From Microvirga rosea (lineage in GTDB: Bacteria; Pseudomonadota; Alphaproteobacteria; Rhizobiales; Beijerinckiaceae): a stretch of 64,000 nucleotides of DNA. The translations under genes and the position numbers were made by a program. The DNA lies in NCBI RefSeq assembly GCF_020595095.1, contig NZ_JAJDOP010000001.1:62001-126000 (forward strand). Direction: 5' to 3'. This document shows, piece by piece, positions 1 to 64,000 of this stretch; positions within the stretch are counted from its first letter, which is position 1, and every line of letters begins with the position of its first letter. The notes under the pieces are model-generated. The model had not been told where the DNA came from, did not search any database, and worked only from the letters and a program-made list of their open reading frames with translations.

Positions 1-504
1 GCCCTGATCGAACAGGCCGAGCACCTTCTGGGCGATCTGCTCGCCATGCTCGAAGCCGATCTGACGAACGGAACGCAGGTCGATCAGGTCGATGATCTGC
101 TGGGCGAACTGACGACGCAGAATGTCGTAGCCCTTCTTGCCGACGCAGATGATCTTGACCGTCTTCCCTTCCGCCATGAGCCGATTGGCGTGATCACGCG
201 CCAATCGGGCGATGGAGGAGTTGAACGCGCCGCAAAGGCCACGCTCGGCGGTGCAGACGATCAGGAGATGGACGCGATCGGAGCCGGTTCCGGCCAGAAG
301 GCGCGGCGTCTCGGGCCCAACGGTAATGCCGGACGCAAGATTGCCGAGAACCACGGACATGCGCTCCGCGTAGGGGCGTGCGGCCTCCGCCGCGCTCTGC
401 GCACGGCGGAGCTTGGCGGCGGCCACCATCTGCATGGCCTTGGTGATCTTCTGCGTCGCCTTCACGGAGGCGATGCGGTTACGAAGGTCTTTCAAGCTCG
501 GCAT
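1..504 (-). CDS. atpG: ATP synthase F1 subunit gamma (C-terminus cut by window edge)
   Basis: Gamma is the rotating central stalk of F1F0 ATP synthase; its N- and C-terminal helices form the coiled-coil axle inside the alpha3beta3 ring. The first 168 codons are present and the rest lies before base 1. The product begins [20 protein letters not shown] followed by TKAMQMVAA, the classic gamma N-terminal helix. It follows atpA by 37 bases on the same strand, giving the usual order atpH-atpA-atpG, so atpD and atpC are expected outside the window. The ATG is at 504-502. Identification is secure from the N-terminal motif and the operon context. Confidence 0.95.
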
Positions 505-540
505 CGAGCAGCCCTATCCTCTCCGGAGATCCTGTCGAAC

Positions 541-2070
541 TTACGAGAACGACTTGGCGAAGGCCTGGACGACGTCCTTAAGCTTCGCTTCGGTGTCGCT
601 CGACAGGTCCCTGCTGGCGCGGATCGATTCCAGGATGTCAGCATGCTTGCTGCGCAGCGTTCCCAGCAGACCGTCCTCGAAAGCCCGGACGCGGTTCAGC
701 GGCAGGGCGTCGAGATAACCGTTCACGCCGGCGTAGATCACCGCCACCTGTTCTTCCATCTTCAGCGGCGAGAACTGCGGCTGCTTCAGGAGTTCGGTGA
801 GGCGCGAGCCGCGGTTCAGGAGACGCTGGGTCGTGGCATCGAGGTCGGAGCCGAACTGCGCGAAGGCCGCCATTTCGCGGTACTGCGCCAGCTCGCCCTT
901 GATCTTGCCGGCGACCTTCTTCATCGCCTTCGTCTGGGCCGAGGAACCGACGCGCGACACGGACAGACCGACGTTCACGGCAGGGCGGATACCCTGATAG
1001 AACAGATCCGTCTCGAGGAAGATCTGACCGTCCGTGATCGAGATCACGTTCGTCGGAATGTAGGCCGACACGTCGTTGGCCTGGGTCTCGATGACCGGCA
1101 GAGCCGTCAGCGAACCAGCACCCTGGGAGTCGTTGAGCTTCGCAGCGCGCTCCAGCAGACGGGAGTGGAGATAGAACACGTCGCCCGGATAAGCCTCGCG
1201 GCCCGGCGGGCGACGGAGCAGAAGGGACATCTGGCGGTACGCGACGGCCTGCTTGGACAGGTCGTCATAGGTGATCACCGCATGCATGCCGTTGTCACGG
1301 AAGAACTCGCCCATGGCGCAGCCGGCGAAAGGCGCCAGGAACTGCATCGGGGCCGGATCGGACGCGGTCGCCGCGACCACGATGGAATATTCCAGCGCGC
1401 CGTTCTCTTCCAGAACCTTCACGAACTGGGCGACGGTCGAGCGCTTCTGGCCGATCGCGACGTATACGCAGTACAGCTTCTGCGACTCGTCATTGCCCTG
1501 GTTGAGAGGCTTCTGGTTCAGGATCGTATCGAGGGCGATAGCGGTCTTGCCCGTCTGACGGTCGCCGATGATGAGCTCGCGCTGACCGCGACCGACGGGG
1601 ATAAGGGCGTCGATGGCCTTGAGGCCCGTCGCCATCGGCTCGTGCACCGACTTGCGCGGAATGATGCCGGGAGCCTTCACGTCCACCCGGCGGCGCTCGG
1701 TCGCCTGGATCGGCCCCTTGCCGTCGATCGGGTTGCCGAGAGCATCGACAACGCGGCCCAGCAGGCCCTTGCCGACCGGCACGTCCACGATGGCGCCGGT
1801 GCGCTTCACGGTCTGGCCCTCGGCGATCTCGCGGTCGGAACCGAAGATCACGACGCCGACGTTGTCGGTTTCGAGATTGAGGGCCATGCCACGCACGCCG
1901 CTCTCGAATTCGACCATTTCGCCGGCCTGAACCTTGTCGAGACCATAGCAGCGGGCGATACCGTCACCGACGGACAGGACCTGACCGACTTCGGTAACTT
2001 CCGCTTCAGTGCCGAAGTTCTTGATCTGCTCTTTGAGGATCGCGGAGATCTCAGCGGCTCGAATGTCCAT
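541..2070 (-). CDS. atpA: ATP synthase F1 subunit alpha
   Basis: Alpha is the regulatory nucleotide-binding subunit of the F1 hexamer, on the cytoplasmic face of the inner membrane. The protein is 509 residues, normal for the family. It starts [20 protein letters not shown] and carries the P-loop [15 protein letters not shown] near residue 170, the [15 protein letters not shown] segment, the [20 protein letters not shown] stretch and the FAQFGSDLD motif in the C-terminal helical domain. Its ATG shares one base with the atpH stop (TGATG at 2072-2068), so the two are translationally coupled. Nothing is unusual in the sequence. Confidence 0.98.
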
Positions 2071-2642
2071 CAGCGGACCTCTTTCATCGCTAGACGAATG
2101 GAATTGAGTTTGGTGCGCACCGAGGCATCCACCATGCGGGAGCCGATCTTGACGATCAGTCCGCCGATGAGGCTCGGGTCGATTTTGACGTCGAGGGCAA
2201 CGTCAGCCTTGGCGACGTCGCGCAGCGCCGCCTTGATATCGTTCATTACCTTGTCGGAAGGCGTCTCGGCCAAAGTCACCTGAGCCCGGACGATTCCCTT
2301 GGCATCAGCCACAAGGTCCCCATAGGCACGGATCATGTCCGGCAGGGCGAAGAGTCGCCGCTTGGCGGCAACGAGGCGAATAAAGTTTCCCGCAAGGCCG
2401 GACATGCCGGCCTTATCGAGAATGGCGCCGATGGCCCCGGCCTGCTCTTCTGCGGTGAAGACGGGGTTACGGATCAGGCGCTGCAAATCCGCGCTCTCTT
2501 GGATCAGCTGTCCGAAGCGGCCGAGGTCGCCGGAAACGGCATCCACGGCATTCGCCTCCTGAGCGAGTTCGAACAGCGCCGAGGCGTAGCGCAGTGCCAC
2601 ACCCGACAGGAGGGGTCCTTCATGCGAACCGCTTTGCGCCAC
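2070..2642 (-). CDS. atpH: ATP synthase F1 subunit delta (OSCP)
   Basis: Delta joins F1 to the peripheral b-stalk. I choose the GTG at 2642-2640, giving 190 residues that begin [20 protein letters not shown]. The frame stays open to 2822, but the extra 60 residues are rich in Cys, Arg and Pro and do not look like any OSCP N-terminus. Typical features are [16 protein letters not shown] at the start of the helical N-domain and the C-terminal part with [20 protein letters not shown], the hallmark of the family. A weak purine-rich stretch (GAGAGAGA) precedes the GTG. It is the first gene of the atp operon visible here and overlaps atpA by one base. Confidence 0.93.
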
Positions 2643-2857
2643 GTAATCGTCTCTCTCAAGTCTTACGGGTTTCGAACCGGCCGAGCCTTTGAAGGCTCTC
2701 TCGGGAAACCCGTCAGGTCGGTGGAAATGAGCCCGCGGGGAAGTCACTCCGCCCATCAGGCAGCGGTGCACTAGCATGGGTTTTTCGCAGGCGCAAGGCG
2801 AGGCTCTGCAACAGCCCGGCATGAACGCGCCCCGGACCCAAGATGGGCCTTCGCCCC
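2643..2857 (-). promoter_or_regulatory. Leader/promoter region of the atp operon
   Basis: This 215-base stretch between the end of the phosphatase gene and the atpH start must hold the atp promoter if atpH is the first gene of its unit. I see no clear -35/-10 pair. A short stem GGGC-CTTC-GCCC (2845-2856) lies right behind the stop codon of the upstream gene and could be a weak terminator, but no T-run follows. Confidence 0.3.
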
Positions 2858-3418
2858 TTAGAGCTCAAGGGTCGCCACCTCACAGTTCCGAAGCTGCTGA
2901 CCGGTGAGGTGATAAAAGAACGTTCCATGACCGACAACGGCAATGAGCTGCTCGGGCCGGGCGGCGAGCCAATCGCGGAACTGCTGAACCCGCGCGGTCA
3001 GGGTCGTGGCCGGCTCGACGACGAAACCCCGCTCATCCGGTTCGCCGTCATTATGCCACCAAACCTCGTCCAGGTGATCGAAGGTCAGATGGGGAAAATC
3101 CTGCGACAGAAGAGCCGGCATGCGACCAACGTCACAACTGCTCTCAAGAAACTCCCGGTGCAGGCACTCCACCAGAATCGGAGGTGCCGCCGGGTGCTCC
3201 CCGAAGAGGCAGAGCGTTGTTTGAATGGCCCGGGTCAAAGGGGATGTCACCACGAGCTCATAGGGATGCTGCCGCAGCTCGAGCGCGCGCTCCGTGGCCT
3301 GAGTGAGCCCGAGTTCGGTGAGACGTGCGTCAGGATGCATCGGATCGCATCCGGTCTCGGCAAAGTGGGCATTGAAGGTCGATTGACCGTGGCGGATACA
3401 GTGAACGACTTTAGGCAT
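2858..3418 (-). CDS. Histidine phosphatase family protein (phosphoglycerate-mutase fold)
   Basis: The 186-residue protein belongs to the histidine phosphatase superfamily. The phosphohistidine motif is in CIRHGQSTFN (residues 7-16), the second conserved arginine region is SPLTRAIQT (about 59-67), and the second catalytic histidine is in VVGHGTFFYHL near residue 162. The family includes phosphoglycerate mutases and many small-molecule or protein phosphatases; the substrate cannot be named from sequence. The gene lies 15 bases after priA on the same strand and may be cotranscribed with it. Start ATG at 3418-3416. Confidence 0.88.
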   Translation of the reverse strand: MPKVVHCIRHGQSTFNAHFAETGCDPMHPDARLTELGLTQATERALELRQHPYELVVTSPLTRAIQTTLCLFGEHPAAPPILVECLHREFLESSCDVGRMPALLSQDFPHLTFDHLDEVWWHNDGEPDERGFVVEPATTLTARVQQFRDWLAARPEQLIAVVGHGTFFYHLTGQQLRNCEVATLEL

Positions 3419-3433
3419 GTTGTCCTTGATTGA

Positions 3434-5596
3434 TCATAAGAAGCTCTGAGGATCGACATCGATGGTGACGCGGGTGTTGCCCCTTACCTTTGGGCAACGG
3501 GTCATCCAGGCGCGCAGATACCCCTGAAGATCCACATCCCGTTCGGTCTTTACAAGCAGGCGGAACCGATACCGCCCTCTGATCAGGGCGAGGGGTGCTT
3601 CGGCAGGTCCCAGCACCGCGACTCCGGCAGGAGGATCCGCGACCTTGGCCATTTCCCGTGCATGCGCCTCGGCGGCATCTCGCTCGGTTGCAGAGATGAT
3701 CAGGGACGCCAAGCGCCCGAAGGGGGGCAGCCCCGCCATCTCGCGAACCCTCGTCTCCTCCCGGTAGAATCTCTCCGCATCGCCCGAGACGAGGGCGGCG
3801 ATCACCGGGTGATCAGGCTGCCAGGTCTGCACAAGGGCCCGGCCGGGCTTCTCGCCACGGCCTGCGCGGCCCGTCACCTGTTGGAGAAGCTGGAACGTGC
3901 GCTCGGCGGCCCGGGGGTCGCCGGAGGTCAGGCCGATATCCGCATCGAGCACGCCAACCAATGTCATAAGCGGAAAATTATGGCCCTTGGCGACGAGCTG
4001 GGTGCCGATGACGATATCGAACTCACCGGCCGCGATGGCCGCCAGCTCCCGGCGCAGCCGCTCCGTTCCCCCTGGAAAATCGCTGGACAGCACAATGCCC
4101 CGCTTGTCGGGAAACAGCTCCGCCACCTCTTCGGCGATCCGCTCCACACCGGGCCCGCAAGAGACCAGCGAATCGATGCTTCCGCAGGAAATGCAAGCCT
4201 GGGGGGTCCGCTCCACATGGCCGCAATGGTGGCATACGAGGGAGCGCCTGAACCGGTGCTCCACAAGCCAGGCAGAGCAATTGGGACACTCATAACGATG
4301 GGCGCAGGCGCGGCAGAGCGTCAGCGGGGCATATCCCCGGCGATTGAGGAAAAGCAGGACCTGCTCACCCCGCCCGAGGTTTTCCTCCATGGCCGCCATA
4401 AGGGTCGGCGAGAGCCACCGCCCCCGGGGAATCTGCTCCCGCCGGAGGTCGACGGCCCGGATCTGAGGCATCTGCCGCCCGCCGAAACGCTCCGGCAGAT
4501 GGACGTGGCGATAGCGTCCGCGCTCCACGTTCACGCGGCTTTCGATGGACGGCGTCGCCGAAGCGAGGACAACCGGAGCGTTTTCGATCCGCCCTCTCAC
4601 GACGGCCATGTCGCGAGCGTGATAATGGACGCCGTCGTCCTGCTTGTAGGCGGTTTCATGCTCCTCATCGATCACGATGAGGCCAAGCTGGGCATAGGGA
4701 AGGAAAAGGGCGGAGCGTGCCCCGGCGACCACTTTCACTTCGCCGGACGCAATGCCGGCATAAAGGCGCTCGCGCTTACGCCCGGAAACTCCCGAGTGCC
4801 AAGTGGCGGGTTTGACGCCGAAGCGGGCGGCGAAACGATCCAGGAACTGAGCCGTGAGGGCGATTTCCGGCATCAGGATCAGCGCTTGCCTTCCCTGTCG
4901 GACCGCTTCGGCGACGGCCTCGAAATAAACCTCTGTCTTGCCCGAGCCGGTCACGCCCTCAAGAAGGGTCACAGGCGCCGGATTCTCGGATAGAGAGGCG
5001 ACGAGAGCCTCGGCAGCTTCCCGCTGAGCCGTGGAGAGCCGGGCCTCGATAAAACTTGGGTTGGGGACATCGGCAACGGGCTCGGCCAGCAGGGCCACTG
5101 CCTCCAGAATTCCCTCATCGATGAGGCCGTCGACGACTCCGACGCTGACCCCCGCTTCCTGAGCCAGATCACGCTTGAGGCGGACAAGCCCATCTTTTGC
5201 CACATCGATGAGGCGCTGACGCGCAGGCGTCAGCCGCTTGGGCAGGCCTCCCGCGAAACGGACGCCGATCCTCACGACCTCCGTTCGTTCCCCGTCGACA
5301 AGCTTGAGCCCCATGGCAAGCGCCGAGCCTTTGGGAGCAAGGGTGTACCAGGCGATCCAGTCGAGAAACTTGCGCATCTTCAGCGACAGGGCCGGAGCAT
5401 CGATCACCCCTGTGACCGGCTTGAAATTGGCCCCTGACCCGTCACGCAAGCTCCAGACGACTCCGGCGACCTCACGGGTCGCGAGCGGAACCTGCACGAC
5501 GTCCCCCTCCTTCAGGGAGAGCCCCTCGGGAACCGCGTAGCTATAGGCGGTATCCAGGGCAAGCGGGATGAGGACGTCGGCGATATGGCTCGTCAT
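3434..5596 (-). CDS. priA: Primosomal protein N' (replication restart helicase PriA)
   Basis: PriA recognises abandoned replication forks and reloads the replicative helicase. The 720-residue protein has an N-terminal DNA-binding (3'BD and winged-helix) region, the Walker A motif GVTGSGKTEV with Lys220, the Walker B box DEEH at 310-313 followed by ETAYKQDDGVHYHARD, and a zinc-binding insertion with paired cysteines (LCRACAHRYECPNC, CHHCGH, CISCGS) around residues 425-475. Helicase motifs V/VI appear as DIVIGTQLVAKGHNFP and QQVTGRAGRG. Length is normal. xerC is divergent with only about 50 bases between the starts. Confidence 0.97.
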   Translation of the reverse strand: MTSHIADVLIPLALDTAYSYAVPEGLSLKEGDVVQVPLATREVAGVVWSLRDGSGANFKPVTGVIDAPALSLKMRKFLDWIAWYTLAPKGSALAMGLKLVDGERTEVVRIGVRFAGGLPKRLTPARQRLIDVAKDGLVRLKRDLAQEAGVSVGVVDGLIDEGILEAVALLAEPVADVPNPSFIEARLSTAQREAAEALVASLSENPAPVTLLEGVTGSGKTEVYFEAVAEAVRQGRQALILMPEIALTAQFLDRFAARFGVKPATWHSGVSGRKRERLYAGIASGEVKVVAGARSALFLPYAQLGLIVIDEEHETAYKQDDGVHYHARDMAVVRGRIENAPVVLASATPSIESRVNVERGRYRHVHLPERFGGRQMPQIRAVDLRREQIPRGRWLSPTLMAAMEENLGRGEQVLLFLNRRGYAPLTLCRACAHRYECPNCSAWLVEHRFRRSLVCHHCGHVERTPQACISCGSIDSLVSCGPGVERIAEEVAELFPDKRGIVLSSDFPGGTERLRRELAAIAAGEFDIVIGTQLVAKGHNFPLMTLVGVLDADIGLTSGDPRAAERTFQLLQQVTGRAGRGEKPGRALVQTWQPDHPVIAALVSGDAERFYREETRVREMAGLPPFGRLASLIISATERDAAEAHAREMAKVADPPAGVAVLGPAEAPLALIRGRYRFRLLVKTERDVDLQGYLRAWMTRCPKVRGNTRVTIDVDPQSFL

Positions 5597-5646
5597 TCGG
5601 ATCGGATTAACCTGTCCTTGCTAATTTGTCTGCCCTTGCACAAAGC

Positions 5647-6648
5647 ATGACCATGTCAAGCAGCGATTCCAAGACGGCCCTCGACCTCGTTCTTCCAGGC
5701 GCGGCGGATACGCGCCGGGAAGCGATGCAGTGGCTTGCCGCCCTGGCGAAGGAAAGACGGCTCTCGGCGAAGACCGTCGAGGCCTATGCTCGCGATCTGA
5801 GGCAGTTTCTGACCTTCCTGACCGCTCACCTGGGCGAGCCCCCGACCGTCAAAGCGATTCTCGGTTTGAAGCCTCTGGACATCCGGTCGTTTCTGGCGGC
5901 GCGGCGGATGGCGACGGTTCAAAGCCGTTCCCTCATGCGCCAGCTGGCGGCCCTGCGCTCCTTCGCCCGCTATCTCGAACGGGAGGGGCACGGCACGGCC
6001 TCGGCTTTTGCGGCGATTCGCACCCCAAGGGTCGACAAGAATCTGCCTCGCCCTCTTTCTGCCGCTTCCGCCGTTGCCGTGACCGACACCGAATCCCGGG
6101 CCGGAGAGAATCGAAAACCCTGGATTTTGGCCCGGGATGCGGCCGTGCTGTCCCTGCTCTACGGGGCTGGTCTTCGCATCTCGGAAGCGCTCGGCCTCCA
6201 GCGGCGCGATGCCCCGATCCTTGGAATTGACGCCATCACGGTGACCGGCAAGGGCGGAAAGATGCGGAGCGTACCCATCATCCCGCCCATTCAGAAGGCG
6301 GTTGCGGAATATCTGCACCTTTGCCCCTACGCGATACCGCCGGAGGGTCCTCTCTTCGTTGGCGCGCGGGGAGGTCCCCTGTCTCCCCGGATCATCCAGA
6401 TGGCCGTCGAGGAGCTTCGCGGCGCCTTAGGGCTTCCGGCGAGCGCGACACCGCATGCCCTCCGTCACTCATTCGCCACCCACCTCCTCGCGAAGGGGGG
6501 AGATCTGCGCGGGATCCAGGAGCTCCTGGGTCATGCGTCGCTGTCCACCACGCAACTTTACACCAAGGTCGACGCGACGCGCCTGCTCGATGCCTTTGAC
6601 TCGGCCCATCCGCGGGCCAGAGTCAGGAACGGCTCCGAAAAAGTGTAA
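5647..6648 (+). CDS. xerC: Tyrosine recombinase XerC
   Basis: XerC acts with XerD at dif to resolve chromosome dimers. From the ATG at 5647 the protein has 333 residues. The N-terminal SAM-like core-binding domain spans about 25-115 and the catalytic domain about 140-320. Catalytic residues are visible: Arg177 in YGAGLRISEAL, Lys202 in TGKGGKMRSVP, His270 and Arg273 in HALRHSFATH, His296 in LLGHASL, and the nucleophile Tyr305 in TTQLYTKVD. A TTG at 5626 would add seven residues; no strong ribosome site decides between them. Its place beside priA, with no phage genes nearby, argues for the housekeeping XerC rather than a phage integrase. Confidence 0.92.
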   Translation: MTMSSSDSKTALDLVLPGAADTRREAMQWLAALAKERRLSAKTVEAYARDLRQFLTFLTAHLGEPPTVKAILGLKPLDIRSFLAARRMATVQSRSLMRQLAALRSFARYLEREGHGTASAFAAIRTPRVDKNLPRPLSAASAVAVTDTESRAGENRKPWILARDAAVLSLLYGAGLRISEALGLQRRDAPILGIDAITVTGKGGKMRSVPIIPPIQKAVAEYLHLCPYAIPPEGPLFVGARGGPLSPRIIQMAVEELRGALGLPASATPHALRHSFATHLLAKGGDLRGIQELLGHASLSTTQLYTKVDATRLLDAFDSAHPRARVRNGSEKV

Positions 6649-6835
6649 CCCCCTCGACGAAGCGCCTGAGACAAGCAGCCTCAGGAACCTTGGCTTCAAG
6701 CGGAGAGTTGGTGTTCGGTCCAGCTGACCGGCTCGTCCCTGTCTTCGTCAGGCCAACATCGCGTAAGACAAAGCACCTGTCATCCTCAGACCCGTTTGGA
6801 AGGCGGCTTTCCTTCTTCTTGCCGGGAGACGCCAT

Positions 6836-9109
6836 ATGGCAAAAGATGATGCAACCGTCTCTTATGATGGACCCGCCGGCGGGTGGGGATCGGTCCGAGG
6901 AATCGCCAGCATCTTCGGGAAAGAATGGGCAACGCCCGCTGCTCTCGAAACGCTCGCGCAGCAGAACAAGCCCGGCGGCTTCGCCTGCGTCTCCTGCGCC
7001 TGGACCAAGCCGGCCCACTACCATCCGTTCGAATTCTGCGAGAACGGTGCGAAAGCGACCCTGTGGGAGCTGACCTCCCGGCGCTGCACGCCCGACTTCT
7101 TTGCCCGGCACACCGTCAAGGAACTGCGAACCTGGCGCGACCATGACCTCGAACAGCAGGGACGGCTCACGCATCCCATGCGCTACGATCCTGCTTTGGA
7201 TCGCTATGTACCCTGCACATGGGAGGAAGCCTTCGCGGCGATCGGAGCAGAGCTCAAGGCCATCGATCCAAAGACAGCCGTCTTCTATGCATCGGGCCGC
7301 GCCAGTCTCGAAACGTCCTATTGCTATGCACTGTTCGCCCGTCTTTACGGACACAATAATCTGCCCGACAGCTCCAATATGTGCCACGAGACCACCTCGG
7401 TGGCCTTGAAATCGGTCATCGGAGCGCCAGTGGGCACGGTTGTGCTTGAAGATTTTTCCAAGTGCGACGCCATTTTCTTCTTCGGACAGAACACCGGCTC
7501 GAACAGTCCCCGCTTTCTGCACGACCTGCAGGATGCCGTGCGTCGGGGCTGCAGAATCGTGACGTTCAATCCCATTCGGGAAAAGGGGCTTCTGGCGTTC
7601 GTGAACCCGCAGAATCCGTCGGAGATGTTGACCGGCCGGGAAACGCAGATCTCCTGCCAGTATCATCAGGTTAAGGCGGGAGGCGACATCGCCGTGATGA
7701 TGGGCCTGTGCAAGTATATTCTTGCACAGGACGACGAAGCACGGGCCCGCGGAGGCCATGTGCTCGACCGCGACTTCATTGAACAGCATACCGCCGGTTT
7801 TGAAGCTTTCGAGGCGCAGGTCCGTGCGTTGTCGTGGCAGGAGATCGAGCTGGCGTCAGGATTGCCGCGATCATCCATCGAGGAGGCCGGGCAGGTCTAT
7901 GTCCAGGCGAAGAGCGTGATCGGCATCTACGGCATGGGTTTGACCCAGCACGTGCACGGCTTCGAGAACGTCGCGACTTACGTCAACCTGTTGCTCCTCA
8001 AGGGAAACATAGGACGCGAAGGCGCCGGAATTTCGCCGATCCGTGGCCATTCGAACGTTCAGGGACAGCGCACCGTAGGAATCTCCGAGAAGCCCGAACT
8101 CGTGCCCCTGGATAAGCTCGCTGAGCTTTTCGGCTTCGATCCTCCCCGCGACAAAGGAATGAACACCGTGGAGGCCTGCGAGGGTATCCTTGCAGGCCAA
8201 GTTCGGGCTTTCATCGGGCTCGGGGGCAATTTCCTCCGCGCCATTCCGGAACAGGCCCTTATGGAGGCGGCCTGGACGAAGATGCGTCTGACGGTGCAGA
8301 TCGCCACGAAGCTCAACCGTTCCCACCTTTTCAACGGCGAGGTTGCGTACCTGCTCCCCTGCCTTGGCCGCAGCGAACAGGACGTCCAAACCGGCGGACC
8401 ACAAGTCGTCACGATCGAGGATACCTTCAGCCGTATTCACGGTTCCGTCGGGAGGCGCCAGCCGGCAAGCGGAGAGCTGCGCTCCGAAATGGCGATCGTC
8501 GCCGGCATGGCCAAGGCCACGCTGGATCCTCGCCCGACGGTCGACTGGGACGCGTGGGTCGGAAATTATGGTCTGGTCAGGGACCTCATCGAGCAGACCT
8601 ACCCGGACATGTTTACGGATTTCAACCAGCGCCTGTTCACCCCGGGCGGCTTTTACCGCGGGAACAGCGCCCGCGAACGCATCTGGAAGACCAAAAGCGG
8701 CAAGGCGGAATTCACGACACCGAAAACCTTGTCCGCGCACGGTTTCAAGGATGCCTCCGGACGTTATCGCCTGATCACCCTGCGCAGCAACGATCAGTTC
8801 AACACCACGATCTACGGCTACAGCGACAGGCTGCGCGGGATCGAAGGCACCCGGGACGTCGTCCTGATGAATCCTGACGAAATCCGACGGGCAGGTCTGG
8901 AACCCGGGCAGGTCGTTGCCCTGACAAGCGACGCGGACGACGGAGTGGAGCGCGAAGTCCGCGGCCTTGTCGTGACCCCCTTCGATTTACCCGATGGATG
9001 CATCGGAGCTTACTATCCCGAAGCCAACCCGTTGATCGCTCTTTCCCATCACGACGAGATGTCGAAGACGCCCGCAGCAAAAGCAGTGCCGGTTCGGATC
9101 CGTGCGTGA
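6836..9109 (+). CDS. FdhF/YdeP family molybdopterin oxidoreductase
   Basis: The 757-residue protein belongs to the formate-dehydrogenase-H-like molybdopterin oxidoreductases, YdeP subgroup. It has a short N-terminal CxxC (Cys51, Cys54 in FACVSCAWTKP) and lacks the full four-cysteine Fe4S4 signature of true formate dehydrogenases. Cys183 in NMCHETTSVA aligns with the Sec/Cys molybdenum ligand of FdhF. The bis-MGD regions are recognisable: FFFGQNTGSNSPRFL, QVKAGGDIAVMMG, GIYGMGLTQHVHGFENV, NLLLLKGNIGREGAGI and the C-terminal VVLMNPDEIRRAGLEPGQVV domain. GGGAGA precedes the ATG. Family members such as E. coli YdeP are linked to acid tolerance; the substrate is unknown. No fdhD or electron-transfer partner lies nearby. 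Confidence 0.9.
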   Translation: MAKDDATVSYDGPAGGWGSVRGIASIFGKEWATPAALETLAQQNKPGGFACVSCAWTKPAHYHPFEFCENGAKATLWELTSRRCTPDFFARHTVKELRTWRDHDLEQQGRLTHPMRYDPALDRYVPCTWEEAFAAIGAELKAIDPKTAVFYASGRASLETSYCYALFARLYGHNNLPDSSNMCHETTSVALKSVIGAPVGTVVLEDFSKCDAIFFFGQNTGSNSPRFLHDLQDAVRRGCRIVTFNPIREKGLLAFVNPQNPSEMLTGRETQISCQYHQVKAGGDIAVMMGLCKYILAQDDEARARGGHVLDRDFIEQHTAGFEAFEAQVRALSWQEIELASGLPRSSIEEAGQVYVQAKSVIGIYGMGLTQHVHGFENVATYVNLLLLKGNIGREGAGISPIRGHSNVQGQRTVGISEKPELVPLDKLAELFGFDPPRDKGMNTVEACEGILAGQVRAFIGLGGNFLRAIPEQALMEAAWTKMRLTVQIATKLNRSHLFNGEVAYLLPCLGRSEQDVQTGGPQVVTIEDTFSRIHGSVGRRQPASGELRSEMAIVAGMAKATLDPRPTVDWDAWVGNYGLVRDLIEQTYPDMFTDFNQRLFTPGGFYRGNSARERIWKTKSGKAEFTTPKTLSAHGFKDASGRYRLITLRSNDQFNTTIYGYSDRLRGIEGTRDVVLMNPDEIRRAGLEPGQVVALTSDADDGVEREVRGLVVTPFDLPDGCIGAYYPEANPLIALSHHDEMSKTPAAKAVPVRIRA

Positions 9110-9113
9110 GGCG

Positions 9114-9138
9114 ACAGAGCCGGCGATGGCGGCTCTGT
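9114..9138. terminator. Stem-loop between convergent genes
   Basis: ACAGAGCCG (9114-9122) and CGGCTCTGT (9130-9138) form perfect 9-bp arms around a 7-base loop. It sits between the 3' ends of the YdeP-like gene and tdk. It has no T-run on either side, so it may act as a weak terminator or as an mRNA 3'-end protector for both. Confidence 0.55.
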
Positions 9139-9154
9139 GCAGCGGGCCGAAATC

Positions 9155-9775
9155 CTAAGTCATCCCTGGCGGGAACAGGAGCTTTCGGGCGGCGGCGCCG
9201 ATCTCGCCCGCGAACCAATGAGGGCGGCAGACGGAGACGTATCGGCCTTCGCCTCCGATCTCCACGACTTCGCCCACCCGAACGGGTTCTCCGTTGCGGT
9301 CATACTTCAGGATCATCGTTGCTTTGCGGCCGCAATGGCAGAGTTGCTTGATCTCCTGGAAGTCGTCGGCCAATGCCATCAGCACAGCAATCGCTTCGCT
9401 GAACAGCGTGCCATAGACATTGTTCTTCAGCCCGTAGGCCATGACGGGAATCTTGAGGCTGTCGACGATCCAGGCAAGTTGCCGAACCTGATCGGCTTCC
9501 ATGAACTGCACTTCGTCGATCAGGACGGCGGTGACGGGCCGCTCGGCGTTCTCCGCCGCCACGATCTTGCCGATGTCGTCCATTTTTCGCAAAGGCACCG
9601 CATCAGCCTCGAGGCCGATGCGTGACTTCACCTTTCCGATTCCGAACCTGTCGTCGATCAGGCTCGTGAACAGCAGGATGTGCCCGCCGTTCTCGATATA
9701 GTTGTGCCGGACCTGCAGGAGATGCGTGGTCTTCCCGGCGTTCATCACCGAGTAGAGAAAGTGCAGCTTCGCCAT
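9155..9775 (-). CDS. tdk: Thymidine kinase (type II, TK1-like)
   Basis: Tdk phosphorylates thymidine to dTMP in the salvage pathway. The 206-residue protein shows the P-loop YSVMNAGKTTHLLQ near the N-terminus, the Walker B-like DEVQFM near residue 88, and the C-terminal zinc-ribbon/lasso region with LCHCGRKATM, ending in YVSVCRPHWFAGE. Size is typical. It begins six bases after lpd and is presumably cotranscribed with it, though there is no obvious functional link to dihydrolipoamide dehydrogenase. Confidence 0.95.
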   Translation of the reverse strand: MAKLHFLYSVMNAGKTTHLLQVRHNYIENGGHILLFTSLIDDRFGIGKVKSRIGLEADAVPLRKMDDIGKIVAAENAERPVTAVLIDEVQFMEADQVRQLAWIVDSLKIPVMAYGLKNNVYGTLFSEAIAVLMALADDFQEIKQLCHCGRKATMILKYDRNGEPVRVGEVVEIGGEGRYVSVCRPHWFAGEIGAAARKLLFPPGMT

Positions 9776-9781
9776 CGGCGC

Positions 9782-11182
<1,401 letters not shown>

Positions 11183-11253
11183 GATATTCGCCCCTTGGAC
11201 GCGAAAGCCAGGAACGCTTTAAAGGATTGGCGCTCCGGCGAAGAATTTAAGGA

Positions 11254-11275
11254 AGCCCGGCTCTTGAGCCGGGCT
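11254..11275 (-). terminator. Hairpin terminator/attenuator after sucB
   Basis: AGCCCGGCTC (11254-11263) and GAGCCGGGCT (11266-11275) are perfect 10-bp arms with a 2-base centre, 17 bases after the sucB stop. On the minus strand the stem is followed by the moderately T-rich TCCTTAAATTCTTC. It looks like a partial intrinsic terminator within the suc-lpd run. Confidence 0.65.
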
Positions 11276-11291
11276 GAAGGCTGGGAAATTC

Positions 11292-12536
11292 TCAGAGATC
11301 CAGAACGAGACGCGCCGGATCTTCCAGGGCCTCTTTCACGCGCACCAGGAAGGTCACGGCTTCCTTGCCGTCGACGATCCGGTGATCATAGGAAAGAGCG
11401 AGATACATCATCGGGCGGGCCACGATCTGTCCGTTGCGCACCACCGGCCGCTCTTCGATGCGGTGCATTCCGAGAATGCCGGATTGCGGGGCGTTGAGAA
11501 TCGGGGTCGACATGAGCGAGCCATAAATGCCGCCGTTGGTGATCGTGAACGTGCCGCCCTGCATCTCGTCGATGGACAGCTTGCCGTCGCGGGCGCGCTT
11601 GCCGAAATCGGTGATCTTCTTCTCGATGCCGGCAACCGAGAGCAGATCGGCGTCGCGCACGACCGGAACCACAAGGCCCTTATCGGTGCCGACTGCGATA
11701 CCGATGTGGTAGTAGTTCTTGTAGACGAGATCCTGACCGTCGATTTCCGCATTGACGGCCGGAACGTCCTTGAGCGCCTGAATAACGGCCTTCGTAAAGA
11801 AGCCCATGAAGCCCAGCTTCGTGCCGTGCTTCTTCTCGAAAACGTCCTTGTACTGGCTGCGCAGCTGCATCACGGCGCTCATATCCACGTCATTGAACGT
11901 GGTCAGCATGGCGGCGGTGTTCTGGGCGTCCTTGAGGCGGCGCGCGATCGTCTGGCGCAGCTTGGTCATGCGCACGCGCTCTTCACGGGTGGCATCATCC
12001 GGAGCGGATGGCGCACGCACCTGAACAGGAGCAGGCGCGGGGGCTGCGGCTCCGGCACCGCCTGTGGCGATGGCAGCCAACATGTCACCCTTGGTGACGC
12101 GGCCATCTTTTCCGGAACCGGCGACCTGCGAGGGATTGATTCCGCTCTCTGCCGCAATGCGGCCAACCGCGGGCCCCGATTCCTTGGCCGCTACGGACGC
12201 GGCCGGAGTCGCGGGTGCCGCCGCCGGCGCCGGGGCGGCCTTGGGGGCTTCGGCCTTCGGGGCGTCGGACTTGGCTGCGGGAGCGGTCGCAGCCGCTCCT
12301 CCTTCGACGATGGAGCCGAGCACGGCGCCCGGAGAGACCGTTTCGCCGTCTTTGGCGATGATGTCGCCGAGGGTGCCGCTTGCGGGCGCGTTAACCTCGA
12401 GCGTCACCTTGTCCGTCTCGAGTTCGAGAACGGGCTCGTCGGCCTTGACCGGATCGCCGGGCTTCTTGAACCAGCGGCCGATGGTGGCCTCTGAGACGGA
12501 TTCACCGAGAGTGGGTACGCGGATTTCGGTTGCCAT
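11292..12536 (-). CDS. sucB: 2-oxoglutarate dehydrogenase E2, dihydrolipoyl succinyltransferase
   Basis: E2 forms the core of the 2-oxoglutarate dehydrogenase complex and transfers succinyl from lipoate to CoA. The 414-residue protein starts with [20 protein letters not shown]. It has a lipoyl domain with the modified lysine in [11 protein letters not shown], an Ala/Pro-rich linker (about 85-125), a peripheral subunit-binding domain (about 125-160, [19 protein letters not shown]) and the acyltransferase domain ending with [15 protein letters not shown], which holds the catalytic His and Asp. It follows sucA by 61 bases. Confidence 0.97.
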
Positions 12537-12597
12537 GTTCGTCTTGTCGCTTCAGGGCCAACGCCCGTTGGAAAGGGTTTGAGGTTCCTTCGCGGCA

Positions 12598-15558
12598 TTA
12601 AGCCGCGAAAGCCTCGTCGAGGAAAGCCTGCAATTGTGCCAAGTGCTTGGACATGAGGCCGGTGGCGGTCGCGGCGGAAGCGGCGCGTCCGACGTAGCGG
12701 GGACGGTCGACCTTGGAACCTGCGGTCTTGAGGACCCACTCGAGGTAAGGTTCGACGAAGGTCCATGAACCCATGTTTTTGGGCTCTTCCTGGCACCAGA
12801 CCACATCGGCCTTCTTGAAGCGGGCGAGTTCCGCCGCCAACGATTTGGCCGGGAACGGATAAAGCTGCTCGACACGCATCAGATACACGTCGTCGATACC
12901 ACGCTTCTCCCGCTCTTCGAAGAGGTCATAATAGACCTTGCCGGTGCAGACCACGACGCGGCGGATCTTGTCGTCCTTGACGAGCTTGATCCCGTCGGAG
13001 GCGCGCTGCGCATCGTCCGCAAGAACCCGGTGGAAGGATGTTCCCTCCGCAATCGCGTCGAGCGATGAAACCGCACGCTTGTGCCGAAGCAGGGATTTCG
13101 GCGTCATCAGGATCAGCGGCTTGCGGAATTCGCGCTTCAGCTGGCGGCGCAGAATATGGAAGTAGTTGGAGGGGGTGGAGCAATAGGCGACTTGCATGTT
13201 GTCTTCGGCGCACATCTGGAGCCAACGCTCCAAGCGGGCGGAAGAGTGCTCCGGGCCCTGACCTTCGTAGCCGTGAGGCAGGAGGCAGACGAGACCGGAC
13301 ATGCGCAGCCATTTGCGCTCGCCCGAAGAGATGAACTGATCGAACACCACCTGCGCGCCGTTGGCGAAGTCGCCGAACTGTGCTTCCCAGAGGGTCAGAG
13401 CGTTCGGCTCGGACAGCGTGTAGCCATACTCGAACCCGAGAACAGCTTCCTCGGAGAGCATCGAGTTGATGACTTCGTACCGGGCCTGGCTCTCGCTGAT
13501 GTGGTTGAGGGGGGTGTAACGCTCCTCGTTCTCCTGATCGACGAGCACGGAATGGCGCTGGGAGAAGGTGCCGCGTTCCACGTCCTGTCCTGACAGGCGG
13601 ACCCGGTGGTTCTCCAGCAGGAGCGATCCGAACGCCAAGGCTTCGCCCATGGCCCAGTCGATGCCCTGCCCCGTCTCCATCATCTTCTTGCGGTTGTCGA
13701 GGAAGCGCTGGATCGTGCGATGGACCTGGAAACCTTCCGGCACCTTCGTGAGTGCGCTGGCGATTTCCTTCAGGGTTTCAACCGGAACACCGGTCTGACC
13801 GCGGCGGGGATCGTCCTGATCCTCGCGGACGGCCTTGAGGCCCGCCCAACGTCCGTCGAGCCAATCGGCTTTGTTCGGCTTATAGTTCTGGGCGATGTCG
13901 AACTCCGCCTCCAGCTTGGAGCGCCAGGTGTTCTTCATCTCGTCGATGTCGGCTTCGGTCACGGTGCCTTCAGCCAGAAGCTTCTTGGAATAGAGTTCCA
14001 GAATGCCCGGATGCGACCGGATCTTGCGGTACATCAGGGGCTGGGTGAAGGAGGGCTCGTCGCCTTCGTTGTGGCCGAAGCGGCGATAGCAGAACATGTC
14101 GATGACGACAGGCTTCTGGAATTTCTGCCGGTACTCGGTCGCAACCTTCGCGGCGAAAACCACGGCCTCCGGATCGTCGCCATTCACATGGAAGATCGGC
14201 GCTTCCACCATCTTGGCCACGTCCGACGGGTACGGCGAAGAGCGGGAGAAACGTGGATCGGTCGTGAAACCGATCTGGTTGTTGATGATGAAATGGATGG
14301 AGCCGCCGGTGCGATGGCCACGAAGGCCTGACAATCCGAGGCATTCCGCCACCACGCCCTGCCCGGCGAAAGCCGCGTCGCCATGGATCAGCAGCGGCAT
14401 GACAGCGGTGCGGTTTTCAGGAGTGCAGCCGTGCTGGTCCTGCTTGGCGCGCACTTTGCCCAGGACAACCGGGTCGACGATCTCGAGATGCGACGGATTG
14501 GCGGTCAGGGACAGGTGGACGTTGTTGCCGTCGAAGGAACGATCGGAGGACGCTCCCAGGTGGTACTTCACGTCACCCGAGCCTTCCACGTCGTCGGGGG
14601 CGAAAGACCCCCCCTTGAACTCGTGGAACAGGGCCCGGTGGGGCTTGCCCATGACCTGGGTGAGCACGTTCAGGCGACCGCGATGGGCCATGCCGAACAC
14701 GATTTCCTGCGTGCCGAGATTGCCGCCACGCTTGATGATCTGCTCCAGCGCCGGGATCAGCGACTCGCCGCCGTCGAGGCCAAAGCGTTTGGTGCCGGTG
14801 TACTTCAGGTCGAGGAACTTCTCGAAACCCTCAGCTTCGACGAGCTTGTTCAGGATGGCGCGCTTGCCTTCCCGGGTAAAAGTGATCTCTTTGTCCGGAC
14901 CTTCGATGCGCTCCTGGATCCAGGCCTTTTCCGCCGGATCAGAGATGTGCATGAATTCGACGCCGAGGGTTTGGCAGTAGGTACGCTCCAGGATCGCGAC
15001 GATTTCGCGGATCGTTGCGAATTCGAGCCCGAGCACATTGTCGAGGAAGATCTTGCGGTCCCAGTCGGCGTCCGTGAAGCCGTAGTGCGAGGGATGCAAC
15101 TCCTGATCGTTCGGGCGCGGGTTGATCCCAAGGGGATCCAGGTTGGCGTGCAGGTGCCCGCGCACACGGTAGGCACGGATCAACATGATGGCGCGAACGG
15201 AGTCGCGTGTCGCCTGGAGCACTTGCTCCTGGCTCATCTCGCCGCCCTTCGCTTCCGCTTTCGCCTTGATCTTGTCGCCGACCGCTTTCTCGACCTGGGC
15301 CCAATTGCCGTCGAGAGCGGAAATCAGTTCGCCATTTGCGGCAAGCGGCCAGTTCGGCTTTTTCCAGGATGCGCCGCGCGCATTCTGAACGACGGCCTGC
15401 TTGTCGTCCTTCAAGGCTCCGAAGAACGCTTGCCACTCCGGATCGACCGATGCCGGATCGTTTTGGAAACGAGCATAAAGCTCTTCAATGTAGGGCGCAT
15501 TGGCGCCGTAGAGAAAAGCGGTGTTGAGGAAAGTTTCGTTAGCGTCCTGGCGGGACAT
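12598..15558 (-). CDS. sucA: 2-oxoglutarate dehydrogenase E1 component
   Basis: E1 performs thiamine-diphosphate-dependent decarboxylation of 2-oxoglutarate and reductive succinylation of E2. The 986-residue length is normal. Visible hallmarks are the N-terminal NTAFLYGANAPYIEELYARF, the GMAHRGRLNVL motif, the TPP/Mg region GDAAFAGQGVVAECLGLSGL with INNQIGFTT, the RRFGHNEGDEPSFTQP segment and LLPHGYEGQGPEHSS in the C-terminal half. The ATG has the ribosome site TAAGGAATAACC. It begins 12 bases after the DUF1579 gene, so the two are cotranscribed. Confidence 0.98.
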   Translation of the reverse strand: MSRQDANETFLNTAFLYGANAPYIEELYARFQNDPASVDPEWQAFFGALKDDKQAVVQNARGASWKKPNWPLAANGELISALDGNWAQVEKAVGDKIKAKAEAKGGEMSQEQVLQATRDSVRAIMLIRAYRVRGHLHANLDPLGINPRPNDQELHPSHYGFTDADWDRKIFLDNVLGLEFATIREIVAILERTYCQTLGVEFMHISDPAEKAWIQERIEGPDKEITFTREGKRAILNKLVEAEGFEKFLDLKYTGTKRFGLDGGESLIPALEQIIKRGGNLGTQEIVFGMAHRGRLNVLTQVMGKPHRALFHEFKGGSFAPDDVEGSGDVKYHLGASSDRSFDGNNVHLSLTANPSHLEIVDPVVLGKVRAKQDQHGCTPENRTAVMPLLIHGDAAFAGQGVVAECLGLSGLRGHRTGGSIHFIINNQIGFTTDPRFSRSSPYPSDVAKMVEAPIFHVNGDDPEAVVFAAKVATEYRQKFQKPVVIDMFCYRRFGHNEGDEPSFTQPLMYRKIRSHPGILELYSKKLLAEGTVTEADIDEMKNTWRSKLEAEFDIAQNYKPNKADWLDGRWAGLKAVREDQDDPRRGQTGVPVETLKEIASALTKVPEGFQVHRTIQRFLDNRKKMMETGQGIDWAMGEALAFGSLLLENHRVRLSGQDVERGTFSQRHSVLVDQENEERYTPLNHISESQARYEVINSMLSEEAVLGFEYGYTLSEPNALTLWEAQFGDFANGAQVVFDQFISSGERKWLRMSGLVCLLPHGYEGQGPEHSSARLERWLQMCAEDNMQVAYCSTPSNYFHILRRQLKREFRKPLILMTPKSLLRHKRAVSSLDAIAEGTSFHRVLADDAQRASDGIKLVKDDKIRRVVVCTGKVYYDLFEEREKRGIDDVYLMRVEQLYPFPAKSLAAELARFKKADVVWCQEEPKNMGSWTFVEPYLEWVLKTAGSKVDRPRYVGRAASAATATGLMSKHLAQLQAFLDEAFAA

Positions 15559-15570
15559 GATGGTTATTCC

Positions 15571-16059
15571 TTAAGCAACAGAGGATCGGCGGTCCTCGGA
15601 GCGGCGCCGGTAGAAACCTGTCATCACAGGCATCCAAGTGGCGCCGCCATCCCATGAATTTGCGATGGCGAGCTCGTATTCGTGAGCATTGCGGATAGCG
15701 AAGGTGTGACGCGCGAGGGCTCGAGGCGAACGCCGCAGGACCGTAAGCGTGTCTCCGTCCCAGGTCCCGCCAGCCGGCTCGGCAGGCGGAAACCCGAGAT
15801 TGTCGAACCAAAAGAGCCTATACTCGTCGCGATCTGCATCGAACGTGAACAGGCCTTTCGCCCGGAAGGTTTCCTGCCCTTGTCGTTCTTGGCGATACTC
15901 CTGTTCCAGGACAAAGCCATCGAGCACCGCACGAGCCTCGACATGACCGACCGCAGTTCCGCCCTTCATCCAGGGGGTCTCCAAGAGCACTTCCTCACCG
16001 ATCCAGAGCCCTGCCAGGGCTTGGAGGCGGAGATTTTCTGCTCCCGGTTGTCGCGTCAT
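15571..16059 (-). CDS. DUF1579-like protein inside the suc operon
   Basis: This 162-residue protein resembles the DUF1579 family, small cytosolic proteins predicted to form a lipocalin-like barrel. It begins MTRQPGAENLRLQALAGLWI and contains GTAVGHVEARAVLDGFVLEQ, YRQERQGQETFRAKGLFTF and WFDNLGFPPAEPAGGTWDGD, the alternating strand pattern of that family. No catalytic residue or signal peptide is apparent. It sits between sucD (16 bases upstream) and sucA (12 bases downstream), so it is made together with TCA enzymes. The function is unknown; a small-molecule binding role would be a guess. Confidence 0.8.
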   Translation of the reverse strand: MTRQPGAENLRLQALAGLWIGEEVLLETPWMKGGTAVGHVEARAVLDGFVLEQEYRQERQGQETFRAKGLFTFDADRDEYRLFWFDNLGFPPAEPAGGTWDGDTLTVLRRSPRALARHTFAIRNAHEYELAIANSWDGGATWMPVMTGFYRRRSEDRRSSVA

Positions 16060-16075
16060 GTTCGTTCTCTTCGCC

Positions 16076-16963
16076 TCAGCGACCCTTCAGCACGTCGACA
16101 AGGGTCTTGCCGAGACGCGCAGGAGACGGAGAAACGCGGATGCCTGCAGCTTCCATGGCTGCGATCTTGTCTTCAGCGCCGCCTTTTCCGCCCGAAATGA
16201 TGGCGCCCGCATGGCCCATGCGACGGCCGGGAGGAGCCGTGCGCCCCGCAATGAACCCGACCATCGGTTTCTTGCGGCCCTTTTTGGCTTCGCGCGCGAT
16301 GAACTCTGCCGCCTCTTCCTCGGCCGAGCCGCCGATCTCGCCGATCATGACGATCGACTCGGTCTTCGGGTCGGAAAGGAACATGTCGAGGATTTCGATG
16401 AACTCGGTGCCTTTCACCGGATCGCCGCCGATCCCGACCGCCGTGGTCTGGCCGAGGCCTTCATTGGTGGTCTGGAACACGGCCTCATAGGTGAGCGTGC
16501 CGGAGCGGGACACGATACCGACGGAACCCGGCTTGAAGATGTTGGCGGGCATGATGCCGATCTTCGACTCGCCAGCGGTCACGATACCGGGGCAATTGGG
16601 CCCGATGAGACGCGACTTGGAGCCTTCGAGAGCACGCTTCACGCGCACCATGTCGAGCACCGGGATACCCTCGGTGATGCAAACGATCAGCGGGATCTCC
16701 GCGTCGATCGCCTCGCAGATCGCGTCCGCCGCGCCCGGGGGCGGCACATAGACAACCGACGCTTCGGCGCCGGTCTTCTCGCGCGCTTCCATGACCGTGT
16801 CGAACACGGGCAGGTTCAGGTGCGTGGATCCGCCTTTGCCGGGCGAGGTGCCGCCCACCATCTTGGTGCCGTAGGCGATGGCCTGCTCGGAATGGAAGGT
16901 CCCGTTCTTGCCGGTGAAGCCCTGGCAGATGACCTTGGTGTTCTTGTCGATGAGGATGGACAT
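16076..16963 (-). CDS. sucD: Succinyl-CoA synthetase alpha subunit
   Basis: The alpha subunit carries the phosphohistidine of succinyl-CoA synthetase. The 295-residue protein starts [20 protein letters not shown] and has [16 protein letters not shown], the CoA-binding region, [18 protein letters not shown] and the active-site histidine in [13 protein letters not shown] (about residue 250). It follows sucC with 12 bases between. Length and motifs are standard. Confidence 0.98.
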
Positions 16964-16975
16964 CAGCGCGTAACC

Positions 16976-18175
16976 TTACTTCCCGCCGCGCACGGCGTTC
17001 ACGATTTTCTGGGCGGCATCGTCCAAGTCATCCGCCGGGATGACGTTGAGGCCGGACCCGCGAATGATCTGCTTGCCTTCCTCGACATTGGTCCCTTCGA
17101 GACGCACCACCAGCGGAACCTGCAGGCCAACCGCCTTTACGGCGGCAAGAACGCCGCGAGCGATGACGTCGCATTTCATGATGCCGCCGAAGATGTTGAC
17201 GAGAATGCCCTTCACGTTCGGGTCGGCGGTGATGATCTTGAACGCGGCCGTGACCTTCTCTTCCGAGGCGCCGCCGCCCACATCGAGGAAGTTCGCCGGC
17301 TCTTCGCCGTAGAGCTTGATGATGTCCAGCGTCGCCATGGCAAGACCCGCGCCGTTCACCATGCAGCCGATGGTGCCGTCGAGGGCGATATAGGCAAGAT
17401 CGTACTTGGACGCTTCGATCTCCTTCTCGTCCTCTTCCGTGAGGTCGCGGAGTTCCAGCACTTCCGGGTGGCGATAGAGAGCATTCGAATCGAAGGAAAT
17501 CTTCGCGTCGAGGCACTTGAGGTGACCGTCCTTCGTGACGATCAGCGGATTGATCTCAAGCATCGACATGTCCTTCGCGACAAACCCCGCGTAGAGCTTT
17601 GTCACGAGGTCCGCGGCTTCCTTCGCGAGGGAGCCGGTCAAGCCGAGCGCCTTGGCGACCTTGCGGCCGTGAAAGGCCTGGACGCCTGTCGCCGGATCCA
17701 CCGAGAAGGTGAGGATCTTCTCGGGCGTGTCATGAGCGACCTGTTCGATATCCATGCCGCCTTCCGTCGAGACGACGAAAGCCACACGTCCCGTGGCCCG
17801 ATCGACCAGCATGGACAGATAGAACTCGGTTTCGATATCCGAGCCGTCCTCGATATAGAGGCGATTGACCTGCTTGCCGGCTTCGCCCGTCTGCACGGTC
17901 ACGAGAGTGTTGCCGAGCATCTGCTTGGCGAATTCCTTCACCTCGTCGATGGACTTGGCAAGGCGCACGCCGCCTTTTTCGCCAGCGGCGGCTTCCTTGA
18001 ATTTGCCCTTGCCGCGTCCACCGGCGTGAATCTGGGATTTCACCACCCAGAGCGGTCCGCCGAGCGCCTTGGCGGCGGCCTCGGCTTCGTCGGCGGAGAA
18101 AATGGCCCGGCCGTTGGAAACAGGCAGGCCGAATTCCTTCAGAATGGCTTTGCCTTGGTATTCATGGATATTCAT
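16976..18175 (-). CDS. sucC: Succinyl-CoA synthetase beta subunit (ADP-forming type)
   Basis: The beta subunit holds the ATP-grasp nucleotide-binding domain. The 399-residue protein starts [20 protein letters not shown] and shows [56 protein letters not shown] and [16 protein letters not shown], all diagnostic. It forms a unit with sucD. Upstream, between mdh and sucC, a GC-rich hairpin (18195-18213) may influence relative expression. Confidence 0.98.
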
Positions 18176-18194
18176 ACGATTCTCTCCGCATCAT

Positions 18195-18213
18195 CCCCGG
18201 GCCGCGCCCGGGG
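18195..18213. repeat. GC-rich perfect hairpin between mdh and sucC
   Basis: CCCCGGGC (18195-18202), loop CGC, GCCCGGGG (18206-18213): an 8-bp perfect stem with a 3-base loop in the 57-base gap. It has no T-run. Short intergenic palindromes built on CCCCGGGC/GCCCGGGG are common in Hyphomicrobiales genomes from my general knowledge, so it may be a dispersed element or an mRNA-stability structure rather than a terminator. Confidence 0.6.
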
Positions 18214-18232
18214 ACGGCATGTCGGTTCAGGT

Positions 18233-19252
<1,020 letters not shown>

Positions 19253-19394
19253 TCAGAAATAAGTCTTCTTCAAGCCAACAAAAGGTTAAACCGTAAGGGT
19301 TTGCGCGTTAACGTGCCGGCTAAGTAAATGTTTGGATGACAATATCTCAGTTATTTCAACGGATTGGCGCCTGATCTCGCGACCCGTTTTTCGT

Positions 19395-19418
19395 GTTACA
19401 AAAATTGAAATTTGTAAC
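19395..19418. promoter_or_regulatory. 24-bp palindrome between tetR and mdh
   Basis: GTTACAAA (19395-19402), an 8-base AT-rich spacer, TTTGTAAC (19411-19418). The arms match perfectly. It lies 6 bases after the 3' end of the TetR gene and about 200 bases upstream of mdh, so it is placed either to control the TCA operon or to form a 3' stem on the tetR transcript. A second smaller repeat AAACC-GTAAG-GGTTT lies at 19288-19302, nearer to mdh. Confidence 0.45.
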
Positions 19419-19423
19419 TGACC

Positions 19424-20056
19424 CTAGACGATGCTGAAGGATAGGGCCCGTAGGACGACCTTGGTGACGGCGGCCAGACGCTGGTCGAGGATCTCTTGCG
19501 GGATGTCGGCGTCCAACCTTACCGTCAGAGGATTGATGAATCGATAAGACGCGTCCGTAATGAGTCCCAGAGCGCGTTCCCGGTCCCGAGGATCGAATTT
19601 CCCCGTGGCGATCCCCTCGTCCAAGACCCGTTCCATGAGTTGGCGCATTCTCGTCCGATGCCGGCGGATGAGAGGCCGGGAGGTCTCGGTCGCCGCACAA
19701 TAGACATCGAAGAGATGCCGATTTTCCTGAAGAAGCTTCCGATGGGTTCGGGCGGAGGCTTGGATCAGCCGTTCGAGTTTGTCGTCGGCCGGATCCGGCG
19801 CATCCGCAATATCGGCGATAAGGGTTTCAAGGGACCGCAGCCACTGCCCGGCAACCGCGTCGATGAGCGCGGCCTTCGAGGGGAAGTAGCGATACACGTT
19901 GGCGTGGGTCATTCCCGCTGCGTCGGCGATTTCAACCACGGTGATCTGGCGGGGTCCGAAGCGCTTCAGGTGGTCGGCTGCGATGGCGAGAAGGCGCGTA
20001 TCGGCCGGAGCGGCGATCTCCATCGCGCGCGGGGATCCGCTCCGGGGGCGCCTCAT
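19424..20056 (-). CDS. TetR family transcriptional regulator
   Basis: The 210-residue protein has an N-terminal TetR helix-turn-helix at about residues 17-62 (LLAIAADHLKRFG, ITVVEIADAAGMTHANVYRY, FPSKAALIDAVAG) and a helical ligand-binding domain that I cannot assign to a ligand. The sequence RPLIRRHRTRMRQLMERVLD precedes the dimerisation helices. Its ATG overlaps the zapE stop by four bases (ATGA at 20056-20053), so it is coupled to zapE and has no promoter of its own there. The gene downstream on the same strand is mdh, 229 bases away. Confidence 0.9.
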   Translation of the reverse strand: MRRPRSGSPRAMEIAAPADTRLLAIAADHLKRFGPRQITVVEIADAAGMTHANVYRYFPSKAALIDAVAGQWLRSLETLIADIADAPDPADDKLERLIQASARTHRKLLQENRHLFDVYCAATETSRPLIRRHRTRMRQLMERVLDEGIATGKFDPRDRERALGLITDASYRFINPLTVRLDADIPQEILDQRLAAVTKVVLRALSFSIV

Positions 20057-21246
20057 GTCTCGACCAACCCGGTGGTCTGGCCGGAATCGACCGAGTCCGC
20101 GCGCCCATGCGGCAAGGACAGATATTCCTCCGAGCGCATTTCAATGAGCCGTGAGACGGTTCTGTCGAACTCGAAAGCCTCGCGCCCCGTGTCGGCCTGA
20201 TAAAGCTCCGGCGCCTCGGCTTCCGCAGAGGCCAGGAGCTTCACATGGGCATCATAGAGGGCATCGATGAGCAGGATGAAGCGCTTGGCCTCGTTCCGAC
20301 GCTCGAAGGTCATCCGCGGAATGTCTTCGAGGATCAGCGTGTGGAATTTTTCCGCGATCGCCAAGTAATCGGCCGCTGCGAGGGGCTGAGAGCATAGATC
20401 CGCGAATCTGGCTCTGGCCACACCTCCCGCCGCCTCCGGAATTTCGACCGGATGTCCTTTGACGGTCAGCGTGACGGGCGCACCTTTCTCCCGCCCGGAG
20501 AGACGCCGGAATGCCTGAGTCAGGGCCGTGTGGGATCCATCGTCGGCCGGCGCATAGAAAACCGGACTGCCGGCCAGCTTTTCCAAGCGAAAATCCGTCC
20601 GGGCCTCAAGCTTCAGAACGGTCATCCGCTCCTTGAGAAGCCCGATGAAGGGAAGAAACAGGGTGCGGTTAAGTCCCCCTTCGTAAAGGCGGTCGGGTTC
20701 GACATTGGACGTGGCGACCACGACCACCCCTTGTGCGAAAAGGGCCGTGAACAGACGCCCGAGAAGCATTGCGTCGGCGATGTCCGTAACGGCGAACTCG
20801 TCGAAACACAGAACCCACGCCTCCTTGGCCAAGTCTGCCGCCACGGGCGCAATCGGGTCGTCCCCCCTCGCCTCCCCCGTTTTCAGTTTCTGGCGGAAGG
20901 CATGGATGCGTTCGTGCACATCGGCCATGAAGGCATGGAAATGGACCCGGCGTTTGCGCCGAACCGCAACCGCCTCGAAGAAAAGGTCCATCAGCATCGT
21001 CTTGCCGCGTCCGACGGATCCCCAGACATAGAGACCTTTGGGCGGGGCGGGGTTCCGCTTGCCGAACAGCCAGCCGAGGGCGCTGTTCTTGCGCGCCAGC
21101 CGAAAGCCGCTCAGCTCCTCGGCCAAAGCGTCGAGGCGCCCGATGAGCTGGATTTGGGCAGGATCGCGCTCGATGGCCCCCGATCGGACGAGAGCATCGT
21201 AGCGGCTTGCCATGACTTTATGCGGGGAAGAACGATGGTCGGTCAC
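20053..21246 (-). CDS. zapE: Cell division protein ZapE (AFG1-like ATPase)
   Basis: ZapE is a P-loop ATPase that binds FtsZ in E. coli; its mitochondrial relative AFG1/LACE1 handles inner-membrane proteins. The 397-residue protein has the Walker A motif WGSVGRGKTMLMD (76-83 core), HFHAFMADVHERIHAFR, the Walker B CFDEFAVTDIADAMLLGRL, the sensor VVATSNVEPDRLYEGGLNR and the C-terminal LILEDIPRMTFERRNEAKRF. Length is usual for alphaproteobacteria. It overlaps tetR by four bases. Confidence 0.95.
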   Translation of the reverse strand: MTDHRSSPHKVMASRYDALVRSGAIERDPAQIQLIGRLDALAEELSGFRLARKNSALGWLFGKRNPAPPKGLYVWGSVGRGKTMLMDLFFEAVAVRRKRRVHFHAFMADVHERIHAFRQKLKTGEARGDDPIAPVAADLAKEAWVLCFDEFAVTDIADAMLLGRLFTALFAQGVVVVATSNVEPDRLYEGGLNRTLFLPFIGLLKERMTVLKLEARTDFRLEKLAGSPVFYAPADDGSHTALTQAFRRLSGREKGAPVTLTVKGHPVEIPEAAGGVARARFADLCSQPLAAADYLAIAEKFHTLILEDIPRMTFERRNEAKRFILLIDALYDAHVKLLASAEAEAPELYQADTGREAFEFDRTVSRLIEMRSEEYLSLPHGRADSVDSGQTTGLVET

Positions 21247-21286
21247 GCGGGAGCGATATCCTCACGGTTCTTCAGGAGCAAAGATC

Positions 21287-21886
21287 TTATCGGGATAACG
21301 TCAGCGGAGCGCCGGACTTGGCCAGGACACCGCTCAAGCCCCCCGAAGACCCGCGAAGGCGAGCAGCGACGGCCCCACCGGTTTGGTAGAGATAAACCTC
21401 CCCATCACGGAAGTCCCAAGCATAAACCTTCGAAAGATCCTGGTTCGGGCACCCCGAGGCGGAGGCACGGTAAAGGTCGAGGGACGGCGAACTGCTCAGC
21501 TGAACGCGGCAGGTCCCGCCAGCGACGCTCGCGGTCCAGTTCCCGACCATGGCGGTCCGATTGCCGGGAGCCGGCGCCGGGGTTGCGGCAGGTGCGGGTG
21601 CAGAAGTGGGCGGAAGGCCCGCCACGTCCGTCCCCTCCGGGGGAACGCCTCCCGGCATGCCGGACATGGGCGCTCCGGCGACGGGAGGCAAAGGGGAACC
21701 TTCAAGCGGGGGCAGCGGCTCGGCCGTCACGGGCCCCGATGGCACAGCCTCGACCGGGGCCGGATTGACAGCGGGCGCTGCCGTGGCGCTGCGGATCGGC
21801 GACCCGCCAAGGCGCGCCGACGAACAGGCGCTCAGGGACAATGCGGAGCACAATGCCGCTGTCACAATCCAGAGGGAGCTCTTCAT
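21287..21886 (-). CDS. Omp19/Inh-like outer-membrane lipoprotein
   Basis: The protein is a probable lipoprotein. From the ATG at 21886 it starts MKSSLWIVTAALCSALSLSA followed by Cys at residue 21, a good lipobox (LSAC). A Pro/Ala-rich linker (about residues 35-110) leads to a C-terminal AprI/Inh-type domain with MVGNWTASVAGGTCRVQLSS, ASGCPNQDLSKVYAWDFRDG and the final GVLAKSGAPLTLSR. Brucella Omp19, which inhibits proteases, has the same lipobox, linker and Inh-domain layout. Four ATGs cluster at the start (21901-21886); GAGGA placed five bases ahead favours the last. It is monocistronic, with the sdh terminator upstream. Confidence 0.82.
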   Translation of the reverse strand: MKSSLWIVTAALCSALSLSACSSARLGGSPIRSATAAPAVNPAPVEAVPSGPVTAEPLPPLEGSPLPPVAGAPMSGMPGGVPPEGTDVAGLPPTSAPAPAATPAPAPGNRTAMVGNWTASVAGGTCRVQLSSSPSLDLYRASASGCPNQDLSKVYAWDFRDGEVYLYQTGGAVAARLRGSSGGLSGVLAKSGAPLTLSR

Positions 21887-21991
21887 CATCGTCCTCATCA
21901 TGCTTGGCCGTATCCGACAATGCGTACGGCCTCAGCCCGTTCCAGTCCATTCAAAGCCTTGGTGCCGACAGTATGGCGTCCCTTCTCGCGA

Positions 21992-22016
21992 AAAAAGGCG
22001 CTCTCGGCGCCTTTTT
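21992..22016. terminator. Strong bidirectional intrinsic terminator after sdhB
   Basis: AAAAAGGCGC (21992-22001), loop TCTCG, GCGCCTTTTT (22007-22016): perfect 10-bp arms with an A-run on one side and a T-run on the other, so it works in either direction. It lies 23 bases after the sdhB stop and ends the sdhCDAB transcript. Confidence 0.9.
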
Positions 22017-22038
22017 GAGAAAGTGTTGCAACTGCGCG

Positions 22039-22821
22039 TCACACCGCCCGGGCAATCATCATCTTCTTGACCTCGGCGATGGCCTTGGCGGGATTCAGAC
22101 CCTTGGGGCAGGTATTGGCGCAGTTCATGATCGTGTGGCAGCGATAGAGTCGGAACGGATCGTGGAGATTGTTGAGACGATCCCCCGTGTTCTCGTCCCG
22201 GCTGTCGATCAGCCAGCGATAGGCCTGCAGGAGAGCGGCAGGCCCCAGGAACCGGTCGCCGTTCCACCAATAGCTTGGGCAGGATGTGGTGCAGCAGGCG
22301 CACAGGATGCACTCATAGAGCCCGTCGAGCTTCGAGCGCTCCTCGGGGGTCTGTCGCCACTCGGTTTCCGGCTCGGGCGTCTCGGTCTGAAGCCACGGCT
22401 CGATGGAAGCATGCTGGGCGAAGAAGCTCGTCAGATCCGGGACCAGGTCCTTCAGCACCGGCATGTGAGGCAGCGGATAGATCTTGATGCTGTCGGACTT
22501 GCAATCCTCGATGCCGAGCGTGCAGGCGAGCGTATTCTGCCCCATGATGTTCATGGCGCAGGAACCGCAGATGCCTTCGCGGCAGGATCGACGGAAGGTC
22601 AGGGTCGGATCGACCTTGTTCTTGATCCACAGCAGCGCGTCGAGCACCATCGGGCCGCAATCGTCGCGATCGACGTAATAGGTGTCGATCCGCGGATTCG
22701 CACCGTCATCCGGATTCCAGCGATAGATACGGAACTCCTGGACCTGGTTCGAATTGGCCGGCTTCGGCCACTGCTTGCCTTCGGTATATTGGGAGTTCTT
22801 GGGGAGAGAGAACTGGGCCAT
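22039..22821 (-). CDS. sdhB: Succinate dehydrogenase iron-sulfur subunit
   Basis: SdhB carries the 2Fe-2S, 4Fe-4S and 3Fe-4S clusters between the flavin and the quinone site. From the ATG at 22821 it has 260 residues, beginning [20 protein letters not shown]; an upstream ATG adds five residues and lacks support. The 2Fe-2S ligands are in [20 protein letters not shown], and the other clusters in [18 protein letters not shown] and [20 protein letters not shown]. It is the last gene of the sdh operon, 31 bases after the ABM-like gene. Confidence 0.97.
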
Positions 22822-22852
22822 GGGCGACTTTCTCACTGATCCTTTCGATCAC

Positions 22853-23164
22853 TCACAGGCGGATCGCATCAACGTCCGACAGGTGCGTGTCATAAACTTC
22901 GACCGATTGCGCGCCGGTCAGAAAACCCGTGGCGACAATCTTTGAAACCGTGTTCCGATAGCTGGGCGACGAATCGAGGGCGGCGATCGCCTCATCGCTG
23001 TCCCAAAACGTGATGACGAGGCGTTCCGGTCCGTCGCCCGCCATGATCACGCCGCGATACCCGGTTTGGGACTGGAACATGGGCAGGGACGTTTCCCGGG
23101 CGAACCGTTCATAGTCCTCGAACCGTCCGGGGATGACCTGAGTACGCCAGATTCGACACTTCAT
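22853..23164 (-). CDS. ABM-like (dimeric alpha-beta barrel) protein within the sdh operon
   Basis: A 103-residue protein starting MKCRIWRTQVIPGRFEDYER, with SLPMFQSQTGYRGVIMAGDG and RLVITFWDSDEAIAALDSSP, the strand-helix pattern of antibiotic-biosynthesis-monooxygenase-like ferredoxin-fold proteins. Members range from quinone or heme monooxygenases to proteins of unknown role, and no cofactor site can be read. It lies between sdhA (19 bases upstream) and sdhB (31 bases downstream) on the same strand, an unusual position, so it is cotranscribed with the succinate dehydrogenase subunits. The function is unknown. Confidence 0.78.
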   Translation of the reverse strand: MKCRIWRTQVIPGRFEDYERFARETSLPMFQSQTGYRGVIMAGDGPERLVITFWDSDEAIAALDSSPSYRNTVSKIVATGFLTGAQSVEVYDTHLSDVDAIRL

Positions 23165-23183
23165 CCGACTTCTTCCGTGCGGG

Positions 23184-24998
23184 TCAGTACACCCGAGCCT
23201 TCGGCTCGATGTACTGGATCTCGTTTGACATGGTGTAGGTGTGGACCGGCCGGTAATCGATCGTCACCTTGTGCGAGGTGTCGTCAAGCCAGCTTAAGGT
23301 GTGCTTCATCCAGTCCTTGTCATTCCGATCCGGGAAATCCTCGCGAGCGTGCGCGCCACGGGATTCCGGCCGGTTGGCGGCGCTTTCCATCGTCACCACG
23401 GCCTGGCCGATCAGGTTGTCGAACTCGAGGGTCTCGATCAGGTCCGTATTCCAGATCAGCGACCGGTCGGTGACCTTGATGTCGGATGCGCCGTTCCAGA
23501 CCTTGTGAATAAGCTGCTTGCCTTCTTCCAGCACCTCGCCGGTGCGGAACACCGCACAGTTGTTCTGCATGGTCTTCTGCATCTCGAGGCGCAGTTCGGC
23601 GGTGGGTGTCGAGCCGTTGGCGTAACGGAAACGGTCGAGGCGCGAAAGCGCCAGAGCGTCCGCATCCTTCGGCAGATCCGAGTGTTTCTCGTTGGGGGTG
23701 AGGATCTCGGCGCAACGCAAGCCCGCCGCGCGACCGAAGACCACGAGATCGATGAGGGAGTTGGAGCCGAGCCGGTTCGCCCCATGGACGGACACGCAGG
23801 CGGCTTCGCCCAGCGCCATGAGGCCCGGCACCACCGTGTCCGGGTTGCCGTTCTTCAGGGTGAGCACTTCCCCATGGTAGTTCGTCGGGATGCCGCCCAT
23901 GTTGTAGTGGACGGTCGGGAGCACCGGGATCGGCTCCTTGGTCACATCGACGCCCGCGAAGATCTTGGCGCTTTCCGAGATGCCCGGCAGGCGCTCGTGC
24001 AGGATCTTCGGATCGAGATGATCGAGATGAAGATAGATGTGATCCTTGTTCTTGCCGACACCACGACCGGCGCGGATCTCCATGGTCATCGCACGGGAGA
24101 CCACGTCGCGGGACGCGAGATCCTTCGCGGACGGGGCATAGCGCTCCATGAAGCGCTCGCCTTCGGAGTTGGTCAGGTACCCGCCCTCGCCGCGCGCACC
24201 CTCGGTAATGAGGCAGCCCGCGCCATAGATCCCGGTCGGATGGAACTGAACGAATTCCATGTCCTGTAGCGGAAGGCCCGCCCGGAGGACCATGGCGTTG
24301 CCGTCACCCGTGCAGGTATGGGCCGAGGTTGCGGAGAAATAGGCGCGTCCATAGCCGCCCGTGGCCAGGATCGTCATGTGCGCCCGGAACCGGTGGATCT
24401 CGCCGGTCGACTGATTCAGAGCCACGACGCCGATGCAGCGCCCCTCATCGTTCATCATCAGATCGAGAGCGAAATACTCGATGAAGAAGTTCGTCTGGTT
24501 CCTCACCGCCTGCCCGTAGAGAGTATGGAGGATGGCGTGCCCGGTGCGGTCCGCGGCCGCGCAGGTGCGCTGGGCGGTGCCTTTGCCGTAATTCGTCGTC
24601 ATGCCGCCGAAGGGGCGCTGGTAGATCTTGCCTTCGTCGGTGCGGGAAAACGGCACGCCCCAGTGCTCGAGCTCGTAAACGGCGGCAGGCGCGTTCCGGC
24701 AAAGGTACTCGATGGCGTCCTGGTCGCCGAGCCAGTCCGATCCTTTGACGGTATCGTACATATGCCAGCGCCAGTCGTCCGGCCCCATATTGCCGAGCGA
24801 GGCGGAAATACCGCCCTGAGCCGCAACCGTATGGGAACGCGTCGGAAACACCTTGGTGATGCAGGCGGTCCGCAGGCCCGCCTGGGAACAGCCGACGGTC
24901 GCGCGAAGACCGGCACCGCCGGCGCCGACGATCACCACGTCGAAGGTATGGTCGACGATCGTGTAGGCGTTGCCGTTGATATTGGCTGCTTGGGCCAT
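23184..24998 (-). CDS. sdhA: Succinate dehydrogenase flavoprotein subunit
   Basis: SdhA oxidises succinate to fumarate at a covalently bound FAD. I choose the ATG at 24998 (604 residues, [20 protein letters not shown]), which has an ideal ribosome site TAAGGAGATCATCC; the frame is open to 25058 but without a comparable site. Motifs are [16 protein letters not shown] for FAD, the covalent His in [32 protein letters not shown], the catalytic Arg/His region [15 protein letters not shown] and the C-terminal [20 protein letters not shown]. Normal length. Confidence 0.97.
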
Positions 24999-25009
24999 GG
25001 ATGATCTCC

Positions 25010-25426
25010 TTAAATCAGGATCCGGCCGAGGCTGACCTTCAGGATCGCGTAAAGACATGCGACCGCGATGATCACGGCGTAGAAATTGTTCGCAATCACG
25101 GCGATGATCTTCAGACCTTTGTCGTGGACATAGTCTTCGATGACGATCTGCATCCCCAGCCGCATGTGGTTCGTCACCGAGATGACGGCGAGGATCAGGA
25201 TGATCGCGATCAGCGGATGCGAGATGATGGCGATGGCCTCGTCATAGGTGCTGCCCGCCAGGGCCGCCACGATGATGACGAAGGAAATGATGAGCGGAAT
25301 GTTCGACACCGCCGTCACGCGATGGATCCACCAATGCTCGACCCCATGCCCGGAGGCGCCGAGGCCCTTCACGCGGGCGAGAGGGGTCCGCATGGAAACG
25401 CGGGTGTCAGCCCTGTTATCGGCCAT
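25010..25426 (-). CDS. sdhD: Succinate dehydrogenase membrane anchor subunit
   Basis: SdhD is one of two membrane anchors that bind heme b and quinone. From the ATG at 25426 it has 138 residues, starting [20 protein letters not shown]. Hallmarks are [20 protein letters not shown] and three predicted membrane helices (about 45-65, 72-92, 112-132), with the heme-ligand region [20 protein letters not shown]. The frame is open further upstream to 25654, but that part overlaps sdhC in another frame and is not protein-like. It lies 17 bases after sdhC and 11 before sdhA. Confidence 0.93.
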
Positions 25427-25443
25427 TGGTCCGGTCTCCTCGA

Positions 25444-25839
25444 TTAGAATGCCAGAAAAGCGACGGCCCAGATCAGGACCGTCAGAACGATGGAGCCGAT
25501 AAGGGTGAAGCGCGCCATGTTGATGCGCACGCCGGGCTCCATGCCATGACCAAAGTCCCACACCAGATGGCGGACGCCGCCGAGCATGTGGTGCATCAGC
25601 ACCCAGGTATAGCCGAAAAGAACGAGAAGCCCGATGGGGGAGCCGAAGAACCATTGCACGGCATCGAAAGCGCGGGGTCCGGATGCCAAGGCAACGAGCC
25701 AGACCGCGAACAGCGCGATGCCGCCATAAAGGGCGACACCGGTAATGCGATGGAAGACGGACATGGCCATGGTCCAGGTCCAGCGATAGATCTGCAGATG
25801 CGGGGACAAGGGCCGCGGGGCCACCTTCACCTCAGCCAT
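25444..25839 (-). CDS. sdhC: Succinate dehydrogenase cytochrome b556 subunit
   Basis: SdhC is the other membrane anchor of complex II. The 131-residue protein has RPLSPHLQIYRWTWTMAMSV with the family motif SVFHRITGVALYGG, three membrane helices and the heme-ligand histidine in HHMLGGVRHLVWDFGHGM. AGGAG eight bases before the ATG gives a good ribosome site. It is the first gene of the operon and is divergent from a LysR regulator, with inverted repeats in the shared 195-base promoter region. Confidence 0.96.
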   Translation of the reverse strand: MAEVKVAPRPLSPHLQIYRWTWTMAMSVFHRITGVALYGGIALFAVWLVALASGPRAFDAVQWFFGSPIGLLVLFGYTWVLMHHMLGGVRHLVWDFGHGMEPGVRINMARFTLIGSIVLTVLIWAVAFLAF

Positions 25840-25945
25840 GCTTTCGCTCCTGATCGACGAAATGTCGGATTAGTTTGGAATGGTTCGTATCTGAAGCGCA
25901 GAACCATCGCAATGCATCTTCCCTACGATGGATAACTATTTACAC

Positions 25946-25964
25946 ACTTCGTCAGTCGCGAAGT
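25946..25964. promoter_or_regulatory. LysR-type (T-N11-A) box 1 in the sdhC/lysR intergenic region
   Basis: ACTTCG, 7-base spacer, CGAAGT: perfect 6-bp arms. The inner TCG-N7-CGA gives the T-N11-A spacing of LysR-family sites. It is the sdhC-proximal member of a pair whose centres are 65 bases apart. Confidence 0.6.
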
Positions 25965-26010
25965 TTGCTTTAAGCTCGCTCTTTGCACAATTTGTCATTA
26001 TTCTAATCTA

Positions 26011-26029
26011 CCTTCGCGAAACACGAAGG
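26011..26029. promoter_or_regulatory. LysR-type (T-N11-A) box 2 overlapping the lysR ribosome site
   Basis: CCTTCG, 7-base spacer, CGAAGG: perfect 6-bp arms with the same core and spacing as the box at 25946-25964. Its right arm overlaps the AAGGA ribosome site of the LysR gene that starts at 26035, so binding here should repress the regulator. Confidence 0.6.
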
Positions 26030-26034
26030 ATCCC

Positions 26035-26922
26035 ATGCAATTCGATCTGATCGATCTGAGTCTTTTCCGGCATGTCGTGGAAGCCGGGAGCATCACTCAC
26101 GGAGCCGAGCGGGCCCATTTGGCCCTGGCGGCGGCAAGCACCCGTATCCGCAACATGGAAAAGTCCCTTGGTGCTCCCTTGCTGCTGCGCAACCGCCAAG
26201 GCGTGGTGCCGACGCCCGCCGGCCGGACACTGCTTCAGCATGCCCGTACCCTCCTGGCTCAGGCGGAGCGCCTCCGCGAGGACCTGGGCGTCTACATGGG
26301 CGGACTGACCGGGCAGATCCGGATCCTTTCCAACACCAATGCCCTGACGGAGTTCCTGCCGGAGGCGCTGAGCGCCTTTCTGGCCGAGCACCCGCAGGTC
26401 TCCATCGACCTGCAAGAGCGCCTCTCGGACGAGATCGTCGGGATGATCGCGGAGGGAGTGGGCGATATCGGAATCGTGGCCGGAACGGTCGACACGGGAA
26501 GGCTTGAGACCTTTCCGTTTCGAAGCGACCGCTTTGTGCTGGTCGTGGCCAATGGTCATGTGCTGGCCGGCAGCCGAAATCTCGCATTCGCCGAGGTCCT
26601 GGGTTTCGATTTCGTCGGCCTCGATCGCGCCAGCGCCCTTCAACGGTTCCTGGCCGACAAGGCCAGCCGGATCGGGCGGCCCCTGCGTCTGCGGGTTCAG
26701 CTGCGCAGCTTCGATGCCGTATGCCGCATGGTCGAGGCCGGTGTCGGCCTCGGCATCGTCCCGGAGACGACAGCCCAACGGGCTGCCCGCACCATGGGAA
26801 TTGCGATCGTGGCTCTTGACGACCTCTGGGCAGCGCGTGACCTGACCTTGTGCATCCGCGCGATGGACGACCTCGCACCTTCGGCCCGGCAGCTGGCCGA
26901 GCATCTCAGAAAGAAGGCGTAG
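26035..26922 (+). CDS. LysR family transcriptional regulator
   Basis: The 295-residue protein has the N-terminal LysR winged helix-turn-helix (about 5-64: LSLFRHVVEAGSITHGAERA, ALAAASTRIRNMEKSLGAPL, FRNRQ-like LLLRNRQGVVPTPAGRTLLQ) and a periplasmic-binding-like effector domain from about residue 90 (GQIRILSNTNALTEFLPEAL). The effector is unknown. It is divergent from sdhCDAB, with paired T-N11-A boxes between them, which suggests autoregulation and perhaps control of succinate dehydrogenase. The ribosome site AAGGA is four bases before the ATG. Confidence 0.92.
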   Translation: MQFDLIDLSLFRHVVEAGSITHGAERAHLALAAASTRIRNMEKSLGAPLLLRNRQGVVPTPAGRTLLQHARTLLAQAERLREDLGVYMGGLTGQIRILSNTNALTEFLPEALSAFLAEHPQVSIDLQERLSDEIVGMIAEGVGDIGIVAGTVDTGRLETFPFRSDRFVLVVANGHVLAGSRNLAFAEVLGFDFVGLDRASALQRFLADKASRIGRPLRLRVQLRSFDAVCRMVEAGVGLGIVPETTAQRAARTMGIAIVALDDLWAARDLTLCIRAMDDLAPSARQLAEHLRKKA

Positions 26923-27057
26923 AAAAGGGCGCGGCTGCTCGAAGCCGGTCTTCACGGAGTTTTCAATCTGCCCGCCACAAGGTTCCGTGATAACATTTGG
27001 ACGATCGTTCGCTTGCGGTGGCGAAGCGGGATCAATGAGAGGAAGAAGGAGGAAATG

Positions 27058-27738
27058 ATGCGTGAAATTGGCGGCATTGGACTTGTGGTCTGCCTTGGCC
27101 TGATGATTCCGGCTCCCTTGAGTTCCGCCCAGGCACAAAGTCCGGGCAGTCCGGCGAACATGACATTCTTCGTCACCAGCATCGGATCGGGAAAGGGGGC
27201 CGATCTCGGCGGTCTCGAGGGCGCCGACCGCCATTGCCAGACCCTCGCTCAAGCTGCCGGAGCGGGCGGCAAGACGTGGCATGCCTATCTGTCGACCCAG
27301 GCCGCCGGGAGCGCTCCGGCCGTCAACGCGCGGGACCGGATCGGTCGCGGTCCATGGCAGAATGCCAAGGGCGTCGTCATCGCCAAGGATGTGGCAGAAC
27401 TGCACGCCACCAACAACCTGACGAAGGAAACGGCGCTGACCGAGAAGGGCGAAGTCGTCAAAGGCCGGGGCGACACACCCAATACGCACGATATGCTGAC
27501 CGGATCGCAGCCCGACGGCACGGCCTTCCCGGCAGGGGAAGACCGGACCTGCGGCAACTGGACGAAGAACGGCACGGAAGGAGCCGCGATGCTGGGCCAT
27601 CACGACCGCATGGGCCTCGATGAACAGCCCCCCGCGAAATCCTGGAACTCGTCCCATTCTTCCCGTGGCGGCTGCAGCCAGGACGCCCTGAAGAGCACAG
27701 GGGGCGGCGGCCTCTTCTATTGCTTCGCGACGAACTGA
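27058..27738 (+). CDS. Secreted lectin-like (C-type-lectin/endostatin fold) protein
   Basis: The 226-residue protein has a signal peptide (REIGGIGLVVCLGLMIPAPL, cut after AQAQ around residue 27). The mature part starts NMTFFVTSIGSGKGADLGGL and contains GADRHCQTLAQAAGAGGKTW, HAYLSTQ, ARDRIGRGPWQNAKGV, CGNWTKNG and the C-terminal GGGGLFYCFATN. Four mature cysteines could make two disulfides. This pattern matches bacterial proteins labelled lectin, with a C-type-lectin or collagen-NC10-like fold; the ligand is unknown. AAGGAGG lies 5 bases before the second of two tandem ATGs, so I start there. It is a single gene, convergent with folD. Confidence 0.8.
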   Translation: MREIGGIGLVVCLGLMIPAPLSSAQAQSPGSPANMTFFVTSIGSGKGADLGGLEGADRHCQTLAQAAGAGGKTWHAYLSTQAAGSAPAVNARDRIGRGPWQNAKGVVIAKDVAELHATNNLTKETALTEKGEVVKGRGDTPNTHDMLTGSQPDGTAFPAGEDRTCGNWTKNGTEGAAMLGHHDRMGLDEQPPAKSWNSSHSSRGGCSQDALKSTGGGGLFYCFATN

Positions 27739-27774
27739 TCATCCCCGCACCAGCTGGCGACGCCCCTCCTCCGG

Positions 27775-28668
27775 TCAGTGAAGAGCCGGCATCGCCAGCC
27801 CGCGCCTCAGGCAGGCAGCCTCCAGGGTGTTGCGCAGGAGGCAGGCGATCGTCATGGGCCCGACCCCACCGGGCACCGGCGTGATGGCGGAGGCTACCTT
27901 GAAGGCCTCATCATAGGCGACATCGCCGACGACCTTGGTCTTGCCTTCACCCGCGGCCGGATTCGGCACTCTGTTGATGCCGACATCGATGACGATGGCT
28001 CCGGGCTTGATCCAGTCGCCTCGGACCATTTCCGGCCGACCGACCGCCGCCACCAGAATATCCGCCCGACGGCAAACTTCCCGAAGATCCCGGGTTTTGG
28101 AGTGCGCTGTCGTCACCGTGCAGCTCTGGGACAGCAGGAGCTGCGCCATCGGCTTCCCGACGATGTTCGAGCGCCCGACCACGACCGCGTCGAGACCGGC
28201 GAGGTCCCGGCGCACGGAACGGACCAGGAGCAGGCACCCAAGGGGTGTACAGGAGACGAAGCCCGGCACCCCTGTCATCAGGCGGCCGGCATTGATGGGA
28301 TGGAAGCCATCGACATCCTTGGCGGGATCGATCGCCTCGATCACCTTTTGAGCATCGATCTGCCGCGGCAGGGGCAGCTGCACCAATATGCCGTCGACGG
28401 TCGGATCGCCGTTGAGCTTTGCGACCAACGCCAGGAGCTCGGCCTCGGTGGTGGAGGCAGGCAGCACGTGCTCGAAGGACGCCATGCCGACCTCGACTGT
28501 GAGCTTGGCCTTGTTGCGCACATAGATCTGGCTTGCCGGATCTTCACCGACGAGGATGACGGCGAGGCCCGGACGCACCCCGCGCTGTCCAAGATCTCTC
28601 ACGGCATCGGTGATGCGGGACCGCAGGCCGGCCGCGTAGGCTTTTCCGTCGATGATCGTCGCACTCAT
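27775..28668 (-). CDS. folD: Bifunctional methylenetetrahydrofolate dehydrogenase/cyclohydrolase
   Basis: FolD interconverts 5,10-methylene- and 10-formyl-tetrahydrofolate. The 297-residue protein has [20 protein letters not shown] with the catalytic Lys/Tyr neighbourhood, [20 protein letters not shown], the [13 protein letters not shown] motif, [18 protein letters not shown] for NADP binding and the C-terminal [19 protein letters not shown]. The ATG overlaps the DUF167 gene stop by four bases. Confidence 0.97.
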
Positions 28669-28979
28669 CTCTTCTGTCCTGTCAAAGCAAAGAGGCGGGC
28701 AGCCAAAAGTTGGGCCTCGCCTTCTATGAAAAATGTCTTCAGCCGCGCCGTCGCGCCGGCCAGGATGCTGACGGATGACCCCGAAGCACCGAGGGCCTTG
28801 GCGAGGAGCTTTCGGACGGCTTCGTTCGCCGCCCCGCCCTCCGGAACCGCCCGGACGCGGACCTTCAGGACCTCGGTCCCGTCGGAAAGGGATTCGATTC
28901 CCTCGATGGCGTCCCTCCCACCGCGCGGCGTGACCCGGACCCGAACCTCGATTCCATCCTGACGGATCCGGCAGGGCAT
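28665..28979 (-). CDS. DUF167 (YggU) family protein
   Basis: A 104-residue protein with the conserved DUF167 pattern: [47 protein letters not shown] and [20 protein letters not shown]. The family has a known fold but no settled function. It lies 10 bases after a YggT gene and overlaps folD by four bases. The yggT-yggU pairing is common in proteobacteria. Confidence 0.9.
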
Positions 28980-28989
28980 CGGTGGCCGC

Positions 28990-29292
28990 CTAGAGGAAGG
29001 TCGGCGGGATATATTGCTGCATCACCCGGGCGATGAGGTTTTGGAGGAAGATGATGAGAAGAATGAGGATGATCGGAGAAATATCGATCCCGCCCAGATT
29101 GGGGAGGATGCGGCGGATGGGCCTCAGAGCAGGCTCCGTCACCGCATCCAGAAAGCTCCAGATCGATCGCACCACATTGTTGCGGGTATTGACGACGTTG
29201 AAGGCTACCAGCCAGCTCAGGATCGCCGAAGCGATAATGAGGTAGGTATACAGCTGGAGGGCCAGAAGAATGACTTCAAGCAGGGATCGCAT
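28990..29292 (-). CDS. YggT family integral membrane protein
   Basis: The 100-residue protein has two hydrophobic helices (about 3-25, 68-90) and the YggT repeat features [40 protein letters not shown] and [20 protein letters not shown]. YggT proteins are linked to osmotic stress and cell-shape functions in other bacteria. It is the first gene of the yggT-DUF167-folD unit. Confidence 0.92.
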
Positions 29293-29415
29293 GGAATACT
29301 CGTCAAGGTCGGGCGATCGTCATGTAGCGTTCCTGGCTACGCTGAACAACCCAGGCAGTCGTTCTTGTCCAGATTTCCGCTCTCAAAAAGGCCCCTGTGA
29401 GGCCGCCGACCCCGA

Positions 29416-29444
29416 TTGACAGAAGGAAGCCGTCGGGCCTAAAA
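29416..29444 (+). promoter_or_regulatory. Promoter of tRNA-Ala
   Basis: A consensus -35 TTGACA (29416-29421) is followed after 17 bases by the -10-like CTAAAA (29439-29444). It ends 28 bases before the mature tRNA-Ala sequence, which is the expected place for a tRNA promoter. Confidence 0.6.
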
Positions 29445-29472
29445 GTCCGCCGCTTGGTCTGCCGACCGGACC

Positions 29473-29549
<77 letters not shown>

Positions 29550-29586
29550 GCCCTCGATGGTCCTTGGATATCCGTAAAACGACATG

Positions 29587-29620
29587 ACGCCTTGAGGCGT
29601 ATCCGGGTCCCCGAAGGACC
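29587..29620 (+). terminator. Two tandem hairpins downstream of tRNA-Ala
   Basis: ACGCCT-TG-AGGCGT (29587-29600) and GGTCC-CCGAA-GGACC (29606-29620) follow the tRNA by 38 bases. They have no clear T-run. They may end or protect the tRNA precursor. The rest of 29549-29768 shows nothing I recognise. Confidence 0.4.
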
Positions 29621-29768
29621 GCCAGCGCAGCGTTGCCGTACGAGATCCGAATGACGGGCCAATGATCCGGCATCGGAAGGCGCCGTTCGTCGGTTCTTCA
29701 GCCCAATAGAAAGCGGTAGCCCGCGCCGATCGGTCAACGGACTACCGCTCATTACTTCGTGCACGAAA

Positions 29769-30053
29769 TTAGCCGCAGCGACGAATACGCCGGGTAACCG
29801 TGTCACCCGCGTCGTTTTCTTCGCGGATCACGACAGTCCGGCAGCCTCGAACGCTGCCTGTCGAGAGACGATCTTCATCATAAACACGGCGACGCTCGAT
29901 ATAGCGCCGTTCATGGCGGTGTTCATCGGGCCCTACGCGAATACTTGGGCCGTCCGGGCTGATTCCAAGTTGAACTTGAGCCGACGAAGGCGTCGCAACA
30001 GCACTTGCGCCAATCAACGCAACCGCAGCAATCCAAATCGCCTTTCTCATCAT
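29769..30053 (-). CDS. Small exported basic protein of unknown function
   Basis: From the ATG at 30053 the product has 94 residues with a signal peptide (MMRKAIWIAAVALIGASAVA, likely cut after SSAQA-like PSSAQ at about 25). The mature part is rich in Arg and Glu (HRHERRYIERRRVYDEDRL) and ends with two cysteines in GCRTVVIREENDAGDTVTRR and IRRCG, which could form a disulfide. AAGGAG four bases ahead supports this start over an upstream ATG. No family is recognised. It stands alone. Confidence 0.65.
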   Translation of the reverse strand: MMRKAIWIAAVALIGASAVATPSSAQVQLGISPDGPSIRVGPDEHRHERRYIERRRVYDEDRLSTGSVRGCRTVVIREENDAGDTVTRRIRRCG

Positions 30054-30297
30054 GATACTCCTTGGCAATGACGTGTGGAGGCAACGGTTTACTTGAGTAT
30101 AGGTTTCGCCAGTTATTGAAATTATCCTGCCGATTCAGGATGCGCAGGTCGAAGATTTGGACTGATCTGGGCAACTTGGTGAGTCGGAGGCCGGATTCCT
30201 TGGGATCGTGCGGACCGGGCCGCTCCACCTGAAACCGCAAAGGGTCGTGCCCGCGAGAATCTGTGATAAGCTCGAACGGAGCATGGAGGCTGTGCCT

Positions 30298-30573
30298 ATG
30301 GTCGACGTCATTACCCTCCTCTTGGCCCCCGTTGCAGGCTTCTTCACGGCGCTGTGGCTCCTCCTGCTCTGGGTCGGCGATGGAGGGTCTGTCTCCGCGG
30401 GAGAAGACGACCTTGCCATGTTCTTGAGACATCCTGATCGGCTCGGCGCGGATGAGCCCGCGAGCGGTTTCGTGACGATGCCGAATCATCTGAGCACTGC
30501 GGACGAAATGGTCGATTGGCTGACGAAGGACCTTCCCAAGCTGACGGCGGGGATGTCCGGCTCCCGGGCATAG
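30298..30573 (+). CDS. Small membrane-anchored hypothetical protein
   Basis: A 91-residue product from the ATG at 30298, preceded by GGAGG eight bases upstream. It has one hydrophobic helix near the N-terminus (VITLLLAPVAGFFTALWLLL) and then a short soluble tail ending ADEMVDWLTKDLPKLTAGMS. The frame extends upstream to 30208, but the strong ribosome site favours the inner start. No family is recognised. The helix and the ribosome site are the only support that this is a real gene. Confidence 0.45.
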   Translation: MVDVITLLLAPVAGFFTALWLLLLWVGDGGSVSAGEDDLAMFLRHPDRLGADEPASGFVTMPNHLSTADEMVDWLTKDLPKLTAGMSGSRA

Positions 30574-30586
30574 GCTTGCGGGAAAG

Positions 30587-30603
30587 GGCCTCGGATCGAG
30601 GCC
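30587..30603. terminator. Hairpin between convergent small gene and gph
   Basis: GGCCTCG-GAT-CGAGGCC gives perfect 7-bp arms around 3 bases in the 49-base gap between the small membrane protein gene and the gph stop. It has no T-run. Confidence 0.5.
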
Positions 30604-30622
30604 GCTCGTCGTTATGGAACGG

Positions 30623-31303
30623 TCACGCTCCGAGCATTCCATCAACGATCGGGAGAAGTTCCGGCATCGTGTCGATCAAAGCGTCGGCTCCCAGCTCGGA
30701 CGGGGGCTTGTGGCTATATCCGTAGGTCACGGCGACAACCGGAACGCCCGCAGCACGGGCCGCCTGCACGTCATGGTAATTATCCCCGACCATGAGCGCC
30801 TCCGATGGCTGGACCTGCAACTGCCGCAAAGCGAGCTGCAAGGGGGCCGGATGAGGCTTTCGCTGAGACAGGCTGTCGCCTCCGATGATGGACCGGAAAA
30901 GGTCAGCAAGCCCGAGGGCCTTGAGAATGTCGGTTGTTGCGACAAGCGGTTTGTTGGTCACGACACCAAGGCGCACGCCCTGCCGATGCAGGGTTCCGAG
31001 CACCTCCCCCACGTCGGAGTAAGCCTGGGTGTGACGGGTGGGATTAAGTTCGTAGATTTCCAGGAAACGGCCGACCAGGCTGTCCAGCCGTGAGACGTTT
31101 CCACCCGTCGCCAGCAAGGCGCGCTCCACCAGCTTGGCAACCCCGTCGCCGACCATGGCCTTGGTTTCGACGAGACTGACAGGCCTCAGTCCCTCCTCGC
31201 CGAGGAGAGCGTTGAGCGCATCCTGGAGGTCGCGGGCGCTGTCGACCAGCGTACCGTCGAGATCGAACAGAACGGCCTTCAGGGTCATTGGCAAAGCCAC
31301 CAT
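30623..31303 (-). CDS. gph: Phosphoglycolate phosphatase (HAD superfamily)
   Basis: Gph dephosphorylates 2-phosphoglycolate. The 226-residue HAD protein has motif I in AVLFDLDGTLVDS (Asp14, Asp16), a helical cap, motif II/III in GVVTNKP and KPHPAPLQLAL, and motif IV in EALMVGDNYHDVQAARAAGV. The second ATG at 31288 (MTLKAVLFDLDG) may be the true start, because the hairpin at 31309-31331 ends only five bases before the first ATG. Related HAD enzymes with other substrates cannot be excluded. Confidence 0.85.
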   Translation of the reverse strand: MVALPMTLKAVLFDLDGTLVDSARDLQDALNALLGEEGLRPVSLVETKAMVGDGVAKLVERALLATGGNVSRLDSLVGRFLEIYELNPTRHTQAYSDVGEVLGTLHRQGVRLGVVTNKPLVATTDILKALGLADLFRSIIGGDSLSQRKPHPAPLQLALRQLQVQPSEALMVGDNYHDVQAARAAGVPVVAVTYGYSHKPPSELGADALIDTMPELLPIVDGMLGA

Positions 31304-31308
31304 TGAAC

Positions 31309-31331
31309 GAGCCGCAGCGGAACTGCGGCTC
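31309..31331 (-). terminator. Hairpin between the M32 carboxypeptidase gene and gph
   Basis: GAGCCGCAG (31309-31317), 5-base loop, CTGCGGCTC (31323-31331): perfect 9-bp arms. It starts five bases after the carboxypeptidase stop codon and lies in the 33-base gap before gph. It has no strong T-run and probably acts as a partial terminator. Confidence 0.6.
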
Positions 31332-31336
31332 TCATT

Positions 31337-32860
31337 TCAATGAGCGTACTTGGTTTTCAAATACGAAAGATAGGGGAGTGGATCGAGCCCTCGGCCGGTT
31401 TCCCGAACAAGGAGCTCCTGACGGGAGAAGCGGCGGCCGTGCTCCCAGATCCCGGCTTGCAGCTTGTTCGCGAGGGCGGAATAGTCGCCGGCCTCGATGG
31501 CCCCTTTGAGAGTAGGGTCATTCGTAAGGAACGTGTCCATGAGCTGGGCGGCCATGACGTTGCCGATCGTGTAGGTCGGAAACGAGCCGATATAGCCGGT
31601 TGACCAATGGACGTCTTGCAGCACGCCCTGCGCATCGGAAGGAACGTCCAGATCGAGGTCTCGTTTGACGGCTGCGTTCCATGTCGACGGCAGGTCGGAC
31701 ACGGCGAGGGAGCCGTCCATGAGCGCGCATTCGATCTCGGTGCGCAGCATGATGTGAAAATCATAGGTCAGTTCATCCGCCTCGACGCGGATGAAACCGG
31801 GCTCGACCCGGGTGACGCCCTGATAGAACTCCTCCGCGGTCACGTCGCCCAATTGATCGGGGAATTGCGCCTGAAGCTCCGGGAAATGAAGGCGCCAGAA
31901 AGTCCGGCTCCGGACAATGTGGTTTTCCAGAAGGCGTGATTGAGATTCATGAGCGCCGAAGCTCGTGCCGCCGACCGCATAAAGCCCGATCAGGTCCGTC
32001 GCGAGCGTCGTTCGGGTATAGGCCGGATCAACGCCTTGCTCGTAGAGCCCGTGTCCCGTCTCATGGGCTGTGCCGAAGATGGAGGCAGGAAGATAGTTGC
32101 GATGATAACGGGTGGTGATGCGGACATCATTGCGCGTGAAGGAAACTTCGAACGGGTGAACGGTGGTATCGAGCCGGCCGCGACGGAGATCATAGCCGAG
32201 CTTTTGCGCCATGCTCAAACCGAAGGCCTTTTGCGCCTCTTCGGAAAAATCCCTGAACAGGAAATCCGACCTCGGAGCCGGCCGTGATCTGGCTGCTGCG
32301 AGGATCGGCAAGAGGCCCGAGCGAAGCGTTCCAAACAGGCTCTTGAGACTTTTTGCAGTCTCACCGGGTTCGTAGATCGACACCATGGCGTCGTAGGGAT
32401 GCTCGCTCCAGCCGATGCAGTCCGCATAGGAGCGCGAGAGGGCGAGGGTTCTTTCAAGATAGGGTGAGAAAATCGAGAACTCGCTCTTGGCGCGCGCTTC
32501 TATCCATGCGGCTTGAGCCATGGTGCGCAAAGCGGCCCGATCCTGAATGAGGGAGGCGGGAACGCGGCGATGATGATCGACGGCCCGGCGGGTTTGCGTC
32601 ACGAGGCGCCGTTCGGCGGATTCCTCGGGAAGGTCGTCGGTCGCTCTTTCCGCCGCCTCGAGAGCTTTCTCGGTTTCCGGAGCAAGCAATAGGTCCCGGG
32701 CGATCCCCGTGAGGGTGGCGATCTGATGGCCACGGGTCTCCGCGCCTCCCGCCGGCATCATCGTTCGCGAGTCCCAGGTCAGAACGGAGACCGCGTTCAA
32801 TACGTCGTTGACGGCAGCGATGCGCTCGTTGAGCGCGGCGAGGGAGGCGTTGTGGTTCAT
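31337..32860 (-). CDS. M32 family metallocarboxypeptidase (carboxypeptidase Taq type)
   Basis: The 507-residue protein is a zinc carboxypeptidase of family M32. The zinc site HETGH is at 266-270 (FGTAHETGHGLYEQG). Other family marks are the early LTWDSRTMMPAGGAETRGHQ, the HPFEVSFTRNDVRITTRY segment, GAHESQSRLLENHIVRSRTF (third zinc ligand Glu) and VHWSTGYIGSFPTYTIGNVM. These cytosolic enzymes trim peptides from the C-terminus with broad specificity. It lies 15 bases after the last gene of the peptide importer on the same strand and may be read from the same transcript, which would fit peptide use. Confidence 0.95.
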   Translation of the reverse strand: MNHNASLAALNERIAAVNDVLNAVSVLTWDSRTMMPAGGAETRGHQIATLTGIARDLLLAPETEKALEAAERATDDLPEESAERRLVTQTRRAVDHHRRVPASLIQDRAALRTMAQAAWIEARAKSEFSIFSPYLERTLALSRSYADCIGWSEHPYDAMVSIYEPGETAKSLKSLFGTLRSGLLPILAAARSRPAPRSDFLFRDFSEEAQKAFGLSMAQKLGYDLRRGRLDTTVHPFEVSFTRNDVRITTRYHRNYLPASIFGTAHETGHGLYEQGVDPAYTRTTLATDLIGLYAVGGTSFGAHESQSRLLENHIVRSRTFWRLHFPELQAQFPDQLGDVTAEEFYQGVTRVEPGFIRVEADELTYDFHIMLRTEIECALMDGSLAVSDLPSTWNAAVKRDLDLDVPSDAQGVLQDVHWSTGYIGSFPTYTIGNVMAAQLMDTFLTNDPTLKGAIEAGDYSALANKLQAGIWEHGRRFSRQELLVRETGRGLDPLPYLSYLKTKYAH

Positions 32861-32875
32861 GACAAACTTCTCAGT

Positions 32876-33880
32876 TCAGGCAGTGCCGCCTGTATTCAGA
32901 TGACAAGCGGAAAACCGGCCGGAGCCGATAGCGGTAAGGGGAGGAGCTTCGGCCCTGCACCGCGGCCCGGCGAATGGGCATCGCGGATGGAAATGACACC
33001 CGTTCGGCGGATTCAACGGAGAGGGAATCTCACCCGCGATGGGATGAAAGTTCCTGCGCCCTACTCCTATGCGCGGTACGCTTTCAAACAGCGCTTTCGT
33101 ATAAGGATGGTTAGGTGCCGCATAAAGATCCGCTGTCGGCGACAGCTCTACGATACGGCCGAGATACATGATCGCGACCCGGTCGGAGACGTGACGAACG
33201 ACACCGAGATCGTGACTGATGAAGATCGCCGTCAGGTCGAGATCCCGCCGAAGGTCCATGAACAGATTGAGGACCTGAGCCTGGATGGACACGTCGAGCG
33301 ACGCGACCGGCTCGTCCAGAACCAGAAGATCGGGTTTCATGGCGAGTGCGCGCGCAATGGCGATGCGTTGCCGCTGCCCGCCCGAGAACTGATGCGGGAA
33401 ACGCCTGCGATAGCTCGGATCCAGCCCGACGCGCGCCAGCAGGTCGGCCACATACCCGTCCGCTTCCCGGGCCTTGACGATCCTGTGCGTGACAGGACCT
33501 TCCGCCACCGTATCGCCGATGCGCATCCGGGGATTCAAACTGGCGAAGGGATCCTGATGAACCATCTGGATCCGTGTCGTCAGCTTGCTGGTCCGCCGGC
33601 CCTGCTGCTTGGCGACGGGCTTCTGGTCAAACAGCACGTTGCCATCGCTCGGCGTATAGATGCCCGCTATGATGCGTCCCAGGGTCGACTTGCCACAGCC
33701 GGATTCACCCACAAGGCCGATGACCTCGCCCTTGTGGACGGAGAGGCTGACATCGCTCACGGCGCGCACGATCTCGGACTTGCGTCCCGCCCCAAGAACA
33801 CTCGCGATGCGTTCTCCGAGACTTTTTTGCTTTACGAAGCGCTTCGATACGTGGTCGACGTCGAGGAGAGCGGCTGACAT
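32876..33880 (-). CDS. Peptide ABC transporter ATP-binding protein (DppF/OppF type)
   Basis: From the ATG at 33880 the protein has 334 residues, starting [20 protein letters not shown]. Walker A is [15 protein letters not shown], the Q-loop region [14 protein letters not shown], signature [15 protein letters not shown], Walker [21 protein letters not shown] and switch [13 protein letters not shown]. The C-terminus has the oligopeptide-type cysteine extension [14 protein letters not shown]. The start overlaps the upstream ATPase gene by 49 bases. It is the last of five importer genes. Confidence 0.93.
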
Positions 33881-34851
33881 GAATTGGACTCGATCGGATA
33901 ATGGCAAAGAGCAGTTCGCCCGTCCTCGAATTTCTGGATGGGCGGCGTGGTCGTGCAGGCGGGCCCTGCCTTGAAACAGCGTGGCGCAAAGGCACAACCG
34001 GGCGGCAGGTCGGAAAGCGACGGCGTTGATCCCGGGACCTGCGGCAAGCGCTCGCCTGGCTCGTGCTCGGCGGGAACGGAGGCCAAAAGGCCTGCCGTAT
34101 AAGGATGCCGCGGAGACGCGATCACGTCTGCGGCCGCCCCCGTTTCCACAATTCGCCCGGCATACATGACGCAGATATCATCGGCGAGACTGGAGACGAC
34201 CGCGAGATCGTGCGTCACCCATACGAACGCTGTCCCGGTTTCATCCGCCAGTCGCCGCACCTCGGCCAGGATTTGCCCCTGAATCGAGACGTCGAGGGCC
34301 GTTGTCGGTTCGTCTGCGATAATGACCGCAGGGCGGTGCAGAAGCGCAATGGCGATGGCGACACGCTGGCGCATGCCACCGGAAAGCTGATGCGGATAGG
34401 CATCGAGGCGTTCTTCAGGACTCGGTATCCCGACCTTCGCAAGGGCGTCCCGCGCCCGTTCCCAGGCCGTTCTCCGGGAAACCCTGTCGTGCGCACGAAC
34501 CGCGGCGATCATCTGCGTTCCGATCTTGAGGACCGGATTGAGGGTCATCATCGGATCCTGGAAGACCATCGCGATCTGTGCGCCACGGACACGGCGGAGT
34601 TCGTCTCCCTTCAAACGCGTAATGTCACGCCCGTTGAGAAGGACTTCACCGCCGGCAATGAGGCCTGGGGGCTCGATCAATCCGAGAATCGAGTAACCGG
34701 TGACACTTTTGCCGGATCCCGATTCTCCGACGAGCCCGAGGATACGGCCCCGTCCGACCTCGAAGCTGACCCCATCCACGGCATTGAGCATGCCGGTGCG
34801 GGTCTTGAACTGGGTCCGCAGATCTTGGACGCTGAGAACAGCTTCACTCAT
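33832..34851 (-). CDS. Peptide ABC transporter ATP-binding protein (DppD/OppD type)
   Basis: 339 residues with Walker [38 protein letters not shown] as the signature, Walker [21 protein letters not shown], switch [15 protein letters not shown], and the OppD-type C-terminal cysteine box [14 protein letters not shown]. The DppD-like order before DppF is usual. It overlaps the permease gene by four bases (ATGA at 34851-34848) and the next ATPase by 49 bases. Confidence 0.94.
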
Positions 34852-35741
34852 CGGCTGCGCCTCGGATTGAGAATGGTGCGGACCTGATCCCCCACGAGGT
34901 TGATGGCAACCACTGTCAGCATGAGGGCGATGCCGGGATAGATCGAGATCCAGTAGCGGCCCGACAGCAGGAATTGGAACCCGTTGGAAATCAGGGAGCC
35001 GAGCGAGGGCTGCGTCAGAGGAAGACCGAGGCCGAGGAACGACAGGGTTGCCTCGAGAGCGATCGAGTTTGCGACCTGCACTGTCGCAACGACGATCAGG
35101 GGCGGCAACGCATTCGGCAGAAGATGGCGGAAGAGCACCTGCCGCGCCGGGATCGGGGTCGACAGGGCCGCCTCGATATAGTCCTTGCGGCGTTCGGCAC
35201 TTGCCGCGCCGTGGGTCGTTCGCGCGAAATAGGCATACTGGGCCGTCACGAGAGCCGCCACGAGCTGCGGAAGACCCTGCCCGAGCATCGCCACGAGAAC
35301 AAGCGCGAGCAGAATGGCCGGAAGCGACAGCTGAAGATCGATGACACGCATGATCAACGCCTCGATACGTCCTCCATAATAGGCGGCGATCAGCCCGACG
35401 ACGCCTCCCAGCACCAGAGCAAAGGTTCCGGCCAGAACGCCCACGATGAGGCTCGTGCGCAATCCATAGAGGATGGCGGAAAACACGTCCCGTCCGGCCG
35501 CATCCGTTCCAAGCCAGTGAACATAGCCGCCGGAGCCGATCTCGCCCGGCTCCAATCGGGCGTCGAAGAGTTCGAGCGCTTCCTGATTATAAGGATCCTG
35601 GGGCGCCACGAGGGGAGCGAGGATCGCCATGAGGACAATGGTCGCAATGATGATGAGAGCCGCGACGGCAACAGGGCTTTGCCTGAAGTCCGACCAGAAC
35701 TGAGACAGGCGGCTCCAACGGGTTTCGGCGGGAGCGCTCAT
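34848..35741 (-). CDS. Peptide ABC transporter permease (DppC type)
   Basis: From the ATG at 35741 the protein has 297 residues, beginning MSAPAETRWSRLSQFWSDFR. It has an N-terminal membrane helix, a periplasmic segment with APQDPYNQEALELFDARLEP and HWLGTDAAGRDVFSAILYGL (the OppC mark) and five more helices with the EAA loop YIEAALSTPIPARQVLFRHL. The frame is open much further upstream, but that is a shadow over the dppB-like gene. The ATG overlaps the dppB stop by four bases. Confidence 0.94.
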   Translation of the reverse strand: MSAPAETRWSRLSQFWSDFRQSPVAVAALIIIATIVLMAILAPLVAPQDPYNQEALELFDARLEPGEIGSGGYVHWLGTDAAGRDVFSAILYGLRTSLIVGVLAGTFALVLGGVVGLIAAYYGGRIEALIMRVIDLQLSLPAILLALVLVAMLGQGLPQLVAALVTAQYAYFARTTHGAASAERRKDYIEAALSTPIPARQVLFRHLLPNALPPLIVVATVQVANSIALEATLSFLGLGLPLTQPSLGSLISNGFQFLLSGRYWISIYPGIALMLTVVAINLVGDQVRTILNPRRSR

Positions 35742-36712
35742 GAGGATGCCTTGACGCGAATACGGGGGTCGAGCTGTCCGTAAATGAGATCGACCGCGAG
35801 GTTGATCAGGACGAAGAGGAACACGACCAGGATCAGGTATGCCACCATCACCGGCCGGTCGAGAACGGTAATGGAATCGATAATGAGCTTGCCCATGCCC
35901 GGCCAGTTGAAGACTGTTTCCGTGACGACGGCGAAAGCCAGGGTCGATCCAAGCTCGAGGCCGAAAACCGTCACGATGGGGATCGAGATGTTCTTGAGCA
36001 CGTGCAATCCGACGACTTTGCCTTCCGAGAGACCTTGAGCACGGGCAAAGCGCACATAGTCGGAACTCATCACTTCGACCGTCCCGGCTCGGGTGAGCCG
36101 GATTAGAAGACCCAGCTTGAACAAGGCGAGATTCAAGGCCGGCAGAATGATGTAACTCAGGCCTTCGAGCGAGGTGACCGACAGGTTCATTCCAAGAACG
36201 TTCGCTGTCGGCCCGCGCCCGCCCGACGGCAGCCAGCCGAGCTCGACCGCAAAGGTCATGATCAGCAGCAAGCCGACCCAGAAGGTCGGCACGCTGAACC
36301 CGAGCACCGAAAACGCCATGATGGCCTTGGACGACAGGGCGTCCGGCTTGTAGCCGGCCCAAAGTCCAAGCGGAATGCCGAGGCATGTGGCGATCAACAT
36401 GGCGCACAGAGCCAGTTCCAGCGTTGCCGGAAAACGGGAGAAGATCAGGCTCAGGACCGGCAGGCGATAGATGAACGACTCCCCCAAATCCCCATGCAGC
36501 ATGTTGTTCATGAACACGAAGTACTGCTGGATGAGGGGCAGATCGAGACCGTAGCGATGGATCAAGGCTTCGCGCAATGCCTGATCCGACGCCGGATCGA
36601 TCATCACGTCGATCGGATTTCCAATGGCGTACACGCCAAGGAACACGATGACCGACATCGCGACGATAACAAGAAGCGCTTGCAGAATACGCTGGATGAG
36701 AAAACCGATCAT
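35738..36712 (-). CDS. Peptide ABC transporter permease (DppB type)
   Basis: The 324-residue protein has six predicted membrane helices. It starts MIGFLIQRILQALLVIVAMS and contains the DppB landmarks YGLDLPLIQQYFVFMNNMLH, GDLGESFIYRLPV, the EAA loop YVRFARAQGLSEGKVVGLHV and the end YGQLDPRIRVKASS. It pairs with the next permease to form the membrane channel. It is separated from the binding-protein gene by 114 bases holding two overlapping hairpins. Confidence 0.94.
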   Translation of the reverse strand: MIGFLIQRILQALLVIVAMSVIVFLGVYAIGNPIDVMIDPASDQALREALIHRYGLDLPLIQQYFVFMNNMLHGDLGESFIYRLPVLSLIFSRFPATLELALCAMLIATCLGIPLGLWAGYKPDALSSKAIMAFSVLGFSVPTFWVGLLLIMTFAVELGWLPSGGRGPTANVLGMNLSVTSLEGLSYIILPALNLALFKLGLLIRLTRAGTVEVMSSDYVRFARAQGLSEGKVVGLHVLKNISIPIVTVFGLELGSTLAFAVVTETVFNWPGMGKLIIDSITVLDRPVMVAYLILVVFLFVLINLAVDLIYGQLDPRIRVKASS

Positions 36713-36796
36713 GCGGACTCGGACATCGGTGGAAAACGGTTCCGTAACAGGAAAGCGAAGCGGGTCTGGAAAAACCAGATCCGCCTCGAAGGTAAG

Positions 36797-36825
36797 CCGG
36801 CCGGTTGCACGGCCGGACGGTCCGG
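36797..36825 (-). terminator. Overlapping hairpins between binding-protein gene and permease genes
   Basis: CCGGCCG-GTTGCA-CGGCCGG (36797-36816) and CCGGA-CGG-TCCGG (36813-36825) share four bases, so only one can form at a time. They lie 2 to 30 bases after the stop of the binding-protein gene. Such a partial terminator is typical of importers that make more binding protein than channel. It has no T-run. Confidence 0.5.
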
Positions 36826-36826
36826 A

Positions 36827-38407
36827 TCAGCTCTTAGGCTTGATCTCGTAAGCAAGCGTTTCCTGATCGACCCGCGGCGGAACGGTCATCATACCCTTCT
36901 TGGCGGCCCAGACCGTCTGGAGCTGCACCGTCGGGATCAGAGCGCGATCGTTCATCGAGATGTCCGTGACCTTTTCAAAGAGGGCGCGGCGCTTCGTGTC
37001 GTCCATCGTGCGCGCACCCTCTTCGAGGAGAGCGTCGACCTCAGGATTGGAGTAGCTCTGCTTGTTGAACGCGCCAAGGCCGGTCTTGGGGTCGGCCGTA
37101 TGCACGAGCGAGCCATAGGTATAGCTGGCCTCGCCGGTCAGGGTGCCCCAACCGCTCATCCACATGGGAAACTCGCCCTTCTGCTGAGCCGGGAAGAACA
37201 CGGTGCCGTTGAGGGCATTGGCGTTGATCTTCAGGCCGGCGCGAGCCCACATCTGGGACAGGGCCTCACAGACGGCGGCGTCACCCGGCAAGCGGTTGTT
37301 GGTGCAGAAGAAATCGAGCTCGAAACCCTTGGGATAGCCCGCAGCGGCCAGAAGCTCCTTGGCCTTCTGGACGTTATAGGGCCGCTCCGGCAGATTCTTG
37401 CTGCCGCCGAAGAAATTGGTCGGCATCAGCTGATTGGCAGGACGGCCGAGACCTTCCAGCACCACGCGCACCAGCGTCTTACGGTCGATCGCCAGGTCCA
37501 AAGCCTCACGGACCTTCGCATCACGCAACGGATTTTCGGTGATTTCCTTACCGTCGACCTTTGCGGGTTTCGGCAGGGCTTCCTTCACGTTGGGCGTGAT
37601 GTTCATGAAGTAGACGGTATCGGCGATGAAAGTATCGACCGCCTTGTCCTTCTGCATGGCGGCGTAATCCGTCGCCGGGACATAGTTGACGAGATCGACC
37701 TGTCCGGACTTCAGCGCCGCCATACGGGCCGGATCGTTCGGGATTTCCTTGCGGACGACCTTCTGCCAATGGGGCTTCTCACCCCAATAGCCGTCGAAAC
37801 GCTCGAGCACGAGATCGCCCTTGGGCTCCCAGGACACGAACTTGTAAGGTCCGGTGCCGATGGCTGCCTTACCGGAGTTGAACTGCTCGTTGCGAGCTTC
37901 CATTCCGACCGACTTCGACACGACGAAGAGGCGAACGAAATCGTTCGGTAGCGTCGGCGCTGGAGCCTTGGTGATCACATGCAGGGTGTACTTGTCGACG
38001 GCCTTCGTCTCTTTCACCTGCTTGGTGTAGATCGTCATGCTCATCGGGCCGGTTACGACCGGAATACGATCGATGGAGAACTTGACGTCTTCAGCCGTCA
38101 GCTCCGATCCATCGTGAAATTTGACGCCTTCACGGATCTTGAACTCCCAGGTGGTGTCGTCGACCGGCTTCCAGGACGTGGCCAGGCCCGGCTTCAGCTG
38201 AAGGTTCTCGTCAGCCATCACGACCGTATCGAAGATGTGGCGCAGCGCTTCGGCTTGGCTTCCCAGAGTCGACCAGTGCGGGTCGATCGAATCCGGACCG
38301 GCGCGCAGGCCCATCGTGAGTGTCTGGGCTGAAGCGGAATGGCCGAGCATTGTTCCCGCGAGGAGAGCTACCGCCAATGCCCCGCCAAGCTTGAAATTAA
38401 GTTTCAC
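36827..38407 (-). CDS. Peptide/solute ABC transporter substrate-binding protein (family 5)
   Basis: A 526-residue periplasmic family-5 extracellular solute-binding protein with a signal peptide (KLGGALAVALLAGTMLGHSA, cut after ASA). The mature part has LTMGLRAGPDSIDPHWSTLG, EALRHIFDTVVMADENLQLK, the family motif EFKIREGVKFHDGSELTAED, VELL-like RDAKVREALDLAIDRKTLVR and YNVQKAKELLAAAGYPKGFE. The start is GTG at 38407, with AGGGGAC as ribosome site. The ligand cannot be read from sequence; family members bind peptides, glycosides, opines and nickel. It is divergent from the GntR gene with a repeat in the shared promoter. Confidence 0.93.
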   Translation of the reverse strand: MKLNFKLGGALAVALLAGTMLGHSASAQTLTMGLRAGPDSIDPHWSTLGSQAEALRHIFDTVVMADENLQLKPGLATSWKPVDDTTWEFKIREGVKFHDGSELTAEDVKFSIDRIPVVTGPMSMTIYTKQVKETKAVDKYTLHVITKAPAPTLPNDFVRLFVVSKSVGMEARNEQFNSGKAAIGTGPYKFVSWEPKGDLVLERFDGYWGEKPHWQKVVRKEIPNDPARMAALKSGQVDLVNYVPATDYAAMQKDKAVDTFIADTVYFMNITPNVKEALPKPAKVDGKEITENPLRDAKVREALDLAIDRKTLVRVVLEGLGRPANQLMPTNFFGGSKNLPERPYNVQKAKELLAAAGYPKGFELDFFCTNNRLPGDAAVCEALSQMWARAGLKINANALNGTVFFPAQQKGEFPMWMSGWGTLTGEASYTYGSLVHTADPKTGLGAFNKQSYSNPEVDALLEEGARTMDDTKRRALFEKVTDISMNDRALIPTVQLQTVWAAKKGMMTVPPRVDQETLAYEIKPKS

Positions 38408-38466
38408 GTGATGTCCCCTCTTGCTAAGAACCCGACTTTTCGTCCAAGGTGTACTTATCGATTATG

Positions 38467-38496
38467 ACGGTAGGTCGCCAACCTGCCCCAAGTCAA
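38467..38496 (-). promoter_or_regulatory. Promoter of the importer operon with embedded inverted repeat
   Basis: On the minus strand TTGACT (38496-38491) and TACCGT (38472-38467) form a -35/-10 pair with 18 bases between. Inside this spacer sits GGTAGGT-N5-ACCTGCC (38469-38487), an inverted repeat with one mismatch. A protein bound there would block RNA polymerase, so it is a good candidate operator for the divergent GntR regulator. Confidence 0.5.
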
Positions 38497-38509
38497 CTAG
38501 AACGTATAA

Positions 38510-39577
38510 ATGAGCCAGAATAGTTCCATTGTTGCACTTGGCGACCGTACCAGCCAGATAGAACGAAGCGCTCAGGAGCGTGTTCTGTCGGACCTTGCCA
38601 ACGCCCTTGATCGGACCTTGCCTGTCCCTCTCGGAATTCAGCTGAGGGGACTGATCGAATTCGGCATCGGCCTCGGTGAATTGCTGCCGGGGCAAAAGCT
38701 CCCTTCCGTCCGTGAGCTGGCGGAACGGGCGGGAATCGCGCCGATGACCGTGGCGAACGTTTATCAGGAGCTTCGCAAGACCGGACTGATCGAAGCAAAG
38801 CCCGGCGCCGGAACCTATGTGAGCGATGGCCGCACCCGCGACGGTCTCCGATCCGACGCGATGCGGAGGATCCAACGCCGGATCGATGCTTTATTCAACG
38901 AGGCGGAAGAGTTGGGCCTTGCGCCGACGGTCGTTGCCTCACTGGTCAACGCGCGCGCGGCACGAGGGCGATCGCCGGTTCGATCCATGCAGATCGTGAT
39001 CGTCGGCCATTTCCTCGATACCACGCAACAATATGCGGACCGCATTCGCGAGTTATTGGGTCCCCACGATTCTATCGCCGTCACGACACTTTCCGCCCTT
39101 CAGGCAGGGGAGGCCCTGCCGCAGCCGTGCGATCTGTGCGTCACGTTCCCCCATCGTCGCAACGATGTGGAAAGCCTTGTTCCGGCGAGTACTCCTATCG
39201 TCAACCTGAGCTTCATCCCGGCGGAGGAAACACGGGCGAAGCTTGCGATCATCGACCCGATGGCTCGGATTGGAATCGTCTCGATCTTTCCGGAATTCAT
39301 GGCCTTGATGAAGCCGGGTGTTCTGCGCTTCACGCCGCATGTATCGGACGTCGAGGTTCGCCTGATTACCGAACCCGATCTTACCGAGTTCCTGAAGACG
39401 GTCGATGTTCTTGTCTACGCGAGCGGTGCCGAACCCATCCTGAAGGATTTTCCATCAGGCCGCCAAGCCATCGAATTCCGCTATGTTCCCGATCCCCATG
39501 CCGTCCGGCAGATCCTGATCCCCGAGATCGAGCGCTTGCGCTCCGCAGCCCTTGCGAAAGAGGAAAAGACCTTATGA
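38510..39577 (+). CDS. GntR family regulator with an unusual C-terminal domain
   Basis: The 355-residue protein has a GntR winged helix (about 37-107) with LRGLIEFGIGLGELLPGQKL, PSVRELAERAGIAPMTVANV and YQELRKTGLIEAKPGAGTYV. The C-terminal part (from about 160: SMQIVIVGHFLDTTQQYADR) is not an FCD or UTRA domain that I recognise. It reads like a periplasmic-binding-protein or receptor-like alpha/beta fold. It is divergent from the importer and its stop overlaps the creatininase-like gene by four bases, so it probably controls both units. A TATAAA right at the ATG (38505-38510) leaves the exact start less certain. Confidence 0.85.
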   Translation: MSQNSSIVALGDRTSQIERSAQERVLSDLANALDRTLPVPLGIQLRGLIEFGIGLGELLPGQKLPSVRELAERAGIAPMTVANVYQELRKTGLIEAKPGAGTYVSDGRTRDGLRSDAMRRIQRRIDALFNEAEELGLAPTVVASLVNARAARGRSPVRSMQIVIVGHFLDTTQQYADRIRELLGPHDSIAVTTLSALQAGEALPQPCDLCVTFPHRRNDVESLVPASTPIVNLSFIPAEETRAKLAIIDPMARIGIVSIFPEFMALMKPGVLRFTPHVSDVEVRLITEPDLTEFLKTVDVLVYASGAEPILKDFPSGRQAIEFRYVPDPHAVRQILIPEIERLRSAALAKEEKTL

Positions 39578-40269
39578 AAATCAGCGAGATGAATTGGCTT
39601 CAGGTCGAACAGTACCTGAAGGCCGATGACCGCGCCATCGTACCGCTTGGCTGCACGGAGCAGCACGCCTACCTGAGCCTTTCCGTAGACAGCATCCTTG
39701 CGGAACGTGTGGCCGTCGACGCGGCAGAACCTCTTGGCGTACCGGTCTTTCCCGTTCAAGCCTATGGCATTACCCCGTATTTCATGGCCTATCCGGGAAC
39801 GGTGTCGCTGAAGGCCGAAACCTACCTGCGGCTCATCACCGATGTGCTCGATTCTCTTCATCGCACCGGCTTCCGGCGCATTCTGTTCGTCAACGGTCAC
39901 GGCGGCAACAGCCCGGCTCAGACGGCGTGCATCGAATGGATGAACCATCATTCCGATTGCCGCGTGCGCTTCCACAATTGGTGGAACGCGCCAAAGACCT
40001 TCGAGAAGGTGAAGGAAATCGATCCCGTTGCCTCGCACGCCTCCTGGATGGAGAACTTTCCCTGGACCCGGCTGCCCAACATTGCGCAGCCCGATCATCA
40101 GAAACCCATGGTCGACCTCGAGCGGATGCGCACCTTCGGGCCTGAAGGAGTCCGTGAGATCCTGGGCGACGGCAATTTCGGCGGGCGGTATCAACGCTCC
40201 GACGACGAAATGAATGCGATCTGGTCCATTGCGGTCGCCGAAACCCGCGCTTTGATCGAGACCTGGTAA
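39574..40269 (+). CDS. Creatininase family amidohydrolase
   Basis: The 231-residue protein has the metal-binding pattern of the creatininase family: GCTEQHAYLSLSVDSI gives Glu29, His31 and Asp39, and FVNGHGGNSPAQ gives His109. The family opens cyclic amides (creatinine) or hydrolyses N-formyl and other amide groups. The substrate here is unknown and creatinine itself is not favoured, because no creatinase or sarcosine genes lie nearby. ATGA overlap with the GntR gene and TAATG overlap with the next gene show tight coupling. Confidence 0.88.
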   Translation: MKISEMNWLQVEQYLKADDRAIVPLGCTEQHAYLSLSVDSILAERVAVDAAEPLGVPVFPVQAYGITPYFMAYPGTVSLKAETYLRLITDVLDSLHRTGFRRILFVNGHGGNSPAQTACIEWMNHHSDCRVRFHNWWNAPKTFEKVKEIDPVASHASWMENFPWTRLPNIAQPDHQKPMVDLERMRTFGPEGVREILGDGNFGGRYQRSDDEMNAIWSIAVAETRALIETW

Positions 40270-41285
40270 TGAGCCAAGACACCATTCTCATCTGGGGCGC
40301 CGGGGCCATCGGCGGTACGCTTGGCGCTTACCTTGCCCGTGCGGGCGAGGACGTCCTGCTCGTCGATATCGTCGAGCCTCACGTCCAGGCCATGAATCAC
40401 GACGGCCTCGCGATCGAAGGTCCCGTGGAAACATTCCGGCAGCCGGTGCGAGCCGTGACGCCTGAGAACGTCCGTGGGCAGTTCAACCGCATCATCCTGG
40501 CGGTGAAGGCGCATCACACGCGCGATGCCGTGAAAGCCCTGAAGCCTCATCTTGCGGCCGCCGGCTCCGTTCTTTCCGCTCAGAACGGACTCAACGAGCT
40601 GATCATCGCGGAAGAGATCGGAGCCGAGCGCACGGTCGGCTGCTTCGTCAACTTCGGAGCAGATTGGCTCGAGCCGGGACGAATTCTGTTCGGCAACCGT
40701 GCGACCGTCGCCGTTGGCGAACTCGACGGCGGCAAGACACCCCGCGTCGAGGACTTCCATCGCCTCCTGTCGATTTTCGAGCCGAATGCCATCCTGACGG
40801 ACAACATCTGGGGCTACCTGTGGGGAAAGCTGGGATATGGGGCGATGCTGTTCGCCACGGCCCTTACCCCCGCCTCCATGTCCGAAAACCTCGCTTCGGA
40901 GAAGCATTTTCCCGTGTTCCATCAGCTCGGCCGCGAGGTGATGGCCGTGGCTCTCGCACGCGGCGTAAAACCCCTGGGGTTCAATGGTTTCGATCCGGCC
41001 GCCTTCATGCGGGACGCATCTGAAGCCGCTGCGCGCACCTCGGTCGCCGCCATGGCCGAATTCAATCGCCACACCGCGAAAACCCATTCCGGAATTTGGC
41101 GGGACCTCGCGGTGCGCAGGCGCAAGACGGAGGTCGATGCTCAGATTGCGATCATTTCCCAGCTTGGAGCCGAAGCCGGCATTGCGACACCGACAATCGA
41201 TAAGCTTGTTTCCCTGATCCACGATATCGAGGAGAATCGGCGAGAACAGTCCTGGGCAACGCTTGATCGGCTGCTTGCATCATGA
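40269..41285 (+). CDS. Ketopantoate reductase-like (ApbA/PanE) dehydrogenase
   Basis: The 338-residue protein has the Rossmann motif LIWGAGAIGGTLGAYLARAG (GxGxxG at residues 10-15) and the ApbA features IILAVKAHHTRDAVKALKPH, SVLSAQNGLNELIIAEEIGA and an all-helical C-terminal domain with EDFHRLLSIFEPNAI and KLGYGAMLFATALTPASM. It is longer than housekeeping PanE (about 300). It probably reduces or oxidises a 2-oxo/2-hydroxy acid in the catabolic cluster rather than serving pantothenate synthesis. Its ATG shares one base with the preceding stop, and its end overlaps the SDR start by four bases. Confidence 0.86.
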   Translation: MSQDTILIWGAGAIGGTLGAYLARAGEDVLLVDIVEPHVQAMNHDGLAIEGPVETFRQPVRAVTPENVRGQFNRIILAVKAHHTRDAVKALKPHLAAAGSVLSAQNGLNELIIAEEIGAERTVGCFVNFGADWLEPGRILFGNRATVAVGELDGGKTPRVEDFHRLLSIFEPNAILTDNIWGYLWGKLGYGAMLFATALTPASMSENLASEKHFPVFHQLGREVMAVALARGVKPLGFNGFDPAAFMRDASEAAARTSVAAMAEFNRHTAKTHSGIWRDLAVRRRKTEVDAQIAIISQLGAEAGIATPTIDKLVSLIHDIEENRREQSWATLDRLLAS

Positions 41286-42037
41286 AGCTTGATTTCACGA
41301 ACCGCCGCGTTGTTGTGACCGGGGCCGCACAAGGCATCGGCCGCAGCATTGTTCAATCCTTTGCGGCGGAAGGAGCCACGGTTTGGGCCCTCGATCTGGA
41401 TGAAGCGGGCCTTCAGGTGGCAGCAGAAACGGGAGCCGCGGCCACGCGCACGCTCGACCTGTCGGATCGTGCCGCCGTCGCAACGGTCATGCAGGAGATG
41501 GGAGAGCGCCTCGGCGGAATCGACATTCTCGTCAACTGCGCAGGCGGCGTCAGGGGGCAGATCGCGAAGCCCCTGGAAGAAGTAAGCGAGAAGGATTGGC
41601 TCGTTCTGTTCGAGGCCAATGTTCATGGCGCATTCTGGTGCTCGCAGAACGCAGCACCCTATATGAAACGGAACAAGTTCGGCCGGATCATCAATATCTC
41701 GTCCGGTGCCGGCCTCCGCCCCAGCCTGACGGGCATTCAGGGCTACACGGCCGCCAAGCACGCGCTCGTCGGTTTGACCAAGCAGCTCAGCTTCGAGCTT
41801 GGACCCTTTGGCGTAACCGTGAACAGCGTGGCCCCGGGCTTTGTCCTGTCCAATCCTGCGACCCAGCGCCAATGGGAAAGCTATGGCCCGGATGGACAGG
41901 CACGGCTCGTCGAGAGCATTCACACCCGCCGCCTCGGACGCCCTCAAGACATTGCGGACACGGTGCTGTTCCTGGCATCGGATACGGCAGAGTGGATTTC
42001 CGGCCAGATCATTTCCGTTGATGGCGGACGGTCCTGA
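41282..42037 (+). CDS. Short-chain dehydrogenase/reductase (SDR)
   Basis: The 251-residue classical SDR has the cofactor motif VVVTGAAQGIGRSI (TGxxxGIG at 13-20), NCAGG near residue 85, the catalytic Ser140/141 in IINISSGAG, and Tyr155 and Lys159 in GYTAAKHALVG. Asp38/Asp40 after the second strand (WALDLDE) points to NAD(H) rather than NADP(H). The substrate is unknown; a hydroxyacid or amino alcohol derived from the imported compound is possible. It is followed by a hairpin (42061-42084) before the next gene. Confidence 0.9.
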   Translation: MKLDFTNRRVVVTGAAQGIGRSIVQSFAAEGATVWALDLDEAGLQVAAETGAAATRTLDLSDRAAVATVMQEMGERLGGIDILVNCAGGVRGQIAKPLEEVSEKDWLVLFEANVHGAFWCSQNAAPYMKRNKFGRIINISSGAGLRPSLTGIQGYTAAKHALVGLTKQLSFELGPFGVTVNSVAPGFVLSNPATQRQWESYGPDGQARLVESIHTRRLGRPQDIADTVLFLASDTAEWISGQIISVDGGRS

Positions 42038-42060
42038 AAACATAGAACAGCATCAGATCC

Positions 42061-42084
42061 GGAAGCCCTGGAACGAGGGCTTCC
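42061..42084 (+). terminator. Hairpin within the amidohydrolase operon
   Basis: GGAAGCCCT (42061-42069), 6-base loop, AGGGCTTCC (42076-42084): perfect 9-bp arms in the 73-base gap between the SDR and deacetylase-like genes. It is followed by CCAATAAA rather than a T-run, so it may reduce but not stop transcription into the downstream genes. Confidence 0.55.
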
Positions 42085-42110
42085 CCAATAAACGCTAAGC
42101 GAGGAAACTC

Positions 42111-43010
42111 ATGGACGACATCACCACTCAACCCTGGGCTTGGCCCGAGGAAACCTGGCGCGGGAAGGTAGAGCATGTGCGCGCCGGCCGATCCATGAAG
42201 CCGGACCGGTGGAAGAACAGTGCCCGTTGCGCGGTAGCCTTCTCGTTCGATTCGGATCACGAAACGAACGAATTGCGCGATGGCGGAAAATCCATCGGGC
42301 GAATGTCGCAAGGGCAATATGGCAATCGCCAAGGCATTCCCCGCATTCTCAATGCCTTGAGAAAGTATGACGCCAAGGCCACCTTCTTCGTACCGGCCGT
42401 AGCCGCTCTCCTTTATGAGGACGAGCAGCGCCGCATCGTTGCAGAAGGCCATGAGATCGGGATCCATGGGTGGATTCACGAACTCAACAGCCAGCTTCCC
42501 TACGAAATCGAGAGAGATCTGGTTTTCCGTGCGGCCGATACTCTGGAGCGGATTACCGGAACACGGCCCGTCGGCCTGCGGACATGCTCCTGGGACTTTA
42601 GCCCTGATACCTTACGCATCGAGCGGGAACTCGGTCTCCTATACGATTCTTCCCTCATGGCTGACGACGATCCGTACGAGCTTGTCGAAAAGGGAGAACC
42701 GACGGGCATTGTCGAGCTGCCGGTCGAGTGGATTCGAGACGATGCCGTCTACTTCAATATGCATCGCTTCAACGGCCTTAGGCCCCATACCCCCCCTACG
42801 GCCGTCTATGACATTTTCTTCCGCGAATTCGAGCGCGCCTACGAGGAAGGCGGCCTCTTCCTGCTGACCATGCATCCGCACGTGACCGGCTACCGCTCGC
42901 GCATCTGGATCCTGGAGAGGCTCCTGGCCGAAATCGCGCAGCGTTCGGACGTTTGGATTGCCACCCACGCCGAGATCGCGGCCTATGTCAAAGCGGAATG
43001 CTCCGCATGA
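42111..43010 (+). CDS. CE4 polysaccharide-deacetylase-fold hydrolase (PgdA/imidase/allantoinase-like)
   Basis: The 299-residue protein has the NodB-homology fold with its metal triad in VAFSFDSDHET (Asp47/49) and HEIGIHGWIHE (His119, His123). Further marks are YDAKATFFVPA, RPVGLRTCSWDFSPDT and FLLTMHPHVTGYRS. There is no signal peptide, so it works in the cytoplasm. Cytoplasmic members of this branch include cyclic imide hydrolases and PuuE allantoinases, which fits an amide-cleaving cluster better than cell-wall deacetylation. The exact substrate is not readable. GAGG precedes the ATG. Its stop overlaps the P1 peptidase start by four bases. Confidence 0.85.
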   Translation: MDDITTQPWAWPEETWRGKVEHVRAGRSMKPDRWKNSARCAVAFSFDSDHETNELRDGGKSIGRMSQGQYGNRQGIPRILNALRKYDAKATFFVPAVAALLYEDEQRRIVAEGHEIGIHGWIHELNSQLPYEIERDLVFRAADTLERITGTRPVGLRTCSWDFSPDTLRIERELGLLYDSSLMADDDPYELVEKGEPTGIVELPVEWIRDDAVYFNMHRFNGLRPHTPPTAVYDIFFREFERAYEEGGLFLLTMHPHVTGYRSRIWILERLLAEIAQRSDVWIATHAEIAAYVKAECSA

Positions 43011-44053
43011 GCAAGCCAGTGCGGGCGCGCGACTTCGGCCTATCCTGCGGAAACCTCCAGCCAGGGTCCCGCAACAGCATCTGCGATGTGCCCGGCGTCC
43101 AGGTGGGCCATAAGACCCTTGTGACCGGCGATATCCGGACAGGCGTGACGGCGATCCTTCCGCATCCGGGCAATCTCTATCGTGATAAGCCTGTCGCCGC
43201 CGTGCATGTCATCAATGGCTTCGGCAAGAGCATCGGGTTCGTGCAGGTCGAGGAGCTGGGCGTCATCGAAACGCCCATCCTTCTTACGAATACTCTCTCT
43301 GTCGGCACGTGTGCCACCGCGCTGGTGCGGCATGCCATCACCGGAAACCCCGATATCGGCCGGGAAACGGCAACCGTGAATCCGGTGGTGCTGGAATGCA
43401 ATGACGGTTGGTTGAACGACATTCAAGCCTTGGCGGTCTCAGAGGACGACGCTCGTGAGGCCCTGAAAAGTGCCGCGCCCGACTTTGCCGTCGGTGCCGT
43501 CGGCGCTGGATGCGGCATGAGTACTTTCGGCTTCAAAGGAGGCATCGGCACATCCTCCCGGCGGATCATGCTTGACGGCACAGAGTTCCATCTTGGAGCG
43601 CTCGTGCTGTCGAACTTTGGGCGCTCGGGTGATCTGCGCCTGCCCGACGGCCGTGTTGTCGAATCTCTGACACCTATCTCAACGCATCCTGAGAAGGGCT
43701 CGATTATCATCGTTGTCGCGACCGACATTCCCCTGAACGATCGTCAGCTCAAGCGCGTGATCAGGCGATCCGGAGTCGGATTGGCACGCCTTGGAGCATT
43801 TTGGGGACACGGAAGCGGCGATATCGCTCTTGGTTTCACGACGGCCAATAGGGTTCGCCACGACGAGGGGGCGAGCTTGATTAGTCAGCGTGCATTGAAC
43901 GAGAACCGGATCGATGCCCTGTTTGAGCCGATGGCGGACATCACCCAGGAAGCGGTTCTCGATGCTCTCATCGCGGCGGACCCGACGACGGGCCGCGACG
44001 GACATTTCCGCCCAAGCCTGCGCGACGCGATCGACCGTTCCCCTCTTTCTTGA
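43007..44053 (+). CDS. P1 family self-processing aminopeptidase (DmpA/BapA type)
   Basis: P1 peptidases are N-terminal-nucleophile hydrolases that cut themselves at a Gly-Ser bond. They release D-amino acids or beta-amino acids; the nylon-oligomer hydrolase NylC is a relative. From the ATG at 43007 the protein has 348 residues, starting MSKPVRARDFGLSCGNLQPG. Family marks are SICDVPGVQVGHKTL, TGVTAILPHPGNLYRDKP, GCGMSTFGFKGGIGTSSR, the processing site Gly231-Ser232 in EKGSIIIVVATD, and GHGSGDIALGFTTAN. No signal peptide is seen. The ATG overlaps the preceding stop (ATGA); two further ATG codons lie upstream. Confidence 0.92.
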   Translation: MSKPVRARDFGLSCGNLQPGSRNSICDVPGVQVGHKTLVTGDIRTGVTAILPHPGNLYRDKPVAAVHVINGFGKSIGFVQVEELGVIETPILLTNTLSVGTCATALVRHAITGNPDIGRETATVNPVVLECNDGWLNDIQALAVSEDDAREALKSAAPDFAVGAVGAGCGMSTFGFKGGIGTSSRRIMLDGTEFHLGALVLSNFGRSGDLRLPDGRVVESLTPISTHPEKGSIIIVVATDIPLNDRQLKRVIRRSGVGLARLGAFWGHGSGDIALGFTTANRVRHDEGASLISQRALNENRIDALFEPMADITQEAVLDALIAADPTTGRDGHFRPSLRDAIDRSPLS

Positions 44054-44065
44054 AGGCACGACATC

Positions 44066-45046
44066 ATGAGCTCATCATCCCACAACGACTTCGTTCTTGC
44101 GGTTCATGGAGGCGCAGGAACAATCCTTCGCAACAAAATGACGCCCGAAAGGGAGGCCGCCTACCACCGAGGGCTGCGGGCAGCCCTGGAAGCTGGCCGC
44201 TCGGTGCTTGCTGACGGCGGGACCGCGCTCGACGCGGTCACGGCCGCCGTAATGGCGCTGGAAAACGAGCCCCTGTTCAACGCCGGACGCGGCGCCGTCT
44301 ATACGTCCGCCGGCAAGCAGGAGATGGATGCCGCCGTCATGGACGGGCGAGATCGTGCTGCGGGAGCGGTGGCAGGCTTGTGCGGTCCTCGCAACCCCAT
44401 CCTCGCCGCACGGGCCGTCATGGAGAAATCCGACCACGTCTTCTTGATCGGAGAAAGTGCTTTGGAGTTTTGCCGCGCGCAGGGGCTTGCATTCGAGGAT
44501 CCGTCCTATTTTTTCACGGAGCAGCGTTGGAATGCTCTGCAGGAAACTTTGGCGATGCGAAAGGCAGGCGCCGACGATCAGGACGAATCGCGCAAGCACG
44601 GCACGGTCGGAGCTGTCGCACGCGACCGCCATGGCAGTCTGGCGGCAGCAACGTCCACGGGCGGCATGACGGCAAAATCGCCGGGCCGTGTGGGCGACAG
44701 TCCTGTGATCGGCGCCGGCACCTGGGCGGACAACGAGACGTGTGCGGTATCCGGAACCGGGCACGGCGAAATTTTCATCCGCTATGCGGCAGGTCATGAG
44801 ATTGCGTCTCTCATGCGCTATGCAGGCCGCAGCCTCGATGAGGCTGCGAGAGCTGTCGTGATGGACATGCTGGCTCCAGCTGGCGGATCGGGTGGAGTCA
44901 TCGCCGTGGGTCACGACGGCTCCGTCGCTTTGCCGTTCAACTGTTCTGGCATGTATCGCGGTGTCGTGCGGGGCGATGGGGTCCTCAGAACGGCGATCTA
45001 CGATGAGCCGCTGATAGAATATAGAGCGAAGGCACAATCGGCCTGA
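44066..45046 (+). CDS. Isoaspartyl peptidase / L-asparaginase (Ntn hydrolase, plant type)
   Basis: The 326-residue protein belongs to the Thr-nucleophile asparaginases that cleave beta-aspartyl dipeptides and asparagine. It starts with VLAVHGGAGTI and has DAVTAAVMALENEPLFNAGR, GAVYTSAGKQEMDAAVMDG, the autocleavage site Gly179-Thr180 in KHGTVGAVARD, STGGMTAKSPGRVGDSPVIG and GTGHGEIFIRY. Length and spacing match E. coli EcAIII. It begins 12 bases after the P1 peptidase and closes the operon, convergent with the HWE kinase gene. Confidence 0.93.
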   Translation: MSSSSHNDFVLAVHGGAGTILRNKMTPEREAAYHRGLRAALEAGRSVLADGGTALDAVTAAVMALENEPLFNAGRGAVYTSAGKQEMDAAVMDGRDRAAGAVAGLCGPRNPILAARAVMEKSDHVFLIGESALEFCRAQGLAFEDPSYFFTEQRWNALQETLAMRKAGADDQDESRKHGTVGAVARDRHGSLAAATSTGGMTAKSPGRVGDSPVIGAGTWADNETCAVSGTGHGEIFIRYAAGHEIASLMRYAGRSLDEAARAVVMDMLAPAGGSGGVIAVGHDGSVALPFNCSGMYRGVVRGDGVLRTAIYDEPLIEYRAKAQSA

Positions 45047-45069
45047 TCTCTTTGACTTCAGACACGGGA

Positions 45070-47211
45070 TCAGGATGCGACACGCTCCTGGTCCCGATTG
45101 CCGCTGAGCTCCTCAAGTTCAGCCACGACACCAACGACCGGAAATGTGATGACGCATCGCACGCCGGTTGGCGCGAAGATGAGCTTGATATCGCCCCCGA
45201 GTTGCTGAGCCAGTCCTCGCTGAATGAGTTTTGACCCAAATCCTTGCCGTTTCGGTGGGACGACCGGTGGTCCGCCGGTTTCCACCCATTCCACGAGTAG
45301 GGACCTCGGACTATCGCCCTTTGTGACGGCCCACGTCACACGAATACGCCCTTCAGGGTGGGAGAGGCTGCCATACTTGGCGGCGTTCGTGGCAAGCTCA
45401 TGCACGGCCAACCCCAATGCGAGCACCGCGCTGGCCTGGAGGCTGACCCGCGGTCCACGTAACCTGACGCGTCGCCCCAGCACATCCTGATAGGGGTCAA
45501 GCTCGTTGCTGAGCACATCTCTCAGATCGGCGCCGTTCCAGTTCGTCGCGGTCAGAAGATCATTCGTTTTGGCAAGGCCCTGGAGGCGTCCGAGAAAGGC
45601 GTCCCATATGGCCGGATCCTCGGCTTCGGCGGAGCGCCGGGTGAGCGAAGCGATCGACTGGACGGTCGCAAGGGTGTTCTTGACGCGATGATTGAGCTCG
45701 TGAAGCAGTAAGGCCTGACGCTCATCCGCCAATTTCCGGGCGGTAATATCCTGGCAAACGCCCACGAGGGTAACCTTGTCGCCGGCCTCTGTCCGAATGC
45801 GCCCGCTGACGCGCACCCAGTGAATGCTCAGGTCGGGCCAGATGATCCGATATTCGACGTGAAGGTCCTGGTGATGGGTCAGAGTCTCGCGAACAGCGGC
45901 TGCCTGCTTGGCGCGGTCATCCGGATAAATTGCGTCGAGAAGGTCCTGGTAAGTGAAAGGCTCGTCGACATCCCGACCGAAGACGACCCGGCATGTGCTC
46001 GAAGCATTGAACTCGTTGGTTCCGGGACTGTACTCCCACGAGCCGAGATCTCCGGCATTCAACGCAAGACGCAGGCGAACTTCGCTTTCCGCAATCGCCT
46101 CAAGAGCTTTCTGCCTATCGTTTTCCTGGCGCTCGATCGCCGAAGCCGCCTCGGCAAGAGCTTTCTGAATGGTATCGAACTCAAGCACGTGGGTGGGCGG
46201 CCCCACAACGCGTTCTCCTCTCCCCAGATTCCGGGCCGCGATAGCAAGACGGTCCACGGGACGGGCGATGGATCGTGAAAGCCAGGCCGCAAGGAGAAGC
46301 CCGGCCACGATGACGGCGCCGAGCGCCAGGAGCCATCCCAACGGCCGCCGCAGGGCGGCAGATACTTCGGCGGCCGGATAGCCGATGACGAAGGACCAGC
46401 CATAGCTCGAGGAGCGGGTGAAGTATGTCCGGACCGGAACCTCATCGAGAGACGTCGTCTCGATATTTCCCTCCGGCGCCTCGGCAATCGCGCGATAAAG
46501 CTCCGGCCGGATACTCTGTCCGATATAGACTTCCGGCGACCTCGAACGGGCGACGATCTTCCCGCCGCGATCGATGATCGCGGCGCGCCAGTTTTCTTGG
46601 ATACGCTGATCGTTGATCAGTTCCTGAAACACCGCCGGGTCGATGGCCATCCCAAGAACATACGCGACCTTGTTGTCGATGATGATCGGCACATCGAGGG
46701 TCACGATCGATTGCCGGGTGAGTGGCCCGTACGTGAGATCCGACAACTCAGCTTTTCCGGTCCTGGCGACCCGCTGAAGGATTTCCGGACGCAAGCTGTC
46801 GGGAAGTTTCTCGCCATAAGGCGCGCGGCTCGTGACAAGAATGCGCCCACTCGGCTCGAATAAGGCAATCCATATGGCATTTTGCAGCGGCGCCTGGGCG
46901 AGCTGCTCATGGAATGACTCGAAATCGCCTTTCCTGATGAAAGGAGAATAGGCGAGGGTCCGAAGGGCCGACTCGGCCTTCTCGATTTCGAGGGTGAGCG
47001 ACAAGGCCAAGGCGCGGGTTGTCTCACGCAGCCGCAGATCGGTGGCCTCCTGTTCGGCCCGATAAACAGAATAGAGGCCGGCACCTGCAACCGCGATCGT
47101 GGGAAGCGCGAGGGCGAGAACCAGCCCCCACAGCAACTGCCGCAGCGATGTCCCTGCTGCCCGGGTTGGCCTATCGTCATCGATCGGCGAGACTGATTTC
47201 TCCCGACTCAT
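45070..47211 (-). CDS. Membrane sensor histidine kinase, HWE family (dCache-HAMP-PAS)
   Basis: The 713-residue protein has a membrane helix at about 26-48, a periplasmic sensor of dCache type (about 50-285, with RIQENWRAAIIDRGGKIVAR and SSSYGWSFVIGYPAAEV), a second helix at about 291-311, HAMP, a PAS domain (about 375-495, with LNAGDLGSWEYSP and EYRIIWPDLSIHWVRVSGRI) and an HWE kinase core. His508 lies in LLHELNHRVKNTLATVQSI, the N-box is VHELATNAAKYGSLS, and the WxE motif is in VEWVETGG. It overlaps the upstream hybrid gene by four bases and is the last gene of the phytochrome operon. Its periplasmic ligand is unknown. Confidence 0.92.
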   Translation of the reverse strand: MSREKSVSPIDDDRPTRAAGTSLRQLLWGLVLALALPTIAVAGAGLYSVYRAEQEATDLRLRETTRALALSLTLEIEKAESALRTLAYSPFIRKGDFESFHEQLAQAPLQNAIWIALFEPSGRILVTSRAPYGEKLPDSLRPEILQRVARTGKAELSDLTYGPLTRQSIVTLDVPIIIDNKVAYVLGMAIDPAVFQELINDQRIQENWRAAIIDRGGKIVARSRSPEVYIGQSIRPELYRAIAEAPEGNIETTSLDEVPVRTYFTRSSSYGWSFVIGYPAAEVSAALRRPLGWLLALGAVIVAGLLLAAWLSRSIARPVDRLAIAARNLGRGERVVGPPTHVLEFDTIQKALAEAASAIERQENDRQKALEAIAESEVRLRLALNAGDLGSWEYSPGTNEFNASSTCRVVFGRDVDEPFTYQDLLDAIYPDDRAKQAAAVRETLTHHQDLHVEYRIIWPDLSIHWVRVSGRIRTEAGDKVTLVGVCQDITARKLADERQALLLHELNHRVKNTLATVQSIASLTRRSAEAEDPAIWDAFLGRLQGLAKTNDLLTATNWNGADLRDVLSNELDPYQDVLGRRVRLRGPRVSLQASAVLALGLAVHELATNAAKYGSLSHPEGRIRVTWAVTKGDSPRSLLVEWVETGGPPVVPPKRQGFGSKLIQRGLAQQLGGDIKLIFAPTGVRCVITFPVVGVVAELEELSGNRDQERVAS

Positions 47212-48266
47212 GGCCTTGGCGCCGGTTCATCGAGCGGCATGGCCACGCTCACGAGGATTTTGGGATCCTTCTCCGGCCAGGTCACGACGGCCTCGAGCTG
47301 CCGTCCAAGAGCTCTCAGGATCGTCCCGGCGCTGCTCATACGGGCAGCGCTCTTCTCCCGTGGTGAGAACGCATCATCGGCGATTGCAAAGGTGAGCTGC
47401 CCCGGATGCTTTCGAATTTCGAGCTTCAACTTACCTTTGCGGTGATCATAGGCATGAGCAAGGGCGTTGACGACAAGTTCGTTAAAGAGAAGTGCGATAG
47501 GCGCAGCTTTTGCGGCCTCGACTTCGACAGGGTCGAGATCGAACTCCGGCCTGATATCCATCGTCTCGTCCGTGGATGTCAGCTCCTCGCACAGATTCCG
47601 AGCGAAGGTCGTGACATCGAACAGTCGCATGCCCTTTCCGTCATAGAGATCGCGGTGAGCCGTCCCGAGCGCCTGCAACCGTGCTTTCGTCCGGCACAAA
47701 GTGCTTCGCACCTCCTCGGTTTCAGCTTCTCGAACTTCAATGCTCACGAGGGAAAGAAGCAATTGCAGATTGTTCTTCACGCGATGGTCGAGCTCATGCA
47801 GAAGAGCGGTTCTTTCTTCGAGAAGCCGGTGAAGAGCGGCTTGCGCCTGCCGCCTTTGTCTGCGTTCATAAGCCTCCGCCAGCGCACGAAGGACCGTTGC
47901 CGGCAGTCGTTCGAGACGCTGCTTGATCACGTAGTCGGTCGCACCATGCTTCATTGCCTCGACGGCAATCTCTTCACCGAGAGTCCCGGAGACGAAGATG
48001 AAGGGGGTGTCCGCACTGCGTTGGCGCGCAAGCGACAGGGCGCTCAGACCGTCGAATCCGGGCACGACATAGTCTGCCAGTATGACATCCCATTCGTCGC
48101 CGACCAGCGCCTCCCGAAATTCCGCCGCAGATACGGCCCGCGTGATGTCGGTTCTGCGCTCGATACCCGATAATGCCTCGATAACGAGCTCGGCATCGAG
48201 CGCGCTGTCCTCCAGAAGGAGGATGCGCAACGTGTGCTCCGATGGCGAGACCCGCGTGGTCGGCAT
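47208..48266 (-). CDS. Receiver-HisKA_2 hybrid (response regulator with C-terminal kinase)
   Basis: The 352-residue protein has an N-terminal receiver (about 13-130) with phosphoacceptor Asp65 in VILADYVVPGFDGLSAL, and a HisKA_2-type kinase region with His161 in LLHELDHRVKNNLQLLLSLV, followed by an ATPase with LLFNELVVNALAHAYDHRKG. The C-terminal ATPase is short, and its G-box is poor (IADDAFSPREKSAARMSSAG), so catalytic activity is uncertain. It may act as a phosphotransfer module. It starts two bases after the stand-alone receiver gene and overlaps the HWE kinase gene by four bases. Confidence 0.88.
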   Translation of the reverse strand: MPTTRVSPSEHTLRILLLEDSALDAELVIEALSGIERRTDITRAVSAAEFREALVGDEWDVILADYVVPGFDGLSALSLARQRSADTPFIFVSGTLGEEIAVEAMKHGATDYVIKQRLERLPATVLRALAEAYERRQRRQAQAALHRLLEERTALLHELDHRVKNNLQLLLSLVSIEVREAETEEVRSTLCRTKARLQALGTAHRDLYDGKGMRLFDVTTFARNLCEELTSTDETMDIRPEFDLDPVEVEAAKAAPIALLFNELVVNALAHAYDHRKGKLKLEIRKHPGQLTFAIADDAFSPREKSAARMSSAGTILRALGRQLEAVVTWPEKDPKILVSVAMPLDEPAPRP

Positions 48267-48268
48267 TG

Positions 48269-48724
48269 TTATGGCCTCGTTCTATCGTTCCGCGGCGGGG
48301 GCTCGTTGAGGATTCCCCAGAAAACTCCCAGATCCTGAATGGCATCGAAGAACTCGCGAAAGCCGACCGGCTTGACGACGAACGCATTGACGCCGAGCTC
48401 ATAGCTTTTGACCAGATCGCTTTCCTCTCGTGACGATGTGAGCATGACGATCGGCGTATGGCGCAGCTCAGGGTCTGCCTTGACCTTCGCCAGAACCTCA
48501 AGGCCGTCGACCTTAGGCAGCTTCAGATCCAGCAGCACGACGGCGGGGTCGCTGGTGTTCCGGCTTTCGTGAAAACCGCGGCGATAAAGGAAATCGAGAG
48601 CTTCGGCGCCATCGCGCACCACGACCACTTCGTTGGCGAGCTGGCTCTGCTCCAGCGCCGTCAATGTCAGCTCGACATCCTTGGGGTTATCCTCGACAAG
48701 AAGGATAGGCTTCAGTTCCGGCAT
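48269..48724 (-). CDS. Stand-alone response regulator (Rcp1-like)
   Basis: The 151-residue protein is a single receiver domain of the type that partners phytochromes. Asp66 is the phosphoacceptor in VVLLDLKLPKVDGLEVLAKV; the acidic pocket is LLVEDNPKDVELT, and TSSREESDLVKSYELGVNAF and VVKPVGFREF supply the Thr/Ser and Lys switch residues. No output domain is present. Its ATG follows the bphP stop directly (TGAATG), so it is translationally coupled to the photoreceptor. Confidence 0.93.
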   Translation of the reverse strand: MPELKPILLVEDNPKDVELTLTALEQSQLANEVVVVRDGAEALDFLYRRGFHESRNTSDPAVVLLDLKLPKVDGLEVLAKVKADPELRHTPIVMLTSSREESDLVKSYELGVNAFVVKPVGFREFFDAIQDLGVFWGILNEPPPRNDRTRP

Positions 48725-50968
48725 TCACGCCGCTCCTTTGATATCTGGCAGTGAGAAATAGAAGGTGGCGCCTTGGTCGATGGCGCCCTCGGCCCAGGTC
48801 TGGCCCCCGTGTCGCTCCACGATGCGGCGGACATTGGCCAATCCGATTCCAGTTCCTTCAAACTCTTCCATGCGGTGTAGACGCTGGAAAACGCCGAAGA
48901 GCTTTCCAACATAGGCCATATCGAAACCGACGCCGTTGTCGCGCACGAAAAAGACCACATGGTCGTTTTCTTTGTACGAACCCAGTTCGATGACAGCTTC
49001 GTCTCGCGTGCGGGTGTACTTTACCGCATTTGCGAGAAGATTCTCAAACACAAGCCTGATCATGAAGGGGTCGGCGTGAATCGACGGGAGATCGCCGATC
49101 TTCCATCGAAGATGCCGATCCCCCACTTCAAGGGCGAGCCGCTGTCTGATCTCGCGGACGAGAGGCTCCGTCGGAATTTGGCGAGGCTTGAGCGAAGTCC
49201 TGCCCATTTGAGAAAAGTTCAGAAGGTTGTCGACCAATGTTCCGGCCGTAAAGGCGGACTCGATGATCGTGTCGACGTATCGCCTTCCGCGCTCCGTAAT
49301 GTGCTCGCTTTCCTGCTTCTTCAAGAGTTCGGCGTAACCGACGATATGGCGGAAGGGAGCCCGCAGATCGTGAGAAACCGAATAGGAGAACGCTTCCAGC
49401 TCCTTGTTGCTGCGGCGGAGCTCCTCAGTCAGCGAGGCGAGCTCCTCAGCCCTGCGAAGCACAATCCCCACAATGGTATTGCGTAGTTCCTTGACGGCGT
49501 CGATCTCCCCCGGATCCCAAGGAAGTGAGCGTCCCCGAACCGTCTCCTTCCAGATCTCGAATGAAATGCGAGGATGCAGACGCGTCTCGCCCGGCGCGCC
49601 TTGAACAGGCTTTTGGGGATCCCCGCCCCAGTTGACCGTCTGGACGACCTCGGGGCGAAACCAGATGATATAGCTGGAGTGCACCTTCGAGATCGAAATG
49701 GACAGGAGCCCGCTCGCGATGGCCGCGTAGGCTTTCGCCGGAGGGTAATGCTCCGACAGCTTCTCCGTGACGAAGACATCCTCCGTCTGCTGGCCTGATA
49801 GCCATTCGAATAAGTCCTGCACCTGTGGCTTGTCCGGGGTTTGCCCAAGGCAATAGCACCGGTCACGGTCGATAATCGCGACCCCTTGTGCGCCCGCCAG
49901 ATCCATGAGCTCGAAAGGATTGTTCACGAGACCATCGATGAACACATCCTCTGCCGCCATATGCCCGAGGAGCCGTGCCTGGATGGAACCGAGGCGCATC
50001 CGATTTTCGGCAGCGGAGGCCCGCTCGCGCGCTTCGAGTTGAAGCGAGAAAATTTGGGTGAGGAAATCACAGGCATTGCGAACCTGCAGCGGGACACGCC
50101 GTGGCTCCTTGCTGTGGCACGAGATCAGCCCCCACAAGACGCCGTTTCTCAGGATCGAGATCGACATCGACGCCATGGTTCCCATGTTGCGCATGTACTC
50201 CAGGTGCACGGGGGAAACGCTGCGCAAGATGGAATCGCTGAGATCGAGAGGATCCGCGCTTAAGGACTCGATGGGAATGGGCGCGTAATCGGCGTTGGAG
50301 ATGATGCGAAGCCGGTTGCGGCGATAAAGCTCGCGAGCCTGAGCCGGAATATCGGAAGCAGGGAACCGTAAGCCCAGATACGAAGGCAGGACCTCGTTGC
50401 GATCTTCAGCGATGACATTGCCGTTCCAATCCGGATCGAAGCGATAGACCAGGACACGGTCGAAAGAGGTAATCCGGCGCACATCCTCCGCGGCGAGCCG
50501 GCATAATTCGTCCACCGATGTCGCAGCCTGCAACTGCTCGACGAACCGTCGCAAGGTCGGGTGCAGGGCGTCGAAGGTGGTTGCGGTGCCTTGCTGGATT
50601 TCCTCGAGTTCAAGGATCGCCTGCCCGGCCGTGTTGTGCACCACGGCGTCGAAGGTCTTCCGGCCATGCGCGGTGTCGAGGGTAATCGTCCGAAGAAAGC
50701 GCGTGTTGCCGCGCTCCTCGGGGGGAACGAGATCGGCTTCCAGCAATCCTGCCATCTCGGGCAGCGTCTCGCGGAAGACCCGCCCGAGGATCGAACTGTT
50801 TGTCAGGCCGAAAGTCGGAGCCGTGTTGGCGCTCGCATAGGTGACGGTCTGGTCCGATAAGTTCAGCGCCAGAAGCATCCCATACGGCTGAATGCTCCCG
50901 GGAATGTGGATCGGTTCCCGGTCACAGGCTGTCAGGTCAGGTTCACGCTCGTTTCTTTGAATGCTCAT
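48725..50968 (-). CDS. bphP: Bacteriophytochrome sensor histidine kinase
   Basis: BphP is a red/far-red photoreceptor kinase with biliverdin. From the ATG at 50968 it has 747 residues. Cys15, in LTACDREPIHIPGSIQPYG, is the biliverdin attachment site. PAS (about 15-115), GAF (about 130-300, with PASDIPAQARELYRRNRLRI and SPVHLEYMRNMG) and PHY (about 315-490) domains are followed by HisKA with His533 in FSYSVSHDLRAPFRHIVGY and an ATPase with NLLANAVKYT, DNGVGFD and EGTGIGLANV. The PHY tongue carries a WGG motif (VNWGGDPQKP). The ATG overlaps the bphO stop by four bases; an ATG 18 bases earlier is less likely. Confidence 0.96.
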   Translation of the reverse strand: MSIQRNEREPDLTACDREPIHIPGSIQPYGMLLALNLSDQTVTYASANTAPTFGLTNSSILGRVFRETLPEMAGLLEADLVPPEERGNTRFLRTITLDTAHGRKTFDAVVHNTAGQAILELEEIQQGTATTFDALHPTLRRFVEQLQAATSVDELCRLAAEDVRRITSFDRVLVYRFDPDWNGNVIAEDRNEVLPSYLGLRFPASDIPAQARELYRRNRLRIISNADYAPIPIESLSADPLDLSDSILRSVSPVHLEYMRNMGTMASMSISILRNGVLWGLISCHSKEPRRVPLQVRNACDFLTQIFSLQLEARERASAAENRMRLGSIQARLLGHMAAEDVFIDGLVNNPFELMDLAGAQGVAIIDRDRCYCLGQTPDKPQVQDLFEWLSGQQTEDVFVTEKLSEHYPPAKAYAAIASGLLSISISKVHSSYIIWFRPEVVQTVNWGGDPQKPVQGAPGETRLHPRISFEIWKETVRGRSLPWDPGEIDAVKELRNTIVGIVLRRAEELASLTEELRRSNKELEAFSYSVSHDLRAPFRHIVGYAELLKKQESEHITERGRRYVDTIIESAFTAGTLVDNLLNFSQMGRTSLKPRQIPTEPLVREIRQRLALEVGDRHLRWKIGDLPSIHADPFMIRLVFENLLANAVKYTRTRDEAVIELGSYKENDHVVFFVRDNGVGFDMAYVGKLFGVFQRLHRMEEFEGTGIGLANVRRIVERHGGQTWAEGAIDQGATFYFSLPDIKGAA

Positions 50969-51531
50969 GGCGCCTCGCCCAACCAAACCCGCATGACATC
51001 GAATGTCCGTTGAGCCGACGCGACGATGAGATCGTCCGCGGTCGCGGACGATATCTCAAGGAGGCGCGCTCCAAACGACTTCCACATGAGCGACGTCTCC
51101 CGGCCATAGCTCCGAAAGTAGGCGCAGCCCGTCTCCGGGTTAAGGCCGAGACGCCGTTCGACCGTCTTGGCGATGATGGCGCCTCCCAACGTAGAGCCTT
51201 CGATCACATACATGCTTCCCAGCGCCGCAGCTTCTCCCGCAAGGGGCATCAAAGGGTGGCATCGTGGCAATTGCGCGATCTCGTCCCTCGTCATCCCAAG
51301 CTGTTGCAGATCCCTGGCGAGCAGGGCTGTTTTGCGGCGTTGGCGAAAGAACTCCCTGTCGGAAATCAGGGGCCCTGCGGCCTCCTCCCAAACGCTGTGG
51401 AACCCATAAAATCGTTTCAGAAGATGACGATAATCGGCAAGCGTAGCCGTATGTCGATCGAGATCGACGACCTTTTCGATTCGATCATGCGCCGATCGAG
51501 TTTCCACTTTCAGACGTTCGAGAAGATTCAT
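50965..51531 (-). CDS. bphO: Biliverdin-producing heme oxygenase
   Basis: BphO opens heme to biliverdin, the chromophore of the phytochrome encoded next. The 188-residue protein starts MNLLERLKVETRSAHDRIEK with the proximal heme ligand His15. It continues with LKRFYGFHSVWEEAAGPLIS and the distal-helix segment AALGSMYVIEGSTLGGAIIA, in which the glycines that line heme are conserved. Its stop overlaps the bphP start (ATGA at 50968-50965). It is the first gene of the light-sensing operon; no promoter pair is clear upstream. Confidence 0.94.
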   Translation of the reverse strand: MNLLERLKVETRSAHDRIEKVVDLDRHTATLADYRHLLKRFYGFHSVWEEAAGPLISDREFFRQRRKTALLARDLQQLGMTRDEIAQLPRCHPLMPLAGEAAALGSMYVIEGSTLGGAIIAKTVERRLGLNPETGCAYFRSYGRETSLMWKSFGARLLEISSATADDLIVASAQRTFDVMRVWLGEAP

Positions 51532-51611
51532 GAATAATGTAACAAATTAGGGGGAAATGTTTGTTTTCTTTGCCTTGCCGACCGGATGCGGCCGCAGATA
51601 CGTTACATGGA

Positions 51612-52346
51612 TCAGCCCAAGCGGGCGGCAATGGTGCGTTCCAAAGCCATCAACCCATCGTGAAGCAGGATAGCCAGGACCGCAACCACCAACCCGCCTT
51701 GGAGGATGAAGGCCACGTTGTTGGACTGGAGACCGGCGATGATAACCTCGCCGAGCCCTTTGGCCGCAACGGTCGAGCCGATGGTGGCCGTGCCGAGACT
51801 GATGATGGCGGAGAGGCGGATCCCTGCCAGGATAACCGGCATCGCAAGCGGAAGCTCCACATTCAGGAGGCGCTGGCGCGGCGTCATGCCCATGCCTTTG
51901 GCTGCATCGAGAACCAGTGGCGGAACCTGAGTGAGGCCACTGATCGTGTTCTCGAAGATCGGGAGCAGTCCATAAAGAAACAAGGCGATCAGCGTTGGGG
52001 CCTGACCAAAGCCCACGAGCGGTACCGCAACAGCCAAGACGGCGACCGGAGGAAAAGTCTGGCCAATATTGACGATGCTCCGGGACAGGGGGAGGAACTC
52101 CAAACCCGAGGGCCGCGTGACGAAGATTCCGAGCAAGACGGCAACGACCGTACTGGCACTGACCGCTCCGAACACGGTTTGCAGATGGGCTATGGTCAGG
52201 GACAGAAGACTGCCCTGATCGTAAATGGCCGGGGCGCCATTTTCCGTGAACGGCTCAAACGCGAAGGCGAAGACGTGCGGCGCCGTGATGAACGTGACGA
52301 GCAGCGCAAAGGCTGCGATCCGCAGAAACACAGCCGGTCGTATCAT
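51612..52346 (-). CDS. Osmoprotectant ABC transporter permease
   Basis: The 244-residue permease belongs to the OpuBB/ProW-like family for glycine betaine and related solutes. It has about six membrane helices with HLQTVFGAVSASTVVAVLLG, FLYGLLPIFENTISGLTQVP and the EAA loop DAAKGMGMTPRQRLLNVELP. The start overlaps the ATPase gene by four bases. With the larger permease at 53278 it would give a heteromeric channel, as in YehW/YehY. Confidence 0.9.
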   Translation of the reverse strand: MIRPAVFLRIAAFALLVTFITAPHVFAFAFEPFTENGAPAIYDQGSLLSLTIAHLQTVFGAVSASTVVAVLLGIFVTRPSGLEFLPLSRSIVNIGQTFPPVAVLAVAVPLVGFGQAPTLIALFLYGLLPIFENTISGLTQVPPLVLDAAKGMGMTPRQRLLNVELPLAMPVILAGIRLSAIISLGTATIGSTVAAKGLGEVIIAGLQSNNVAFILQGGLVVAVLAILLHDGLMALERTIAARLG

Positions 52347-53281
52347 GGGGCCTGCCGTCCATGGGCGAGAATGCCCCCGATGCTGACCCGGCCGAGCATC
52401 GCTCCCGACGAATCGAGAACCGGAAGCGCGTCGCGTCCCACCCAGACCATTCTGGCCAGGGCCTCGCGAAGGTCGATGGACGCATCGAGGGGTTCCCCAT
52501 CCGCCGTGCCTGGTTCAACCACATCGCGGACTCTCGTGAGCGACAGGAGCCGGAACGGCCGCTCGGCGGTGCCGACCAGCCGCTCGACGAATCCTTCCGC
52601 GGGATGGGTCAGCAACTCGGCGGCCGTCCCATACTGCACCAGCCGAGCCTCATCCATGACGGCGATCTTGTCGCCAAGGCGAAAGGCTTCCTCCATATCG
52701 TGTGTCACGAGAACGACGGTCGTGCCCAGGCGGCGCTGAATGGCAAGGAGATCGTCCTGCGCCTTGCTCCGAATAACCGGATCAAGAGCTCCGAACGGCT
52801 CGTCCATCAGAAGGAGCGCGGGCCGGGCCGCCAAGGCCCGCGCGACGCCAACCCGCTGCTGTTGCCCACCTGACAGTTCGTGCGGGTACTTTCCGGCGAA
52901 TTCGGCCGGATCGAGCTGGAACAATTGCAGCAGCTCGTCGACCCGCTGACCGATCCGCTTAGCCTCCCATCCCAGCAGACGAGGCACCGTGGCAATATTC
53001 CCGGCGACCGTTCGGTGAGGGAAAAGCCCATTTCCCTGAATCACGTAGCCGATCCGATGGCGCAGTTCGTCCTCGGGAACCGCCATCGTGTCCTGGCCGT
53101 CGATCAGAACCCGGCCGGAGCTCGGCTCGACAAGCCGGTTGATCATGCGCAGCAGGGTCGACTTGCCGGCGCCGGACGTGCCGACGATCACCGTGATGGA
53201 TCCTTCCTCCATCCGCATGCTGACGTCGTCGACGACGATCGTATCGTCATAGCGCTTTGAAAGGTTCTGGATCTCGATCAT
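52343..53281 (-). CDS. Osmoprotectant ABC transporter ATP-binding protein
   Basis: The 312-residue ATPase has Walker A IVGTSGAGKSTLLRMINRLV, the Q-loop IGYVIQGNGLFPHRTVAGNI typical of OpuA/OpuC/ProV, the signature LSGGQQQRVGVARALA, Walker B LLLMDEPFGALDPVIRSKAQ, and switch VTHDMEEAFRLGDKIAVM. About 60 residues at the C-terminus (VEPGTADGEPLDASIDLREA and the following part) look like a single, partial CBS unit where full OpuCA proteins have two. It overlaps both flanking permease genes by four bases. Confidence 0.94.
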   Translation of the reverse strand: MIEIQNLSKRYDDTIVVDDVSMRMEEGSITVIVGTSGAGKSTLLRMINRLVEPSSGRVLIDGQDTMAVPEDELRHRIGYVIQGNGLFPHRTVAGNIATVPRLLGWEAKRIGQRVDELLQLFQLDPAEFAGKYPHELSGGQQQRVGVARALAARPALLLMDEPFGALDPVIRSKAQDDLLAIQRRLGTTVVLVTHDMEEAFRLGDKIAVMDEARLVQYGTAAELLTHPAEGFVERLVGTAERPFRLLSLTRVRDVVEPGTADGEPLDASIDLREALARMVWVGRDALPVLDSSGAMLGRVSIGGILAHGRQAP

Positions 53282-54438
53282 GAGTGGGCTCTCCCGGCAA
53301 GTTCGATGATCGCATCGAGAATAACCGCCGCGGCGAACGACAGACCGACGGTCGGAATGGCGCCCAGCAGCACCAGATCCATGGCCGTCTGTCCTATTCC
53401 CTGGAACACGAAAGTGCCCAGGCCCCCTCCCCCGATGAGCGCCGCGACCGTCGCAAGACCCAGATTCTGAACCAGCACGATGCGGATGCCCGTCAGGATG
53501 ACGGGCAGCGCCAGCGGAAACTTGACCTGGAACAGCCGCTGCCTGCGCGACATTCCCATGCCGCGCGCCGCATCCACGACGCTCGCCGGAACCTGATCAA
53601 GTCCCACGACCGTGTTGGCGACGATCGGGAGAAGCGCATAGAGAACAAGCGCCAAGAAGGCCGGGGCCGTGCCGATGCCGCGTATCCCGATCGCCGCCGC
53701 GAGAGGCACGTTCGCCGCAAGGTACCCCAGAGGGACCATCAGCATGCCGAACAGGGCGATGCTGGGGATCGTCTGCAGGATGTTGAGGACTTGGAGCATC
53801 GGGACGCGGACCACCCGCACCCGGTGGCACAGGATGCCGAGCGGCAAACCGATGATGACCGCAGCCAGGACCGATCCGAGGCTGAGAAGAACGTGATGTC
53901 GGGCCTCACGCCAGAAACTGTCTGTGCGAGTCGCATATTCCTTCAGGAGCGAAAGATCGTGCCAGGCGCCGGACAACAGGAGCAACGCGATGGCCCCGGC
54001 TGCGACCGCAAGAGCCGCGAGACGCGCCCAGGGGCCGAAGCGCAGGCGTGTCAGAGAATCGGCTGCCAGAAGACCGAATGCGAGGACCAGGAGCCAGAAT
54101 CCGGAAGCGGGCGATACGCGGGCGAAGCTGTTGCCGGCCGGCGTCACGAACCCTGCCGACAGACCAACGGCTGGAGCGACGACGACGAGACCGACCGCGG
54201 CGGCGATCAATCGCACTGAAGGCCGGCGAATCAGAACAGCGACCCATGCGGCGCCGATCACCGCCGCCAGGACGATCACGATCATCGTCGTCGGAAGCGC
54301 GTGAAGCAGCAGGCGAGGTTCGCCGGACACGATCCGGTTGGCCCGATATGTCACAAACGGCAGAACGAATGCCGCAAAAAGCGCCAGAGCCGCAACGAGG
54401 CTCCCGAGGCGGTCGAATGCGATGCCCAGACGAGGCAT
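53278..54438 (-). CDS. Osmoprotectant ABC transporter permease with extended N-terminal membrane part (YehY-like)
   Basis: From the ATG at 54438 the protein has 386 residues, close to E. coli YehY. It has three or four extra N-terminal helices (MPRLGIAFDRLGSLVAALAL, LLHALPTTMIVIVLAAVIGA) before the transport domain with HHVLLSLGSVLAAVIIGLPL, VLNILQTIPSIALFGMLMVP and the EAA loop DAARGMGMSRRQRLFQVKFP. A GTG at 54519 would add 27 residues rich in Arg and Ser; I prefer the inner ATG on family length. It sits after the binding-protein gene and overlaps the ATPase gene. Confidence 0.88.
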   Translation of the reverse strand: MPRLGIAFDRLGSLVAALALFAAFVLPFVTYRANRIVSGEPRLLLHALPTTMIVIVLAAVIGAAWVAVLIRRPSVRLIAAAVGLVVVAPAVGLSAGFVTPAGNSFARVSPASGFWLLVLAFGLLAADSLTRLRFGPWARLAALAVAAGAIALLLLSGAWHDLSLLKEYATRTDSFWREARHHVLLSLGSVLAAVIIGLPLGILCHRVRVVRVPMLQVLNILQTIPSIALFGMLMVPLGYLAANVPLAAAIGIRGIGTAPAFLALVLYALLPIVANTVVGLDQVPASVVDAARGMGMSRRQRLFQVKFPLALPVILTGIRIVLVQNLGLATVAALIGGGGLGTFVFQGIGQTAMDLVLLGAIPTVGLSFAAAVILDAIIELAGRAHS

Positions 54439-54539
54439 GGATGCATCCCATCGGCTCGCCCGCGTGGAAGATGCGGTCACAGCGGGCTTTGTCCCCCTCG
54501 CATGAGAGCCTCGCTCCACAATCGCCCCATCCTGATCGC

Positions 54540-55454
54540 CTACTTTATGAAGCCCTTGGACTTCAGGTAGTCGGCCGCGACCGCCTTGGCCGCCTCGCCG
54601 CCGATCTGCACCCGCGCATTGAGCGTCTGCAAGGTGTTGAGATCAAGCGATTCGAAGACCGGCTTTAGCATGTCGGCGATCTTGGGGTTGTCCTTCAGGA
54701 CGGCCTCGCGAATGATCGGCGCGGGCGCATAAACCGGTTGCACGCTCTTGTCGTCCGCCATGACCACGAGCCCGGACGGCACAATGCCCCCGTCCGTTCC
54801 ATAGACCATGGCGGCGTTGGCCTTGTTCGTCTGCTCCGCTGCCGCCTTGATGGTCGCGGCCGTGTCGCCTCCGGACAGAACGATCAGCTGCTCCGGCTTC
54901 ATCTTGAAGTCGTAAGCCTTCTGGAAGGCCGGAAGGGCCGCGGCGGAATTGACGAACTCGGCCGATGCGGCGAGCACCACGCTCCCTCCGCCGGCGACCC
55001 ATTTCCCGAAATCCGACATGCTGGCCAACTTGTTGGAGCCCGCAACATCCTTACGGAGAGCGATCGCCCACGTGTTGTTGGCGGGAGACGGGGTGAGCCA
55101 GACGATCTTGTTGGCATCATAATCGAGCTGCTTGGCGGTCTCGTATCCCTTGGCCGCGTCCTTCCAGACCGGGTCATCGGCCTTGTTGAAGAAGAATCCC
55201 GCATTTCCCGTGTATTCCGGGTAGATGTCGATCTCGCCGGCCGTAATGGCTTTCCGCACCACGGGCGTGGCGCCGAGCTGAATGCGGTCCTGCGTCTTGA
55301 TGCCGTTGGCGTTGAGCACCTGAAGGATAATATTGCCGAGGACCGAACCTTCGGTGTCGATCTTCGACGAAACCACCACGTCTGCGGCCTGCGCGGCCAG
55401 GGTGGACAGGCTCATGACGGCAGCCGAAGCCAGAGATATCAAAACGTTTTTCAT
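54540..55454 (-). CDS. Glycine betaine/osmoprotectant ABC transporter substrate-binding protein (OsmF-like)
   Basis: The 304-residue periplasmic protein has a signal peptide (KNVLISLASAAVMSLSTLAA, cut after AQAA) and the OpuAC/OsmF features VVSSKIDTEGSVLGNIILQV, AGEIDIYPEYTGNAGFFFNK, IVWLTPSPANNTWAIALRKD and MVYGTDGGIVPSGLVVMADD. It is the first gene of the four-gene importer. The ligand may be glycine betaine, choline or a similar quaternary compound; YehZ/OsmF-type systems have low affinity and may play other roles. Confidence 0.93.
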   Translation of the reverse strand: MKNVLISLASAAVMSLSTLAAQAADVVVSSKIDTEGSVLGNIILQVLNANGIKTQDRIQLGATPVVRKAITAGEIDIYPEYTGNAGFFFNKADDPVWKDAAKGYETAKQLDYDANKIVWLTPSPANNTWAIALRKDVAGSNKLASMSDFGKWVAGGGSVVLAASAEFVNSAAALPAFQKAYDFKMKPEQLIVLSGGDTAATIKAAAEQTNKANAAMVYGTDGGIVPSGLVVMADDKSVQPVYAPAPIIREAVLKDNPKIADMLKPVFESLDLNTLQTLNARVQIGGEAAKAVAADYLKSKGFIK

Positions 55455-55637
55455 CAGACGACCCCTGCGGAGGATCCGGTAATCCGGACCCCTGATGTAG
55501 GGCCTATTCTACACGCCGACAGATCTCTTGCTAAGATTCCGTCGCGTCTCTTCCGGTATGGTTGACGGCGAGATCCCGCATCCGGGGGGCGTGCGGATGC
55601 GGGATCGGGGCGCCTTCCGTTGCGGTATCAAGAACCG
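55455..55637. other. Intergenic region upstream of the osmoprotectant operon
   Basis: This 183-base stretch between the 5' end of the binding-protein gene and the 3' end of the DUF4170 gene must hold the transporter promoter on the minus strand. It has the short palindromic run CATCCGGGGGGCGTGCGGATG (55578-55598), which could be a terminator for the DUF4170 transcript. I see no clear -35/-10 pair. Confidence 0.3.
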
Positions 55638-55847
55638 TCACGCGAAAAACGCGCCCTGCGGCTCCTGCGCGATGGTGAAGCGCACCTGCGCCTGGGGCCG
55701 GTGGTCCTCGGACAGGTATCGCCAGGTCCGCTCCGCATCGCTGCGGTGTTCAAAGGGGCCGACGACACGCTCCGTACCCTGAATCAGAGTTTCGAAATCC
55801 GTGGACGTGTATTCACCGCCCACGACCCAGTAGCGATTCTTCTGCAT
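55638..55847 (-). CDS. DUF4170 family small protein
   Basis: The 69-residue product starts MQKNRYWVVGGEYTSTDFET and continues with VVGPFEHRSDAERTWRYLSE and ends QPQAQVRFTIAQ-like HRPQAQVRFTIAQEPQGAFF. The YWVVGGEYT opening and the GPF..Y/A..W helix are the marks of DUF4170, a small family confined mostly to alphaproteobacteria, with no known function. It follows aceA by 32 bases and may be cotranscribed. Confidence 0.82.
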   Translation of the reverse strand: MQKNRYWVVGGEYTSTDFETLIQGTERVVGPFEHRSDAERTWRYLSEDHRPQAQVRFTIAQEPQGAFFA

Positions 55848-55879
55848 GGTCGTTCTCCATTGTTGGGGTTGAATTCGGG

Positions 55880-57199
<1,320 letters not shown>

Positions 57200-57213
57200 T
57201 GTGCATCCTTCCG

Positions 57214-57384
57214 TTTACATTCATTGACAAATCCATCCTGCAATCCACAATCACGCGGAGAAACAGGCGGCTCTTCATCAGTAACGGCTAAGGAGGAGTT
57301 TCTTTCAACGCTTGATTTCCAAAGAAAAGTGACCGTGTAAATTCACGACAGGCCAACCTGCGTAAAGCTGTAAAGAAATTTACA
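57214..57384. promoter_or_regulatory. TGTAAA/TTTACA sites between aceA and the ScfR-like gene
   Basis: TTTACA at 57214-57219, TGTAAA at 57338-57343, and the perfect inverted repeat TGTAAA-GAAA-TTTACA at 57369-57384, which touches the ATG of the regulator gene. A further GTAAA at 57362-57366 gives a direct repeat with it. Binding at the last site would block the regulator's own start, as expected for autorepression. Confidence 0.5.
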
Positions 57385-58818
57385 ATGGATGATGCCAAGA
57401 AGCTGTTCGTCGGCCCCCGTCTCAAGCGTCTGCGACGCGATCTCAACCTGAGCCAGGTCGGCATGGCGGAGGAGCTCGGCCTCTCGCCGAGCTACCTCAA
57501 CCTGATGGAGCGCAACCAGCGTCCGATCACGGCGCAGGTCCTGATCCGCCTCGCCCATGCCTATTCCCTCGACCCGCGGGAATTCGCCACCGACGATACA
57601 GAGCGCGCGGCTTCCGAGCTGGAGGAGATCTTCACGGACCCCCTCTTCCGCAGCACACCGGTCCCACGCCTCGAATTGCGTGAGGCGATCGAAACGGCCC
57701 CGGGGCTGATCGATGCGGTGAGCCGCCTCTACCGGGCCTACGTGTCCTTACGCAGCGCGCGGGAGGCGCAGACGCCCGAGGTGAGCGATCGGGATCGGGC
57801 CGAGGACGCGCCGCAGGACAACCCCGTCGATCGCGTCCGGCAGCTGATCCAGAATGCCCGCAACTATTTCCCGGAGCTCGACGAGGCCGCCGAGGCGCTC
57901 GCATCCGACCTGCAGGTCACCGGGCACGAGCCCTTCTTCGCCATCGCCGAGCGCCTCAGAATCCATCATGGGATCCGAGTCAGAGTCATGCCGGTGGACA
58001 TCATGTCCGACTCGCTTCGCCGCTATGACCACCATCGCCGTCAGCTGCTGATTTCCGAGATGGTGGATCCGCCGGGCAGGACCTTCCAGGCCGCCTACCA
58101 GCTGGCATTCGCGGAAATGCGGCAGGTGATCGACGACCTTTCGGTCCGTCTCGAACCCGCAGAAGGACCGGCCAGGCGCCTGCTGCGCGTGTCGCTCGCG
58201 AACTATTTCGCCGGCGCCCTCATGATGCCGTACGGAAAGTTTCACACGGCGGCGGAAAGCCTCGGCTACGACGTGGATGTGCTCGGTGCCCGCTTCGGGG
58301 CGAGTTTCGAGCAGGTCGCCCATCGCCTCACCACCCTCGCCCGGCCCGGAGCGCGCGGTATTCCGTTTTTCCTGGTCCGGGTCGATTCCGCCGGGAATGT
58401 TTCCAAGCGCTTCTCGTCGGGGCGCTTTCCGTTCTCGCAATACGGCGGCACCTGCCCGCTCTGGAACGTCCACGCCACCTTCAAGACGCCGGGGCAGATC
58501 GTCACCCAGATCATCGAGCTTCCCGACATGTCGCGCTGGTTCTCGGTGGCGCGCGCGGTCAAACGCGCCTCGACGGTCTGGGGAATGCCGGATCCGCATT
58601 TCGTGGTCGGCCTCGGCTGCGAGCTGAAATACGCGCACCGGCTGGTTTATGCCCGCGGTCTCGACCTCACCACCCCGGACCCGACTCCCATCGGCATCAA
58701 TTGCCGCCTGTGCGAGCGGCCCGCCTGCCCTCAGCGCGCCGCGCCGCCTCTCATGCATGCGCTGATCGTGGATGAGATGAAGCGGGGAGTTTCGCCGTTC
58801 GAATTCGACCCGGCGTGA
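57385..58818 (+). CDS. ScfR/RamB-like XRE regulator (short-chain fatty acyl regulator)
   Basis: The 477-residue protein has an N-terminal XRE helix-turn-helix (about 9-63: LKRLRRDLNLSQVGMAEELG, LSPSYLNLMERNQRPITAQV), an IrrE/ImmA-like central region (about 175-290, with QAAYQLAFAEMRQVIDDLSV and LLRVSLANYFAGALMMPYGK, lacking the metalloprotease HEXXH) and a C-terminal ScfRs domain with GINCRLCERPACPQRAAPP. Relatives (RamB in Corynebacterium, ScfR in rhizobia) control glyoxylate-bypass or propionyl-CoA genes. It is divergent from aceA and overlaps an inverted repeat, so it probably controls aceA and itself. Confidence 0.9.
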   Translation: MDDAKKLFVGPRLKRLRRDLNLSQVGMAEELGLSPSYLNLMERNQRPITAQVLIRLAHAYSLDPREFATDDTERAASELEEIFTDPLFRSTPVPRLELREAIETAPGLIDAVSRLYRAYVSLRSAREAQTPEVSDRDRAEDAPQDNPVDRVRQLIQNARNYFPELDEAAEALASDLQVTGHEPFFAIAERLRIHHGIRVRVMPVDIMSDSLRRYDHHRRQLLISEMVDPPGRTFQAAYQLAFAEMRQVIDDLSVRLEPAEGPARRLLRVSLANYFAGALMMPYGKFHTAAESLGYDVDVLGARFGASFEQVAHRLTTLARPGARGIPFFLVRVDSAGNVSKRFSSGRFPFSQYGGTCPLWNVHATFKTPGQIVTQIIELPDMSRWFSVARAVKRASTVWGMPDPHFVVGLGCELKYAHRLVYARGLDLTTPDPTPIGINCRLCERPACPQRAAPPLMHALIVDEMKRGVSPFEFDPA

Positions 58819-58825
58819 ATTCCCG

Positions 58826-59566
58826 TCAGGCTGCGAGGTCCGCCTTGCCGGGCGCTTCGAGCCAATGATCGAGAAATTGATCGAGCCACAGCGATACCTG
58901 GGGGTCGTAGAGAAAACGTCCCTCGATCTGGCGGGCGCGATCCTGCGCGCCCGGCATGGCAAGCCGCTCCGCCGCCCGGACGGTCCAACGGCAGATCATG
59001 GCGTGCGTCACCTCGGGGTGGAATTGAAGGCCGTAGGCGGCTTGGCCCGCACGGATCGCCTGGGTCGGGAAATCGTCGCCGGTCGCAAGGATGTCGGCGC
59101 CGGACGGGCAGTCGAACCCCTCTCGATGCCAGTGATAAACGTGGGTCGGCCAGGGAACGCCCCAAAGACGGCTCAAGGCGGTGCCGGTTTCCGTCGGAAC
59201 GAGGGGATAGTAACCGATTTCAGCCCGCCCTTCCGGATGCTCCCATACCTGGGCCCCAAGATGCTTGGCCAACATCTGCGCACCGAGGCAAAGGCCGAGA
59301 TAGGGCTTGTTTTCCCGCAGCGGAACGCCGATCCAGTCGATCTCCGCCTTGACGAAATCGTCCGTGTCGTTGGCGCTCATGGGACCGCCGAAAATGATCG
59401 CGCCGGCATGGCCGGACAGCGTTTCCGGCAAGGGATCGCCATAGCGCGGTCGGCGAATGTCGAGGGAATATCCGCGCTCCTGCAGAAGACGGCCGACCCG
59501 GCCGGGAGTGGAATGCTCCTGGTGCAGGACGATCAAGATCGGCGCCCGAGCAATCCTCTCAGCCAT
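58826..59566 (-). CDS. Class I glutamine amidotransferase-like protein
   Basis: The 246-residue protein has the triad of class I glutamine amidotransferases: Cys in YLGLCLGAQMLAKHLGAQVW (about residue 94), His in LQFHPEVTHAMICRW, and an acidic partner two residues on. The opening is ILIVLHQEHSTPGRVGRLLQ and DIRRPRYGDPLP. Stand-alone members resemble GMP-synthase-like glutamine hydrolases whose acceptors are often unknown. Its start overlaps the TerB-like gene end by eight bases. Confidence 0.88.
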   Translation of the reverse strand: MAERIARAPILIVLHQEHSTPGRVGRLLQERGYSLDIRRPRYGDPLPETLSGHAGAIIFGGPMSANDTDDFVKAEIDWIGVPLRENKPYLGLCLGAQMLAKHLGAQVWEHPEGRAEIGYYPLVPTETGTALSRLWGVPWPTHVYHWHREGFDCPSGADILATGDDFPTQAIRAGQAAYGLQFHPEVTHAMICRWTVRAAERLAMPGAQDRARQIEGRFLYDPQVSLWLDQFLDHWLEAPGKADLAA

Positions 59567-60029
59567 GATCCGGGCCCGCTGCGCGAGGGTTCAGGGAATC
59601 CTGCTTGATGGCATGCAGCTCCGCATCCGATAGGCCCAGGAGCCGTCCCGTTCGCCAAATAAGATCGTCCTCGAACTCGTGAACGACCCCGTCCACCGCC
59701 GCCACCTGATAGGCCAGCGCCAGAAGGCGGGGCCGATCGGACGGGGGAATATCCTGCGCGATACGGTCGATCAGCGTCGTCGCTGGATCGAGCATATCCT
59801 TCTTGTCGCGGACGCGGGTGATCAGGCGCTCCGCCTGCCCTTCCGTCAATCCGAACCGGGATTGCATCAGGGACAGAAGAGCCTCCTCCTCGACTTTGAG
59901 GATGCGCCCGTCGGCGTGAGTCACAAGGGTCAGGAGGGCGGCGACGGTGAGCTGCTCACCATGATCGACCACACCTTCAGGTGCGGTCTCGGCACCGAGG
60001 ATATCGCGGAAATAGGACACAAACGACAT
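59559..60029 (-). CDS. TerB-like (tellurite resistance/co-chaperone) family protein
   Basis: From the ATG at 60029 the protein has 156 residues, starting MSFVSYFRDILGAETAPEGV. The TerB helical domain is seen in LTVAALLTLVTHADGRILKV, EEEALLSLMQSRFGLTEGQA and YQVAAVDGVVHEFEDDLIWR, with the acidic metal-binding positions conserved. The family is widespread and seldom about tellurite itself. It overlaps the amidotransferase gene by eight bases, so the pair forms a unit. Confidence 0.86.
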   Translation of the reverse strand: MSFVSYFRDILGAETAPEGVVDHGEQLTVAALLTLVTHADGRILKVEEEALLSLMQSRFGLTEGQAERLITRVRDKKDMLDPATTLIDRIAQDIPPSDRPRLLALAYQVAAVDGVVHEFEDDLIWRTGRLLGLSDAELHAIKQDSLNPRAAGPDHG

Positions 60030-60443
60030 GCGCCGATTATTCAGGCGAGTTCTTCTGTTTCGCAAGAGGCCACGTTCGCCCGGTTGCCCGAGAGCGGCCT
60101 AGGTCCATCTGTCACACATGTTCCTTTACGTAACCCGCCGGCCTCACGAATTCATCCCGTCGAAGCACGGGGAAATGTGAACAAAGGTCTTGAAAAATCT
60201 ATCGAATCCGCCATGACTTTAGGCACACGGCCAAGCTACCGGCGCGATGTGTCGGACCGACTCGCAGCCTCTCGCACGGGCTGAGGTCATCATGGTGCGA
60301 CCTATGCGTCGGAAGCATGCTTTGGAGCTGACCGGGACGATGGTACATGTTACTGATTCCCGTTAATGCTTCAGGCATTCCGGCGGCAGGTTCTGGCACC
60401 ATGCCTTTTGGGCACGGACCAATTTGTAAGAGAAAGTGAAGTT
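60030..60443. other. Non-coding stretch before the receiver gene
   Basis: This 414-base region lies between the divergent starts of the TerB-like and receiver genes. I see no protein-like frame, tRNA or strong hairpin in it. It must hold the promoters for both genes, but I cannot name a -35/-10 pair. The frame of the receiver is open from 60366, but the added residues do not look conserved. Confidence 0.35.
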
Positions 60444-60833
60444 GTGACCGAAAGCTTGATGGGCAGCGGCGATCTGAACGGCTTACGCATCCTGGTTGTA
60501 GAGGACGAAGCCGCTATCTCCCTGTTGCTGGAGGACATGCTTCTCGACTTCGGCTGCGAGGTCATCGGCCCGGCAGCCCGTTTGTCCGCCGCCCTCGATG
60601 CGGTCGCACGGGAGCAGGTCGATCTGGCCATCCTTGACGTGAACGTCGCTGGCGAGCCGATCTATCCGGTCGCGGAAGCCCTGGCTCAACGCTCCATTCC
60701 GTTCGTGTTCTCGACCGGTTATGGCAGCGCGGGCATTCGGGATACGTTCCGGGATCGGCCGGTTCTCCAAAAGCCGTTCGCACAAAACGATCTCAAGCAA
60801 AAGCTGCTGATCGCGCGCGCCAACCGCACCTAA
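60444..60833 (+). CDS. Stand-alone receiver domain response regulator
   Basis: From the GTG at 60444 the protein has 129 residues. It has the receiver marks ILVVEDEAAISLLLEDMLLD, the phosphoacceptor Asp in VDLAILDVNVAGEPIYPVAE, VFSTGYGSAG for the switch Thr/Ser position and the Lys in RPVLQKPFAQNDL. AAGAGAAAG lies ahead of the GTG; an ATG at 60459 is also possible. It has no output domain and no kinase beside it. Such receivers are common in alphaproteobacteria and often serve in phosphorelays whose kinase lies elsewhere. Confidence 0.85.
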   Translation: MTESLMGSGDLNGLRILVVEDEAAISLLLEDMLLDFGCEVIGPAARLSAALDAVAREQVDLAILDVNVAGEPIYPVAEALAQRSIPFVFSTGYGSAGIRDTFRDRPVLQKPFAQNDLKQKLLIARANRT

Positions 60834-60923
60834 AAGATACACATTTCGCTATATTGTCACCGCATATTCATCATGTGCGGGAAAACACCGTCGGAGTGTT
60901 CTAAATCCGCTTTCAAGTTACGT

Positions 60924-60958
60924 TATCCCAGATTAAGCTCCGGCCTGAATCTGGGATA
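60924..60958. promoter_or_regulatory. Perfect 11-bp inverted repeat upstream of the FecR gene
   Basis: TATCCCAGATT (60924-60934), 13-base spacer, AATCTGGGATA (60948-60958). It ends 26 bases before the FecR-TPR gene. It may be an operator, an mRNA leader stem or the terminator of the receiver gene; no T-run follows. Confidence 0.55.
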
Positions 60959-60984
60959 TGTTGTAACCTTGTCAGCGAGCGCAG

Positions 60985-63900
60985 ATGCCGCCTTCTTTAC
61001 TTCGCCTTCTGACCGCAACAAGTGCCGTGGCACTTGGATTGACCGGTGCTTTTGCGCAGGTCCCCGTGCCGCGTCCGACGCCGGTGGCCGGATCCATCGT
61101 GGCCGCCAAGGGCGGCGAGGAATTACGATTCGTTCGCGAGAATCAGTGGCGCGCCGCCGAGATCCGCCAGGATGTGGTCGGAGGCGACGTCCTGCGCACC
61201 AACGCCATCGGCAATCTGGCGATTCTGTTCGCGGACCAAACGCAGATCCGCGTCGGCAAGAATTCCACCCTGATCGTCAATGACGTTGCCAGCAGCGCCA
61301 ACGACAAGACGGATCTGACCCTTCAGGCCGGGACGATCTGGGCCCGCGCCGCCCGCGGCGGATCAGGCGTCGACGTGAAAACGCCGGCCGCGGTGGCGGC
61401 CATCCGAGGGACCGACTGGTCCCTTTCGGTGGATGGCTCGGGAAAGACGGCTCTGGTCGTCCTGGAAGGCGTGGTCGAACTGCGCAACGCGCAGGGATCC
61501 GTCACCGTTCGGCAGGGCGAGGGCGCCGTCGCGGCCCTCGGGCAGGCGCCGACCAAATACGTTCTGGTGAATTCCAACGATCGTGAGCAGATGCTCTTCT
61601 ACATGACGCTGCGCGATGCGTTTTCGTCTCAAACGACCTCGGTCCTGACCGGGCCGGCCATGCGGGCGGAGCGCGCCCGGATCGAGGCGATCCCGCCGCA
61701 GGCCCGCCGGGCAGAGGACTGGCTCAGCTTTGCGGAAATCGCCCTTTATCTCGATGGGCGGGCTGCTGCGGAGCAGGCCCTTGCGGAAGCACGGAACCGC
61801 GGCCTGAACCAGTCGCAGCGCGCACGCGCCGACCTTGTCGAGGGCGTTCTCGCAAGTCTTCAGCGGCGGTGGCAGGATGCCGCCGTTCTCTACGGCCGGG
61901 CCGAGCGGGGCGTTGATGCCAAGCGCCGGGTGATCGCCTCGTATGGTCGCTACATCGCCCTGTCGCTCGCCAATCCGAAACAGGTCTACACGGAGCCCAA
62001 GGGTTCCCCGAACGATCCGCTTGCAGCCCTCGCCCATGCCTATGTGGTGGCATTCCGGCAGGATCTGACCGCCGCGGCCGAGGTCATCAAGGAAGCGGAG
62101 AAGCGCTTCCCCAACGATACACGCATTGCCGTGACGTCGGCGCAGATCGCCTTCGCGCTCAATCGCCGCGAGGAGATGCGCGCTTCGATCGCCAGGGCCA
62201 AGGCCATGGATCCGGATGATCCGGATGTGATCATCGCCGACAGCAGCATTCGCGGTCAGATCGACGGGGAATACAAGTCCGCCGTCGAGAATTTGCGCCG
62301 CGCCACGACCATCGCGCCGGGCCATTCCGATCTTTGGAACACGATCGGCCTGTTCGAATCCACCGGGGATTCCCCGATCGCGGCGGAACAAGCCCTTCGC
62401 CGGGCCATCGCGACCGATCCGGACAGCCCGGTCGCCTATGCCAATCTGGCCATCCTGCTGCTCGATCAGAGCAGGGTCGAGGAAGCCCGGGTCCTCATCG
62501 ACAAGGCGCTCGCGATCGATCCGGCCTTCAGCACGGGCTATATCGCCCTTGGGCGTTACCTGCTCCAGACCGGGGAAACCGCGAAGGGCCTCGAGGCCAT
62601 CCTGGCCGGTTCCACGGCCAATCCCGCCTATTCCCAAGGATTGCTCGCCACGGCGATCGCCTATTACCAGAATGGGGACGACGAGCTGGCCATCCAGGCC
62701 CTGGACAATGCCGACAGGCTCGATCCCAATGATCCGATCGTGTCGATCGCCCGCACGGCGGTCGCCCTCGATCAATACCGCGCCGACGAAGCCGTTCTGG
62801 CCGCGCGGGAATCCGTGCGCCGATTCCGCCAAAGAGGCGGCGACTTTGCCGGACTTGCGGTCAACAAGCAGGCGGGTTCGTACCCGGCCGCGGCCTATCG
62901 CTTTATCGACCTGAACGAGTGGGCGCGCTTTTATGGCGACCGGGTCTTCGACCCCTTCACCGCATCGAGCTATTTCGATCAGGCGGCCGCACGCCGACCC
63001 AATATTCTCACGACCCGGCCGAGCATCTCCTCCCTGGAGAACGACAGCACGGATCTGACCGCCTTCAACCTGACGGTCCAGGGGCTGTTCTTCGACCCGC
63101 TCGCGGTCTCGAGCCGCGTGCGCCGACAGGATCTGCTGCGTCGCCCGTTCGTGGATGCGGAAGTGGGCGGCAGCCTGTTCGTCAAGGACAACCGGGTAGG
63201 CTGGGGGGCGGACGCGACCGTCCAGGGTTTCTCGAACGAGCCTCTCCCGACCTCCTTCTCGCTCTCGGCCGGGCGAACCAAGATCGACGCGCGTGAAGCC
63301 ATCGACAGGGAAGCCGCCGATACCGCGTCCCTCTTCCTCGGCATCGCTCCTTCCGCAGCGGATCGATTCCTGATCTTTGGTTCGGCGGCGAAAGTCGAGC
63401 CTCCGCTGATCCGCGTGGATCGGCCGACGCGCTTTTACACCAGCGATCAGGAGCTCACCTCCATGCAGGCTGGTGCCGGCTGGAGCCACAACTTCGCCGA
63501 CCGGAATGTGCTGACGGCGGCCGTTTACGCCAATCGGGGCCTCGACCGGCGCAACTTCGAGTCCGTGAACGCCGAGATTCCTCCTCTGATCCTCGCCGAG
63601 CGGCAGTGGTCCAGCACCCGGACCGAGGGAGTCGTGGCAGCCGTCAACCATTCGGTCGCGTTCAACGACTTTACCCTCCGGTACGGCTATGAGGGCCAAT
63701 TCGGGCGTACCTTCGCGGGCGTATTCGGACGCGGCGTGGTGATGAGCGCTCTCTCGCGAGAAAGCCAATCGGCCGATACCGCGGACCGGACCGAAGCCGA
63801 TTTCAACGCCAACCGTCTCTACGCGGACCTGTTCTGGAGACCGTCCGACAAGTTCGAGGCGCAGGCCGGCGTGCAACGATCCTTCGTGGACGTGGAGCGG

Positions 63901-64000
63901 CAGCGCTCCGACACGCTGGTGTCCCCGCGCGTCGGTGTCGCTTTCTCGCCCGTGGAAGGACATTGGCTGCGTGCGGCCTACCGGCAGGACGGTATCCTTC
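60985..64000 (+). CDS. Exported FecR-TPR protein with probable beta-barrel C-terminus (3' end beyond window)
   Basis: The frame stays open from the ATG at 60985 to the window end, 1005 codons. A signal peptide (LLRLLTATSAVALGLTGAFA, cut after AFAQ near residue 25) is followed by a FecR-type domain (about 38-190, with GGDVLRTNAIGNLAILFADQ, AAIRGTDWSLSVDGSGKTAL and VVLEGVVEL). A tetratricopeptide array follows (about 230-620, for example DLWNTIGLFESTGDSPIAAE and ALRRAIATDPDSPVAYANLA). From about 690 to the end, alternating hydrophobic strands (GWGADATVQGFSNEPLPTSF, FTLRYGYEGQFGRTFAG) look like an outer-membrane barrel. The ligand or export partner is unknown. Codon use matches its neighbours. 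Confidence 0.85.
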   Translation, partial: MPPSLLRLLTATSAVALGLTGAFAQVPVPRPTPVAGSIVAAKGGEELRFVRENQWRAAEIRQDVVGGDVLRTNAIGNLAILFADQTQIRVGKNSTLIVNDVASSANDKTDLTLQAGTIWARAARGGSGVDVKTPAAVAAIRGTDWSLSVDGSGKTALVVLEGVVELRNAQGSVTVRQGEGAVAALGQAPTKYVLVNSNDREQMLFYMTLRDAFSSQTTSVLTGPAMRAERARIEAIPPQARRAEDWLSFAEIALYLDGRAAAEQALAEARNRGLNQSQRARADLVEGVLASLQRRWQDAAVLYGRAERGVDAKRRVIASYGRYIALSLANPKQVYTEPKGSPNDPLAALAHAYVVAFRQDLTAAAEVIKEAEKRFPNDTRIAVTSAQIAFALNRREEMRASIARAKAMDPDDPDVIIADSSIRGQIDGEYKSAVENLRRATTIAPGHSDLWNTIGLFESTGDSPIAAEQALRRAIATDPDSPVAYANLAILLLDQSRVEEARVLIDKALAIDPAFSTGYIALGRYLLQTGETAKGLEAILAGSTANPAYSQGLLATAIAYYQNGDDELAIQALDNADRLDPNDPIVSIARTAVALDQYRADEAVLAARESVRRFRQRGGDFAGLAVNKQAGSYPAAAYRFIDLNEWARFYGDRVFDPFTASSYFDQAAARRPNILTTRPSISSLENDSTDLTAFNLTVQGLFFDPLAVSSRVRRQDLLRRPFVDAEVGGSLFVKDNRVGWGADATVQGFSNEPLPTSFSLSAGRTKIDAREAIDREAADTASLFLGIAPSAADRFLIFGSAAKVEPPLIRVDRPTRFYTSDQELTSMQAGAGWSHNFADRNVLTAAVYANRGLDRRNFESVNAEIPPLILAERQWSSTRTEGVVAAVNHSVAFNDFTLRYGYEGQFGRTFAGVFGRGVVMSALSRESQSADTADRTEADFNANRLYADLFWRPSDKFEAQAGVQRSFVDVERQRSDTLVSPRVGVAFSPVEGHWLRAAYRQDGIL

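Follow-up and report, generated by a model that had tools for sequence, protein, structure and literature searches.

The gene that runs off the end of the window (the whole stretch of 64,000 nucleotides of Microvirga DNA that was analyzed) and the gene directly after it are, judged from sequence comparison, homologues of the published receptor-cyclase pair NsrA-CyaK. According to those parts of the reports that deal with the pair, NsrA of Sinorhizobium meliloti is a receptor that works with CyaK; this rhizobium senses plant signals by NsrA, and both proteins are needed to perceive the outside signal and to raise cAMP-dependent expression (PMC7529298, PMC13001267). We consider it probable, at roughly 0.8, that the Microvirga protein is an NsrA-type outer-membrane receptor which is paired with its own CHASE2 cyclase and signals inward by the relay proposed below. 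A search of the open-licence literature for NsrA in connection with Microvirga returned nothing.

The nsrA-like gene is open on the + strand from position 60985 to the end of the window and runs 623 bases beyond it. In window numbering continued along the contig, the complete open reading frame extends from 60985 to 64623 and encodes 1212 amino acids. The translation starts with a hydrophobic N-terminus closing in A-x-A, from which a signal peptide was predicted by eye at residues 1-24 (60985..61056, +), with cleavage near AFA/QVP. The FecR domain at residues 68-165 (61186..61479, +) was assigned from PF04773 (E of 7.9e-15 in the Pfam scan of the whole protein and 1e-15 when scanned alone), from strands in the AlphaFold2 model, and from its conservation. 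A TPR or helical-repeat array, presumed to be periplasmic, occupies residues 211-708 (61615..63108, +). It is defined by modeled helices and by many matching TPR models in Pfam, the best stretches of which lie between residues 341 and 587. The C-terminal part, residues 722-1212 (63148..64000 in the window, +), was assigned as a barrel of the TonB-dependent-receptor type by AlphaFold2, PDB structure searches, and hhalign. The window holds only the first part of this barrel, which continues to 64620 in the numbering carried along the contig.

The AlphaFold2 model of the mature receptor (pLDDT 85.1, pTM 0.76) displayed the same order of parts. The FecR head is modeled as a beta structure with strands at mature residues 45-169, a region of moderate confidence (block pLDDT of 64-86), followed by helices from mature residue 187 to 684, which form the array, and by a part rich in strands at residues 698-1187. 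In this last part, 22 strands were counted, leaving out two strands of three residues. The chain ends in -ARF, i.e., in a terminal phenylalanine. Taken from the model and the C-terminal sequence, an outer-membrane beta-barrel is thus predicted, as in NsrA receptors. The preliminary description had proposed an exported protein with a FecR domain, a TPR array, and a barrel-like C-terminus, encoded by a gene that passes the window edge; this anatomy proved right in sequence, Pfam, and AlphaFold2 analyses, including the barrel, for which structure prediction had been named as the deciding evidence. Chance is excluded as the source of this layout on the alignments, because the search returned 80 homologous loci, and 77 of these match over almost the full length; the other three (L041, L062, and L065) are cut by contig ends.

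A linked CHASE2 cyclase, which the preliminary description had suggested looking for, is present directly beyond the window. The cyaK-like gene (64625-66598, contig positions 126625-128598, + strand, GTG start, 657 amino acids) lies wholly outside the window and starts 1 nt past the end of the receptor gene. Both defining domains of a CHASE2 cyclase were detected by Pfam: PF05226 (CHASE2; E of 1.3e-43, 149.8 bits) and PF00211 (class III cyclase; E of 3.2e-19, 69.7 bits). Its AlphaFold2 model (pLDDT 85.2, pTM 0.60) shows a long helix at the N-terminus, then an alpha/beta domain, three more long helices, and the cyclase domain. Such a layout would fit a protein that is anchored in the inner membrane and exposes CHASE2 to the periplasm. 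A PDB sequence search with the cyclase yielded 53 matches, nearly all of them to the cyclase domain, together with two weak matches to de novo beta-trefoils; none of the 53 fell on the CHASE2 part.

The similarity to the S. meliloti pair extends over both proteins. The receptor aligned co-linearly with the annotated nsrA product of S. meliloti ml28 at 43% identity over 1201 columns, from receptor residue 27 to the C-terminus, and the cyclase shared 50% identity with S. meliloti CyaK over 634 columns. In S. meliloti CP140934.1, nsrA and cyaK are annotated side by side, so that the two systems have in common a full-length receptor and an adjoining CHASE2 cyclase in the same order and on the same strand. 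A cyclase gene directly downstream and on the same strand was found in 72 of the 79 homologous loci that include the receptor 3' end (L065 lacks it). The pairing is not absolute, since the remaining seven loci showed no CHASE2 cyclase in this position. Searches for the receptor found it in 3 of 385 genomes across the class (two candidates scored per genome) and in 6 of 119 at the family level (up to five candidates scored each), the Microvirga source genome being included in both; as few candidates per genome were scored, these counts may be low.

Conservation along the receptor drops outward, from FecR over the TPR array to the barrel. In alignments of the Microvirga protein with 60 of the 80 loci (61 rows), mean pairwise identity was 0.69 for the FecR domain, the most conserved part, 0.51 for the TPR array, and 0.39 for the barrel. 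Within the barrel, the presumed outer loops were least conserved (0.29), compared with 0.51 for the periplasmic turns. The corresponding cyclase alignment consisted of the Microvirga cyclase, 61 of the 72 paired cyclases, and seven others.

By structure and by profile comparison, the predicted barrel is of the TonB-dependent-receptor type. With the receptor model as query, the best 50 of 567 Foldseek matches in the PDB (E of 0.001 or less) and the best 50 of 970 chains aligned by VIA were TonB-dependent transporters, with Z-scores of 20.1-23.6 for the best 50 matches of the structure comparison. These alignments span mostly mature residues 606-1188 and hardly cover the FecR and TPR folds. Using hhalign, the barrel matched six Escherichia coli TonB-dependent transporters with a probability of 97.7% (E of 1.7e-12). 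When PDB sequences were searched with the barrel profile, the only matches were BtuB1 (E of 1.3e-4) and a second TonB-dependent receptor (E of 0.096). In the sequence search with the whole receptor, the best 60 of 109 matches fell on the TPR part. PF00593 scored 57.6 bits on the exact 503-amino-acid barrel piece and matched 14 of the 61 family members, and gave no match with the full receptor or a 589-amino-acid piece; the NsrA barrel of S. meliloti matched OMP_b-brl_3 only (E of 0.025). Because the Pfam barrel match is unstable, the assignment is based on structure and on hhalign with its controls.

These controls bear on the function which the preliminary description had suggested, a surface assembly or export machine. 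As a TPR-barrel porin like PgaA, the protein would transport a filament or a polysaccharide, and its FecR domain would bind a polymer of the cell surface. PgaA is likewise built as TPRs followed by a barrel, and the NCBIfam model PGA_TPR_OMP does match the receptor, although the match is confined to the TPRs (residues 427-511) and scores 29.3 bits, below the cut-off of 366.65. The barrels, however, are unrelated by profile: hhalign gave a probability of 0.07% each for PgaA (one sequence) and for general porins (three sequences), both with shallow control profiles. Moreover, a cyclase gene accompanies the receptor gene in 72 of the 79 loci, and no polymer-synthesis domain was detected in the eight scanned neighbors. 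An export or filament machine is therefore very improbable, and we rejected it on the barrel type, the cyclase partner, and the homology to nsrA and cyaK.

The barrel type could also mean that the receptor is still a TonB-dependent transporter, the uptake of which is merely read out by the cyclase. Apart from the barrel itself, this would agree with the name of one homologue record (H13, TonB-dependent receptor) and with a weak NCBIfam TonB-receptor match at the C-terminal 117 residues (17.7 bits, where the cut-off is 700). However, no plug model matched in Pfam scans of the whole receptor or of N-terminal pieces, and the columns aligned with TonB-dependent transporters are those of the barrel only. 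In the AlphaFold2 model, FecR and the helices stand ahead of the barrel, where transporters have the plug. We regard a working transporter as improbable. The barrel, in which no plug was detected, is best explained by descent from a TonB-dependent receptor that lost its plug, which argues for a receptor rather than a pump.

In the FecA-FecR-FecI system, a barrel receptor and FecR relay an outside signal inward. The NsrA-type receptor resembles this and other TonB-dependent surface signaling, as far as described in the relevant part of PMC11637429, in that a TonB-dependent-receptor-type barrel and FecR pass the signal. In FecA-FecR-FecI these are separate chains, and FecR is an inner-membrane anti-sigma factor, whereas here the FecR domain shares one exported chain with the barrel, with TPRs between them; a plug was not found in the Microvirga receptor, which is paired with a CHASE2 cyclase. 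No sigma domain, and hence no candidate for the linked sigma factor raised in the preliminary description or for an ECF sigma gene, was detected in the eight scanned neighbors, four upstream and four downstream of the pair. No RNA families were found near the receptor gene at gathering thresholds.

In the relay that we propose, a ligand would bind to the barrel at its variable outer loops, and the resulting change would travel along the TPR array through the periplasm as far as the FecR head. The head would touch CHASE2 on the periplasmic side of the inner membrane, in the cyclase encoded by the neighboring gene. This contact would switch the synthesis of cAMP (or possibly cGMP) on or off, upon which a cyclic-nucleotide-binding regulator other than Clr may act. 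The anatomy predicts that the FecR head should contact CHASE2 and that the barrel should not need TonB; in the open-licence literature on NsrA, the sole mention of TonB concerns FecA.

Gene linkage of FecR and CHASE2 has already been published for other bacteria, in the parts of PMC5192318 and PMC9239204 that describe such loci. The operon of Burkholderia contaminans outlined in PMC5192318 likewise has a FecR gene directly beside that of a CHASE2 enzyme, but it combines LysM-FecR with a histidine kinase instead of a TPR-barrel protein with a cyclase. The adenylate cyclase clusters of Campylobacterota, as far as PMC9239204 presents them, share the CHASE2 cyclase, a FecR outer-membrane protein, and TPRs; there, the TPRs form a separate protein and a phosphodiesterase belongs to the cluster. 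Among 60 hand-chosen CHASE2 loci, one match per genome among those listed and mostly away from contig ends, FecR open reading frames were found within about 6 kb of 37, compared with approximately 0.6 expected by chance, and 28 of the 37 were less than 200 nt from the CHASE2 gene. They were detected with a purpose-built HMM (all nine checked exceeded the Pfam FecR cut-off), and with this model no FecR neighbor was detected at the other 23 loci. The chosen CHASE2 match was usually the best-scoring one, and a lower one was taken for G555 and G638; in G638 the better match has a FecR match close by, while the chosen one was scored as a miss. Both CHASE2 genes found in the Microvirga source genome adjoin a FecR gene, and all three in S. 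terangae have one nearby.

Four of nine scanned CHASE2-linked FecR proteins carry LysM or cadherin/Ig/RTX-type domains and no barrel, one LysM match being just below the cut-off. This variety, as if different anchors were being reported, would suit a sensor of cell-envelope state. The barrel would then serve as an anchor, and CHASE2 would be informed through the TPR-FecR arm about membrane distance or the assembly of the barrel, no diffusible ligand being involved. Against this, the part of PMC7529298 on signal perception describes that S. meliloti responds through NsrA to added extracts and to purified protein. The presumed outer loops also change fastest, as expected for ligand binding. We therefore consider an envelope sensor doubtful and prefer the ligand-binding receptor.

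Tentatively, NsrA-type proteins could be a FecA-FecR-like relay the parts of which were fused into a single chain, a TPR arm linking a TonB-dependent-receptor barrel without plug to the FecR head, and which now acts on a second messenger. FecR would then be a general periplasmic partner of CHASE2 that has exchangeable outer anchors (barrel, LysM, or adhesin-type) and outputs (cyclase or kinase). The S. meliloti FecR protein SMc02177 is needed for infection control and, in the relevant part of PMC5498481, is reported to be dispensable for plant signal perception. A FecR gene adjoining a CHASE2 cyclase is thus not always a part of the receptor for the signals tested, and for this reason we judged the general reading slightly less likely than at first, at somewhat below even odds.

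The Microvirga receptor could perceive the same type of signal as NsrA of S. meliloti, namely a basic protein like ribosomal uL2, in a plant interaction. The two share family and partner, and uL2 proteins activate S. meliloti via NsrA and CyaK, for which an electrostatic fit to 57 acidic outer-loop residues has been suggested (both in the part of PMC7529298 that concerns uL2). However, acidic uL2-binding outer loops, a proposed rather than established feature of NsrA, were not observed: the outer half of the Microvirga barrel contains 41 acidic residues with a near-neutral net charge of -6, whereas that of S. meliloti ml28 is strongly acidic (60 acidic residues, net charge of -37). In addition, nodA was not found in the Microvirga source genome, while the same search gave strong matches in three of its eight genomes. 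We therefore regard a shared signal as unlikely, and a symbiosis gene by descent was rejected because of the missing nodA. It should be noted that the absence of nodA from a draft genome is no proof, since none was found in Microvirga lupini AT3.9 either, a species which we take to be a nodule symbiont. The nifH model gave only matches below its cut-off.

A Clr-like query matched the Microvirga source genome at only 24-33% identity. The query was the Clr-like gene beside the CHASE2 cyclase of S. terangae, presumably the Clr orthologue given its place beside cyclase and FecR gene and the S. meliloti gene order. The Clr pathway was set aside on these values, and the output pathway of S. meliloti seems not to be conserved. 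As the searches detected neither nodA nor a gene close to Clr, and as the outer face is not strongly acidic, both ligand and output probably differ from those in S. meliloti. Since such a bacterium has the pair too, NsrA-CyaK is probably a more widely used module, of which symbiosis in S. meliloti represents one application.

The difference in outer-half charge extends to the relatives of both receptors. The median was -11 (-22 to 6) in the Microvirga-side group and -30 (-50 to -14) in the S. meliloti-side group, each of 32 rows related by descent, and the two ranges overlap. The charge of the TPR array differs too, with group medians of -11 and -18, so part of the outer-face difference is general.

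The reading frame that begins at 60985 is open up to the end of the window and reaches its stop at 64623 on the continued contig, giving a product of 1212 aa. As the preliminary description had stated, this receptor is an exported FecR protein with TPRs and a barrel: a hydrophobic export signal was recognized by eye at the N terminus, a FecR domain (residues 68 to 165) and TPR repeats were located by Pfam scan, and the barrel was recovered by AlphaFold2. The suspected link to a CHASE2 cyclase was also borne out. Only 1 nt past the receptor stop begins a gene (64625 to 66598) whose product matched CHASE2 and class III cyclase models in the Pfam scan. Function had been misread as surface assembly or export: the gene is a homologue of nsrA, the receptor gene of the NsrA-CyaK pair of Sinorhizobium meliloti, the barrel appears to be of TonB-receptor type, and the eight scanned neighboring genes hold no polymer synthesis gene. 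Antisense to the receptor gene, an 866-aa open frame spans 61363 to 63963 (1091 aa in the onward stretch of the contig); it appears to be a side effect of GC-rich codon usage rather than a gene.

A protein search of plasmid records with the receptor matched 97 records, 84 of them with at least 80% query coverage and 76 from Sinorhizobium or Ensifer. Among these, the pSymB record of S. meliloti ml28 carries annotated nsrA and cyaK genes, in that order. The receptor is 43% identical to this NsrA over 1201 columns, and the partner cyclase shares 50% identity with CyaK (634 columns). Named genomes were also scanned, giving 360 relatives; the 80 best-scoring were retained, and the closest among these 80 was that of Microvirga puerhi (87%). 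Of the 79 loci retaining the receptor 3' end, 72 have a CHASE2 cyclase gene immediately after it on the same strand. In the remaining seven (L038, L046, L052, L062, L087, L095, and L097), other genes occupy that position. For five of these, a coupled copy from the same strain or species is also present among the 80 (L044 for L038 and L052, L036 for L046, L041 for L062, and L070 for L097), and uncoupled NsrA-like genes may use a cyclase encoded elsewhere. In Microvirga zambiensis (L036, 2098 to 9654), two NsrA-like genes in tandem are followed by one cyclase gene. The receptor gene is patchily distributed, with 6 of 119 genomes of the family and 3 of 385 of the class, own genome counted in both, as possible underestimates.

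The AlphaFold2 model, built with 61 homologues (pLDDT 85.1, pTM 0.76), predicted a barrel of 22 strands by our own count at mature residues 698 to 1187. All 50 matches listed by Foldseek and all 50 listed by VIA-align were TonB-dependent transporters (FhuA, FecA, FoxA, BtuB, and others), with VIA Z scores of 20.1 to 23.6 over 394 to 503 aligned residues. Profile comparison of the barrel with six Escherichia coli TonB-dependent transporters gave 97.7% (E 1.7e-12, 260 columns) with the C terminus in register, against 0.07% for three porins and 0.07% for one PgaA used as controls. The full-length receptor profile aligned in barrel columns only, and no plug model was matched in Pfam scans of the receptor and its N-terminal pieces. 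From these results, the barrel is predicted to descend from a TonB-dependent receptor, without a detectable plug. The exact barrel piece scored 57.6 bits against the Pfam barrel model, which matched 14 of 61 members but neither longer receptor pieces nor the S. meliloti barrel. A tie of NsrA to TonB, in the sense of a TonB-receptor-type barrel, was not found in the literature searched, and the plug-less barrel is one of two points of interest added here.

The second is the pairing of FecR with CHASE2, a proposed relay open to testing. Mean pairwise identity declines from FecR (0.69) through TPR (0.51) to barrel (0.39), and within the barrel it is 0.29 on the long-loop side, presumed to face outside, versus 0.51 on the short-turn side. 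This gradient would suit an inner contact that stays constant and an outer one that varies. In the cyclase model, a long N-terminal helix is followed by the CHASE2 domain, three further long helices, and the catalytic cyclase domain. This order would put CHASE2 in the periplasm, where the FecR head is presumed to lie. The head is predicted to contact CHASE2 of the partner cyclase. The response of S. meliloti to added nodule extract or purified ribosomal protein uL2 is reported to need both NsrA and CyaK (PMC7529298, PMC13001267).

The two CHASE2 and two FecR matches in the 5.0-Mb, 38-contig genome form two neighboring pairs. The second (L010, minus strand, 8041 to 10546; G000:C37:78041-80546) combines an apparently exported FecR protein of 192 aa with a CHASE2 cyclase of 653 aa; the pair gave no TPR or barrel match. 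A FecR ORF adjoins each of the three CHASE2 matches of S. terangae, one of these ORFs being its nsrA. Sixty CHASE2 loci were picked by hand, one from each of 60 genomes of the phylum: a FecR ORF lay within about 6 kb in 37 of them, and within 200 nt in 28 of these 37, against about 0.6 expected by chance; the remaining 23 had none nearby. All nine scanned FecR neighbors exceeded the Pfam cutoff for FecR, with additional LysM (two, one just under the cutoff), cadherin-like (one), and Ig/RTX-type (one) domains. The association is already published for other bacteria. Published cases are a LysM-FecR protein with a CHASE2 kinase in Burkholderiales (PMC5192318) and a FecR outer membrane protein with a CHASE2 cyclase in Campylobacterota (PMC9239204); in magnetotactic bacteria, a CHASE2 cyclase gene comes after the gene of a TPR protein (PMC4439547). 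The S. terangae counterpart of the S. meliloti FecR protein SMc02177, assigned by gene order, adjoins a CHASE2 cyclase gene. In S. meliloti, the SMc02177 gene adjoins cyaD1. SMc02177 is needed for infection control but was reported to be dispensable for plant signal perception (PMC5498481), which speaks against a general receptor role of CHASE2-linked FecR proteins.

Several features set the genome and its receptor apart from S. meliloti. The genome gave no nodA match, and neither did M. puerhi, M. lupini AT3.9, M. pudoricolor, or M. flocculans; the same search detected the gene in M. vignae, S. terangae, and R. mongolense. Microvirga lupini is a nodule symbiont species, though the AT3.9 genome (L033) lacks a nodA match. 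The S. terangae regulator resembling Clr, of the S. meliloti output pathway, gave own-genome matches of 24 to 33% only. The outer half of the barrel has a net charge of −6, in contrast to −37 in S. meliloti ml28. Across two groups of 32 rows each, the median charge was −11 (range, −22 to 6) in Microvirga, Bosea, Methylocystis, and others and −30 (range, −50 to −14) in Rhizobium, Sinorhizobium, Mesorhizobium, and allies, a sequence-derived contrast that is only suggestive because the ranges overlap, the rows share descent, and the TPRs differ between the groups too. An acidic outer face is proposed to bind uL2 in S. meliloti NsrA (PMC7529298); the contrast in charge speaks against such a face as a family-wide feature.

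The eight genes scanned for domains around the pair encode a fatty-acid-type regulator, a glutamine amidotransferase, a TerB-like protein, a receiver domain, a cation efflux protein, an M10-type RTX protein with a cadherin domain, a HemY protein, and one protein without a match. No sigma factor, named earlier as a linked gene to look for, is among these eight. Beyond the pair, on the opposite strand, a large ORF (L002, 7749 to 10259) carries M10 serralysin C-terminal, RTX, and cadherin domains and resembles some FecR-linked adhesin-type proteins in domain kinds only. A response-regulator receiver ORF (60366 to 60833; PF00072) lies shortly before the receptor gene and is co-oriented with it, and similar ORFs precede the receptor gene in nine Microvirga loci.
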